NCBI GenBank assembly: GCA_902513515.1
Contig: CABXNE010000001.1
Coordinates: forward strand, 1-41,101
DNA length: 41,101 nt
Source of the DNA: an uncultured SAR86 cluster bacterium
GTDB lineage: Bacteria > Pseudomonadota > Gammaproteobacteria > Magnimaribacterales > D2472
Direction: 5' to 3'
Shown here one piece after another: positions 1-41,101 of the stretch. A program made the translations under genes and the position numbers. Under the pieces are notes generated by a model. That model was not told the origin of the DNA and ran no database searches. It worked only from the letters and a program-made list of their open reading frames with translations. Within the stretch, counting starts at the first letter, position 1. Every line of letters begins with the position of its first letter.

Positions 1-330
1 CAAACGTGGCTCATTCCAGCATCTTTTAACATGAAAAATTTTCCTTGGTTAGGTTCAAACAGAGATGAGCCTATGCCTCATGAGCTATCAGTCATGGCCG
101 GCAGAGCCATGAGAGCAAACACAAATTTACAAGAAACTTTACCAATATTTTTAGCATTGGCTCTGTTATCTATGCAGTTATCTGTTGATTTAACTGGACT
201 TGCTTGTTGGTGGCTTGCATTCAGAGTAGGGCATGTTGTTACCTATATAACTGGTTTTGCAAGATTAAGAACATTGTTATGGCTTGGTTCCGTTGTTTGC
301 TTAGTGATGATGGCACTAGAATTAATTTAG
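1..330 (+). CDS. MAPEG family membrane protein, 5'-truncated
   Basis: The reading frame is open from the first base, so the gene starts outside the window; the ATG at 31 is probably internal. Visible residues include the N-R-E-P and R-A-x-x-N-x-x-E-x-L-P signatures of MAPEG proteins (membrane-associated proteins in eicosanoid and glutathione metabolism). These are followed by three hydrophobic segments matching the later membrane helices of this four-helix family. Bacterial MAPEG proteins are inner-membrane proteins and only some have shown glutathione-dependent activity, so the substrate is unknown. The gene ends just before a strong terminator. Family assignment is fairly secure; function is not. 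Confidence 0.8.
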   Translation, partial: QTWLIPASFNMKNFPWLGSNRDEPMPHELSVMAGRAMRANTNLQETLPIFLALALLSMQLSVDLTGLACWWLAFRVGHVVTYITGFARLRTLLWLGSVVCLVMMALELI

Positions 331-347
331 AACAATTTTAATTTTAC

Positions 348-376
348 AAAAAGGGGGCCATAGCCCCCTTTTTTTT
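348..376. terminator. Bidirectional rho-independent terminator
   Basis: An 11-bp perfect stem (AAAAAGGGGGC / GCCCCCTTTTT) closes a CATA loop and is followed by a T run. It sits between the convergent MAPEG gene and the MDR reductase gene. The flanking A and T runs let it work in both directions. Confidence 0.9.
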
Positions 377-393
377 ATTAAATATAATTAATT

Positions 394-1506
394 TCAAGCG
401 TTGGGGTTAATTAAGAATTTTTCTCCAGTGGCTTGTTTTGCATAAACCATCAAGGACTCAAGGGTTAATGCCTCTTCAAGAGAGACTTCTTGAGTGTACT
501 TGCTCGCAAAAGTGGTTTTAATTTCATTTGCCACGCGAGCTTGCAGTTCACCCACTCTCTCGAATCCAACTTTGCCTAGAAATGGCGTTAATAGAAATCC
601 GCCTATTCCCCAATACATACCAAAGGATCTATTATTTGGGAGTGTAATGCCTGACTGATTGAGAGCCCCATAAATATAAACCTGCTTATGATCGGTAGAT
701 CCATAGGGGCTATATTCGGTGGCATTTTTTCTTGCTGCAACTTCCATGCAGGTTAGAATTTTCCCAGCTAATTCCCCTCCACCAGTTGCATCAAATGCAA
801 GAGTGGCTTTTGTTTCAGTAATAGCTGATGTTAACTGCTCCATAAAATCATCATCCGATGAGTTACAAATAAACTGAGCGCCAATAGATTTTAATAAATC
901 AACATGTTCTTGCTTGCGAACAATGTTTACAAGCTGAACTCCATCATCAACGCATATCTTTACAAGCATTTGTCCCAAATTAGAGGCTGCAGCTGTATGG
1001 ACAAGGGCTGTATGTCCTTCCATTTTCATTGTCTCAACCATACCAAGAGCAGTGAGAGGGTTTACAAAACTTGATGCGCAGTCTCGAGGCTCAGTTCCCT
1101 CATTCATTACCATGCAGCTCGCTGCAGGCAGACATCTGTATTGGGAATACATACCGCCTCCAACAACGCTCACGACCTTACCCATCATCTCTTGGGCATT
1201 AGCCCCAGCTTCAATTACAACTCCAGAACCTTCGTTTCCTACTGGCATAGGTATATTTAGCCTTGGTTTCATGGCACCCATAATTGCCTCTGGAACATCC
1301 ATTGTAATTTTTGAGCTTTCAACCTTTAGTGTGTTGATATCACCCGGCCCCAGTAATAGACCTAGGTCAGATGGGTTAATAGGAGTTGCTTCTACCTGAA
1401 TTAGCACCTCATCATCGCCTGGAGTTGGACGTTCAGACTCGGTAATAGCTATTTCTAGTTTCCCTTCTTCAGTGACAGTAGAAGTAATTTGTTTATTTGC
1501 GCTCAT
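394..1506 (-). CDS. MDR-superfamily zinc-independent alcohol dehydrogenase / quinone or enoyl reductase
   Basis: This 370-residue protein has the medium-chain dehydrogenase/reductase layout. An N-terminal GroES-like domain contains INPSDLG and GNEGSGVV, and a Rossmann domain around residues 160-300 contains the nucleotide-binding stretch HTAAASNLGQM. The structural-zinc cysteine cluster of classical alcohol dehydrogenases is absent, which places it with the quinone oxidoreductase / enoyl reductase-like branch. The likely reaction is NAD(P)H-dependent reduction of a quinone or an unsaturated carbonyl compound; the substrate cannot be read from sequence. The start has a strong Shine-Dalgarno sequence (AAGGAGA), four bases before the ATG. 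The gene is a single transcription unit ending at the bidirectional terminator. Confidence 0.85.
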   Translation of the reverse strand: MSANKQITSTVTEEGKLEIAITESERPTPGDDEVLIQVEATPINPSDLGLLLGPGDINTLKVESSKITMDVPEAIMGAMKPRLNIPMPVGNEGSGVVIEAGANAQEMMGKVVSVVGGGMYSQYRCLPAASCMVMNEGTEPRDCASSFVNPLTALGMVETMKMEGHTALVHTAAASNLGQMLVKICVDDGVQLVNIVRKQEHVDLLKSIGAQFICNSSDDDFMEQLTSAITETKATLAFDATGGGELAGKILTCMEVAARKNATEYSPYGSTDHKQVYIYGALNQSGITLPNNRSFGMYWGIGGFLLTPFLGKVGFERVGELQARVANEIKTTFASKYTQEVSLEEALTLESLMVYAKQATGEKFLINPNA

Positions 1507-1614
1507 TTCATCTCCTTAAAAGTATTAAATAGTAATATATAAAAAGAACTATACAGCTTAGAGCATACTTTAGGTCAAGTAATAGAATGTAAAAAGATGA
1601 ATGGATAAAATTGC

Positions 1615-2775
1615 ATGACAGACTATTCTAATCACATTGGAATAATAGGAGGGGGGGTAGCGGGCCTAACCCTTGGTTGCGCTCTTTTAAAAAAAGACAT
1701 CCCAGCAGTTATTTTTGAAAAAATGCCAGAAGAAATATCTCATGGCGCCGCAATTAGCCTTTCTTCCAATGCATTGCGTTTATTAGATAGGTTGGATATT
1801 TATAGCGATCTAAAGAATCAGTCATTCGTTCATTTTGAGGCTTCAATACAGGGTCTTAAAAAGGAAATATGCACATTTAACTCTCCCGAGGTTCTGACAA
1901 CACGTCGACAAACATTAATGTCGTTGCTTTACTCTAGATACTTAAATTTAGGTGGCGAGGTTCTTCATGACCATGCTCTTGCAAGTTTTGATGCTACTAA
2001 ATGCGAAGCTACATTCACAAATAAAGAAAAATATATCTTCAAACACTTAGCAGCATGTGACGGTATAAGATCCTCAATACGAGATACTTTTTTTGCTGAT
2101 AATCAAGATCCAAAATATAGTGGTTACAGTGCCTGGAGAGGCATAGGTAAATCAAATCTTCAAAGAATCTATTTTGCACTTGGTCCTGACAGTCATATCG
2201 TTAGTTATCCCATTAATAAACAGGGAGATGTTAGTTTTGTTGCTGTTAAAAAAGAAGATTATCAATTTAAAGAATCTTGGAAAGAAGAGGGCTCTAGCAA
2301 AGATTTGCTAGACGATTTTTCTATCTATGACTCAAAAATATTTCCAGCACTTGAAGATTCAATGCCCCTCTACAAATGGGGAATTTATACTCGTCCCCCA
2401 TTAAAATCTATGATCTCAAAAAATATCACCTTGCTTGGTGATGCTGCTCATCCAATGGTTCCATTCTTAGGGCAAGGTGCCTGTATGGCTATTGAAGATG
2501 CGTATTCATTTGCGATGACTTGCAAAGAAAATATTGCTAACCTGTCAGATGCTCAACAAGCCTATGATTTTTTGAGAAGCAAGCGTACCAAAAAAATACA
2601 AAGACTCTCAATGATGCAAGGTAAAATCTATCACATGAAAAATCCATTATTGGTTGTAGCAAGAAATACTGTGATGAAATATACAAATATCCCAGGGAAT
2701 GATCTAAAGAGAATTCACGATTATGATGCTCATGCTGAAATGCAGATTTATTTAGCCTATGGTGATATCAAATAG
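1615..2775 (+). CDS. FAD-dependent monooxygenase (UbiH / salicylate hydroxylase-like)
   Basis: A 386-residue group A flavoprotein monooxygenase. It has the FAD-binding GGGVAG motif at residues 12-17, the ACDGIRSSIR segment matching the DG motif, and the GDAAHPMVPFLGQG motif starting at residue 275, which contacts the FAD ribitol. These enzymes use NAD(P)H and O2 to hydroxylate aromatic or similar compounds. The substrate here is unknown. It is divergent from the MDR reductase gene with about 110 bp between them, and convergent with the iminopeptidase gene. No ubiquinone genes are adjacent, so a catabolic or secondary role is more likely than UbiH/UbiF, but this is inference. Confidence 0.85.
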   Translation: MTDYSNHIGIIGGGVAGLTLGCALLKKDIPAVIFEKMPEEISHGAAISLSSNALRLLDRLDIYSDLKNQSFVHFEASIQGLKKEICTFNSPEVLTTRRQTLMSLLYSRYLNLGGEVLHDHALASFDATKCEATFTNKEKYIFKHLAACDGIRSSIRDTFFADNQDPKYSGYSAWRGIGKSNLQRIYFALGPDSHIVSYPINKQGDVSFVAVKKEDYQFKESWKEEGSSKDLLDDFSIYDSKIFPALEDSMPLYKWGIYTRPPLKSMISKNITLLGDAAHPMVPFLGQGACMAIEDAYSFAMTCKENIANLSDAQQAYDFLRSKRTKKIQRLSMMQGKIYHMKNPLLVVARNTVMKYTNIPGNDLKRIHDYDAHAEMQIYLAYGDIK

Positions 2776-2785
2776 TTTTTATTAA

Positions 2786-3742
2786 CTAATTATTTCCACC
2801 AAACTTGTTAGTAGCCGTAATTAGCTCATGTGTAATTTCTTTCTCAAAAGCTGAGTGACCAGAAAAGGGTGCAATAACCAAAGAAGCTTCTGGCCATCGC
2901 TCTGAAAGTTCAAAGGCTGTTCCAGCTGGGCAAACTATGTCATATCTACCCTGAACAATAATTGTTGGAATCGATCTAATTTTTTCTACATCATCTAATA
3001 ATTGATTTTCATGGCTTAAAAAACCTGCATTCATAAAATAATGATTTTCAATGAGCGCAAAAGCCAAGGCAAATCTGGGATTTGAGAATTCCTCAACTCT
3101 CTCAGGAGAGTAATCTATGCTGCTGCAAGCAGCTTCCCATTTAGACCAAGCAATAGCTGCATCTAAGCTTTTTTGTTGATCTGACCCTACAAAAATTTCA
3201 TGGTAGGCCTGCATTAAATTATCTCTTTTTGATTCATCGATTTGGTTAATAAAATTTTTCCATGCCTCCGGAAAAATACGACTAGCTCCATCTTGATAGA
3301 ACCAATCTAGTTCCTTTTTTCTCAGCATGAAAATTCCACGCAGGACCATCTCACTAACTGAATCTGGATGAGTTTGAGCGTAAGCTAGTGCTAGAGTACT
3401 TCCCCAAGAACCTCCAAAAACTAACCAATTATCTATGCCCAATTTTTGCTTCAAGGATTCAATATCCGCTACCAGATCCCAAGTTGTATTATTTGTTAAA
3501 CATGCGTGAGGTTTACTTCTTCCACATCCTCTTTGATCAAATACAATTATTCTATAGGCCTCCGGATTAAAGAATCTTCTGACAATCTCACTTCCACCTC
3601 CGCCAGGCCCGCCATGTAAAAAGACAGCAGGCTTTCCATTTGGGTTGCCGCATTGTTCATAATAAATTTCATGCTCACCTGCAATCATGAAACCAGTATC
3701 ATAAGGCTTAATTGCAGGATAAAGGTTTAGGTGTTCTGTCAT
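2786..3742 (-). CDS. pip: Proline iminopeptidase
   Basis: A 318-residue alpha/beta hydrolase of peptidase family S33, which removes N-terminal proline from peptides in the cytoplasm. The oxyanion segment HGGPGGGG lies near residue 43. The nucleophile Ser112 is in GGSWGS, the likely acid is Asp268 (GRYDIVCP) and the catalytic His is 296 (SGHSAF). Length and motifs match the family throughout. It is the last gene of a leftward run with marR, dpaL and the PhyH gene, with gaps of 25-44 bp, suggesting cotranscription. Confidence 0.93.
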   Translation of the reverse strand: MTEHLNLYPAIKPYDTGFMIAGEHEIYYEQCGNPNGKPAVFLHGGPGGGGSEIVRRFFNPEAYRIIVFDQRGCGRSKPHACLTNNTTWDLVADIESLKQKLGIDNWLVFGGSWGSTLALAYAQTHPDSVSEMVLRGIFMLRKKELDWFYQDGASRIFPEAWKNFINQIDESKRDNLMQAYHEIFVGSDQQKSLDAAIAWSKWEAACSSIDYSPERVEEFSNPRFALAFALIENHYFMNAGFLSHENQLLDDVEKIRSIPTIIVQGRYDIVCPAGTAFELSERWPEASLVIAPFSGHSAFEKEITHELITATNKFGGNN

Positions 3743-3772
3743 AGAGAAATATATTAGATAAGTAAAATGCTA

Positions 3773-4660
3773 TTAATTTTTTTTGGTAGAGCTTTTGACT
3801 AGCTCTTCAGAAGAAGCAATTTTAAAGGGATCAATATCTTCCCCGAAGAGTTTTTTGGGTGATACAGATTCAAATTTTCCTTCAGTATCTGTTGGGTCAG
3901 TAAAGAACCCTAAAACATAACCACCTTGGGAGTAACCCATCAGATCTCGAAGCTCGGGCTCCAGCTCTTTTGCTATGGAGGGAGGACAGGATAGGTATTG
4001 ATTTTCTTCCTGTCTTAGCCAATTTGGAGCATAGTGCAAAAACACACCGAGCCTATTTTCAGATGTTTGATTGGCTCCTCCACCGTGCATTACAGACCCA
4101 GTATAAATAAATACTGAACCTGCACTCATTTCAGCATTTTCAATTTCTTCATCGAGGGGCATTCTTTCCTTATCCCATTTGTGTGAACCTGGCACAACTT
4201 GAGTGGCCCCATTTTCTTTGGTGAAATCTGTTATGGCCCACACAGTGCTAAATTGTGTTTCTATCTTCCTGGGTACATATCCCCCCCATACTCCTCGATC
4301 TCTATGGAGGATTTGAGGTGTTTCATTGGGCCCTATAGAAATTGCAGATGTGAAATGGAGTTGGTAGCCATCGCAGTGAGGTTCTAAAAATTTTGCTGAC
4401 AAAGCATTGATTGTTGGATCGAGAGCTAACTCACGACACTTGGGCGATCTTGCCATAAGAGCTCCAACTCTTTTGGTTTGAAATCCGGTAAATTCATTAT
4501 CTCCCTCAATATCATTTTGAAGATAGGGTTTGAGCTCATTTTTAATCTCATCAAGATCTTTTGACGATAAGACGTTATCAATGACAACCGCAGCATCTTG
4601 CTCAATAATTTCTAAAATCTTATTTATGTCCGTATCTGGACTTACATGTTTAATTCCCAT
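3773..4660 (-). CDS. Phytanoyl-CoA dioxygenase (PhyH) family oxygenase
   Basis: A 295-residue member of the Fe(II)/2-oxoglutarate-dependent PhyH family. The metal-binding facial triad is visible as H119-x-D121 in LHRDRG and the distal His192 in MHGGG. Arg203 (SENRLG) is suitably placed to bind 2-oxoglutarate. The jelly-roll core covers roughly residues 65-215. Bacterial PhyH proteins hydroxylate very varied small molecules, so the human phytanoyl-CoA activity should not be assumed. The tail after residue 230 is less conserved. It lies between the diaminopropionate ammonia-lyase and iminopeptidase genes, which may mean a substrate derived from an amino acid or peptide. Confidence 0.87.
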   Translation of the reverse strand: MGIKHVSPDTDINKILEIIEQDAAVVIDNVLSSKDLDEIKNELKPYLQNDIEGDNEFTGFQTKRVGALMARSPKCRELALDPTINALSAKFLEPHCDGYQLHFTSAISIGPNETPQILHRDRGVWGGYVPRKIETQFSTVWAITDFTKENGATQVVPGSHKWDKERMPLDEEIENAEMSAGSVFIYTGSVMHGGGANQTSENRLGVFLHYAPNWLRQEENQYLSCPPSIAKELEPELRDLMGYSQGGYVLGFFTDPTDTEGKFESVSPKKLFGEDIDPFKIASSEELVKSSTKKN

Positions 4661-4704
4661 GGATTAAGTTTAGGACAAATTTAAAAATCTGTGAAATTTT
4701 GAGT

Positions 4705-5880
4705 CTAGCCTGCCTTGATAATAGAATTATAGATTTCTGGGTCTGTGGCTCCCTCAGTTCCAAATAATAAGACAATACTTTCTGAATCTAGCTTAATTTT
4801 TTCTGCAATATCTTGGGCTTTCATGATTTCTATTAATGCTGTAAGACCAGCAACTGAAGATTCGCCCGCTTCAATTGGGGGATTGTTGTTTGCAAGTATT
4901 CGCATGGTTGAGGGTATCAATTGATCAGAGATAGAAACAAAATCATCTACCCCTATGCTAAGAATTTCCCACCCAAGAAGTGATGGTTCGCCGCAGGATA
5001 AACCAGCCATCATTGTTTCTTTTTTAATATTTACTGAGGTCATTTGATTATTTTGAGCGCTTCGAATGAGGCACGGGGCATGCTCAGACTCAACAACAAT
5101 GAACTTAATGTTATTGTTAGGAAATTTTTCCCAGAAATATCCACAAATAGCTCCAGGAAATGAACCTACACCACCTTGCAGAAATATATGAGTAGGCATC
5201 TCCATTTCTTCTTCTAATTGAGACGCAATTTCTTCAGACATAACATTGTATCCAGCCATGATATCTCTGGGATATTTTGTATATCCAGGATATGAAGTAT
5301 CAGAAATAATATGCCAGTTGTTTAGCTCAGATTCTTGTTTGCAAACCTTAAGTGACTTGTCATAGTTTCCATTCACCCTTATAACATTTGCATCAAGTTT
5401 CTCCATCGCATCTTGTCGCCCAAAACTCACTTCCGCATGAATATATATTTGACACTTGCATCCAAATAACTTGGCTCCATAGGCAACTGAACGACCATGA
5501 TTGCCATCAGTTGCTGTTGTCACCGTGTATCTTGAAATTTGCTCTTTGTACTTTCCCTTATGGATATCTTCTAATGTTACGGCAGTTCCAATGTCTATTT
5601 TTAATTCATCCTGGATAAATTTTAAAACCCCATATGTTCCGCCCAATGCCTTAAAACTCCCCAATCCAAATCTAGAACTTTCATCTTTGTAATAGATTTT
5701 TTTTACTCCAGTTTGTAAGGCTATTTCCTTTAAAGAAAGTAGGGGGGTGGGCTTGTATCCATTCCATGTAGAAATCTCATCAAATGCTTTTCTAGCATCT
5801 TCTAGATTAAGAATTGATTTGAGTTCATCCGTATAAGGGCTTCGGGCTTTATTTAAATTATGAAAATGATCAATTAACAT
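4705..5880 (-). CDS. dpaL: Diaminopropionate ammonia-lyase
   Basis: A 391-residue fold-type II PLP enzyme that converts 2,3-diaminopropionate to pyruvate and two ammonia. The PLP lysine is Lys77 in GLGSFKALGG, equivalent to the lysine of E. coli YgeX. Asp125 in ATDGNHGRS is the probable catalytic acid. The phosphate-binding glycine-rich loop GGVGSFPGA follows around residue 236. D-serine is an alternative substrate of the family. The gene follows a marR-family regulator by 25 bp and probably forms an operon with it. Confidence in the DAPAL subfamily is high because the FGLxSFKALGG signature is specific to it. Confidence 0.9.
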   Translation of the reverse strand: MLIDHFHNLNKARSPYTDELKSILNLEDARKAFDEISTWNGYKPTPLLSLKEIALQTGVKKIYYKDESSRFGLGSFKALGGTYGVLKFIQDELKIDIGTAVTLEDIHKGKYKEQISRYTVTTATDGNHGRSVAYGAKLFGCKCQIYIHAEVSFGRQDAMEKLDANVIRVNGNYDKSLKVCKQESELNNWHIISDTSYPGYTKYPRDIMAGYNVMSEEIASQLEEEMEMPTHIFLQGGVGSFPGAICGYFWEKFPNNNIKFIVVESEHAPCLIRSAQNNQMTSVNIKKETMMAGLSCGEPSLLGWEILSIGVDDFVSISDQLIPSTMRILANNNPPIEAGESSVAGLTALIEIMKAQDIAEKIKLDSESIVLLFGTEGATDPEIYNSIIKAG

Positions 5881-5905
5881 CTATTTATTTTATACGAACT
5901 TATTT

Positions 5906-6349
5906 TCAATCCTGGACTTTGGTATGTTTTGAGTGACTGGAAAGAATAATTTTCATGAATTCCAAATTTCTTTCTCCAATATCCCATGAAAGTTTCTCTT
6001 CAATCTGCATTAAATGTTCTGCTCCTTGTTTTCTTATTTCTTGTCCAAGTGAGGTAATCCTTATCACCCTATCTTTTTTATTAGAATCTCGAGAAACCAG
6101 TTCTAAAAAACCAAGATCTTCTAATTTATGTGCTGTTTTATGAACAGCTTGGCGAGAGATGTTCATTATTCTTGCTACCTCTGAAATAGATTTTTCCTCT
6201 CCTCGAAGGGTATTAAACAGCCTGATTTCAGCAATAGATCCTTGATATTTGGCTGATTTATTGAGCTCAATCATCTCAAGTTCCATCCATTCTACTAATT
6301 CCATGGCAAGACGCATAAAATTTGTGTCAAGAAAGTCCTTATAATCCAT
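5906..6349 (-). CDS. MarR-family transcriptional regulator
   Basis: A winged-helix regulator of about 147 residues. The HTH is visible as ISEVARIMNISRQAVHKTAHK and the wing as SRDSNKKDRVIRITSLG, flanked by the dimerisation helices. An upstream in-frame GTG at 6364 is possible, but it lies inside a perfect palindrome (6354-6372), so the ATG at 6349 is preferred. No clear ribosome site precedes either start. It heads the leftward dpaL-PhyH-pip run and is divergent from a membrane-protein gene. Autoregulation and control of the divergent gene through the shared palindrome are likely. Confidence 0.88.
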   Translation of the reverse strand: MDYKDFLDTNFMRLAMELVEWMELEMIELNKSAKYQGSIAEIRLFNTLRGEEKSISEVARIMNISRQAVHKTAHKLEDLGFLELVSRDSNKKDRVIRITSLGQEIRKQGAEHLMQIEEKLSWDIGERNLEFMKIILSSHSKHTKVQD

Positions 6350-6353
6350 ATTT

Positions 6354-6372
6354 TTGTCAATCACATTGACAA
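6354..6372. promoter_or_regulatory. Probable MarR operator (perfect palindrome)
   Basis: TTGTCAATCACATTGACAA has perfect 8-bp arms around a 3-bp spacer. It lies five bases upstream of the marR ATG and covers the -35 box of the divergent gene. Size and placement match known MarR operators; that this protein binds it is inference. Confidence 0.7.
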
Positions 6373-6394
6373 TATAACATATTTTCTTTATCTT
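6366..6394 (+). promoter_or_regulatory. Sigma-70 promoter of the divergent membrane-protein gene
   Basis: A consensus -35 TTGACA (6366-6371) is followed after 17 bp by TATCTT (6389-6394). Transcription would start near 6401, a few bases before the ATG at 6407, with no room for a ribosome site. The -35 box lies inside the palindrome. Confidence 0.6.
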
Positions 6395-6406
6395 ATAGGC
6401 TTAATT

Positions 6407-7375
6407 ATGAATTTTTCTCATTTTTTTAAAGATCAAGTTCTGCTCATTTGTATTGGAGTATGGGTTTTTATAACTTCATCCTATTTTGCTCTTGTTGCTG
6501 TTGGTTTTGCAGTTTCACCTATAGCAGAAAATGGTTTGGACAGCCTGCTGACTATATACATACCCGTATTGATTTTGGCAGTCTTTTTGCTCCTATACCT
6601 TACAAGGAAGAGAGAGCAAGTTGCTTGGTCGAAGATATTTACTGTAGATAAGTCAACAGCAAAAAAAGAGGCCTGGTTTACTGCAGGATATTTGTTGTCT
6701 ACTCAATTAATTTTAGGGCTAGGTTTTAATATGGGCCTTCATTTCCCGGGCGCAGATGTTTATTCAACAGGAAGTCATTCACAAGCCGATGTATGGATTT
6801 GGGCGTTAACATACACTCTTATTTATACCATCTTGCCTATACTCTGGCTTTGGCAAAAAGGATTTTCCTTTCGTAAACTATTTTCTTCATTTAATTGGTT
6901 ACGAGATGGTTGGATTATTATCGCTTATTGGGCTCTGGATTTTATTGGCCCCATTGTTTCTGGAGGCGCAGATTTTTTTGGTGGCATTTCTGCTGCTCAG
7001 TATGCGCAAGGAATTCCATGGGGAATTTTTATTAATTCTTTGGGAGCAGGGCTTCCGGTAGTTATAATGATGCATATCATCTTTATTCCTCGTGTTGCAG
7101 TAATTTTTGAGAACAAAATAACAGTAATATTTCTTGGGGGTTTATTTTATTCTTTATTTAGCCTGTTTGATCAGGGTGTTGATTACAGCTCTATAAGCGT
7201 TGGATTAATTAGCTTTACTTACATCATTATGACGCAAACCCTTGTAGGAATGGGCAAGGCAACATTTACTGTTGTTACAGGAAACCCATTTATTCATTTT
7301 ATTACACTGCATGTAATTAGTGCGCGTGTCCCATTTGATACAAGAATGTATATTGAAATTTTTAACCTGAAATAG
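6407..7375 (+). CDS. Multi-pass membrane protein of unknown function
   Basis: I do not recognise this 322-residue protein. It is very hydrophobic, with roughly eight or nine predicted membrane helices, the first at residues 10-34 and the last near 275-305. One basic cytoplasmic loop (TRKREQVAWSKIF) lies near residue 66. A C-terminal segment GNPFIHFITLHVISAR recalls the H-x-x-x-N/H motifs of CPBP-type intramembrane proteases, but the EExxxR motif expected there is missing. It is divergent from marR and shares its operator region, so expression is probably controlled by that regulator. It may be a target gene such as a transporter or stress membrane protein. No Shine-Dalgarno sequence precedes the ATG. 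Confidence 0.75.
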   Translation: MNFSHFFKDQVLLICIGVWVFITSSYFALVAVGFAVSPIAENGLDSLLTIYIPVLILAVFLLLYLTRKREQVAWSKIFTVDKSTAKKEAWFTAGYLLSTQLILGLGFNMGLHFPGADVYSTGSHSQADVWIWALTYTLIYTILPILWLWQKGFSFRKLFSSFNWLRDGWIIIAYWALDFIGPIVSGGADFFGGISAAQYAQGIPWGIFINSLGAGLPVVIMMHIIFIPRVAVIFENKITVIFLGGLFYSLFSLFDQGVDYSSISVGLISFTYIIMTQTLVGMGKATFTVVTGNPFIHFITLHVISARVPFDTRMYIEIFNLK

Positions 7376-7378
7376 GGC

Positions 7379-9286
7379 TTATGCTTCAGATACTATAGTT
7401 GTCTTCATTGATTTTTTTCTAAGACCCCAAAACACTCGAGCGATTTTAATTAACATCAGTCTGATTGTTTTATCAAATAATGGAATCTTCTCTATATTCG
7501 ATTTTACTTCGCAGACCTGTTTTCCTCTTATAAGCTGGCCCGGCAGAGACCCAGTAGCCTTACCATTTTCACTGACAACCTTTCCACTTTTAATTGTTGC
7601 AACGTATCCAGTTGCATCTTGAACTAATCTTCTTCCGCCCAGGGGAAGATCATGAATCATTTTAGGGTGGCTTACATTTAATTGTTCAAAATCAATAATA
7701 TTAATATCCGCTAACATCCCTGGTTTGATTTCTCCGCGATCAAACAACCCATAGGTTTCAGCAGTATCTTTTGTTTGTTTCCTAATGAGCATCTCAAGAG
7801 GGAGCTTTTTACCTGCCTTACGATCTCTTGCCCAATGCGATAAATTAGTTGTTGGCATGCTTGCATCACAAATTAGACCACAATGAGCACCACCATCACT
7901 TCCGCCGGCAACAGAAGATTTAAGCCCATAGGCTTGCTCAACAAAATCAAGCTTGTAGTTTTCATAAGGTGTAAAACATGCATAAATTAAATTTGTACCA
8001 TTATTTTTCATCATTTCATCGTACATAACCTCAAGTTCTGAAATGCCTTTATTCAGGGCTATTGCAGCAATGCTGTCTTCCTTTTTTGGTTCGTAATTTG
8101 GAGGCGTACCTAAGATGAATTGTGTCTCGAAATTTGAAGTCAGCCTCGTGGCAAGTTTTACATCTTCCAAAAGCTCATCCCTTGTCTTGTGATTGGTTTC
8201 ATCAGCAAGTCTTTTTTCCAATTCTGATTCAAAGTCTGGCTCTTGGTTTAATAATTTAGTTTTGAAATCAGGGTCTTTCATGATTTCATATCTTTGATCG
8301 AGAGGGAGGTCGGCAATCTCTTTGTAAGCAGGATGTTGAAGAAAGGGGTGCAAAGAACTTTCCAGACCAAACATTAATCCAACATTTCTACCCGGAAATT
8401 GAGGACGTACATTTTTCCCTTTTAGAAACTGCTCCTCACAAAATAGAATTGTTTTTACTGCATCGCCGCTAGTTTGTAAAAAAGTTAACCCACAATCACT
8501 TTTTTTAATATATTCCTTCATCCAAGACATCTCTATTTCTTCATCTAACCAATCAGAAACGATCTCCATAGTTCCCTCACCCGCTTTATCAACAGCAAAA
8601 GCCAAGGCTCTCATTTCTTCTGAGCTTGCTTCAGTTCCAGGGACATATTTACCATATATGTCTCGATGTAAGATCGTTCTAGAGGTACTAAAACCTAGAG
8701 CTCCTGCATCTATAGCTTCTGTTACAAGCATAGACATTTTGCCTATTTCTTCTTCAGATGCATCAACTTGATTTTGACATCTTTCATAACCCATTACATA
8801 ACTTCTGACTGGACCATGAGCAATCATAAAACCAAGGTCCATGACAAATTCTTTCTTATCAATTGCATCTAAAAATTCTGGAAATGTTTCCCAATCCCAA
8901 TCAATTCCTTCATTCAAAGCTGAGCCAGGAATATCTTCAACACCCTCCATTAATTGGATAAGAAAATTTTCATCCCCGGGCTTTACTGGAGCAAAACCGA
9001 CGCCACAATTACCCATAACGACAGTTGTTACTCCGTGCCAGCTTGAAGGGGTGAGATATGGATCCCAACATACTTGACCATCATAATGAGTGTGGATATC
9101 TACCCAACCCGGAGTAACTAAATTGCCTTTAGCATCAATTTCTTTTCTGCCAGAATGTTCAACATTACCAACTAAGGAGATTGTTCCATCGTCTATGGCA
9201 ATATCGCCAGTAAATTGGTTTTTTCCAGAACCATCTATGATTTTGCCATTTCTTATAACTACATCATGTAGATTATTATTTTCCAT
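7379..9286 (-). CDS. Amidohydrolase, N-acyl-D-amino-acid deacylase / dihydroorotase-like
   Basis: A 635-residue amidohydrolase-superfamily enzyme. The metal-binding H65-x-H67 is in DIHTHYDGQ and the following GVTTVVMGNCGVGFAP block is typical of D-aminoacylases. A later GGSDGGAHCG stretch supplies the metal-site Asp, and the small beta-sandwich domain is split between the N and C termini (VIRNGKIIDGSG and IKPGMLADINIID). These enzymes hydrolyse amide bonds of N-acyl-D-amino acids or related cyclic amides; the exact substrate is not known. It is longer than typical D-aminoacylases because of a helical insert around residues 340-400. The gene faces the membrane-protein gene with a 3-bp gap, and its promoter side abuts the island's left end. 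Confidence 0.85.
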   Translation of the reverse strand: MENNNLHDVVIRNGKIIDGSGKNQFTGDIAIDDGTISLVGNVEHSGRKEIDAKGNLVTPGWVDIHTHYDGQVCWDPYLTPSSWHGVTTVVMGNCGVGFAPVKPGDENFLIQLMEGVEDIPGSALNEGIDWDWETFPEFLDAIDKKEFVMDLGFMIAHGPVRSYVMGYERCQNQVDASEEEIGKMSMLVTEAIDAGALGFSTSRTILHRDIYGKYVPGTEASSEEMRALAFAVDKAGEGTMEIVSDWLDEEIEMSWMKEYIKKSDCGLTFLQTSGDAVKTILFCEEQFLKGKNVRPQFPGRNVGLMFGLESSLHPFLQHPAYKEIADLPLDQRYEIMKDPDFKTKLLNQEPDFESELEKRLADETNHKTRDELLEDVKLATRLTSNFETQFILGTPPNYEPKKEDSIAAIALNKGISELEVMYDEMMKNNGTNLIYACFTPYENYKLDFVEQAYGLKSSVAGGSDGGAHCGLICDASMPTTNLSHWARDRKAGKKLPLEMLIRKQTKDTAETYGLFDRGEIKPGMLADINIIDFEQLNVSHPKMIHDLPLGGRRLVQDATGYVATIKSGKVVSENGKATGSLPGQLIRGKQVCEVKSNIEKIPLFDKTIRLMLIKIARVFWGLRKKSMKTTIVSEA

Positions 9287-9359
9287 ATAAATTCATGTAA
9301 TAAAATTTCTTAACAGTTAAAAGATAGTCTAAAGATTAAAAGATAGCAATTTGGAATAG

Positions 9360-9405
9360 TGGTGCCCAGAGGTGGAATCGAACCACCGACACAAGGATTT
9401 TCAGT
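9360..9405. repeat. attL: duplicate of the tRNA-Phe 3' end
   Basis: Identical over 46 bp to 14039-14084, covering CCA end, acceptor strand, T arm, variable loop and the anticodon stem-loop up to the anticodon. The sequence diverges abruptly after TTTTCAGT at 9405. The 5' half of a tRNA is absent, so this is not a functional tRNA gene. The whole gap 9287-9648 holds only this repeat, the arm-like repeats at 9453-9475 and AT-rich leader sequence. Confidence 0.9.
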
Positions 9406-9452
9406 GCATGACTCGAAGTTAAAAACCTTATAAGAATGAATGTTTTAGAGTC

Positions 9453-9475
9453 TAGTGTTCATATTAGTGTTCATA
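9453..9475. repeat. Left pair of 11-bp arm-like repeats
   Basis: TAGTGTTCATA occurs twice in direct orientation (9453-9463 and 9465-9475), 48 bp inside attL. The same 11-mer recurs three times near the right end. Placement resembles integrase arm-type binding sites; that role is inferred. Confidence 0.7.
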
Positions 9476-9648
9476 AAAATATAATTTTTCTTTATGTTTA
9501 GTAGTAATTTTATGCACAAATGAGCAATGGTTTAATAATTTTGATAAAATAGATGTTATCAAGAGCAGGATTAAATTCCTCTCCAACCTGCCAACTTCCG
9601 GCAAGGTGGAAAAATGATATGGCATTCAGCAAATATTGGAGGTAAAAA

Positions 9649-10014
9649 ATGTCTTTATACAAAAAAATCTATAGAACTATTGAAGTTTCGCAAAATCTTA
9701 AATTGCATCAATTGAATGATGGAAGTTTTGAGATATTTTTTAGAGGCAGTCCTGGGGGATATTATTTTTGTTTTTCAGCAACGCATAAATTACTCCATCG
9801 AGTTCATAAAAGTGCATATGGCAGAGGAAAACCTGAAACAAATGAAAAAAATAATTGGCATAACCTGAAAGAGTGGTTGCAAATAGAAAATCAAAAAAAT
9901 GAATTGCCTGGCATATTAAGAAAATTTATATTATGGAAGTTCGAACCTCAGAATAAAACTCGATATATTGAAGAAAAATTGGGGTGCATCACCTACTTCA
10001 GGAAACAAGATTAA
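9649..10014 (+). CDS. Hypothetical island protein, 121 residues
   Basis: I do not recognise this protein. It is basic and aromatic-rich, with no signal peptide or membrane segment. The N-terminal half looks beta-rich (NDGSFEIFFRGSPGGYYFCF) and the C-terminal half looks helical (WHNLKEWLQIENQKNELPGI). A good Shine-Dalgarno (GGAGG, eight bases before the ATG) supports translation. It is the first gene inside the left end of the island and lies 51 bp upstream of the putative nuclease pair in the same direction, so it could share their transcript. It might be an accessory to the restriction system or unrelated cargo. Confidence 0.6.
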   Translation: MSLYKKIYRTIEVSQNLKLHQLNDGSFEIFFRGSPGGYYFCFSATHKLLHRVHKSAYGRGKPETNEKNNWHNLKEWLQIENQKNELPGILRKFILWKFEPQNKTRYIEEKLGCITYFRKQD

Positions 10015-10032
10015 TCTTATTAAATTGAAAAC

Positions 10033-10059
10033 TTGTGATTACAGTTTATCTGGCATAAT
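10033..10059 (+). promoter_or_regulatory. Possible promoter of the nuclease-like gene pair, giving a near-leaderless mRNA
   Basis: TTGTGA (10033-10038) and CATAAT (10054-10059) form a candidate promoter, although the spacer is short at 15 bp. Initiation would fall at or beside the ATG at 10066, and no Shine-Dalgarno sequence is present. Confidence 0.4.
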
Positions 10060-10065
10060 TGATTC

Positions 10066-10842
10066 ATGGGTTCGAATGCAGGTTTTAACAAGGAGACTAC
10101 TTTAATTAAATCAATTAATAATAAATCTTTAAAAGAAATGGATACCAGTTCAGTTATTTTGTTAAAGAAATTATTCCCAAACTATAACTTACAAGAAATA
10201 TTTTTTTCGTGTTATAAAAATGAAGGTAGGGGACTTGAAAAAAAAACTGATATTACCATCGAAGCAGGTAACCTAAAAAAAATAAATATTTCATTAAAAA
10301 GTGGTTCTAATAACTCAGTTCACCAAGAAAATATTTTTTCTTTTTTATCACTTCTTAAAGAATCCTTGCCCAACTTCAATGAGAGTGATAAAAATCTTAT
10401 TCTAAAATTTCACTGGTGTGATGGTACTTTAGATAATTCTGGGTTGGTAATAAATAGAAGCAAAAAAAAAGACTTCATAAAAAAGTTTTGCACCGATTAT
10501 GATTTATACTCTGCCTTCTTCGGAACCATTAAAGATCTCATATTTGATAGGATTATGGTCGGTTCTATTAACAGTCCAGAGTATCTTGTATATGCAAATA
10601 GTCATGGGGAATATTTGCTCTCTTCAATGACAAGAATAAAGAAGAAACATCTAGATCACGAAAGCGAATGGGGTTTATTCACATTGCAAAATTGCTGGGC
10701 ATGCTTAGGGGGGCAAGATCATGGGCATGAAAGTCATGTATGTGATTACTCATGCCCAAAAATTAAACCTAAGGCACAAAAACATCGTCAAGATATACAA
10801 TTTAAGTGGTCAAATATTGAAAATTGTTTATTGAATGAATAG
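10066..10842 (+). CDS. Putative restriction endonuclease subunit (R1), PD-(D/E)XK-like
   Basis: No family is recognised directly for this 258-residue protein. A D62...S76-L-K78 pattern, in KKTDITIEAG and ISLKSGSNNSVHQE, matches the metal-binding D-(10-20)-(D/E/S)-x-K core of PD-(D/E)XK nucleases, with an N-terminal acidic helix before it. Near the C terminus a Cys/His cluster (C210, C213, H219/H221/H224, C226, C230) looks like a zinc site. The gene lies in an island opposite two cytosine methyltransferases and overlaps the next gene by 8 bp (ATGAATAG), implying translational coupling. A role as one subunit of a restriction enzyme is inferred from context plus the weak motif. Confidence 0.6.
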   Translation: MGSNAGFNKETTLIKSINNKSLKEMDTSSVILLKKLFPNYNLQEIFFSCYKNEGRGLEKKTDITIEAGNLKKINISLKSGSNNSVHQENIFSFLSLLKESLPNFNESDKNLILKFHWCDGTLDNSGLVINRSKKKDFIKKFCTDYDLYSAFFGTIKDLIFDRIMVGSINSPEYLVYANSHGEYLLSSMTRIKKKHLDHESEWGLFTLQNCWACLGGQDHGHESHVCDYSCPKIKPKAQKHRQDIQFKWSNIENCLLNE

Positions 10843-11593
10843 AGGCACTAAAGAAGGCGAAGAGTATGAAAAAGATTTTTGTATTAGATTTAATAAAAGG
10901 GATAGCAAACTAAACTTAGATATATTGGATAATTATTCCCTTGAGAATATTTATGCTGTTCACGTGAAGTATCATAAATTTTCTTCCATAACAGAGCAAA
11001 AAGTAAAACCGAAATCTGATGCATTTCTCATAAATCTCTCAAAGGATGAGTTTGATAAGTCTAGAAGTGATAATTTTTTTCTTGATGAGGATTCTTTGAA
11101 GCATATTCAAATGCAGTTTTTGCCCGAATCTGGCATTTCTATTAAAAACTTAGACTCAAAAAAATATCAAATTCATAAATTTACATATGAGTCTTTTGTG
11201 CGAACTTTTGAAGATAAATTCCTATTTATAGGTCACCTAATTTACGAAAGAAAAAATATGATCCATAAAAATAATGAAATTTTTTATAATCTTAAAATAC
11301 CTAAAGATGTTTTCTTAAAAAAATTTGATTTTCTTCACAATGAATCTGACCCTGAAAATTTAACATATCAAAAAATAAAAACTTACTGCAAAAATCAAAT
11401 TTGTCTCGCTATTAATAATTCAAAAAAAATTCAAGATATAGTATTTTCTGGTAAAGGTGTTTTTGAAGATCCTTTTTATGCTTCATATTTTTTTCAAGAT
11501 GATGCATTAATGCCAATTAAAATTGATAAGTATAGTGTTACAACAGGAAGTGGGAGATCTCGAGGAAAATATACAATAGTTATTAAACCCTAA
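10835..11593 (+). CDS. Putative restriction endonuclease subunit (R2), PD-(D/E)XK-like
   Basis: No family is recognised by name for this 252-residue protein. It has an N-terminal acidic stretch (GEEYEKDF, residues 8-15), then D62 in KVKPKSDAFLI, then S102-I-K104 in ESGISIKNLDSKKYQIHKF. This again fits the D...(S)xK core of PD-(D/E)XK nucleases, and the SKKYQIHKF tail resembles the DNA-side strand of such folds. Its start overlaps the end of R1 by 8 bp, so equal translation of the two is likely. Its TAA overlaps the stop codon of the convergent methyltransferase gene (CTAA). Unlike R1 it has no cysteine cluster. The two proteins are not obvious paralogues, which points to a two-subunit enzyme. 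Confidence 0.6.
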   Translation: MNRGTKEGEEYEKDFCIRFNKRDSKLNLDILDNYSLENIYAVHVKYHKFSSITEQKVKPKSDAFLINLSKDEFDKSRSDNFFLDEDSLKHIQMQFLPESGISIKNLDSKKYQIHKFTYESFVRTFEDKFLFIGHLIYERKNMIHKNNEIFYNLKIPKDVFLKKFDFLHNESDPENLTYQKIKTYCKNQICLAINNSKKIQDIVFSGKGVFEDPFYASYFFQDDALMPIKIDKYSVTTGSGRSRGKYTIVIKP

Positions 11594-12576
11594 AAGGATT
11601 TATGGCATTCAACAATACTTTTCATGAGATTTTTTATAACTGGAACAGAGACTGAATTACCTATTTGCATCAAAGCATTATTATAAGAATCTGTGATTCT
11701 AAATGAATCAGGAAATCCTTGAATCCTTAACAACTCACGTATTGTAAAAAATCTCTCATAATTAACTAGATATGGGACATTATTGCCCCCAGTTCCCATC
11801 TTTGTTGTTAAACATGGTGATATCCCATCAAACCTGAAAGATGTTCTAGATTTTCTTATCTCAAAAGCAATGAGGTGATCTAAATCTTTAATTTGTTTGT
11901 AATCTTTTCTGGATTTTAAATGCTTAGATATATGAGATTTTGATAGATCACTTATGTCTTTTAATAATGGTTTTTTTTCAAGTATATCTATAATTGAATT
12001 TGTTACAGGTAAATTATTCGGAAATTCAAATTCAACTTTAGGATTTAAAAACCCAATGATAAAAATTCTTTCTCTATTTTGGGGTACACCAAAATTTTTT
12101 GAATTTAGTATTTTATAAAAAACATTATAATTAAGACTTTTTCCAGTTGCAGAGTAATTCTTACCATTAACTCTTGATGCCAAACAATCAATGATTGTTT
12201 TAAAAGTTTTTCCACCATCATGACTGGTAAGACCTCTTACATTTTCTAATATAAAAACCTTTGGTTTTTTTTCTTTAATAATTCTTACAAGGTCATAAAA
12301 TAAAGTACCCCTTACATCCTCGAAACCTTTTCTAAGACCTCCAATGCTAAATGGTTGGCATGGAAATCCTGCGCATAAAAGATCATGATCAGGAATTTCT
12401 TTTTCATTTAATTGAGTAATGTCAGAAAAAGGAAAATCATTAAAGTTTAATGAGTAAGACTCACAAACTGATTTATTAAAATCTGAACTAAATACGCACT
12501 CTGAACTACCTGGCATTGCATCCTCTATACCAAGTCTAAAACCACCAATGCCGCAGAATAAATCAATAAATTTCAA
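11590..12576 (-). CDS. DNA (cytosine-5) methyltransferase (M1)
   Basis: All key m5C methyltransferase motifs are present: I (FIDLFCGIGG, residues 3-12), IV with catalytic Cys73 in FPCQPFS, VI (ENV, Glu111), VIII (QNRER, 166-170), IX (RELLRIQGFPDSF) and X (GNSVSVPV). The target-recognition region lies between VIII and IX. The frame stays open to 12678, inside the upstream gene, but TTG at 12576 is preferred: it gives the family-typical N terminus (MKFIDLFCG), has GAGG eight bases upstream, and sits 13 bp after the upstream stop. That yields 328 residues. It methylates one strand or site of the island's restriction target; specificity cannot be read from sequence. Confidence 0.93.
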   Translation of the reverse strand: MKFIDLFCGIGGFRLGIEDAMPGSSECVFSSDFNKSVCESYSLNFNDFPFSDITQLNEKEIPDHDLLCAGFPCQPFSIGGLRKGFEDVRGTLFYDLVRIIKEKKPKVFILENVRGLTSHDGGKTFKTIIDCLASRVNGKNYSATGKSLNYNVFYKILNSKNFGVPQNRERIFIIGFLNPKVEFEFPNNLPVTNSIIDILEKKPLLKDISDLSKSHISKHLKSRKDYKQIKDLDHLIAFEIRKSRTSFRFDGISPCLTTKMGTGGNNVPYLVNYERFFTIRELLRIQGFPDSFRITDSYNNALMQIGNSVSVPVIKNLMKSIVECHKSF

Positions 12577-12589
12577 TATGTACGCCTCA

Positions 12590-13477
12590 TCAAAAGTGCT
12601 TTGATATATTTGAAAGTATGTGCGAGATAACATCAACGGTGAACCCATTTCCAACTGCTTTGTATCTCTGCGTATCACTTAGGCAATCTGTATAATTATC
12701 AGGCAAACATTGAAGTCTCTCGCACTCTAGTGGAGTCAATTTTCTTACGCCATTTTTTGTAAGGATTTTAGCAGTATCAGATCTTGCTAGGATGGTAGGA
12801 GATTTTCCGTATACAGAGTAAATTCTTCTTTGTCTTTCATTGTCTCTAATATCATCTCTAGTGGCAGTAATAATTTTTTCTATTTTGTTACTTCTAGAAT
12901 TACGCCTTTGATAAGAGAGAGATAATCTCTTTTGAACTTCTTTTTTTAAAAAGTATTTATCCTCAACATCCTCTTGCAAAATATCTATTATATTTTCAAA
13001 ATTTTCGTTTCTGGGTTCTACGAATTCTATATTTGACCAATAAATTCTAGGTCTTGATTGTGCTGAAAAAAACTTTGAATTCATTTCCAACCCCTCTACT
13101 CCTATTGCCTTATCCATCTCATATCTCCATTTGCTTTTCACGTTTTCTAAGACAAAAAACTTAGGATTTAATTTGTTTTTAATTTCAACAAACCTATGGA
13201 ATAGACTGGACCTTGAACCCACAAGTCCTTTTCCTGCAAAAGCATGACTAATGTCTTGACATGGACTCCCACCAATCAAAAAATCAATCCTGGGCAAATC
13301 CTCAAGATTGATTTTGTTTATGTCCCCAAGATGGATAATATCAGGATAGTTCTTTTTCGATACTTTTATGCAATGCTTATCTATCTCTGAAGCAAAATAG
13401 TTGTCTACAGCAATATTAAGGTTTTCTAATGCCACTCTTGAGCAGGAAATACCATCAAAAAGACTTAATACATTCAT
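12590..13477 (-). CDS. DNA (cytosine-5) methyltransferase (M2)
   Basis: A compact 295-residue m5C methyltransferase. Motif I is the LSLFDGISCSRVAL variant (residues 4-17), motif IV is GGSPCQ with Cys73, VI is ENV with Glu111, VIII is QSRPR (140-144), IX is LTPLECERLQCLPDNYT and X is KAVGNGFTVDVI. The FDGISC form of motif I and the PLECERLQ form of motif IX separate it from M1, so the two are distinct lineages rather than a recent duplication. The target-recognition stretch is short (about residues 150-250). It is first in a two-gene leftward operon with M1. No Shine-Dalgarno precedes the ATG, and a TAGAAT box lies seven bases upstream, suggesting a leaderless message. Confidence 0.93.
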   Translation of the reverse strand: MNVLSLFDGISCSRVALENLNIAVDNYFASEIDKHCIKVSKKNYPDIIHLGDINKINLEDLPRIDFLIGGSPCQDISHAFAGKGLVGSRSSLFHRFVEIKNKLNPKFFVLENVKSKWRYEMDKAIGVEGLEMNSKFFSAQSRPRIYWSNIEFVEPRNENFENIIDILQEDVEDKYFLKKEVQKRLSLSYQRRNSRSNKIEKIITATRDDIRDNERQRRIYSVYGKSPTILARSDTAKILTKNGVRKLTPLECERLQCLPDNYTDCLSDTQRYKAVGNGFTVDVISHILSNISKHF

Positions 13478-13483
13478 GTGTAT

Positions 13484-13489
13484 ATTCTA
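13484..13489 (-). promoter_or_regulatory. Possible -10 box of the methyltransferase operon
   Basis: On the minus strand TAGAAT lies with its 3' end seven bases before the ATG of M2, so transcription would begin at about the start codon. The -35 region is poor. Leaderless methyltransferase mRNAs are known in other restriction-modification systems. Confidence 0.35.
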
Positions 13490-13608
13490 TATTTTTAATT
13501 TCATTTTTAGTATCGAAGATCTGAGATGTGACTCCAGTTCACAATTTCAAATTTATTAAATGCACTCTTCAGATAGGAAACCAAGCAATACTAAAGCAAA
13601 CATATTTT

Positions 13609-13626
13609 ACTGTATATATGTATAGT
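13609..13626. other. Imperfect AT-rich dyad in the methyltransferase/small-gene divergent region
   Basis: ACTGTATATATGTATAGT pairs at seven of nine positions. It lies in the 205-bp gap between the divergent M2 gene and the small frameshifted gene. It could be an operator for a control protein or simply part of an AT-rich promoter. No controller (C) gene is visible in the island. Confidence 0.3.
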
Positions 13627-13682
13627 ATATAAGAAGGAAATAACAATAGTTTAATAATTTCAAAATTATGTAATAGACATAG

Positions 13683-13965
13683 ATGTTAATGGCAAAAAAT
13701 ATAACTCAAGAATATTTGAGTAAAAGAATTATTCCTGATGGCAAACAAGAGTCAAACAAAGAATATTATTTCAAAGATGGGGTGAAAACCCTAAAAGATG
13801 GTCACTGGGAATATCTATATGATGATTCACCAAAAGCATGTAGCAAAATTTATTCTTTGTTGCTTTTGGAGGGGTTTTACCTTTGAAGAAAGATTTACTG
13901 TTGCTGATTTGAGAGAGTTGTGTGACAAGTATGAGATTGAATATTCAACAGATAACTGGTTTTGA
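13683..13965 (+). pseudogene. Small island gene with an apparent +1 frameshift
   Basis: The frame starting at 13683 (or ATG 13689) encodes 67 residues and stops at 13886. Just before the stop, at GGGGTTTT (13871-13878), dropping one T continues smoothly into the next frame as EGFTFEERFTVADLRELC and on to DNWF, ending at 13965. The joined product would be about 93 residues. Both halves look like genuine protein: charged and without low complexity. I do not recognise the family. The break could be a mutation, a sequencing error in the homopolymer, or programmed frameshifting. It is the last gene before the right island boundary. Confidence 0.55.
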
Positions 13966-13973
13966 TTAGTTTT

Positions 13974-14009
13974 TATGAACACTAAGACTAGTGTTCATAA
14001 GTGTTCATA
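13974..14009. repeat. Right cluster of three 11-bp arm-like repeats
   Basis: TAGTGTTCATA occurs inverted at 13974-13984 and direct at 13989-13999, and as a one-mismatch copy AAGTGTTCATA at 13999-14009. The cluster ends 29 bp before attR and mirrors the pair inside attL. Likely recombinase or excisionase arm sites by position. Confidence 0.7.
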
Positions 14010-14038
14010 AAACCAAGATTTAAGAAATGCTTTAAGAA

Positions 14039-14114
14039 TGGTGCCCAGAGGTGGAATCGAACCACCGACACAAGGATTTTCAGTCCTTTGCTCTACCGAC
14101 TGAGCTATCTGGGC
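14039..14114 (-). tRNA. tRNA-Phe (anticodon GAA)
   Basis: On the minus strand the 76-nt gene starts GCCCAGATAGCTCAG and ends with an encoded CCA. The acceptor stem is GCCCAGA/TCTGGGC with discriminator A. The anticodon loop CTGAAAA gives GAA, and the T arm is GGTGG-TTCGATT-CCACC. It is intact and complete. Its 3' 46 bp form attR of the island, so integration preserved the gene. Confidence 0.97.
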
Positions 14115-14200
14115 AAAATAGATGAAGAATTATAACTGAACTGTGCTTAGTCGAGAATAGTTAGATAGAATATAAATATTAAAGCGATTGCAAAATTATT

Positions 14201-14965
14201 ATGAAACCAGTTTGTTTAGTTTTAGGGGCGGGCGCCGGCATTGGTGGAACCGTTGCAACAAAGTTTGCCAAGGAGGGTTTTCACTCATGTTTGTGCAGAA
14301 GATCTGATCAAGATGGGTTAGATCTGCTTGTCTCAAATATTGAGAAAGAGGGTGGATCCGCAACTGGGTATTTAATAAATGCTATTGAAGAGAATGTCCT
14401 TGAAGATCTAATTTTAAAAATAGAGAAAGATATCGGGCCAATAGAGGTTCTTGTTTACAATCTTGGCGCTCAAACTGGAATGAAGTTGCTCAATGAAACG
14501 ACAATCAAGGAATTTGAGTGGGGTTGGAGAATGGCAGACCTAGGATTGTTTAGAGTAGCAAAAGTATTGATGCCTATCATGGAGGAAAGAAATTCAGGCA
14601 CATTTCTTGTAACTTCTGCAACAGCAGCTATGCGTGGAAATAAAAATCAGCACTCTCATGCTGCAGCAATGGGCGGAAGGAGGATGTTATGTCAAACTCT
14701 AAATGCTGAATTTGCATCTAAGGGAATTCATGTGGCGCACATTGTAGTGGATGGTATGGTTGATGCGCCCGATACATTGGGAAAGATGCTCGGAGAGGAG
14801 TTATTTCAGCAGCTTAGAGAAACAAAAGGCATGGAGCATGATGGTTTGATATTGCCTGAAAGTGTTGCTGAAACTTACTACTATTTATCCCAACAGCATC
14901 GTTCAGCATGGAGTCACGAAGTTGATATTAGAGCTTTTTCAGATACAGCCTGGTGGAACAGTTAA
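14201..14965 (+). CDS. Atypical short-chain dehydrogenase/reductase (SDR) lacking the YxxxK pair
   Basis: A 254-residue Rossmann protein. The cofactor loop GAGAGIGG lies at residues 10-17, an NLGAQTG segment at 87-93 corresponds to the NNAG motif, and Ser139 is at the usual catalytic serine place. Where the catalytic Tyr-x3-Lys should be, the sequence is H153-A-A-A-M157. It therefore probably lacks classical SDR redox chemistry, or uses His instead of Tyr. The gene lies just outside the island, downstream of the tRNA. It is convergent with yggX with a 4-bp overlap. The SDR fold is certain; function is unknown. Confidence 0.85.
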   Translation: MKPVCLVLGAGAGIGGTVATKFAKEGFHSCLCRRSDQDGLDLLVSNIEKEGGSATGYLINAIEENVLEDLILKIEKDIGPIEVLVYNLGAQTGMKLLNETTIKEFEWGWRMADLGLFRVAKVLMPIMEERNSGTFLVTSATAAMRGNKNQHSHAAAMGGRRMLCQTLNAEFASKGIHVAHIVVDGMVDAPDTLGKMLGEELFQQLRETKGMEHDGLILPESVAETYYYLSQQHRSAWSHEVDIRAFSDTAWWNS

Positions 14966-15231
14966 TCTAAGGCTTTGAAGCCTGAAGCTTGCTCAACCTC
15001 TTCATTATTTAAGAATTTCTCCATCTGATCTAGTAACCATGAGCGGGCTTCTGCCTGTGATAGGTCAAGGTGCTTTTCATTGATAAGCGTTGTCTGGTGA
15101 GATTTCCAAGATTCCCATGCCTCTAGAGATATTGTTTCCATTAATTCGATACCCTTTGGTCCTGGCATTGGCGGAACTGTCATGGCTGGTAGATCTTTTT
15201 GAAGCTTTTTACAGAAAACAGTTTTACTCAT
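14962..15231 (-). CDS. yggX: YggX family Fe(II)-trafficking / oxidative damage protection protein
   Basis: An 89-residue protein matching the YggX family from end to end: VFCKKLQKDLPAM (Cys7 near the N terminus), the MPGPKG loop, the WESWKSHQTTLINEK helix and the C-terminal LDQMEKFL. YggX protects iron-sulfur clusters and helps iron handling under oxidative stress. It overlaps the end of mutY by 4 bp (ATGA), an arrangement conserved in many gammaproteobacteria, and is probably cotranscribed with it. MutY itself carries an iron-sulfur cluster. Confidence 0.95.
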   Translation of the reverse strand: MSKTVFCKKLQKDLPAMTVPPMPGPKGIELMETISLEAWESWKSHQTTLINEKHLDLSQAEARSWLLDQMEKFLNNEEVEQASGFKALD

Positions 15232-16226
15232 AATCCTTTAATAACTTTGCTAATAGGTTTTGGTAGACCATATTCATCTATTCTATCCTTTTTTATCCAT
15301 TTGTATTGCTGATTGGTTTCAATTCTTGATTCTTTTGAGGACAAGTAGGTATTCAAATTTATATTAAGTCTTCTGTGAGTTAGTTCATGTTGGATTTCTT
15401 GACTGGCTGTTAATTTAAAATTTTGAATATAGTTTTTCAGTGAACCAGATTCAAGAGGAAGCCAAAGGTTGTTCCAAATAGATCCAGCTTCATTCTTTGC
15501 AAGTAGAAATGATTTATCGGTTTGAACTAATGATAAATCCATTGAAATCATTTTTTTTGTGGGTGACGGTTTTCTTTTCGCAGCGGTTACTTTGAATGCA
15601 GATAGACACTGAGAATTAACCGGGCATTCATTACATAATGGTTTTAATGGGGTGCATATAGTTGCCCCTAAATCCATAATCCCTTGAGTATAAGAAAAGC
15701 AATCATCACTATTGAGCAAATCTTCAGAAAGCTTCCAAAGCTCAGCTTCTTTAAGTAGATCTAGATCTTTCTTTAATAGCCTTGTTATGACTCTTTTAAC
15801 ATTCCCATCTAATATTGGGTGAGGGTTTAGATACGCTAATGACATTATTGCTCCAGCTGTTGATTTCCCAATTCCGGGTAGCTCAATGATCTGATGGAAC
15901 TCTTTTGGAAACTTATTGCCGTATTCTTTTCTAATAATTTCTTTAGATGCAAATATATTTCTAGCCCTTCTATAAAAGCCTAGACCAGACCATGCTGCCA
16001 AGATCTGATCTTCACTTGCTTCTGATAATTTTTTTTGGGAGGGGAACTTTTTAATAAAATTTTTAAAATAAGGAATGACTGTCTTTACTTGTGTTTGTTG
16101 GAGCATGATCTCAGAGATCCAAATTCTATAAGGCGTAACTTTTTTTCTCCATGGCAAATTATGCCTTCCATGATCTAAGTACCATTGAACAACTTGGCGG
16201 GAGAAGATTTGATATCGCTTATTCAA
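15228..16226 (-). CDS. mutY: A/G-specific adenine DNA glycosylase MutY
   Basis: MutY removes adenine mispaired with 8-oxoguanine. With the TTG start at 16226, catalytic residues fall at Glu39 (SEIMLQQTQ) and Asp140 (ILDGNVKRV), two positions from their E. coli numbers. The helix-hairpin-helix [11 protein letters not shown] is at 116-126. The [4Fe-4S] cysteines C191-x6-C198-x2-C201-x5-C207 are intact. The C-terminal NUDIX-like 8-oxoG recognition domain begins near residue 225. An in-frame TTG at 16265 would add 13 residues and overlap gpmA by 47 bp; the inner start overlaps it by only 8 bp and fits the family length better. Confidence 0.95.
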
Positions 16227-16845
16227 AAAGATTTTCTTTAGAAATTGGTTCTTCTTTTCCTGCAAAAGAATAGATTATTGGCGCTCCTGTAGGAATTTCT
16301 AGTGCTACAACTTCTTCTTTAGATAAATTATCAAGCTGCATTACCAAAGACCTTAGTGAGTTCCCATGCGCAGCAACTAAAATATTTTCTCCTTGTAAAA
16401 GTTTTGGCAAGATTGAAGAATTAAAATAAGGCAGCACTCTTTCTGCAGTATTCTTTAAGCTCTCACCGCCAGGAGGGGGCATGTCATAAGATCTTCTCCA
16501 GATATGAACCTGCTCTTCGCCCCACTCTTTTCTGGCATCATCCTTATTTAAGCCAGCTAGATCCCCATAATCTCTTTCATTTAACGCTTGATTTTTAACA
16601 ACCTCAATATGCGTTTGATCTATACCCTCTAAAATCATCTCACCTGTAATTTGTGCTCGCTTTAAAGCAGAAGTGAACATCATGGAAAATTTAATATTTC
16701 TGTCCTTGATCAGACTGCCAGCATTAGCAGCTTCTTTTTCTCCAACAGGAGTTAGCCCTGGATCTTTCCACCCTGTAAATAAATTTTTGGCATTCCATTC
16801 GCTTTGCCCATGACGAACAAGGACTAAAAAATTTTGATCTTTCAT
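16219..16845 (-). CDS. gpmA: 2,3-bisphosphoglycerate-dependent phosphoglycerate mutase
   Basis: This enzyme interconverts 3- and 2-phosphoglycerate in glycolysis and gluconeogenesis. The phosphohistidine motif [12 protein letters not shown] places His12 in the active site. [14 protein letters not shown], the PPPGGESLK loop and the second histidine in AAHGNSLR are all present. At 208 residues it belongs to the shorter form lacking part of the C-terminal segment of the 250-residue E. coli enzyme. It is first in the leftward gpmA-mutY-yggX run and divergent from a rhodanese gene. Confidence 0.95.
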
Positions 16846-16884
16846 AATATAAACCTCACCAATAAATATATTTTAAGCGATAAT

Positions 16885-17310
16885 ATGCAAATGCTAGAAT
16901 TCAATTTATTTTTAATCGATTATTGGTACTTTTCTGCCCCTTTATTTATTTCAATTATTTTATGGTTTCGCTCAGAAAAAAGTCGCGGCGGGAATCGAGT
17001 GGACTGCAATCAGTTAACCAATTTAGTGAACAAGGAATCCGCCTGTTTGGTAGATGTTAGGCCCAAAAGTGAATTTGAAACAGGAGCGATAGCCGGCTCA
17101 ATCAACATTCCCTTTGAGGAATTAGATAATAGAAATGATGAGTTATTGAAACAACAAGAAAATCCGATGGTATTAATTTGCAAAATGGGAAGAAATGCAG
17201 CTCTGGCTGGTGAAAAGCTTCAAAAGCATGGCTATAAAATAACTTATGTTCTACAAGGTGGAATTACAACCTGGCAGCAAGAAGGACTTCCGCTAGTTAA
17301 AGTAAAATAA
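16885..17310 (+). CDS. Membrane-anchored rhodanese-like protein (YibN-like)
   Basis: With the ATG at 16885 this is a 141-residue protein with one N-terminal membrane helix (about residues 12-28) and a cytoplasmic rhodanese domain from residue 36. It includes VDVRPKSEFETGAIAGSINIP and the active-site loop C99-K-M-G-R-N. A TTG frame opening at 16834 lies inside gpmA and is unlikely. The helix-plus-rhodanese form matches E. coli YibN, which sits beside a different phosphoglycerate mutase gene (gpmM); here the neighbour is gpmA. It may transfer sulfane sulfur, but no partner is visible. Confidence 0.85.
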   Translation: MQMLEFNLFLIDYWYFSAPLFISIILWFRSEKSRGGNRVDCNQLTNLVNKESACLVDVRPKSEFETGAIAGSINIPFEELDNRNDELLKQQENPMVLICKMGRNAALAGEKLQKHGYKITYVLQGGITTWQQEGLPLVKVK

Positions 17311-17313
17311 TTG

Positions 17314-17757
17314 ATGAATTGCTTGAATAAACTTTCTACTCTTCTTTTGCTATTTGCTTTCAATATTTCTGCTGATGAATTGATCATTAATTTATCTGGG
17401 CAAACTAAAGCGGGAGTATTATCTTTAGCTATTTATAACAATGCTGAAGCATATGACCAATCTGTTAAAGGTGAAAAGCGATCAGAAGCAGGAGTATTTT
17501 CAGGAATTGAGTCTTATATTGAGCTTAAAGACAACCATCAATTTATCATTAGTCTTCCAGAGGGAATGTATGCAATAGCATTATTTGTTGATACTAATAA
17601 GAATTTAAAGATTGATAAAAATTTTCTTGGCATTCCAAAAGAACAATTTGGTTTTTCTAATAATGCTATGGGAAAATTTTCAGCGCCTTCTTTTGAGCAA
17701 GCAAAGTTTCTTGTTAAAGGAAGTACTTTGCAAAATATAGAATTAAAATTTCTTTAA
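17314..17757 (+). CDS. DUF2141 domain secreted protein
   Basis: A 147-residue protein with an N-terminal signal peptide (about residues 1-20, cleavage near ISA-DE). It is followed by the beta-sandwich DUF2141 domain, whose hallmarks are the GMYAIALFVDTNKNLKIDKNFLG stretch and the later GFSNNA segment. The D-x-N-x-N-x-x-I-D pattern looks like a Ca-binding loop of the kind in EF-hand or dockerin proteins. The ATG at 17314 is used rather than the TTG just before it. It starts three bases after the rhodanese stop, so the two are probably cotranscribed. Function is unknown; likely periplasmic. Confidence 0.85.
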   Translation: MNCLNKLSTLLLLFAFNISADELIINLSGQTKAGVLSLAIYNNAEAYDQSVKGEKRSEAGVFSGIESYIELKDNHQFIISLPEGMYAIALFVDTNKNLKIDKNFLGIPKEQFGFSNNAMGKFSAPSFEQAKFLVKGSTLQNIELKFL

Positions 17758-17790
17758 AAGGAACGCCCAAATTATTTAGTAGGCCTTGCG

Positions 17791-19179
17791 TTAAGCTTGC
17801 TGCGCCTTTATTTTTTTTGAAAGAGTATTTCTTCCAAGGCCCAGAACTTTAGCGGCATCTTGTTTTTTGCCTCCTGTTTTCTCTAAGGCAAAATCAATCA
17901 TGACTTTGTCTAATTCTGGCTCAATGATTTCAAGCATATTTTCTGAATTGCTTTGATAAATTTCTCCAAGCCACTGAGAAAATCCAGATTGCCATCCATC
18001 ACTTTGAGTTTGAGGAGATTGCTCATGGCTGACAATCTCAACTGGAAGATCTTCTAACTTTACGTTCTGAGTAGGCGCCATGAGAGCTATCCAATAACAT
18101 GTATTCTCCAGCTGTCTTACATTCCCAGGCCAATCATATTGAGTTAAAGCAAGGAGAGCCTCTGGAGAAAGAACTTTTGGCTCATCTAATAATGAATCGG
18201 CGTGCCTTTTCAAGAAAGCAGATGATAGGTCACCAATATCCTCTTTTCTTTGCCTTAAAGGAGGTACATCCACCCTGATTACATTTAATCTATAGTATAG
18301 ATCCTCTCGAAAGGTACCAGCAGCAACCAGTGACTCTAAACTTTGGTGCGTGGCTGCAAGAATTCGAACATCTACTTTAATTGGCTTATCACCGCCCACT
18401 CGAAAAAACTCTTTATTTGATAACACTCGTAGTAAACGTGTTTGGGTTTCTAGTGGCATATCTCCAATCTCATCAAGAAACAGAGTGCCCCCATTTGCTT
18501 GTTCGAACCTGCCAATTCTTTGCTCAACAGCACCGGTGAAGGCTCCTTTTTCATGTCCAAATAATTCTGATTCAATTAATTCTTTTGGAATATCAGCCAT
18601 ATTCAAAGCTATAAATGGCATGTCGTGTCTCGGACTATTTTTATGCAACGACTTGGAAACTAGCTCTTTCCCAGTTCCAGACTCTCCTTGAATGAGAACA
18701 GTTGCATTTGTATTAGCAAGCTTTCCAATTGATCTAAAAACAATCTGCATTGAAGGAGCTGACCCAATGATCTCTGATTTAGATACTTTTTTTGGCTTGG
18801 CTTCTTTATGTTCTTCTAGGGCTTTTTTAACCGTGATGATTGCTTCTTCTAAATCAAAAGGTTTTGGGATATATTCAAAAGCACCACCTCCGTAAGAATC
18901 TATTGCAGCCTGCATATCAGTAAAGGCAGTCATAATTATCACTGGTAACTTGTCATAATTATTTTTTATATGCTTCAAAAGATCATAGCCGTGCATCCCT
19001 GGCATTTTTATATCTGAAATAATTAGATCTGGTTTATCTTCATTCAAAGCATCTATCAATGATTCGCCATCGGCAAAGGTTACAATTTTAAGACCAGCAC
19101 TCTTCAGGCCCTCTTCAAGAACCATGCGAATAGCCTCATCATCATCAGCAATCCAAACTTTAGGCACTTTGAGCTCCAT
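17791..19179 (-). CDS. glnG: Nitrogen regulation response regulator NtrC
   Basis: A 462-residue sigma-54 activator. The receiver domain (residues 6-120) has the phosphoacceptor Asp56 and the acidic DDD at 12-14. The AAA+ domain (139-370) has Walker A GESGTGKE (165-172) and the sigma-54 contact loop GAFTGA (212-217). A C-terminal Fis-type HTH contains KKQDAAKVLGLGRNTLSKKI. It overlaps the kinase gene by 20 bp. Because the neighbouring glutamine synthetase has a sigma-54 promoter with NtrC-type sites, the general nitrogen-control role is well supported by context. Confidence 0.95.
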   Translation of the reverse strand: MELKVPKVWIADDDEAIRMVLEEGLKSAGLKIVTFADGESLIDALNEDKPDLIISDIKMPGMHGYDLLKHIKNNYDKLPVIIMTAFTDMQAAIDSYGGGAFEYIPKPFDLEEAIITVKKALEEHKEAKPKKVSKSEIIGSAPSMQIVFRSIGKLANTNATVLIQGESGTGKELVSKSLHKNSPRHDMPFIALNMADIPKELIESELFGHEKGAFTGAVEQRIGRFEQANGGTLFLDEIGDMPLETQTRLLRVLSNKEFFRVGGDKPIKVDVRILAATHQSLESLVAAGTFREDLYYRLNVIRVDVPPLRQRKEDIGDLSSAFLKRHADSLLDEPKVLSPEALLALTQYDWPGNVRQLENTCYWIALMAPTQNVKLEDLPVEIVSHEQSPQTQSDGWQSGFSQWLGEIYQSNSENMLEIIEPELDKVMIDFALEKTGGKKQDAAKVLGLGRNTLSKKIKAQQA

Positions 19180-20248
19180 TAATATTGCTACTAGAAATAG
19201 GGATTAATATAGAAAATATTGTCTGACCATCCTTGCGATCAAATGAAATTGCGCCACCATGGATTCTCACAATATCCTGAGAAATAGATAGACCGATGCC
19301 TGAGCCATTTTCTTTACCAGATATCATTGGGAAAAATATTTGGTCCCTAATTTCTGGATTTATTCCTGGGCCATTATCGCTAACAATAATTTCAGCTAAG
19401 GTGTTATGCATGGTTCCATTGATAGGTTGTCTGTATGAGATTTTTGTTTGAATGCCGAGACATGGTTCTTCAGCAAAGTTTGTGCATGCATGAACAGCAT
19501 TTTGGGTAACATTGATTAAAGCTTGAATAAATAAATTTTTATCTCCGTAAATCTCAGGAATGCTTGGATCATAATCTCTGTCTATGGTTAAGTTTTCCTG
19601 AGATTCAGCATTGCTTAATGCTAATACTCTTTGCAAAGATTCATGTAGATTAAAATATTCAAAGGTTGGTTTTTTTGCCGGAGTTAATATTCTCGTAACA
19701 ATTTCATTCAATCGATCTGTTTCATCTTCTATTATTTTTAAGAATTTTTTTGAAAAATCATCAGCATATTTAGACTTCAAAATTTGAGCACTACCTTTAA
19801 TCCCTGACAAAGGATTCTTGACTTCGTGAGCTAAAGTTCTAGCCAAGCCAGCTGCTATTTTTTGTGTTGAAAAGCTTCTTGTTGAATCAATTATTTTATT
19901 GAGATTATCAATACTCACCGCTTCTATAAAAATAAGATTCTTTTTTTCTGAAAAAGTTATTGTTAAATCAACTGTTCTCGCAGTCCCAGATTGATGAACT
20001 ATTTCAAAGTCTCGTCTGGTAACAGACCCCGAATTCTCTTTGGTTTTTTTAAGAATCTCATTTACTTGAAAGCCAGTTTCTTCATTGAGCAATGATGAGA
20101 TTGTTTTTTCTGCAAATTTCGAAGAGTCACCAATCCAGTTTGCTGCTTTTGCCGCATCGTTGATCCATAATAATTTGAAATCATTTCCATTCAAAATGAT
20201 GATTTCAGTATTTAAGTTATCAAATGCTTTAAAACCTGAAGAATCCAT
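19160..20248 (-). CDS. glnL: Nitrogen regulation sensor kinase NtrB
   Basis: A 362-residue cytoplasmic histidine kinase with no membrane segments. It has an N-terminal PAS domain (about 10-115), a dimerisation/phosphoacceptor helix with His141 in LAHEVKNPLSGIKGSAQIL, and a catalytic ATPase domain with N box (QALINVTQNAVHA), G1 (DNGPGI) and G2 (GSGIGLSIS). NtrB phosphorylates NtrC under PII control when nitrogen is limiting. It starts downstream of the glutamine synthetase gene, separated by a terminator, as in the classical glnA-ntrB-ntrC arrangement. Confidence 0.95.
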   Translation of the reverse strand: MDSSGFKAFDNLNTEIIILNGNDFKLLWINDAAKAANWIGDSSKFAEKTISSLLNEETGFQVNEILKKTKENSGSVTRRDFEIVHQSGTARTVDLTITFSEKKNLIFIEAVSIDNLNKIIDSTRSFSTQKIAAGLARTLAHEVKNPLSGIKGSAQILKSKYADDFSKKFLKIIEDETDRLNEIVTRILTPAKKPTFEYFNLHESLQRVLALSNAESQENLTIDRDYDPSIPEIYGDKNLFIQALINVTQNAVHACTNFAEEPCLGIQTKISYRQPINGTMHNTLAEIIVSDNGPGINPEIRDQIFFPMISGKENGSGIGLSISQDIVRIHGGAISFDRKDGQTIFSILIPISSSNINGAQSA

Positions 20249-20266
20249 GATCTCAAATTAAAAAAC

Positions 20267-20292
20267 AAAGCCCTCCTTGACTGGAGGGCTTT
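20267..20292 (-). terminator. Rho-independent terminator between glutamine synthetase and ntrB
   Basis: A 10-bp stem AAAGCCCTCC / GGAGGGCTTT encloses TTGACT and is followed on the minus strand by a T-rich tail. It lies 38 bp past the glutamine synthetase stop and 18 bp before the ntrB start. Read-through would provide low ntrBC expression, as in enteric glnALG. Confidence 0.85.
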
Positions 20293-20329
20293 TTGTTTAT
20301 CTCTGTATTAAATTTATTCAACCTTTACT

Positions 20330-21310
20330 TTATTTTGCTAGAGTCCCAACAATGTGAGCTAAGATTTTATAGGGATCTGCATTTGAAGCCGGTCTCCTAT
20401 CCTCTAGATAACCATTCCAGTTATGTTCGACTGTATAAACTGGGATTCTGATGCTTGCGCCTCGGTCACTAACCCCATAAGAGAATTGGTCAATGCTTTG
20501 TGTTTCGTGCAAGCCAGTTAACCTCATATCGTTATCAGAGCCATAGGCTGCAATTCCTTCCTTATGTACCTCACCAAGTTTGTCACACATAGATGAAAAT
20601 AACTCTTCTGAACCTCGGGATCTCATTTCTCCATTAGAGAAGTTGGTATGCATTCCTGAGCCATTCCAGTCACCAGTTTTAGGCTTAGGATGAATATTTA
20701 CTCCAACTCCATACTCTTCAGCAATTTTGTATAGCATATATCTGCTTACCCAAAGATCATCAGCAGCCTTAATACCTTTTCCAAGACATTGATACTCCCA
20801 CTGGCCAAGTGCAACTTCAGCATTGGTCCCCGTTAGTGTAATTCCGAGGTCTAAACATGCTTGAAGGTGGTGGTCTGATATTTCTCTTCCCACAACGTTT
20901 CCTGCACCAACACCACAATAAAAATCACCCTGGGCTCTTGGCTCACCGTTTTCCCAACCCAACGGTTCTCCAGTCTCAGGATCTGTAAAGAAAAATTCTT
21001 GTTCAAATCCAAACCACCAATCGTCTGTTACAACTGCTTCAGCTGCAGCGCGGAAATTAGTAGGATGAGTAGTGTGGTCAGCTGATTGAACCTGCGTCAT
21101 TACTAAATCATGGCCATGGGGGTTTTCATATGTCTGTACTGGAAGAAGTAAGCAGTCTGAACTTCCGCCCTCAGCTTGTTGTGTTGATGAGCCATCAAAA
21201 GACCAGTCTGGCGGCGTATTTGCATCAGTAGCTTTAACCTTGCTCCTCATCGAAGGTTCAGGTTGATATCCATCTAGCCATATATATTCATAAGTTTTAT
21301 ATTTCGACAT
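20330..21310 (-). CDS. glnII: Glutamine synthetase, type II (eukaryotic-like GSII)
   Basis: Glutamine synthetase condenses glutamate and ammonia using ATP. At 326 residues it is far shorter than bacterial GSI (about 470). Its motifs are those of GSII: YIWLDGYQ at the N terminus, WSFDGSSTQQAEGGSSD, WFGFEQEFFF with the metal-binding glutamates, GTNAEVALGQWEYQ, the GSGMHTNFS ATP site, and DRRPASNADPYKI at the C terminus. The C-terminal tyrosine that GlnE adenylylates in GSI is absent, so control is probably transcriptional. It is preceded by AGGAG, a sigma-54 promoter and NtrC sites, and followed by a terminator and ntrBC. Confidence 0.95.
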   Translation of the reverse strand: MSKYKTYEYIWLDGYQPEPSMRSKVKATDANTPPDWSFDGSSTQQAEGGSSDCLLLPVQTYENPHGHDLVMTQVQSADHTTHPTNFRAAAEAVVTDDWWFGFEQEFFFTDPETGEPLGWENGEPRAQGDFYCGVGAGNVVGREISDHHLQACLDLGITLTGTNAEVALGQWEYQCLGKGIKAADDLWVSRYMLYKIAEEYGVGVNIHPKPKTGDWNGSGMHTNFSNGEMRSRGSEELFSSMCDKLGEVHKEGIAAYGSDNDMRLTGLHETQSIDQFSYGVSDRGASIRIPVYTVEHNWNGYLEDRRPASNADPYKILAHIVGTLAK

Positions 21311-21352
21311 TCTATTTCTCCTAAAAATTTTCTAAGTTCTTTTACTTATATA

Positions 21353-21368
21353 TGCAATATCAATGCCA
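21353..21368 (-). promoter_or_regulatory. Sigma-54 promoter of glnII
   Basis: On the minus strand TGGCATTGATATTGCA has the invariant GG at -24 and GC at -12 with exactly 10 bases between them, matching TGGCAC-N5-TTGCA at all but one position. Initiation is expected near 21342, about 30 bp before the start codon. Confidence 0.85.
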
Positions 21369-21375
21369 ATATATA

Positions 21376-21392
21376 TGCACTGAAAATGTGCA
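21376..21392. promoter_or_regulatory. NtrC-type binding site, proximal
   Basis: TGCACTGAAAATGTGCA has the GCAC-N7-GTGC dyad typical of NtrC sites. It lies directly upstream of the -24 element, at about -42 from the predicted start, so it may tune rather than activate transcription. Confidence 0.65.
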
Positions 21393-21427
21393 AATAATGA
21401 TTAATTATAGGGCAATATACAAAAATA

Positions 21428-21444
21428 TGCACTTTATTAGTGCA
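21428..21444. promoter_or_regulatory. NtrC-type enhancer site, distal
   Basis: TGCACTTTATTAGTGCA is a perfect dyad around five bases, and the symmetry extends three more bases on each side. It matches the NtrC consensus GCACY-N5-RGTGC exactly. The centre is about 94 bp upstream of the predicted start and 52 bp (about five helical turns) from the proximal site. It overlaps the stop codon of yqiA. Confidence 0.8.
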
Positions 21445-22009
21445 TATTTAGGAATTTCTGTATTTTTATAATGTATGACTCAAAGTCTTCAAAAGAATGA
21501 TTTCCGCCAAATGTAACCTCAATCTGACTGCCAGCAAAATATTGAATAGCAAGTTTATAATCAAGGACTTCATCCCCCGATTGAACTAGAGTCATTAAAT
21601 TCTTATGCTTTTTTAAACGCTTAATTTTTTGATTCATTGTATCTAACAAGTCCAACTGATCTTGATCAATAACAAACTTCGCTCCAGTTGAATAGTTTTC
21701 ATTTTCACCAAGATATTCAGACATATCTATTGGAGGGATTGCCGGATTTATATTCACACACATAAGATCATATTTTTCTGAAAAATATGTTCCAAAAAAA
21801 CCACCCAAGGAACTCCCAATGATTGAAGAAGGAGATTCTATTTTTATAATTTCTTCAATCTGATGATAAGCATTTTTGATATTGTTATCTAAATCAGGAA
21901 TTAAAATCGTAGTTGCATTAGTACTTCTTTTAACATAAGACTCAATTATTTTTGCTTTAGTTGAATCTGCTGAAGATGCAAATCCATGAAGATATAAAAT
22001 TTTAATCAT
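21437..22009 (-). CDS. yqiA: YqiA-type alpha/beta hydrolase (esterase)
   Basis: A 190-residue UPF0227/YqiA-family hydrolase. It has an N-terminal ILYLHGFASSADSTKA (HG oxyanion segment), the nucleophile Ser67 in IGSSLGG, an acid in SGDEVLDY and the catalytic His in GGNHSFEDF. The family includes small cytoplasmic esterases for palmitoyl- and acyl-CoA-type substrates. In E. coli yqiA lies near yqiB, as here. The start region lies within the first copy of a 109-bp tandem duplication. The 3' end overlaps the distal NtrC site of glnII. Confidence 0.9.
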   Translation of the reverse strand: MIKILYLHGFASSADSTKAKIIESYVKRSTNATTILIPDLDNNIKNAYHQIEEIIKIESPSSIIGSSLGGFFGTYFSEKYDLMCVNINPAIPPIDMSEYLGENENYSTGAKFVIDQDQLDLLDTMNQKIKRLKKHKNLMTLVQSGDEVLDYKLAIQYFAGSQIEVTFGGNHSFEDFESYIIKIQKFLNMH

Positions 22010-22137
22010 TCAAAAAATTTAATTCTTTAGTGCTTCTTTTAACATAAAACTCAATTATTTTTGCTTTAGTTGAATCTGCTGAAGATGCAAGTCCATGAAG
22101 ATATAAAATTTTAGTCATTCAAAAAATTTATTTCTTT
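21918..22137. repeat. 109-bp tandem duplication at the yqiB/yqiA junction
   Basis: Positions 21918-22026 and 22027-22137 repeat with a constant offset of 109 bp and only a handful of mismatches (for example 21923 A/G, 21939 G/A). The unit holds the last two codons and stop of yqiB plus the first 30 or so codons of yqiA. One copy keeps the intact yqiA start; the other is a 5' fragment. Confidence 0.92.
22002..22118 (-). pseudogene. Truncated duplicate of the yqiA 5' end (38-codon ORF)
   Basis: ATG at 22118 overlaps the yqiB stop (ATGACTAA) and opens a frame beginning MTKILYLHGLASSADST, nearly identical to the yqiA N terminus. After about 30 codons it runs into duplicated yqiB tail sequence (LNFLND) and stops at 22002, overlapping the true yqiA ATG. 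It has the same coupling as the intact gene, so it might be translated. It lacks the nucleophile and cannot be a working hydrolase. Confidence 0.8.
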
Positions 22138-22542
22138 TGCTTCAACAGCTCCGTTTAAAAATATATTTTCCAGCCATTCAGTTAGGATTCTGTTTTGTTG
22201 ATATTTTTCATCTTGCGATTGTGAGAATGGGGAGGGAGCAAAAAATGGAACAGGTTTTTCCTGTTGATAAGAAATTACTTCCGCTAACTTTGCATCGATA
22301 TAAATATTTATCCTAAGCAAAAAATTTACCAAAGCCGAATCATTATTTTTAAACTTTGCCTCGATCGAAAGAGTGTGTGGGGTTCTGGAGATTATTAAAA
22401 ATTCAGCAAGATTTTTTTGATTATGATTTAGAATTTCAAATGTATAAGCATCATCTTGAAAATCACATAGAATCTTTCTAAGTCTAGAAAAATTTGCTCC
22501 GCATGTTGTTAAATGATTTTTTGTTTTTAAACTCTTATACAT
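22111..22542 (-). CDS. yqiB: DUF1249 family protein (YqiB-like)
   Basis: A 143-residue protein matching YqiB/DUF1249: an N-terminal NFSRLRKIL segment, a central beta-rich region ending NIYIDAKLAEVISYQ, and the C-terminal DEKYQQNRILTEWLENIFLNGAV helix. Function is unknown in the family. In E. coli yqiB lies two genes from yqiA, which supports the assignment. It starts immediately after the FemAB-like gene ends, and its own end forms an ATGA overlap with the duplicated yqiA start, so translation along this run is probably coupled. Confidence 0.87.
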   Translation of the reverse strand: MYKSLKTKNHLTTCGANFSRLRKILCDFQDDAYTFEILNHNQKNLAEFLIISRTPHTLSIEAKFKNNDSALVNFLLRINIYIDAKLAEVISYQQEKPVPFFAPSPFSQSQDEKYQQNRILTEWLENIFLNGAVEAKEINFLND

Positions 22543-23667
22543 TTATTTGATTCTATAATCATTGTTAAACGGTGTATAGGATTTGCAGGCCTCAATGTAA
22601 TTTTCTATTTGAACCCTTTCTGATTTACAAAAATTGCTTACTGCTTTGCCAAAATCATCTCTTAAAAAATAATGAAATGATGAGCATAAATGTGGCTGAA
22701 AGCCTCTTCTAATTTTATGTTCGCCTTGAACTCCTGGATCAAAAAATTTGAGATTATTTTTTATGCAATATTCTATGCCTTGATAGTAACAGCATTCAAA
22801 GTGTAGATTTTTTATTTTTCTTGATGCCCCCCAGTGCCTCCCATATAGAGTGCTTCCCCCTTCAAAACATAGCGATGCACCAATTGGCTCGCCATCCATC
22901 TCAGCAAAGAAAATAACTGGTTTAACTACCTGATTTGAGGTATTAATTAATTTAAAAAATTCTTTATTTAGATAAGGATTTTGGGCTCTTTCATAATAAG
23001 TATTTTGATAAAATGCATAAAATAAACTCCAATCCTCAGGTTTAATCTCATCATTTTTTTTACATCTAATTTTGATACCTAGTTTAGAAATGCTTTTTCT
23101 TTCTTTGCGAATAGTTGCCCTTTGACGGGAAGTGAATATAGATAAAAAATTATTGAAATCCACAAAGTTATCATTCTTCCAAGTAAATCTATAATTATAT
23201 CTTTCAACAAAATTTCTTTCTCTCAATACACTCTTGCCAGATTCATTCGGGAAAAGAATATGCCATGATTCTATTTCCTCATCTTCCATTTTTTTAATGC
23301 CCGCATCAATTAAATTCAATTTGCATTGATCATTTTTGCCTAAAATTCTATCTCCCTCACAAGGCGTGAAAGGAACGGCTGTTAGTAATTTTGGGTAATA
23401 ATTTCTGCCTGCTCTGTGTAATGCATTTGCCCACTGATGATCAAAGATGAATTCCCCATAGCTATTAAATTTTTTATATAAGGGGAGAAAACTTATTAAT
23501 TTTTTGTTTTTGATTTCGCCAAGATGATCTGGAATCCATCCGGATTCTTCTGAGGCAGAATTACTTTCTTCAATTGCTCGCAAGTATGAAAAATCTTCAA
23601 ATGGATTATTTGCCTCTATTGAATATAGCTTTTCTTGTAAATCAATTTTTCTGATTTGAGATGACAT
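22543..23667 (-). CDS. FemAB-like / COG3146 GNAT-type protein
   Basis: A 374-residue protein of the peptidogalycan-related FemAB-like family (PF04339). Recognisable parts are ANNPFEDFSYLRAIEES at the N terminus, the GRNYYPKLLTAVPFTPCEGDRIL block near residue 88, RQRATIRKERKSI in the middle and LYGRHWGA with the FDPGVQGEHKIRRGF block in the C-terminal acyltransferase domain. The family is widespread and conserved in proteobacteria, but its reaction is not established. It abuts yqiB with no gap and follows ubiA by four bases, so it is probably in the same leftward transcript. Confidence 0.87.
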   Translation of the reverse strand: MSSQIRKIDLQEKLYSIEANNPFEDFSYLRAIEESNSASEESGWIPDHLGEIKNKKLISFLPLYKKFNSYGEFIFDHQWANALHRAGRNYYPKLLTAVPFTPCEGDRILGKNDQCKLNLIDAGIKKMEDEEIESWHILFPNESGKSVLRERNFVERYNYRFTWKNDNFVDFNNFLSIFTSRQRATIRKERKSISKLGIKIRCKKNDEIKPEDWSLFYAFYQNTYYERAQNPYLNKEFFKLINTSNQVVKPVIFFAEMDGEPIGASLCFEGGSTLYGRHWGASRKIKNLHFECCYYQGIEYCIKNNLKFFDPGVQGEHKIRRGFQPHLCSSFHYFLRDDFGKAVSNFCKSERVQIENYIEACKSYTPFNNDYRIK

Positions 23668-23671
23668 GAAA

Positions 23672-24514
23672 TCAGATTATCAGAAAACAAAATGCTGAAA
23701 GGGTAAGTAAATATAAAGATGCCCAATGATTATTTTTAAAAGCTAGCAAAAACTTTTTTTGGGAAGCTAGGCGATGTTGATAAAAATAAACACCACTTAA
23801 CAAAATTATTCCTATGTACCAATGAGATGAGAGTCCGGCTTTCAATCCAACAATAAGCAAAAGGGTAATTGCAATAACTTGCAAGATTGCAATTATCAAT
23901 AAAGTTTTTGATCCCCACCATAAAGGAGTTGAATGAATTCCTAATTTCTTGTCATCTTCAATATCACACAATCCATAGAATGAATCGAAGGCAATAGTTT
24001 TTGCAGCAATTGCAAAGTAGAGAAAAATCATAGTTGGATTATTTAACTCATTTGTCATGGCGTAAACAATAATTGTTGGGTTGAAAGTCAGGCCAAGGAA
24101 AATCTGGGGCCCGACAAAAAATCTCTTTGTCAGGGGATATAGAATTGTCAATAACCCAAAGAAAACACTTATAAAAATTGTATTTGAATTAGTAAAGCTA
24201 AGTAAAATTAGGGTAAAAACTCCAAGCGCAGTAAAAACAGCCCAACTTTCAGATATTGAGATCTTTTTGCTAGGTATTGGCCTCGTTTTTGTTCTTTCTA
24301 CGCCTCCATCAAGGTCTTTATCCCAAATATCATTGATTACGCACCCCGCTGATCTAACTAAGATGCTTCCAATAATGACAATTAACAAATCAGCGTACTC
24401 AAAATTGCCGCCTGAACTAATAACCAATGCCAATAATGCCGGCCATAGCAATAGGTATATACCAATTGGTTTATCAAGCCGCATCAATTCTGAAATTGCT
24501 AGAATTTTATTCAT
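23672..24514 (-). CDS. ubiA: 4-hydroxybenzoate polyprenyltransferase UbiA
   Basis: This integral membrane prenyltransferase attaches the isoprenoid tail to 4-hydroxybenzoate in ubiquinone synthesis. The first Mg/diphosphate motif NDIWDKDLDG lies at residues 61-70 and the second, YGLCDIEDDKKLG, near residue 190. About eight membrane helices are visible. The frame extends upstream to 24583, but the ATG at 24514 forms an ATGA overlap with the end of ubiC and gives the family-typical N terminus (MNKILAISELMRLDKPIG), so it is chosen; that yields 280 residues. UbiC makes its substrate. Confidence 0.95.
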   Translation of the reverse strand: MNKILAISELMRLDKPIGIYLLLWPALLALVISSGGNFEYADLLIVIIGSILVRSAGCVINDIWDKDLDGGVERTKTRPIPSKKISISESWAVFTALGVFTLILLSFTNSNTIFISVFFGLLTILYPLTKRFFVGPQIFLGLTFNPTIIVYAMTNELNNPTMIFLYFAIAAKTIAFDSFYGLCDIEDDKKLGIHSTPLWWGSKTLLIIAILQVIAITLLLIVGLKAGLSSHWYIGIILLSGVYFYQHRLASQKKFLLAFKNNHWASLYLLTLSAFCFLII

Positions 24515-25002
24515 GGAGACAAAAATACTTCCATAACGCTTAATGGGTATCCCCGAACAAGGTAATGAGTTCTTCTCCCCCAAATAACCTGTTTCGCAAG
24601 ATTTTGAAATTGTGCAAATTCACGACGTGTTTTAACAAAAAGTCTGCTTTGAAAGAGCAAATCGCCGAGTGGTTTTGATCCAATGGTGCCCAACCCAGGA
24701 TAACCTTTAGATGATGTTAGTTTTGGGATAATGCTTCTCGCATAAACAAGCGGTACCAGATCTCCATATAAAACTACTTCCCTAATACGAACTTCTTGTG
24801 AAGCCATATCCAACGCTAAATACTCTTCACTCTCAGCAACGCCAATTCGGTCATTTAAAATCTCAAGCTTAAACTTGGCATTAGATGAAATTCTTGCAGT
24901 AATCGAGCCTTCTTCATTTAGCCAATCTAGAATGTTTTGTTCTTTTAAACAACTTTTTAACTCTGAGTCATTTAGCCATTCATTAATTCTTTTTACTTGC
25001 AT
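24511..25002 (-). CDS. ubiC: Chorismate--pyruvate lyase UbiC
   Basis: This 163-residue enzyme converts chorismate to 4-hydroxybenzoate plus pyruvate, the first committed step of ubiquinone synthesis. Conserved blocks include VREVVLYG-type IREVVLYGDLVPLVYARSII (Arg needed for chorismate binding), the GLGTIGSKPLGDLLF loop and the C-terminal WGRRTHYLVRGYPLSVMEVF. It is first in the leftward ubiC-ubiA run and overlaps ubiA by 4 bp. It is divergent from the rubredoxin gene. Confidence 0.94.
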   Translation of the reverse strand: MQVKRINEWLNDSELKSCLKEQNILDWLNEEGSITARISSNAKFKLEILNDRIGVAESEEYLALDMASQEVRIREVVLYGDLVPLVYARSIIPKLTSSKGYPGLGTIGSKPLGDLLFQSRLFVKTRREFAQFQNLAKQVIWGRRTHYLVRGYPLSVMEVFLSP

Positions 25003-25089
25003 TAATTAGATCTCTAAAATCTGATATTATAGCCTGCTTAATTTTCATTAAATGAGACTTTTTGAGTCAGATTAACTAAGAGAGAGAAA

Positions 25090-25260
25090 ATGGAATATAA
25101 AAAATGGGAATGCATTGTATGTGGACTAATATATGATGAAGAGCTAGGCTGGCCAGATGATGGCATTGCTCCTGGAACTGCTTGGGATGATGTTCCTGAT
25201 GACTGGTTGTGCCCTGACTGCGGAGTAGGAAAAGAAGATTTTGAAATGACAGAAATTTAA
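25090..25260 (+). CDS. rubA: Rubredoxin
   Basis: A 56-residue single-iron electron carrier. The four iron ligands are C8-x2-C11 (CIVCG) and C41-x2-C44 (CPDCG), and the intervening [26 protein letters not shown] is typical of aerobic rubredoxins. It has a purine-rich ribosome site before the ATG. Its stop overlaps the ATG of the symporter gene by one base (TAATG). Partners of such rubredoxins include alkane hydroxylases and NADH:rubredoxin reductases, none of which is in the window. Confidence 0.95.
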
Positions 25261-26522
25261 TGATAGATACGCCAAAAAATTTAACCAGAAACATTCTTAT
25301 AGGTCTGATTCTTGGGTTTGCTGTTGGCTCCTTTCTTTTTTATACAGATTTATTTCCAAGCTCAATAGATGCTTTTGTAGAAAAATATATTTTTAAAATG
25401 GGCGGAGATATCTTCATGAATCTCCTAAAGCTATTAGTCGTGCCTTTGGTCTTTTTCTCTTTGGTAACAGGTATCTCCTCTCTAGGAAGCTCACAGTCTT
25501 TAGGAAAACTAACATTTAAAACAGTAGGTTTTTATTTGCTAACTACAGGCATAGCTGTTTCTTTGGCACTTATTGCAGGTTCTTTCTTTCAGCCAGGCTC
25601 GAATTATTCATCTGATATAGCTATGGCCGCGCCAAGCTCACTGCCTCAAGGGCAAGGAATCTACTCGACTATTGTTGGAATTTTTCCTTCGAATATTATC
25701 CAAGCCATGGCTGAAAATCAGATGCTAGCAATCGTGTTCTTTAGTATTTTATTTGGCCTTGCTCTCAATAAAACAAATCATTTAACAGGAAACTTAAGCG
25801 AGTCATTTGCCAAATTAAATACAGTATTTTTACAGCTTATTGTAATGATCATGAGCTTTGCGCCTTTGGGTGTTTTTTGTCTCATTGGAAAGTTTGTTAT
25901 TGCTGATGGTCTGGATATCTTTCAAGACGTTTTAGCATATGTTGTTCTGTTAATTGCTCTTCTTTTATTTCATGCAGCTTTTACTTACTCGGTATTTTTG
26001 AAATTTGTTGGAGGTTTAAATCCTTTAACCTTTTTTAGAAAGATGAAAGACGTTGCCTTATTTGCATTTTCTACCTCATCTAGCGCAGCAACAATTCCGG
26101 TAACCCTTAGAACAGTAAATCAAGATTTAGGCGTCAATCAAAATGTTGCCTCTTTTGTGGTGCCCGTCGGAGCCACGATCAATATGGATGGCACCGCAAT
26201 TATGCAAGGTTTAGCAACAGTATTTATTGCTCAAATGTCTGGCATTGACTTAACTCTGTTTCAATACATTCAAGTTGTTCTACTTGCGGTAGCGACCTCA
26301 ATAGGAACTGCTGCCGTTCCATCAGCAGGAACCATTACTTTGATAATAATTTTGCAACAATTTAACTTACCACTTGAGGCAATAGGGATCATTCTTGCGG
26401 TTGATAGAGTGCTTGACATGATCCGAACTTCAGTAAATGTTACTGGCGATGCTGCAATTGCATGTATAGTTGCAAAAACAGAGAATCAATTGGATGAAAA
26501 TATTTTCAATTCGAAGGCTTAA
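25260..26522 (+). CDS. Dicarboxylate/amino acid:cation symporter (DAACS family)
   Basis: A 420-residue sodium- or proton-coupled transporter of the GltP/GltPh/SdcS family with about eight membrane helices and two re-entrant hairpins. The serine-rich HP1 motif is FSTSSSAATIPVT. The TM7 motif is seen as GATINMDGTAIMQG, and TM8 carries VDRVLDMIRTSVNVTGDA, including the Asp and Asn that bind the substrate amino and carboxyl groups. The likely substrate is an acidic or neutral amino acid or a C4-dicarboxylate. It is translationally coupled to rubredoxin, although no functional link is evident. Confidence 0.93.
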   Translation: MIDTPKNLTRNILIGLILGFAVGSFLFYTDLFPSSIDAFVEKYIFKMGGDIFMNLLKLLVVPLVFFSLVTGISSLGSSQSLGKLTFKTVGFYLLTTGIAVSLALIAGSFFQPGSNYSSDIAMAAPSSLPQGQGIYSTIVGIFPSNIIQAMAENQMLAIVFFSILFGLALNKTNHLTGNLSESFAKLNTVFLQLIVMIMSFAPLGVFCLIGKFVIADGLDIFQDVLAYVVLLIALLLFHAAFTYSVFLKFVGGLNPLTFFRKMKDVALFAFSTSSSAATIPVTLRTVNQDLGVNQNVASFVVPVGATINMDGTAIMQGLATVFIAQMSGIDLTLFQYIQVVLLAVATSIGTAAVPSAGTITLIIILQQFNLPLEAIGIILAVDRVLDMIRTSVNVTGDAAIACIVAKTENQLDENIFNSKA

Positions 26523-26582
26523 TTACTAATTAAATTCAATTTTATTTGATAGAATCTAACGCTTGTTTATAGGAGAGAAAGG

Positions 26583-28598
26583 ATGAATATATTAATTGCC
26601 CCAGCATTGGGTGTTTTTGGTTTGATTGCCGCTTTTGTGGTATTCAGTTTGGTCATGCGCTATTCAGATGGCTCAGATCAAGTTAAAAAGATCGGGGATG
26701 AAATTCACAAGGGCGCAATGAAGTTTATGAAAACTGAATATACATATCTTTTAATTTTTGTTGCGGTGTTGGTTATTCTAGTAGCAACTTTTCTTACTAT
26801 TCAATCAGCTATTGCTGTTGTAGTTGGCGCAGCCTGTTCTTCTTTAGCAGGATTCATTGGAATGTATGCAGCAACAAAAGCAAACGTTAGAACTGCAACC
26901 GCAGCTCAACAAGATGGAGCAGCAGCTGCTTTAAGCGTTTCTTTCTATGGTGGTTCTGTAATGGGATTATGTGTGGCATCTCTTGGCTTAATTGGTCTTG
27001 GCAGCCTCTTCTATTTTTTTAGTGAATCTCATGTTCATGCTCTTGAGGGCTTTGGAATGGGAGCATCAGTTGTAGCTTTATTTTCTCGTGTCGGCGGAGG
27101 TATTTTTACTAAGAGTGCTGATGTTGGAGCAGACTTGGTGGGTAAGATTGAAGCAGGAATTCCGGAAGATGACCCAAGAAATCCAGGAGTAATAGCAGAC
27201 AACGTTGGCGATAACGTCGGTGATGTTGCTGGCATGGGATCAGATATTTTTGAATCTTATTGTGGATCAATGATTGCCTCTATTGCTATAGCCTATACTT
27301 TAGGCTCCAAGGAAATGATGATGTTCCCATTGGCTTTAACCTCAATTGGTTTAATAGCTTCCATCATTGGAATCATAATAGTTAAATTGCAGTCTGCTAA
27401 AGCGCCTGACCGTGCTTTACGCTCAGGAACTATGTTAGCACCGGCAGTATTTATTGTTATGGCTTATTTTTTAACAACTAGCATGACCGGTGTGTCAATG
27501 AATGTTTGGTGGGCTGTGGTCTGTGGTGCTGTGGGCGGAGTATTAATTGGGTTAATTACTGAATACTACACAGGCGGAGATCCTGTTAAAAAGATTGCTG
27601 AATCAGGTGAAACTGGCTCTGCAACAGTCATGATTTCTGGCCTTTCAGTTGGAATGCAATCTGTTGTAATTCCAATTTTAGTTTTAGCAACAATTATTTT
27701 AATTTCTACAACTCTTTCAGGAGTTTATGGAGTAGGTATTGCTGCTGTAGGAATGCTTTCAACAGTTGGGATAACCATGGCAATTGATGCATATGGTCCA
27801 GTTGCAGATAACGCTGGTGGTATTGCTGAGATGGCTGGCATGGGAGAGGATGTAAGAGAGATCACAGATTCTTTGGATGAGCTTGGAAATACAACAGCAG
27901 CTATTGGTAAAGGTTTTGCTATTGGAGCTGCTGCATTAGCAGCTTTGGCAATTATTTCAGCTTTCTCTGAGGTGGTTCAATTAAATCCAAAGGTAGTTGC
28001 TGAATTAGCAATGTCTGAAAAAGAATTCTCACTTTCTCTTGGAGAGCCTATTGTGTTAGTTGGCATGTTTATAGGAATCTGTATTCCTTTTTTGATTTCC
28101 TCAATTACCATGACAGCTGTTGGAGATGCAGCATTTGAGATGATTAATGAAATTCGAAGACAATTCAGAGAGATAACTGGTTTGATGGAAGGCACTGCTG
28201 ATCCTGATTCAGAAAAATGTGTTGAGATAGCAACTAAAGCTGCTTTAAAGAAAATGATGTTACCAGGCGTCATTGCAGTAGCAATGCCAGCAATTGTAGG
28301 AATTGGCCTTGGGGCATACGCTTTAGGCGGAATGCTTGCTGGCGGATTATTAGGTTGTGTTGCACTTGCTTTATTTATGGCAAATGCAGGCGGAGCCTGG
28401 GACAACGCTAAGAAGTATGTTGAGAAGGGTAACCTCGGTGGTAAAGGCTCTGATACTCATGCTGCAGTTGTTGTTGGAGATACAGTTGGCGATCCATTTA
28501 AAGATACTTCTGGACCTTCAATGAATATCCTAATTAATGTAATGGCGATTGTGAGTTTAGTTATAGCTCCTCTATTAACATTGAATGGAATGTTATAA
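26583..28598 (+). CDS. hppA: Membrane pyrophosphatase, K+-dependent (Na+ or H+ pumping)
   Basis: A 671-residue ion-translocating pyrophosphatase with about 16 membrane helices. The pyrophosphate-binding segments are [34 protein letters not shown], and the C-terminal [15 protein letters not shown] plus [15 protein letters not shown]. The cation-specificity position in [10 protein letters not shown] (Ala440) is alanine rather than the lysine of K+-independent enzymes, so potassium dependence is expected. Sodium versus proton pumping cannot be decided by eye. A strong ribosome site (AGGAGAGAAAGG) precedes the ATG. Such pumps recover energy from pyrophosphate, a common trait of energy-limited marine bacteria. 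Confidence 0.96.
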
Positions 28599-28633
28599 GA
28601 ATCACATAATCGACAGGATTCAGCCCCATTCGA

Positions 28634-28672
28634 CTGTGGCTGTTATCGGCGCTGGAGCCTCAGTTGTTTTTT
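28634..28672 (+). terminator. Probable terminator of hppA
   Basis: CTGTGGCT and AGCCTCAG pair at seven of eight positions around a 14-nt GC-rich loop. They are followed by TTGTTTTTT, 35-75 bp after the hppA stop and before the cupin gene. Imperfect, so only moderately sure. Confidence 0.45.
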
Positions 28673-28699
28673 ATACACTTGCTAAGCTAGAATTCCTTC

Positions 28700-29149
28700 A
28701 TGAATCTGCTAAATGACAAGAGTCTTAAATGGAAGCGCTACACTGAGGGGGAAGATTTTGATTACCCCATAGACTACTCTGACGCTATTCTAGATGCGAG
28801 AGAAGACGGGCGCTTGGAGATATTAGTTAAGTGGGAACCAAATTGTTATTGTCATTTTCACAGGCATACTGCAGAAATTAGTTCTTTGGTTCTAGAAGGC
28901 GAGCTTCATGTCACCGATATCGATATTGAAACCGGAAAAGAGCTTGGTAAGCGAGTAAGAGTTGTGGGAGATTTTGTACATAAAGAACCAGGTGATGTAC
29001 ATATGGAACAAGGAGGAGCAAACGGAGCTCTAGTTCTCTTTAATATCTATGCTCCTGAAGGCGAAGGCAAACTAGCAGAATCTTTGAAAAAAGATGGAAG
29101 CGTAATAAGCGCCTCAACTATGGCTAGAATTTTAAGAAAACGTAAATAA
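28700..29149 (+). CDS. Cupin-fold protein
   Basis: A 149-residue single-domain cupin. Motif 1 is recognisable as CHFHRHTAEISSLVLEGELHV (residues about 51-71), with His residues as metal ligands and the acidic ligand in the TAE. Motif 2 is KEPGDVHMEQGG near residue 96. The C-terminal tail is basic (MARILRKRK). Related single-cupin proteins include acetylacetone dioxygenase-like and ChrR-like proteins; the substrate here is unknown. It lies alone between hppA and a short intergenic region holding a guaA fragment. Confidence 0.82.
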   Translation: MNLLNDKSLKWKRYTEGEDFDYPIDYSDAILDAREDGRLEILVKWEPNCYCHFHRHTAEISSLVLEGELHVTDIDIETGKELGKRVRVVGDFVHKEPGDVHMEQGGANGALVLFNIYAPEGEGKLAESLKKDGSVISASTMARILRKRK

Positions 29150-29159
29150 TTGTGTTTAG

Positions 29160-29222
29160 TTATTCCCACTCAATGGTCTCTGGCAGTTTGCTAAAGATCT
29201 CATATAATAAATTATTAAATCT
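29160..29222 (-). pseudogene. guaA: Fossil fragment of the guaA 3' end
   Basis: Read on the minus strand, the last 20 codons spell FNNLLYEIFSKLPETIEWE followed by TAA. GMP synthase ends with the conserved pattern VNRVVYDITSKPPATIEWE, so 11 of 19 aligned positions agree and the others are conservative. Nothing further upstream resembles guaA. The 3' end of guaA is a known integration site for genomic islands, so this may be an orphaned attachment site or a displaced fragment. Confidence 0.65.
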
Positions 29223-29236
29223 ATTGGAGACATAAA

Positions 29237-29563
29237 ATGAAAAAATATTTTGTTCTAGGGGCAGCTTTACTGTTTTGTAATATCTCACAAGCAGCTGTAT
29301 ATATGATTGATTTCAAATGTGATCAAGAGGCATATAAGGTTTTTGCTACTATGACGTTAGATGAGCTTGATGGTCAATTCTTAGAGGGTTCTTCAAAGCT
29401 TGCGAGGTATCACGACCTTACTACTGGCAGCGGTATAGTTATAGTAGAAGCCGATGACCCGACTCTTGTAATTGAATTCGCTAATGGATGGAGCGAAATG
29501 TGCGAGTCTGCAATAGTCCCTGTAGTCGACGATAAAAAAGCAATGGAAATTTTGACCAGATAA
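29237..29563 (+). CDS. Secreted DUF3303-like protein
   Basis: A 108-residue protein with an N-terminal signal peptide (KYFVLGAALLFCNISQA, cleavage near residue 19). The rest resembles the DUF3303 ferredoxin-like fold: the TGSGIVIVEADDPTLVIEF block, then the WSEMCESAIVPVVDDKKAMEIL block. Two cysteines (after FKCDQ and EMCES) could form a disulfide in the periplasm. Cytoplasmic DUF3303 proteins lack a signal, so this is a secreted variant. It is convergent with recG with no gap. Function unknown. Confidence 0.75.
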   Translation: MKKYFVLGAALLFCNISQAAVYMIDFKCDQEAYKVFATMTLDELDGQFLEGSSKLARYHDLTTGSGIVIVEADDPTLVIEFANGWSEMCESAIVPVVDDKKAMEILTR

Positions 29564-31627
29564 CTAAGCGTCAGCAAAAGCTATAGAGCCTGAGATCCAT
29601 CTTTCTATGAGCTGATTGGCAAGCTCAGGATCTTCGTTGCATATTGATTCAGCAACTTTTTTGGTTTCCATTAGATACTGACTGTCTCTGACTAGATTAG
29701 TGTATTTCATCGGCACAATGCCTGTTTGTTGCGCGCCCATGATTTCACCAGGGCCTCTTATTACAAGATCCTCTTCGGCGATTTTAAAGCCATCTTGAGA
29801 GTCTACTAATACTTGGAGTCTTTGCGATGAGACATCTTGAATCTTGTCTTTGTGCAGAAGAATGCAAAAGCTTTCTTTGGTTCCTCTGCCTATTCTTCCT
29901 CTTAATTGATGCAGTTGCGCTAAACCAAATCTTTCTGCATTTTCAATAACCATGATATCTGCATCCGGGATATCTACCCCCACTTCAACAACAGTCGTTG
30001 ATACTAAGATTGAAGTTTTAGAATCTTTGAAAGCTTGAATCTGCTCTTGTTTTTTAATTGCTGATAACTTTCCATGAAGGCAACCAACTTTCTCTTGGCC
30101 AAAATGCTCAGATAAATCTTCATAGGTTTCCATGACAGCATTTAAATCTAAGTTTTCAGATTCTTCAATTAAAGGACATATCCAATACACTTTGCTACCT
30201 TTTTTTGTAGCGGCTGAGATTCTTTCAATCAGTTTATCTTTTCCGCTTAAAGGTAAACATGATGTTTGAATTGGCTTCCTGCCAGGAGGCAGTTCATCGA
30301 TCACAGAAACATCCATGTTTGCATATACGCTCATAGAAAGCGTTCTTGGAATAGGAGTAGCTGTTAATGTCAGCTGGTGAGGTGCTGATTTTTCAGAATC
30401 ATTTTTCTTTCTTAAGGCTAGGCGTTGATTCACTCCAAACCTGTGTTGCTCGTCGATGATAATGAGAGCAAGGTTAGAAAACTCAACACTTTTCTGAAAT
30501 AAAGCATGGGTTCCAATCAATAATTTGATCTTGCTTTCCTTAAGATCTTGTAAGATTTTTTTTCTTTTGCTTGCAGAAGTGCTACCTGTTAGAAGAGCTA
30601 CTTTAGCTGCTTGTTTATTAAAAAAAGATTTCAAGCTAAAAAAATGTTGCTCTGCTAGCAATGTGGTCGGTGCCATAAAAGCAACCTGAAAAGATGAGTC
30701 AAGGGCTAACGCTGCAGCCAATGCACCTACCACTGTTTTTCCTGAGCCAACATCTCCTTGTACCAATCTCATCATGGGAACTTCTTGAGATAAATCCTGT
30801 TTAATCTCACTTACAACTCTTGTTTGGGCGCCAGTTAATTCAAAAGGAAAATTTGATTTAACTTCTGCTGTCCATTCATTCTCTTTAGATAATGGAAAAG
30901 AGCGATGTCTTTTTTGTTTACGTTTTAAAAAAGCCATACCAGCCTGAAAAGCAATCATTTCTTCTTTTAATAACCTTACTCTTGCTGGATGAGAGCCTCC
31001 GGGAAGCATTTCATTAATGTCTATATCTGCTTCGGGATTATGGATGATTGCTAGGGCATCGATAATTTTCATGTTTAAAGATGCGTCATATCTTTCTACG
31101 TCTAGAAAGTCTTCTTCAAAATTTAATTTTGAGATTGCGGCTTGAATAAATCCCCTTATTTTTTTTTGTCCTATGCCTTTGGGTACTCTATATACAGGCG
31201 TTAGTTTTTTATCTTTTAATTTGTGATCACTTGATATGACTTCATACTCTGGATGAATCATTTCTAGCCCATACCTACTCAAGCTCACTTTCCCATAACA
31301 CAAAAGTTCAGTTCCAGCTTTTAGCTGCTTCGTTTGAGCAGGATGGAAATAAAAAAAGCGAATATTAATATTAGAAAAAGAGTCAGCAGATTTAAGTACC
31401 ATCATCTTTCTAGGTCTATATATTGCTTGTGAAGAAATTACCTTAACTCTTATTAACTTTTCATCTCCTGGTTGTAGATCGCTTATATTTGAAATTTTTG
31501 TTCTGTCTTGATATCCAAAGGGAAGATGAAAGCAAAGATCTCTTAAGTTAAAAATTCCAATAAGATTAAGTTTTTCAACTATAGAAGGTCCAATACCTTT
31601 TAATTGAGTTAGTTCAATATTAGCCAC
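29564..31627 (-). CDS. recG: ATP-dependent DNA helicase RecG
   Basis: A 687-residue branch-migrating helicase that reverses stalled forks and processes Holliday junctions. An N-terminal wedge/OB domain spans about residues 1-230. The superfamily 2 motor has Walker A GDVGSGKT at about residue 291, the DEQH box IIDEQHRFG, TATPIPRT, and motif VI QLRGRIGRG. The C-terminal TRG region (FKIAEEDLVIRGPGEIMGAQQ) is intact. It is somewhat shorter than the 693-residue E. coli protein but complete. It is divergent from the epimerase-like gene. Confidence 0.96.
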   Translation of the reverse strand: MANIELTQLKGIGPSIVEKLNLIGIFNLRDLCFHLPFGYQDRTKISNISDLQPGDEKLIRVKVISSQAIYRPRKMMVLKSADSFSNINIRFFYFHPAQTKQLKAGTELLCYGKVSLSRYGLEMIHPEYEVISSDHKLKDKKLTPVYRVPKGIGQKKIRGFIQAAISKLNFEEDFLDVERYDASLNMKIIDALAIIHNPEADIDINEMLPGGSHPARVRLLKEEMIAFQAGMAFLKRKQKRHRSFPLSKENEWTAEVKSNFPFELTGAQTRVVSEIKQDLSQEVPMMRLVQGDVGSGKTVVGALAAALALDSSFQVAFMAPTTLLAEQHFFSLKSFFNKQAAKVALLTGSTSASKRKKILQDLKESKIKLLIGTHALFQKSVEFSNLALIIIDEQHRFGVNQRLALRKKNDSEKSAPHQLTLTATPIPRTLSMSVYANMDVSVIDELPPGRKPIQTSCLPLSGKDKLIERISAATKKGSKVYWICPLIEESENLDLNAVMETYEDLSEHFGQEKVGCLHGKLSAIKKQEQIQAFKDSKTSILVSTTVVEVGVDIPDADIMVIENAERFGLAQLHQLRGRIGRGTKESFCILLHKDKIQDVSSQRLQVLVDSQDGFKIAEEDLVIRGPGEIMGAQQTGIVPMKYTNLVRDSQYLMETKKVAESICNEDPELANQLIERWISGSIAFADA

Positions 31628-31670
31628 TTAACGATAATACTTTTAATATAAGGACTTTAGAAACATATAT

Positions 31671-32450
31671 ATGAAAAAAGTTTTGATTATAGGTTACGGA
31701 GATCTTGGAAGACGGGTTGCAGCCAGCCTTCCTGACCAAGAATTTATAGGAGTTTCTAGAAGCGTGCCTACTAACTTAGCCAATGTTGAATTCATCAAGC
31801 AAGATTGGATCAGCGAATCAAGTTTAAATCTATCTTCTAAAGATTTTTCAACCATTATCTTGATATTAAAACCAACCTCATCAGACATAGATGGCTATCA
31901 GCAAGGATTCTTAGATGCGTCATACCAAATAATGAATTTTTTTAATAATAATATAAGTTATGAGAAATTGGTTATTGTTAGTTCAACCAGGGTTTATGGC
32001 TTAAACAATGGAAGAAAGATCACCGAAGCAGTGAAACCTTTGCCTGATGATAATCAAGCAAGAATTATTTTAGAGTATGAAGAGTTTGTGTCACGTGAAT
32101 CAAAAGTAGAGCCACTGATTTTGCGCCCATCAGGATTATATGATGAACAAACTCATTGGATGAGAAATCATGTGAATGCTTTTGATGGAAAAAAATATCC
32201 TCTCCGCTTTGCGGAAGCTAATATGTTTAGCAGGGATAATCTTGCATTGGTAATAGCAAACTATATCTCCAATAAAGATTCAGTCCATATTTCCGGGCCG
32301 ATGATTTGCAGTGAGAAAGCTCGAAAGTACAGTGAGATTTTTTCTATTATATGCCCTGGGCATTCTTTTAAAGATTTTTTTATAAGTTCAGACAATATTG
32401 GAAAATCATTTGACCCACAAAAGTTATTAGAAAGCGGTTTAATGAGATAA
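31671..32450 (+). CDS. NAD(P)-binding epimerase/dehydratase-like protein (extended SDR)
   Basis: A 259-residue Rossmann protein. It starts with the dinucleotide loop GYGDLGRRVA (residues 8-17), followed by short, divergent SDR elements: VIVSSTRVYG near residue 104 carries the catalytic Ser and the VYG Tyr, and LRPSGLYDEQT follows later. It resembles the YeeZ-type atypical extended SDRs annotated as nucleoside-diphosphate-sugar epimerases. The canonical lysine downstream of the Tyr is not obvious, so the activity is uncertain. It is upstream of yicC in the same direction with a 24-bp gap. Confidence 0.8.
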   Translation: MKKVLIIGYGDLGRRVAASLPDQEFIGVSRSVPTNLANVEFIKQDWISESSLNLSSKDFSTIILILKPTSSDIDGYQQGFLDASYQIMNFFNNNISYEKLVIVSSTRVYGLNNGRKITEAVKPLPDDNQARIILEYEEFVSRESKVEPLILRPSGLYDEQTHWMRNHVNAFDGKKYPLRFAEANMFSRDNLALVIANYISNKDSVHISGPMICSEKARKYSEIFSIICPGHSFKDFFISSDNIGKSFDPQKLLESGLMR

Positions 32451-32474
32451 TAGTGAAAAGTATTTAGGAATCAT

Positions 32475-33326
32475 ATGTTTTACAGCATGACAGGATATGG
32501 GACAGGGCAAGCTACCTCAAAGAAGATGGAGGTTTTGTGTGAAATTAAGTCAGTTAACAATAGGTTTGTAGATATTTCTTTCAGAGGATACAGCCTACCA
32601 AATGATCTAGAGGAATATATAAAAAATCAGATAAAGAAAAAGTTCCTGAGAGGCTCTTTTGAAGTAAAAATCCATGATAATTTCCAATCAGACCATTCGT
32701 ATGAGCTTAATCAAGATAGCATCAGGAACTTGAAGAGCACCTTAAAAGATAGCAAAGATTTTAAACACTTGAATCTTAAATTAAGCGATCTTAGAGATAT
32801 CCCTGGTCTATTAACAGTTAGGACGTCAAAAAAGGATATTTCAATTTTAGGCAAGAAAGCATTAAACATAGCAATAAAGAACTTAGTAGAATCCAGGGCC
32901 AAGGAAGGCCAAAAAATAGAGAAAATCATTCTAGCTAAGACGTTATTTTTAAAAAATGCACATCAAAAATTATTAAAGTCAGCGCCCTCATTGCTGAAGC
33001 ATAGAGTCAAATCCATCAAGAATAAGTTCATTCAAAAGAATGTTGATATTAATAAAGATGAGATAGCTAATGAACTCTCAAATGTGGCCTTAAAACATGA
33101 TATAGCTGAAGAGCTTGAAAGAATTAGCTTTCATATTGAGTCGCTAAATAAATTATTTAAACTTAAAAATACTCATGGTAAAAAAATGGACTTTATTCTT
33201 CAAGAATTATTTAGAGAAGTAAATACTCTATCAGTTAAAATAGAAAAACCAGATTTAAAAGATTTAGCATTAACCATGAAGTTAAAGGTAGAGGAACTGC
33301 GTGAGCAGGCTCAAAATTTAGAGTGA
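32475..33326 (+). CDS. yicC: YicC/YloC family endoribonuclease
   Basis: A 283-residue member of the YicC family. The N-terminal signature is MFYSMTGYGTGQ, followed by CEIKSVNNRFVDISFR. The C-terminal domain contains the LSNVALKHDIAEELERISFHIESLNKLF block and a KKMDFILQELFREVNTLSVK segment (family pattern GRKLDFLLQEMNREANTLGSKs), with acidic metal-binding residues. E. coli YicC is an endoribonuclease involved in small-RNA turnover. Coupling to gmk through a TGATG overlap is the typical arrangement in proteobacteria. Confidence 0.94.
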   Translation: MFYSMTGYGTGQATSKKMEVLCEIKSVNNRFVDISFRGYSLPNDLEEYIKNQIKKKFLRGSFEVKIHDNFQSDHSYELNQDSIRNLKSTLKDSKDFKHLNLKLSDLRDIPGLLTVRTSKKDISILGKKALNIAIKNLVESRAKEGQKIEKIILAKTLFLKNAHQKLLKSAPSLLKHRVKSIKNKFIQKNVDINKDEIANELSNVALKHDIAEELERISFHIESLNKLFKLKNTHGKKMDFILQELFREVNTLSVKIEKPDLKDLALTMKLKVEELREQAQNLE

Positions 33327-33955
33327 TGAAAGATCCAAAGCTTTTTTTGGTTTCGGCTCCATCTGGCGCAGGCAAGTCTTCTTTGATTGATGCAGTTTTA
33401 GCTACAGCAAATCAGTCTGATCTGCCTTTAGAGCTATCTATTTCTTACACAACAAGATCACCAAGAAAAGGCGAGTCAAATGGCAATCAATATTTCTTTA
33501 TTTCTGAAGAAGATTTTCTAGATAAAAAAAATTCTGATTTTTTTCTTGAACATGCTGAGGTTCATGGCAATTGGTATGGCACTTCTTTAGATTTTGTTCA
33601 ATCAAAACTAAGCTCAGGAATTAATTTGATTCTTGAGATTGATGTTCAGGGGTTTAGGCAAATTAATGATTTGTCTCTTAATCATGATTCGATCTTTATT
33701 CTCCCCCCCTCTATTCATTCTCTAGAAGAAAGAATAAAAAGCAGGGGAGATGAAGACCTAGAGTCAATTAATTTAAGATTAAAAAACGCAAAAGATGAAT
33801 TGACTTATGCAAATGAATATAAGCATATTATTATTAACGATTCTTTTGACGATGCACACAAAGAGCTTTTCAGTATTATTTCTCAAGAAAACCCAGTAAA
33901 TAAGCAAAATAGAGAAGAAGTTCAACAGTTTTTAGCTCAGCTATTGTCTTATTAG
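33326..33955 (+). CDS. gmk: Guanylate kinase
   Basis: Gmk phosphorylates GMP to GDP with ATP. The P-loop SAPSGAGKSS lies at residues 10-19. The GMP-binding YTTRSPRKGESNGNQYFF stretch and the ILEIDVQGFRQI segment are canonical. The ATG at 33326 overlaps the yicC stop (TGATG); a GTG one codon earlier is possible but less likely. At 209 residues the enzyme is complete. It lies upstream of rpoZ and spoT as in many gammaproteobacteria. Confidence 0.96.
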   Translation: MKDPKLFLVSAPSGAGKSSLIDAVLATANQSDLPLELSISYTTRSPRKGESNGNQYFFISEEDFLDKKNSDFFLEHAEVHGNWYGTSLDFVQSKLSSGINLILEIDVQGFRQINDLSLNHDSIFILPPSIHSLEERIKSRGDEDLESINLRLKNAKDELTYANEYKHIIINDSFDDAHKELFSIISQENPVNKQNREEVQQFLAQLLSY

Positions 33956-33993
33956 GCAAATAAACACTAAAATACGCCCTCGGAGAAAACATT

Positions 33994-34266
33994 ATGGCAA
34001 GAATTACAGTAGAAGGTTGTTTAGACAAGGTCCAAAGCAGATTTGAATTAATCTTATTGGCATCTGGAAGAGCAAGACAACTTTCAACAACCAGCAGAGA
34101 ACCAATGGTAGAGTGGGAAGATGATAAACCTACTATTGTTGCTTTGAGGGAAATTGAAGAAGGGCTAATTACAAAAGAGATCCTTGATAAGACTCTTGAA
34201 GAGGATGTATTGTTAGATGAGTTTGCTATCGACAGAGAAAAGCCACAAGACGAAATTATCGGCTAA
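33994..34266 (+). CDS. rpoZ: RNA polymerase omega subunit
   Basis: A 90-residue omega subunit, starting [20 protein letters not shown] and continuing with LASGRARQL, which holds the conserved residues that clamp beta-prime. [11 protein letters not shown] follows in the C-terminal half. Omega aids polymerase assembly and contributes to ppGpp binding site 1, and its gene lies directly upstream of spoT here as in E. coli. The 38-bp gap upstream holds a TAAAAT box and GGAG, so it may also have its own promoter. Confidence 0.97.
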
Positions 34267-34287
34267 TGTTAATCCTGGAGCTTCTAA

Positions 34288-36510
34288 TTGAGTGAACGGG
34301 CTATCCCCAATCAAGCTCTTTTAGATTTCTCTAACAGAAAGCTTCTTTCACCAGTTCCAAAAAAACTTTACGAATCTGCACAAGCCTATCTTTCTAAGAA
34401 AGAGTTAGACCTTTTACAAACTGCATACAATGTTGCTTTTGAGGCGCATAAGGATCAGTTTCGCAAAGAAGGCTCAGCCTACATAACTCACCCTATTGCA
34501 GTTGCAACAATTTTAATAGAGCTTCATTTAGATATTGAGACAGTCTGCGCAGGCTTAATGCATGATGTCTTAGAGGACAGCTTCATCAAGAAATCTTACT
34601 TGGAAAAACTATTTGGCAAAGATATTGTTGCAATAGTAGATGGTGTCAGCAATCTAAATAAGCTTGATTTCGATAGCATCGAAGATCGCAACGCTAATAA
34701 TTTACAAAAAATGGCTTTAGCTATGTCGAAGGACATAAGAGTAATAATTGTAAAGCTGTGCGATCGATTACATAACATGAGAACCATTGAGTTTTTACCC
34801 AGAGAAAAGCAAATTAGAAAATCAATCGAAACCATAGATCTCTATGGCCCGATTGCAATTAGAATTGGTATGCAAAACATTCGTGTTGAGCTTGAGGATT
34901 TGGCTTTTCACTGCCTTCATCCCATGCGCGCAAGAATGCTTGAATCAGCAATTAAACAAGCAGTTGGCGGAAGGCAAAGGATTATTTCTAAACTTCGTAA
35001 ACAATTTAAGTATTACTTAAAAAATAATGATATTTTGGCAACCGTTCAAGGAAGGCAAAAATCTTTATACAGTATTTATAGAAAGATTAAAAATAAGAAG
35101 AAACCATTTTCTGAAATATTAGATGTATATGCATTTAGAGTAATTGTAAATTCTGTAGATGATGCATATAGATCATTAGGCATTATTCATAATATTCACA
35201 AGCCTATTGGAAAAAAATTTAAAGATTATATTGCCATTCCAAAATCAAATGGCTATCAGGCAATTCATACATCCCTTATTGCTCTAGACGGTGTTCCAAT
35301 TGAGGTGCAGATTCAAACCAAAAGCATGGAGATTATTGCTGAAAATGGAATTTCGGCACATTGGTCATATAAAACAAAAGATAACGTAACCTCAGAATCA
35401 ATGGGTGCAAAGAAATGGATTGAAAGCTTCACTGATTTAAGTAAAGCTTCTGCTGATACCCATGAATTTGTTGAAGCAATTAAGACCGATTTAGTTTATG
35501 ACGAGGTGTATGTTTTTACACCAGCAGGCAGAATTGTAAATTTAAAATCTGGCTCAACACCAATTGATTTAGCCTATGAACTTCATACAGACCTTGGGAA
35601 TCATGCAGTTGCATGTAAGGTAAATAGAAAATATGCACCACTTAATATTCGTCTCGAAAATGGACAATCAATTGAAATTATTACCTCAGACAAACAAGAG
35701 GTTAGTCCAGACTGGCTAAATTTTGTAGTGACTAGTAAGGCTAGGTCTTCGATACGTCTAGCACTTCGAAATCAAAAAATTTCACAATCTAGGAAAGCAG
35801 GCAAATTAATGCTTGAAAGTGAATTAAAGAGAGGAGGTGTCACCCTTGATCAGTATAGAGGCAGTAAAATGTCTAGGATTCTAGAAATGATAGGAGTGAA
35901 ATCGCTTAATGAGCTTTTAATTGATTTAGGGTCTGGAAAAAAGACAGGAGCATTAGTTGCTGAGAGGTTCTTTTCAGGTTTAAAGATTAGAAAAAATAAA
36001 AATCCTAAACTCAAAGCAATGGTTTTATCCGATCATCAAATTGAAGGTGTGTCAGTTATATATGCAAAATGTTGCATGCCCATTCACGGTGATCCAATAA
36101 CCGCACATTCAGATACAGATAGAGGCATTGTAATTCATCATGCAAGATGTAGGCAGGTTGCTCCTCATAGAAGCCATAATATTTCATCAAGATATTTTCC
36201 AGCAATGTGGGGAAGTGATAGTACAGAACTTCATTATAAAGGGCATGTTAAAATTCAAGCAGAAGATAGGCCTGGGATATTGGCTGATATTGCATCGGTT
36301 TTTACTAAATCCAACCTTAATATAGTTAATATTCAAAGCAGAGACATTGACGCAATGATCATTGAGTTTGTTGTGGAGGTAGAAGTTCTGAATACTGATT
36401 CATTGAATAAATTGATGGTAAAATTACGCTCACTAAGATACGTTACAAGCTGCTCAAGAATAGTAAACGACACCAAAACCAAAAATGAAAAAACTAATTT
36501 CTACAAATAA
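34288..36510 (+). CDS. spoT: Bifunctional (p)ppGpp synthetase/hydrolase SpoT
   Basis: A 740-residue RelA/SpoT homologue. The hydrolase domain has the intact HDVLED motif near residue 92. The synthetase domain (about 240-360) includes LDVYAFRVIV, KSNGYQAIHTS and EVQIQT. A TGS domain follows (about 400-460, VFTPAGRIVNLKSGSTPIDLAYELH), then the conserved-cysteine region with YAKCCMPIHGD, and a C-terminal ACT domain (about 655-730). The start is TTG at 34288 with GGAG eight bases upstream. No relA-type gene is in the window, so SpoT may handle both synthesis and degradation. Confidence 0.95.
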   Translation: MSERAIPNQALLDFSNRKLLSPVPKKLYESAQAYLSKKELDLLQTAYNVAFEAHKDQFRKEGSAYITHPIAVATILIELHLDIETVCAGLMHDVLEDSFIKKSYLEKLFGKDIVAIVDGVSNLNKLDFDSIEDRNANNLQKMALAMSKDIRVIIVKLCDRLHNMRTIEFLPREKQIRKSIETIDLYGPIAIRIGMQNIRVELEDLAFHCLHPMRARMLESAIKQAVGGRQRIISKLRKQFKYYLKNNDILATVQGRQKSLYSIYRKIKNKKKPFSEILDVYAFRVIVNSVDDAYRSLGIIHNIHKPIGKKFKDYIAIPKSNGYQAIHTSLIALDGVPIEVQIQTKSMEIIAENGISAHWSYKTKDNVTSESMGAKKWIESFTDLSKASADTHEFVEAIKTDLVYDEVYVFTPAGRIVNLKSGSTPIDLAYELHTDLGNHAVACKVNRKYAPLNIRLENGQSIEIITSDKQEVSPDWLNFVVTSKARSSIRLALRNQKISQSRKAGKLMLESELKRGGVTLDQYRGSKMSRILEMIGVKSLNELLIDLGSGKKTGALVAERFFSGLKIRKNKNPKLKAMVLSDHQIEGVSVIYAKCCMPIHGDPITAHSDTDRGIVIHHARCRQVAPHRSHNISSRYFPAMWGSDSTELHYKGHVKIQAEDRPGILADIASVFTKSNLNIVNIQSRDIDAMIIEFVVEVEVLNTDSLNKLMVKLRSLRYVTSCSRIVNDTKTKNEKTNFYK

Positions 36511-36868
36511 AGCACCAGCAGCCATCGGACCATATTCTCAAGCTATTCAATGGGGAGACGTCGTATTTATTTCAGGGCAGGTGGCTTTCATTCCTGCAAC
36601 TGGAGAACTAAATAATAATACTTTTGAGAATGAGGTTAACCAGGTTATAGATAATTTAGATGCAATATGCAAAGAAGCAGGGGGAGGCTTGGATAACATA
36701 TTGAAACTAAGTATTTTTTTAACAGATCTTGCCAATTTTGATGCTGTGAATAATCTTATGAAAAAGAGATTCTCTGAACCTTTTCCTGCGCGCTCAACAA
36801 TAGAGGTATCCAGATTACCCAAAGATGTAAATGTTGAGATGGATGCTATTTTATCGATAGAAGTTTAA
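36485..36868 (+). CDS. ridA: RidA family enamine/imine deaminase
   Basis: A 127-residue YjgF/YER057c/UK114 protein that hydrolyses reactive 2-aminoacrylate-type enamines made by PLP enzymes. It shows the family markers APAAIGPYSQAIQWGDVVFISGQ at the N terminus, then LDNILKLSIFLTDLANFDAVN, and the C-terminal PARSTIEVSRLPKDVNVEMDAI with the substrate-binding Arg and Glu. It overlaps spoT by 26 bp and is followed by pyrB with a TAATG overlap. Its likely substrates include intermediates of PLP lyases such as the diaminopropionate ammonia-lyase encoded at 4705-5880. Confidence 0.95.
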   Translation: MKKLISTNKAPAAIGPYSQAIQWGDVVFISGQVAFIPATGELNNNTFENEVNQVIDNLDAICKEAGGGLDNILKLSIFLTDLANFDAVNNLMKKRFSEPFPARSTIEVSRLPKDVNVEMDAILSIEV

Positions 36869-37782
36869 TGTCTAAGAACTTAATTAATTTTTCTGACCTT
36901 ACCAAGAAAGATATTTTTGATTTAATTGAGCTTGCAAATAACTTTAAGTCTGAGGATTCTTTAGACTATCGAAATGAAAATTTATTTCCTGATAAGAAGA
37001 TTGTTTCTATGTTCTGTGAGCCAAGCACCAGAACAAAGCTTTCTTTTGAAATCGCTGCACATAACCTAGGTGCAAAATTTATAGATTTTGATTTATCGAA
37101 TTCCTCCATGAAGAAGGGAGAGACCCTTGAGGATACGATGGATGCTATAGAGATGATGGGAGTTGATTTATGCATTCTGCGCCACTCTGAATCAGTTATA
37201 CATGACTTTGTAAAAAATTTTTCAAACATGCAATTTATTAATGCAGGAGAAGGTTCAATTTCACATCCCACTCAAACATTAATTGACTTAATGACCATTA
37301 ATGAATCAAAAGAAAAATTTGAGAACCTCAATATCACCATTGTTGGAGATCTTGATCATTCAAGGGTAGTGAATTCTTTTATCGAAGCAATTCAAATCGT
37401 TGGATATAAAAGCATAAAGTTTTGTGGCCACCCGGATCTTTGTAAAAATTTTATAGAGAGCTCTATCGGTAATTTTGAACCTGAGCTAGAGACTGCATTG
37501 CAAGATGCTCATGTAGTAATGGCGTTAAGGATTCAAAATGAGAGGTTGTCAGAAAAACTTACCATCGGTGCCAATGATTACATTGAGAGATACCAAATCA
37601 ATGTTGACTCACTTCAGGTAGCAGATCCTGAAATGATTTTATTACATCCAGGGCCGGTAAACTTCGGAATTGAATTAAGCAAAGAAGCTAGCGACTTAGG
37701 GAACTGCAAAATTAGAAACCAAATTTTTAATGGTGTTGGTATGAGAATGGCGATCTTAACTAAACTTTTCTCTCAAGCATAA
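36868..37782 (+). CDS. pyrB: Aspartate carbamoyltransferase, catalytic chain
   Basis: PyrB joins carbamoyl phosphate and aspartate in pyrimidine synthesis. The carbamoyl phosphate site is CEPSTRTKLSFE, with the catalytic lysine equivalent in SSMKKGETLEDT. HPTQTLIDL and the aspartate-domain blocks GDLDHSRVVNS, MALRIQNERL and LHPGPVNFGIEL are all present. At 304 residues it is full length. No regulatory pyrI chain follows; the next gene is the convergent ribE, overlapping by 23 bp, so the enzyme may act as an unregulated trimer or with a dihydroorotase-like partner elsewhere. Confidence 0.95.
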   Translation: MSKNLINFSDLTKKDIFDLIELANNFKSEDSLDYRNENLFPDKKIVSMFCEPSTRTKLSFEIAAHNLGAKFIDFDLSNSSMKKGETLEDTMDAIEMMGVDLCILRHSESVIHDFVKNFSNMQFINAGEGSISHPTQTLIDLMTINESKEKFENLNITIVGDLDHSRVVNSFIEAIQIVGYKSIKFCGHPDLCKNFIESSIGNFEPELETALQDAHVVMALRIQNERLSEKLTIGANDYIERYQINVDSLQVADPEMILLHPGPVNFGIELSKEASDLGNCKIRNQIFNGVGMRMAILTKLFSQA

Positions 37783-38371
37783 CTCTTTTTACTGTTTCCA
37801 CAGTATTGATGGTTGCTTGTTCGACTTCAATATTTATTAGGTCTCCCTTTTTTATCTCTTTGAAAGTAGTGACTGATAAAGTTTCAGGAATAAGATGGAT
37901 ATAGAATGATGACCTGAGTACTTTTCCAATGGTTAAACTACATCCATCTAATGCCACATAGCCCTTGTAAAAAAAATATTCTTTCAAGTTTGCAGGAATT
38001 CTAATTTGCAGATCTTTTGTTTCCTGCCTATTAATCACTTTTAGCACTTCTCCAGTTCCGTGAATGTGACCAGAGACTAGGTGCCCACCAATTTCTGTTT
38101 TAACGGTCATGGAACGTTCGAGGTTGACCTTTCGTGATCTAGAGATATTTTCTAGATTAGTTTTCTCTAGCGTTTCTTTAATAACATCAAACTCCAAGGC
38201 ATCTGTTTTACCCTTTTTTACGGTAAGACAGACCCCATTAACTGAGACGCTAGCACCTTTTAATAAGTTTTTAGAAAAGCCTTTTGGAGCTTTGATGATC
38301 AATGATGTGTAATCTTTGCATTTAATAATTTTTTGAACATGACCTGTGCCGCTAACAATTCCAGTAAACAT
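37760..38371 (-). CDS. ribE: Riboflavin synthase, alpha chain
   Basis: This enzyme dismutates two 6,7-dimethyl-8-ribityllumazine molecules to riboflavin. It has two tandem lumazine-binding barrels, each beginning with the family pattern ([10 protein letters not shown] at residue 1, and KTEIGGHLVSGHIHGTGEV near residue 90). VNGVCLTV and LDGCSLTIG are the paired ligand-binding loops. The frame opens four codons earlier, but the ATG at 38371 is the conserved start and overlaps the pyrE stop (TAATG). The product is 203 residues. It is last in the leftward rph-pyrE-ribE run. Confidence 0.95.
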   Translation of the reverse strand: MFTGIVSGTGHVQKIIKCKDYTSLIIKAPKGFSKNLLKGASVSVNGVCLTVKKGKTDALEFDVIKETLEKTNLENISRSRKVNLERSMTVKTEIGGHLVSGHIHGTGEVLKVINRQETKDLQIRIPANLKEYFFYKGYVALDGCSLTIGKVLRSSFYIHLIPETLSVTTFKEIKKGDLINIEVEQATINTVETVKRVMLERKV

Positions 38372-39018
38372 TATGCACCCCAACTACTTCTATATTGTTC
38401 TAGTTCTTCTACATAGGAGTGAAAATTTTGATTGTTGTGAGAGTACTCTATAAGAGCATCTAAGTTGATAATAGATGAGACATGAATACCAAAATCTTTT
38501 TCGAGCTCTGTTTTGGCAGACAAGTCACCATTTCCTTTTTCCTGCCTATCTAAGCCAACAAGGAAGATCTTGGGCGTTCCATTTAGATCTTTTAAAATTT
38601 TAATAGATTCCCTTGCAGCAGTTCCGGCAGATAAAACATCGTCAATAATCAATACATTTCCAGTTGGATTGGCCCCAATAATATTGCCACCCTCACCATG
38701 ATCCTTGATTTCTTTTCTATTGAAAGAAAGAGGGCAAGGGTTACCTCTTTGACTAAAGACCGTTGCAACAATTGATCCCAAAAAGATTCCTTTGTATGCG
38801 GGACCATAAAGACTGTCAAATTCCATACGCGAATCTTCAATAGCATCGACATAGCAATTAGCCAGTTTGAATAAATCACAGCCATTAAGCATTTTTGCTG
38901 CATTAAAAAAATAAGGGCTGTCTCTTCCAGATTTTAGTTTAAATTTTCCAAACTCTAAGGCATTTGAATGAAGCGCTAATTCAATGAAAGTTTTTTGAAA
39001 ATCTTTTAGCTCAGACAT
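38371..39018 (-). CDS. pyrE: Orotate phosphoribosyltransferase
   Basis: PyrE makes orotidine monophosphate from orotate and PRPP. The N-terminal [14 protein letters not shown] orotate-binding segment and the PRPP motif [13 protein letters not shown] (about residues 120-132) are intact. YGPAYKGI and the flexible-loop stretch [13 protein letters not shown] complete the active site. At 215 residues it has the usual length. It overlaps rph by 13 bp, the classical rph-pyrE pairing of gammaproteobacteria. Confidence 0.96.
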
Positions 39019-39710
39019 GACTTTTGAAAACTTATTATATCTGCAATGCCGTTTGAAGCAGATTCAATCATTTCATCGAGTTCATTTTTAGTGAAAGGAT
39101 ATTTTTCAGCTGTTCCTTGTATTTCTATGATTCCCCCGCTTTCGGTCATGACTACATTCAAATCTGTGTCAGCAGAGCTATCTTCGTCATAATCTAAATC
39201 TAAAAGAGGACGACCGTCTTTTAACCCTACTGAAATAGCTGCAACATGCTCTTTGATTGCCCTTTGATCATCATGAGAGTTTTTGATGGCCTCAAATAAA
39301 GCAACACAAGCGCCTGAAATAGATGCCGTTCTTGTTCCCCCATCTGCCTGTATTACATCACAGTCAATGTTTATTGTTTTATCTTTCAGGTACCTAAGGT
39401 CAACAGCTTGTCTCAATGATCTGCCTATTAGTCGTTGAATTTCCATGGTCCTGCCACTTTGTTTGCCTCTGGCAGCTTCTCTATTCATTCGTTCGTGGGT
39501 TGATCGAGGCAACATTCCATATTCTGCGGTAATCCAACCTTCATTTGAGCCTCTCATCCACCTGGGCACATGATTTTCAATGCTTGCTGTACAAATTATA
39601 TGAGTATCTCCAAACTTTATTATGGCAGAACCTTCAGCATGTTTATTCACGCCAACCTCAATTGCTAGAGGTCTCATTTCGTCATTTGATCTATTATTTT
39701 TTCTTGTCAT
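39006..39710 (-). CDS. rph: Ribonuclease PH
   Basis: A 234-residue phosphorolytic 3'-5' exoribonuclease that trims tRNA 3' ends. Conserved parts include [40 protein letters not shown] (the phosphate-binding arginines), [17 protein letters not shown] and the acidic [16 protein letters not shown] segment that binds metal. It is full length, unlike the frameshifted rph of E. coli K-12. It heads the rph-pyrE-ribE run and is divergent from the lipoprotein amidohydrolase gene. Confidence 0.96.
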
Positions 39711-39765
39711 ATAAATATTATATCTCTTTAAATGGCCCTATAATCTTTATAGAGGAAAATCTATT

Positions 39766-41101
39766 ATGAAAAATAAAGCTCTTTTATCTATTTTGCTTTT
39801 CACATTTGTTAGTTGCTCTGAAAATTTTGATATTGATGTTTCATTTGGAGAATCAGGGTCAATTAACCCAGGAATAGACAATGCATTTGCATCAACCTAT
39901 CAACCTATGGAATCTCAACCCGTACTTTTTAAATCAGCTAATATTTATGATGGCTTGGGTGGAGAATATAGAGAGTATGATTTATTACTATCAGATGGAA
40001 AAATTGCAGAAATTGGAAAATCTATAACAGCTTCAGGAGCCTTGGTCATAGATGCATCTAATAAGTGGATTACTCCAGGCATCATTGATATTCACTCTCA
40101 CATGGGTGTTTATTCTGCTCCAGGAGTTTCAACTAGCTCAGATGGAAATGAGGCAACCTCACCTGTGACTGCAGAGGTTTGGGCAGAGCATTCTTTATGG
40201 ACTCAAGATCCTCAATTTGCTTTAGCTCTTAAAGGAGGCGTTACCTCTTTTCATGTATTGCCTGGTTCGGCAAATTTATTTGGTGGTCGCGGTGCAACTT
40301 TTAAGAATGTTTCACAAAATACAATTCAAGCCATGAAATTTCCAGGTGCCCCTCATTCACTAAAAATGGCATGTGGAGAGAACCCAAAAAGAGTTTACGG
40401 CAATCGCAAACAAGCTCCTTCAACCAGAATGGGTAATATGGCAGGGTATAGGAGCGCTTGGATAGATGCTGTTGAATACACTGACGGAATGAATGAAGCT
40501 AATTCAAATAGGCGGCCTACAAGAGATTTAGCCATGGATACATTGATGGGAGTTTTAAACGGAGAGATACTTATTCAAAATCATTGTTACAGAGCTGAAG
40601 AAATGGCAATGATGATTGAGATGTCTAGAGAGTTTAATTACAAAATTACTACTTTTCATCATGCTGTAGAAGCATATAAAATTGCCGATCTTCTTGCTGA
40701 TGAAGGAATTTGTGCTGCTATGTGGGCTGATTGGTGGGGGTTCAAGCATGAAGCTTATGACATGGTTCAAGCTAATGTCGCGATAATTGATCAAGCCAGA
40801 AATGGAACAGGATGCGCAATAGTTCACTCAGATGATGAGGTGGGAATTCAGCATCTTAATCAAGAAGCCGCAAAAGCTATGGCAGCAGGTAATAGAGCAG
40901 GCTATGAAATTTCTAAAGCTCATGCAATGCGTTGGATCACAAGTAATCCTGCTAAAGCTGCAGGAATACTTGATCAAACAGGAAGTATAGAAGTTGGAAA
41001 GGATGCTGATGTTGTTCTTTGGACTGGAGATCCATTTAGTATTTACTCAAGAGCAGAAACAGTAATGATTGATGGGGCTTTTGCATTTGATATGAATAAT
41101 C
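39766..41101 (+). CDS. Lipoprotein amidohydrolase (imidazolonepropionase-like), 3'-truncated by the window end
   Basis: The frame stays open to the last base, giving 445 codons so far. Residues 1-17 form a lipoprotein signal (LLSILLFTFVSC, lipobox Cys17), so the enzyme is probably anchored in the periplasm or outer membrane. The amidohydrolase N-terminal beta strands are followed by the metal motif DIHSHMG near residue 109. Later come LKGGVTSFHVLPGSANLFGGRG, the histidines in QNHCYRAE and FHHAVEAY, and the metal Asp in VHSDDEVG. GSIEVGKDADVVLW begins the second half of the small domain. Related secreted enzymes act on peptides or amides; the substrate is unknown. It is preceded by AGAGGAAA as ribosome site. 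Confidence 0.9.
   Translation, partial: MKNKALLSILLFTFVSCSENFDIDVSFGESGSINPGIDNAFASTYQPMESQPVLFKSANIYDGLGGEYREYDLLLSDGKIAEIGKSITASGALVIDASNKWITPGIIDIHSHMGVYSAPGVSTSSDGNEATSPVTAEVWAEHSLWTQDPQFALALKGGVTSFHVLPGSANLFGGRGATFKNVSQNTIQAMKFPGAPHSLKMACGENPKRVYGNRKQAPSTRMGNMAGYRSAWIDAVEYTDGMNEANSNRRPTRDLAMDTLMGVLNGEILIQNHCYRAEEMAMMIEMSREFNYKITTFHHAVEAYKIADLLADEGICAAMWADWWGFKHEAYDMVQANVAIIDQARNGTGCAIVHSDDEVGIQHLNQEAAKAMAAGNRAGYEISKAHAMRWITSNPAKAAGILDQTGSIEVGKDADVVLWTGDPFSIYSRAETVMIDGAFAFDMNN

What the first reader, a model, noticed from the sequence alone, without database searches (positions are those of the whole stretch)
10066..13477. Probable undescribed restriction-modification system with two nuclease subunits and two m5C methyltransferases
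Two clearly different cytosine-C5 methyltransferases face two overlapping genes for unrecognised proteins. Each unrecognised protein has a D62...(S)xK pattern like a PD-(D/E)XK core. BbvCI is the known precedent for a restriction enzyme built from two different subunits reading an asymmetric site, where each strand needs its own methylation. Two methyltransferases plus two coupled nuclease-like genes would fit an asymmetric target here. Convergent R and M operons overlap at their stop codons (CTAA).
Basis: partly seen in the sequence, partly recalled or inferred. Interest (0 to 1): 0.75.

Follow-up and report, generated by a model that had tools for sequence, protein, structure and literature searches.

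The report
Two-gene cousin of restriction enzyme AciI
This is a four-gene bacterial DNA-defence system, two probable cutters and two protecting methylases, related to the known enzyme AciI but with its two cutting halves made as separate proteins, so that each half can be tested on its own.

Summary
R1 (10066-10842) and R2 (10835-11593) overlap by 8 nt and meet two different m5C methyltransferase genes tail to tail at CTAA.

R1 and R2 are homologous to the N- and C-terminal halves of R.AciI, a 527-aa single-chain Type IIT enzyme (site CCGC/GCGG). M1 and M2 match the two halves of the fused methylase M1~M2.AciI. The catalytic pattern D62...SxK is identical in both subunits in 14 of 14 aligned systems.

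The split form is not simply a broken AciI: 10 of the 14 systems found are split, and the 4 fused ones form one clade. R1's model has the HinP1I fold (Z 16.6); R2's resembles HinP1I/MspI less surely (Z 9.3/8.2). HinP1I (GCGC) and MspI (CCGG) (sites recalled) are the two palindromes of which CCGC is the hybrid.

Most likely target: CCGC/GCGG. The genes sit on a 4.7-kb cassette at tRNA-Phe, bounded by a 46-nt exact repeat. New variant of a known kind; specificity and activity are inferred, not shown.

The parts
10066..10842 (+). R1: nuclease subunit homologous to the N-terminal half of R.AciI; HinP1I-like fold; catalytic K60-x-D62...S76-x-K78, plus N83-S84-x-H86-Q87-E88 and R241/Q245/K247
   Evidence: PADLOC E 5.3e-10 to PDLC03402 14-183; tblastn to S. 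kloosii plasmid (98% covered, E 2e-6) and, weakly, pAciIRM (47% covered, E 4e-3); alignments A1, A5; 14/14 conservation; model pLDDT 78.5, HinP1I Z 16.6
10835..11593 (+). R2: nuclease subunit homologous to the C-terminal half of R.AciI; catalytic K60-S61-D62...S102-x-K104; C-terminal GSGxSxGxYTI
   Evidence: PADLOC E 5e-30 to PDLC03402 299-526; tblastn 33.7% over 100% to pAciIRM, E 2e-26; A2, A6; conservation; model pLDDT 88.3, HinP1I Z 9.3, MspI Z 8.2
11590..12678 (-). M2: m5C methyltransferase, homologous to the second half of M1~M2.AciI; probable start TTG at 12576
   Evidence: Pfam E 2.4e-88; 48% identity to the AciI half; recognition block 22/32 identical to AciI against 125/279 elsewhere
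12590..13477 (-). M1: m5C methyltransferase with a divergent catalytic domain but an AciI-type recognition block (DNERQRRxYSxxGxSPTILARSD)
   Evidence: Pfam E 1.1e-46; block 22/28 identical to AciI against 88/267 elsewhere; alignments A4, A7
10835..10842 (+). ATGAATAG: R2 start overlaps R1 stop, likely translational coupling (inferred)
   Evidence: sequence
11590..11593 (.). CTAA: shared stop codons of convergent R2 (TAA, +) and M2 (TAG, -)
   Evidence: sequence
9360..9405 (.). left 46-nt exact copy of the 3' end of tRNA-Phe (att-like direct repeat), left boundary of the cassette
14039..14114 (-). tRNA-Phe (GAA); its 3' 46 nt (14039-14084) is the right copy of the repeat
   Evidence: ARAGORN
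9649..10014 (+). 121-aa ORF upstream of R1 inside the cassette, no family match above cut-off; role unknown
13683..13886 (+). 67-aa ORF inside the cassette, no family match above cut-off; role unknown

Best explanation
A Type II (Type IIT-like) restriction-modification system, homologous to AciI, in which the two catalytic halves of the endonuclease are separate proteins from overlapping genes. Supported by sequence: R1 and R2 are the two AciI halves, each keeps its own D...SxK active site, and M1 and M2 are the two AciI methylase halves. Inferred (about 0.7): the target is 5'-CCGC-3'/5'-GCGG-3'; R1 and R2 together cut unmethylated sites, each subunit one strand, and M1 and M2 each put m5C on one strand, so that the host is spared. 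Inferred from fold: each subunit is a HinP1I/MspI-type nuclease that fits the asymmetric site in one orientation only, which would be why two nucleases and two methylases are needed. The confidence below is for the system and its kinship, not for every inferred step.
For: Split match of the 527-position PADLOC model to R1 and R2, in order. tblastn of R2 (strong) and R1 (E 2e-6 and, for AciI itself, only 4e-3) to two plasmid records, pAciIRM of A. citreus NEB 577 and one of S. kloosii, where both parts lie in one ORF. Catalytic residues identical in 14 of 14 for both subunits. M1 recognition block 22/28 identical to AciI against 88/267 elsewhere; M2 22/32 against 125/279. PMC8112702 (passages) gives AciI sites as CCGC/GCGG and reports CCGC methylation in NEB577, at a low detection rate (320 of 8,549 sites). 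The four-gene set recurs in distant phyla and a phage: 10 of 14 systems with both R parts are split. R1 model to HinP1I: Foldseek E 8.3e-9; Z 16.6, 211 aligned, rmsd 3.3; R1 profile to a 5-row HinP1I family 78.4% probability, score 42.0, against at most 21.1 in 100 column shuffles and 0.3% for the M2 family as an unrelated control.
Against: No activity or methylome data. Specificity is carried over from AciI at 28% (R1), 35% (R2), 40% (M1) and 48% (M2) identity. R2 has no Foldseek match at E <= 0.001; its HinP1I Z of 9.3 is little above the 7 to 8 that models without a clear match typically reach; its profile does not match the HinP1I family (70 of 100 shuffles score as high). With only 3 HinP1I rows the R1 match was 50.3%. 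Window R1 is on the longest branch and has a 17-aa insert that 13 of 13 relatives lack, so it could have drifted. CCGC is not under-represented outside the cassette (78 observed, 73 expected): no genomic footprint of restriction.
Confidence: 0.8

Rival explanations
1. A real two-subunit AciI-type system, but with a drifted target (another asymmetric site related to CCGC), because R1, R2 and M1 have diverged.
For: Window R1 has the longest branch in the tree and a unique insert; in two relatives (L007, L017) the M1 recognition block differs wholly (4/28 and 3/28 identical to the window's), so M1 can change while R1, R2 and M2 stay homologous.
Against: The window's M1 and M2 recognition blocks are 22/28 and 22/32 identical to AciI's, well above the rest of each protein; the blocks were picked after seeing the alignment.
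Confidence: 0.22
2. As to mechanism only: the two R subunits form an obligate BbvCI-like heterodimer in which each alone is inactive, rather than two strand-specific nickases that can each bind alone.
For: Overlapping genes; one lineage (the AciI clade) has both chains fused; for BbvCI the individual subunits showed no detectable nicking or cleavage (PMC6326814, passages).
Against: R1 (strongly) and R2 (moderately) have the fold of HinP1I and MspI; [quoted passage not shown]
Confidence: 0.5
3. A decayed or orphan system: methylases active, endonuclease split by mutation and dead.
For: A lone R2 without R1 or methylase was seen in Tissierella (L008), so loss happens in the family; R1 and R2 are separate here.
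Against: Both ORFs are intact with start codons and the conserved residues; the split recurs in 10 of 14 systems, with adjacent or overlapping genes, and the fused forms are one clade (UFBoot 99/95/99).
Confidence: 0.07

Closest known systems
AciI R-M system (Arthrobacter citreus NEB 577, plasmid pAciIRM, CP053690.1)
   Same: Both nuclease halves and both methylase halves homologous; conserved nuclease residues and methylase recognition blocks kept.
   Different: AciI is one 527-aa nuclease chain and one 703-aa double methylase, with a control (C) protein according to PMC4081073; here all four are separate genes, R and M are convergent, and no C protein was recognised.
Terrisporobacter phage TPDSL_ph1 R-M genes (PP197246.1, CDS0035-0038) and loci L010, L011, L014, L015
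   Same: Same four-gene layout: R1 then R2, convergent with M2 and M1 (M1 of L011 is cut by the contig end).
   Different: Among the 13 aligned M1 proteins only L012 (Marinoscillum, 53% identity) shares the window's divergent M1 core; window R1 and R2 are only 24-34% identical to these five systems.
HinP1I (G/CGC) and MspI (C/CGG); sites recalled
   Same: Fold of R1 (Z 16.6 and 12.7) and, less surely, R2 (Z 9.3 and 8.2); HinP1I has K60-S61-D62...Q81-V-K83, aligned with R1 K60-x-D62...S76-x-K78.
   Different: Single-gene enzymes for palindromes (recalled); here two different subunits probably serve one asymmetric site; Ser stands where HinP1I has Gln81.
BbvCI / Bpu10I (Type IIT heterodimers)
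   Same: Two nuclease genes for an asymmetric site; Bpu10I is described as a chimaera of Bsu36I and BlpI (PMC6326814), as CCGC would be of CCGG and GCGC.
   Different: No sequence or fold match to BbvCI appeared in the lists seen; 7-bp target.

Membership tests
AciI-homologous restriction-modification systems | Homology of the nuclease to both halves of R.AciI | tested here: met
AciI-homologous restriction-modification systems | Two m5C methyltransferases homologous to the two halves of M1~M2.AciI, with their recognition blocks | tested here: met
AciI-homologous restriction-modification systems | Target CCGC/GCGG | not testable with these tools
   No methylome or cleavage data; inferred from recognition blocks
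AciI as characterised (single-chain R, fused M, C protein) | Both catalytic domains in one chain | tested here: not met
   Two ORFs; R1 stop at 10840-10842 overlaps the R2 start. So it is AciI-like, not an AciI of the characterised form
AciI as characterised (single-chain R, fused M, C protein) | Methylases fused in one chain | tested here: not met
   M1 and M2 are separate ORFs
AciI as characterised (single-chain R, fused M, C protein) | Control (C) protein | tested here: inconclusive
   The small ORFs at 9649-10014 and 13683-13886 match no family above cut-off; shorter ORFs were not scanned
Type IIT restriction endonucleases | Two different catalytic sites | tested here: met
   Distinct D...SxK motifs, each identical in 14 of 14; catalysis itself not shown
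Type IIT restriction endonucleases | Cleaves within or next to an asymmetric site | not testable with these tools
   Needs enzyme assay
HinP1I/MspI fold group | R1 has the fold | tested here: met
   Foldseek E 8.3e-9; Z 16.6, 211 aligned, rmsd 3.3; hhalign 78.4%, 0 of 100 shuffles as high
HinP1I/MspI fold group | R2 has the fold | tested here: inconclusive
   Z 9.3, 175 aligned, rmsd 4.2 to HinP1I; first row outside the group Z 2.4; no Foldseek match at E <= 0.001; no profile match
BbvCI/Bpu10I | Homology of subunits to BbvCI | tested here: inconclusive
   No BbvCI chain in the sequence or fold lists; absence from a list does not exclude it

The most novel reading that the evidence does not exclude
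The AciI-type nuclease is a natural hybrid of two monomeric nickases: a HinP1I-like subunit (R1, from a GCGC reader) and an MspI-like subunit (R2, from a CCGG reader) paired to read CCGC. Each binds in one orientation and nicks one strand on its own, so that the split systems are pairs of free-standing 4-base strand-specific nickases, and single-chain AciI is a later fusion.
Probability: 0.3. Interest if true: 0.6.

Novelty: new variant of a known kind. Interest (0 to 1): 0.42.

Why it matters
PMC4081073 names AciI as a single-chain enzyme with two catalytic domains; here is the same kind of machine as two separable proteins, so each half can be expressed and tested alone. If each half nicks by itself, this gives a pair of natural 4-base nickases and a concrete route by which palindrome-cutting monomers gave rise to an asymmetric-site enzyme. 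It also replaces 'unrecognised proteins' with a definite target prediction (CCGC) that one methylome or one AciI-protection assay would settle.

Tried and rejected
Rejected: two unrelated orphan methylases next to unknown genes. All four proteins match the four AciI parts, and the set recurs in other genomes.

Not upheld as the closest homologue: BbvCI/Bpu10I. No BbvCI chain appeared in PDB sequence searches (R1: no hit; R2: only weak unrelated hits such as DegP-like protease and a sialyltransferase) or in the fold lists. This is absence from lists only.

Led nowhere: single-protein scans of viral contigs for R1 and R2 and alignment scans found no relatives. PDLC03402 in 398 genomes of the phylum rang only in the window's own genome. 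R2 in 60 relatives gave the own hit and one weak partial match (E 0.009, residues 162-218); in 203 genomes of the order the own hit and two weak partial matches in one genus (E 7e-4, profile positions 115-216, no catalytic part), which I take as chance and did not follow. Pfam MspI family PF09208 in 398 genomes: nothing, and nothing in the controls, so R2 could not be compared with MspI by sequence. R1 against R2 by profile: 3.8%, so no sequence evidence that the two are duplicates. CCGC avoidance: none. No integrase was recognised: the two small cassette ORFs match no family; ORFs under 60 aa were not examined.

In print: searches (open-licence PubMed Central only; lists capped, titles and abstract starts seen) listed no paper on a two-gene AciI relative or on an AciI-HinP1I link. 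Of PMC4081073, PMC6326814 and PMC8112702 I saw passages only. REBASE was not on hand and may list putative members.

Full report
What is there. R2 starts inside the end of R1 (ATGAATAG, 10835-10842), and R2 and M2 end on the shared CTAA at 11590-11593. M2 is listed from a GTG at 12678, but in the 9 relatives a start codon lies within about ten residues before the FIDLF motif, so the TTG at 12576 is more likely.

Who the nuclease genes are. Pfam and NCBIfam have nothing above cut-off for R1 or R2. PADLOC's REase_II model PDLC03402, 527 positions long, matches R1 with positions 14-183 (E 5.3e-10) and R2 with 299-526 (E 5e-30); its 703-position methylase model PDLC03217 matches M1 with 228-372 and M2 with 385-699 (best stretches). 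tblastn against 72,556 plasmid records found the same two records for R1 and for R2: the A. citreus NEB 577 plasmid named pAciIRM, where the match is one 527-aa ORF beside a 703-aa double methylase, and an S. kloosii plasmid with one 519-aa ORF beside two separate methylases. R2 hits both strongly (E 2e-26, 2e-23); R1 hits S. kloosii at E 2e-6 over 98% but AciI only at E 4e-3 over 47%; the full-length alignment gives 28% identity to AciI. The review PMC4081073 (passages) names AciI, M1~M2.AciI and C.AciI, and lists AciI among single-chain Type IIT enzymes with two catalytic domains. Among 50,697 phage records R2 hit one, Terrisporobacter phage TPDSL_ph1, where R1 and R2 are separate genes facing two methylases, as in the window.

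How common the split is. One scan of genome contigs with the R2 alignment gave 11 loci from 54 candidate stretches. Counting the window, the two plasmids and the phage, 14 systems hold both R parts: 10 split (window, L006, L007, L009, L010, L011, L012, L014, L015, L017) and 4 fused (L004 AciI, L005, L013, L016). Left out of these 14: L008, which holds only R2, and a second, N-truncated fused copy in L016. Of the 13 systems with methylases on the contig, 12 have them as separate genes; only AciI has them fused. R and M are convergent in 9 of the 10 split systems and divergent in L017. In trees of R1+R2, R1 alone and R2 alone the 4 fused systems form one clade (UFBoot 99, 95, 99); the window pairs with L012 (Marinoscillum) at only 67 (R1+R2) and 77 (R2), and not in the R1 tree. 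One fusion in the AciI lineage is the simplest reading, but the trees are unrooted and the sample came through a pattern filter.

Catalysis. In R1 K60, D62, S76, K78, G80, N83, S84, H86, Q87, E88, R241, Q245 and K247 are identical in 14 of 14; in R2 D62, G100, S102, K104, K115 and the C-terminal G238, S239, G240, S242, G244, Y246, T247, I248 and K251 are identical in 14 of 14.

Fold. AlphaFold2 on alignments of window and locus proteins gave R1 at pLDDT 78.5 and R2 at 88.3. R1: HinP1I by Foldseek E 8.3e-9 and MspI 1.8e-4; Z 16.6 (211 aligned, rmsd 3.3) and 12.7, next row 5.4 (HhaI endonuclease). R2: Foldseek nothing at E <= 0.001; in the second look HinP1I Z 9.3 (175 aligned, rmsd 4.2) and MspI 8.2, then 2.4. 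R1 against them: 50.3% and 78.4% probability; for the 5-row family the score is 42.0, and 0 of 100 column shuffles of R1 reach it (maximum 21.1). R2 against them: 0.3% and 0.1%, with 70 of 100 shuffles as high. The M2 family as an unrelated control: 0.3%. HinP1I has K60-S61-D62 and Q81-V-K83; its D and its QxK line up with R1 D62 and S76-x-K78. So R1 is related to HinP1I with good support; R2 rests on a moderate fold match alone.

Target. M1's block DNERQRR...DTAKIL is 22/28 identical to AciI, against 88/267 elsewhere; M2's block is 22/32 against 125/279. I chose these blocks after seeing the alignment, so the contrast is partly by selection; they lie where m5C enzymes carry their recognition domain (recalled). 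PMC8112702 (passages) gives AciI sites as CCGC/GCGG and reports methylation at CCGC in NEB577, though at only 320 of 8,549 sites. The most likely target is thus CCGC. CCGC is not avoided in the window outside the cassette (78 observed, 73 expected, rank 107 of 136 tetramers from the most depleted); this fits a recent arrival but supports nothing.

Mechanism proposed. [quoted passage not shown] On a palindrome one protein can bind in either orientation. On CCGC/GCGG a given subunit would fit in one orientation only, so two different subunits are needed for a double-strand cut, and likewise two methylases. CCGC is the hybrid of CCGG (MspI) and GCGC (HinP1I) (sites recalled), as Bpu10I is described as a chimaera of Bsu36I and BlpI (PMC6326814). 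Which subunit reads which half, and whether each nicks alone, is not shown.

Mobility. The four genes lie on a cassette between a 46-nt exact copy of the tRNA-Phe 3' end (9360-9405) and tRNA-Phe itself (14039-14114). In G407 (L039) and G403 (L031) sequence homologous to the window up to 9405 runs straight into tRNA-Phe with no insert, though the flanks of L031 are otherwise rearranged. The other 9 of the 11 relatives' loci fetched have 0.7 to 5.1 kb of other sequence in the corresponding interval; as gene order varies, not all of it need be inserted cargo. No full R2 match other than the window's own was found in 60 relatives or 203 genomes of the order, many of them incomplete drafts. No recombinase was recognised inside the cassette.

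Verdict. A real, probably intact, two-subunit AciI-type restriction-modification system: a new variant of a known kind.

Noticed in passing
window 9360-9405 and 14039-14084: A 46-nt exact direct repeat of the tRNA-Phe 3' end bounds the 4.7-kb cassette, as integrases leave, but no integrase was recognised between the copies.
   Followed up: partly
L029, L030, L032-L038 beside tRNA-Phe: In 9 of 11 relatives' loci the interval beside the same tRNA-Phe holds other, differing ORFs (0.7-5.1 kb), so the site may be a variable hotspot in this genus.
   Followed up: partly
window 10708-10758 (R1 residues 215-231): A 17-aa insert with two Cys and three His, just after C210-x-x-C213; absent from 13 of 13 relatives. 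It could bind zinc. Modelled with low confidence.
   Followed up: partly
L007:2769-3836 and L017:1307-2425: M1 has a wholly different recognition block (GGNW...NHSN...KSMIIH) while R1, R2 and M2 stay homologous: M1 replaced or target changed.
   Followed up: no
window outside the cassette and relatives L029-L039: GGCC is among the two most under-represented tetramers (O/E 0.72 in the window, 0.66 in relatives), and the cassette has none.
   Followed up: no
L006 (phage TPDSL_ph1, PP197246.1): A bacteriophage genome carries a complete split AciI-like four-gene set.
   Followed up: no
L016:44-1144 and 1206-2846: Tandem fused AciI-like nucleases, the first lacking its N-terminal part, with no methylase on the 4.6-kb contig.
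   Followed up: no
L008:6004-6660: A lone R2 relative in Tissierella creatinophila, without R1 or methylases found within the 12.7 kb seen; looks like a relic.
   Followed up: partly
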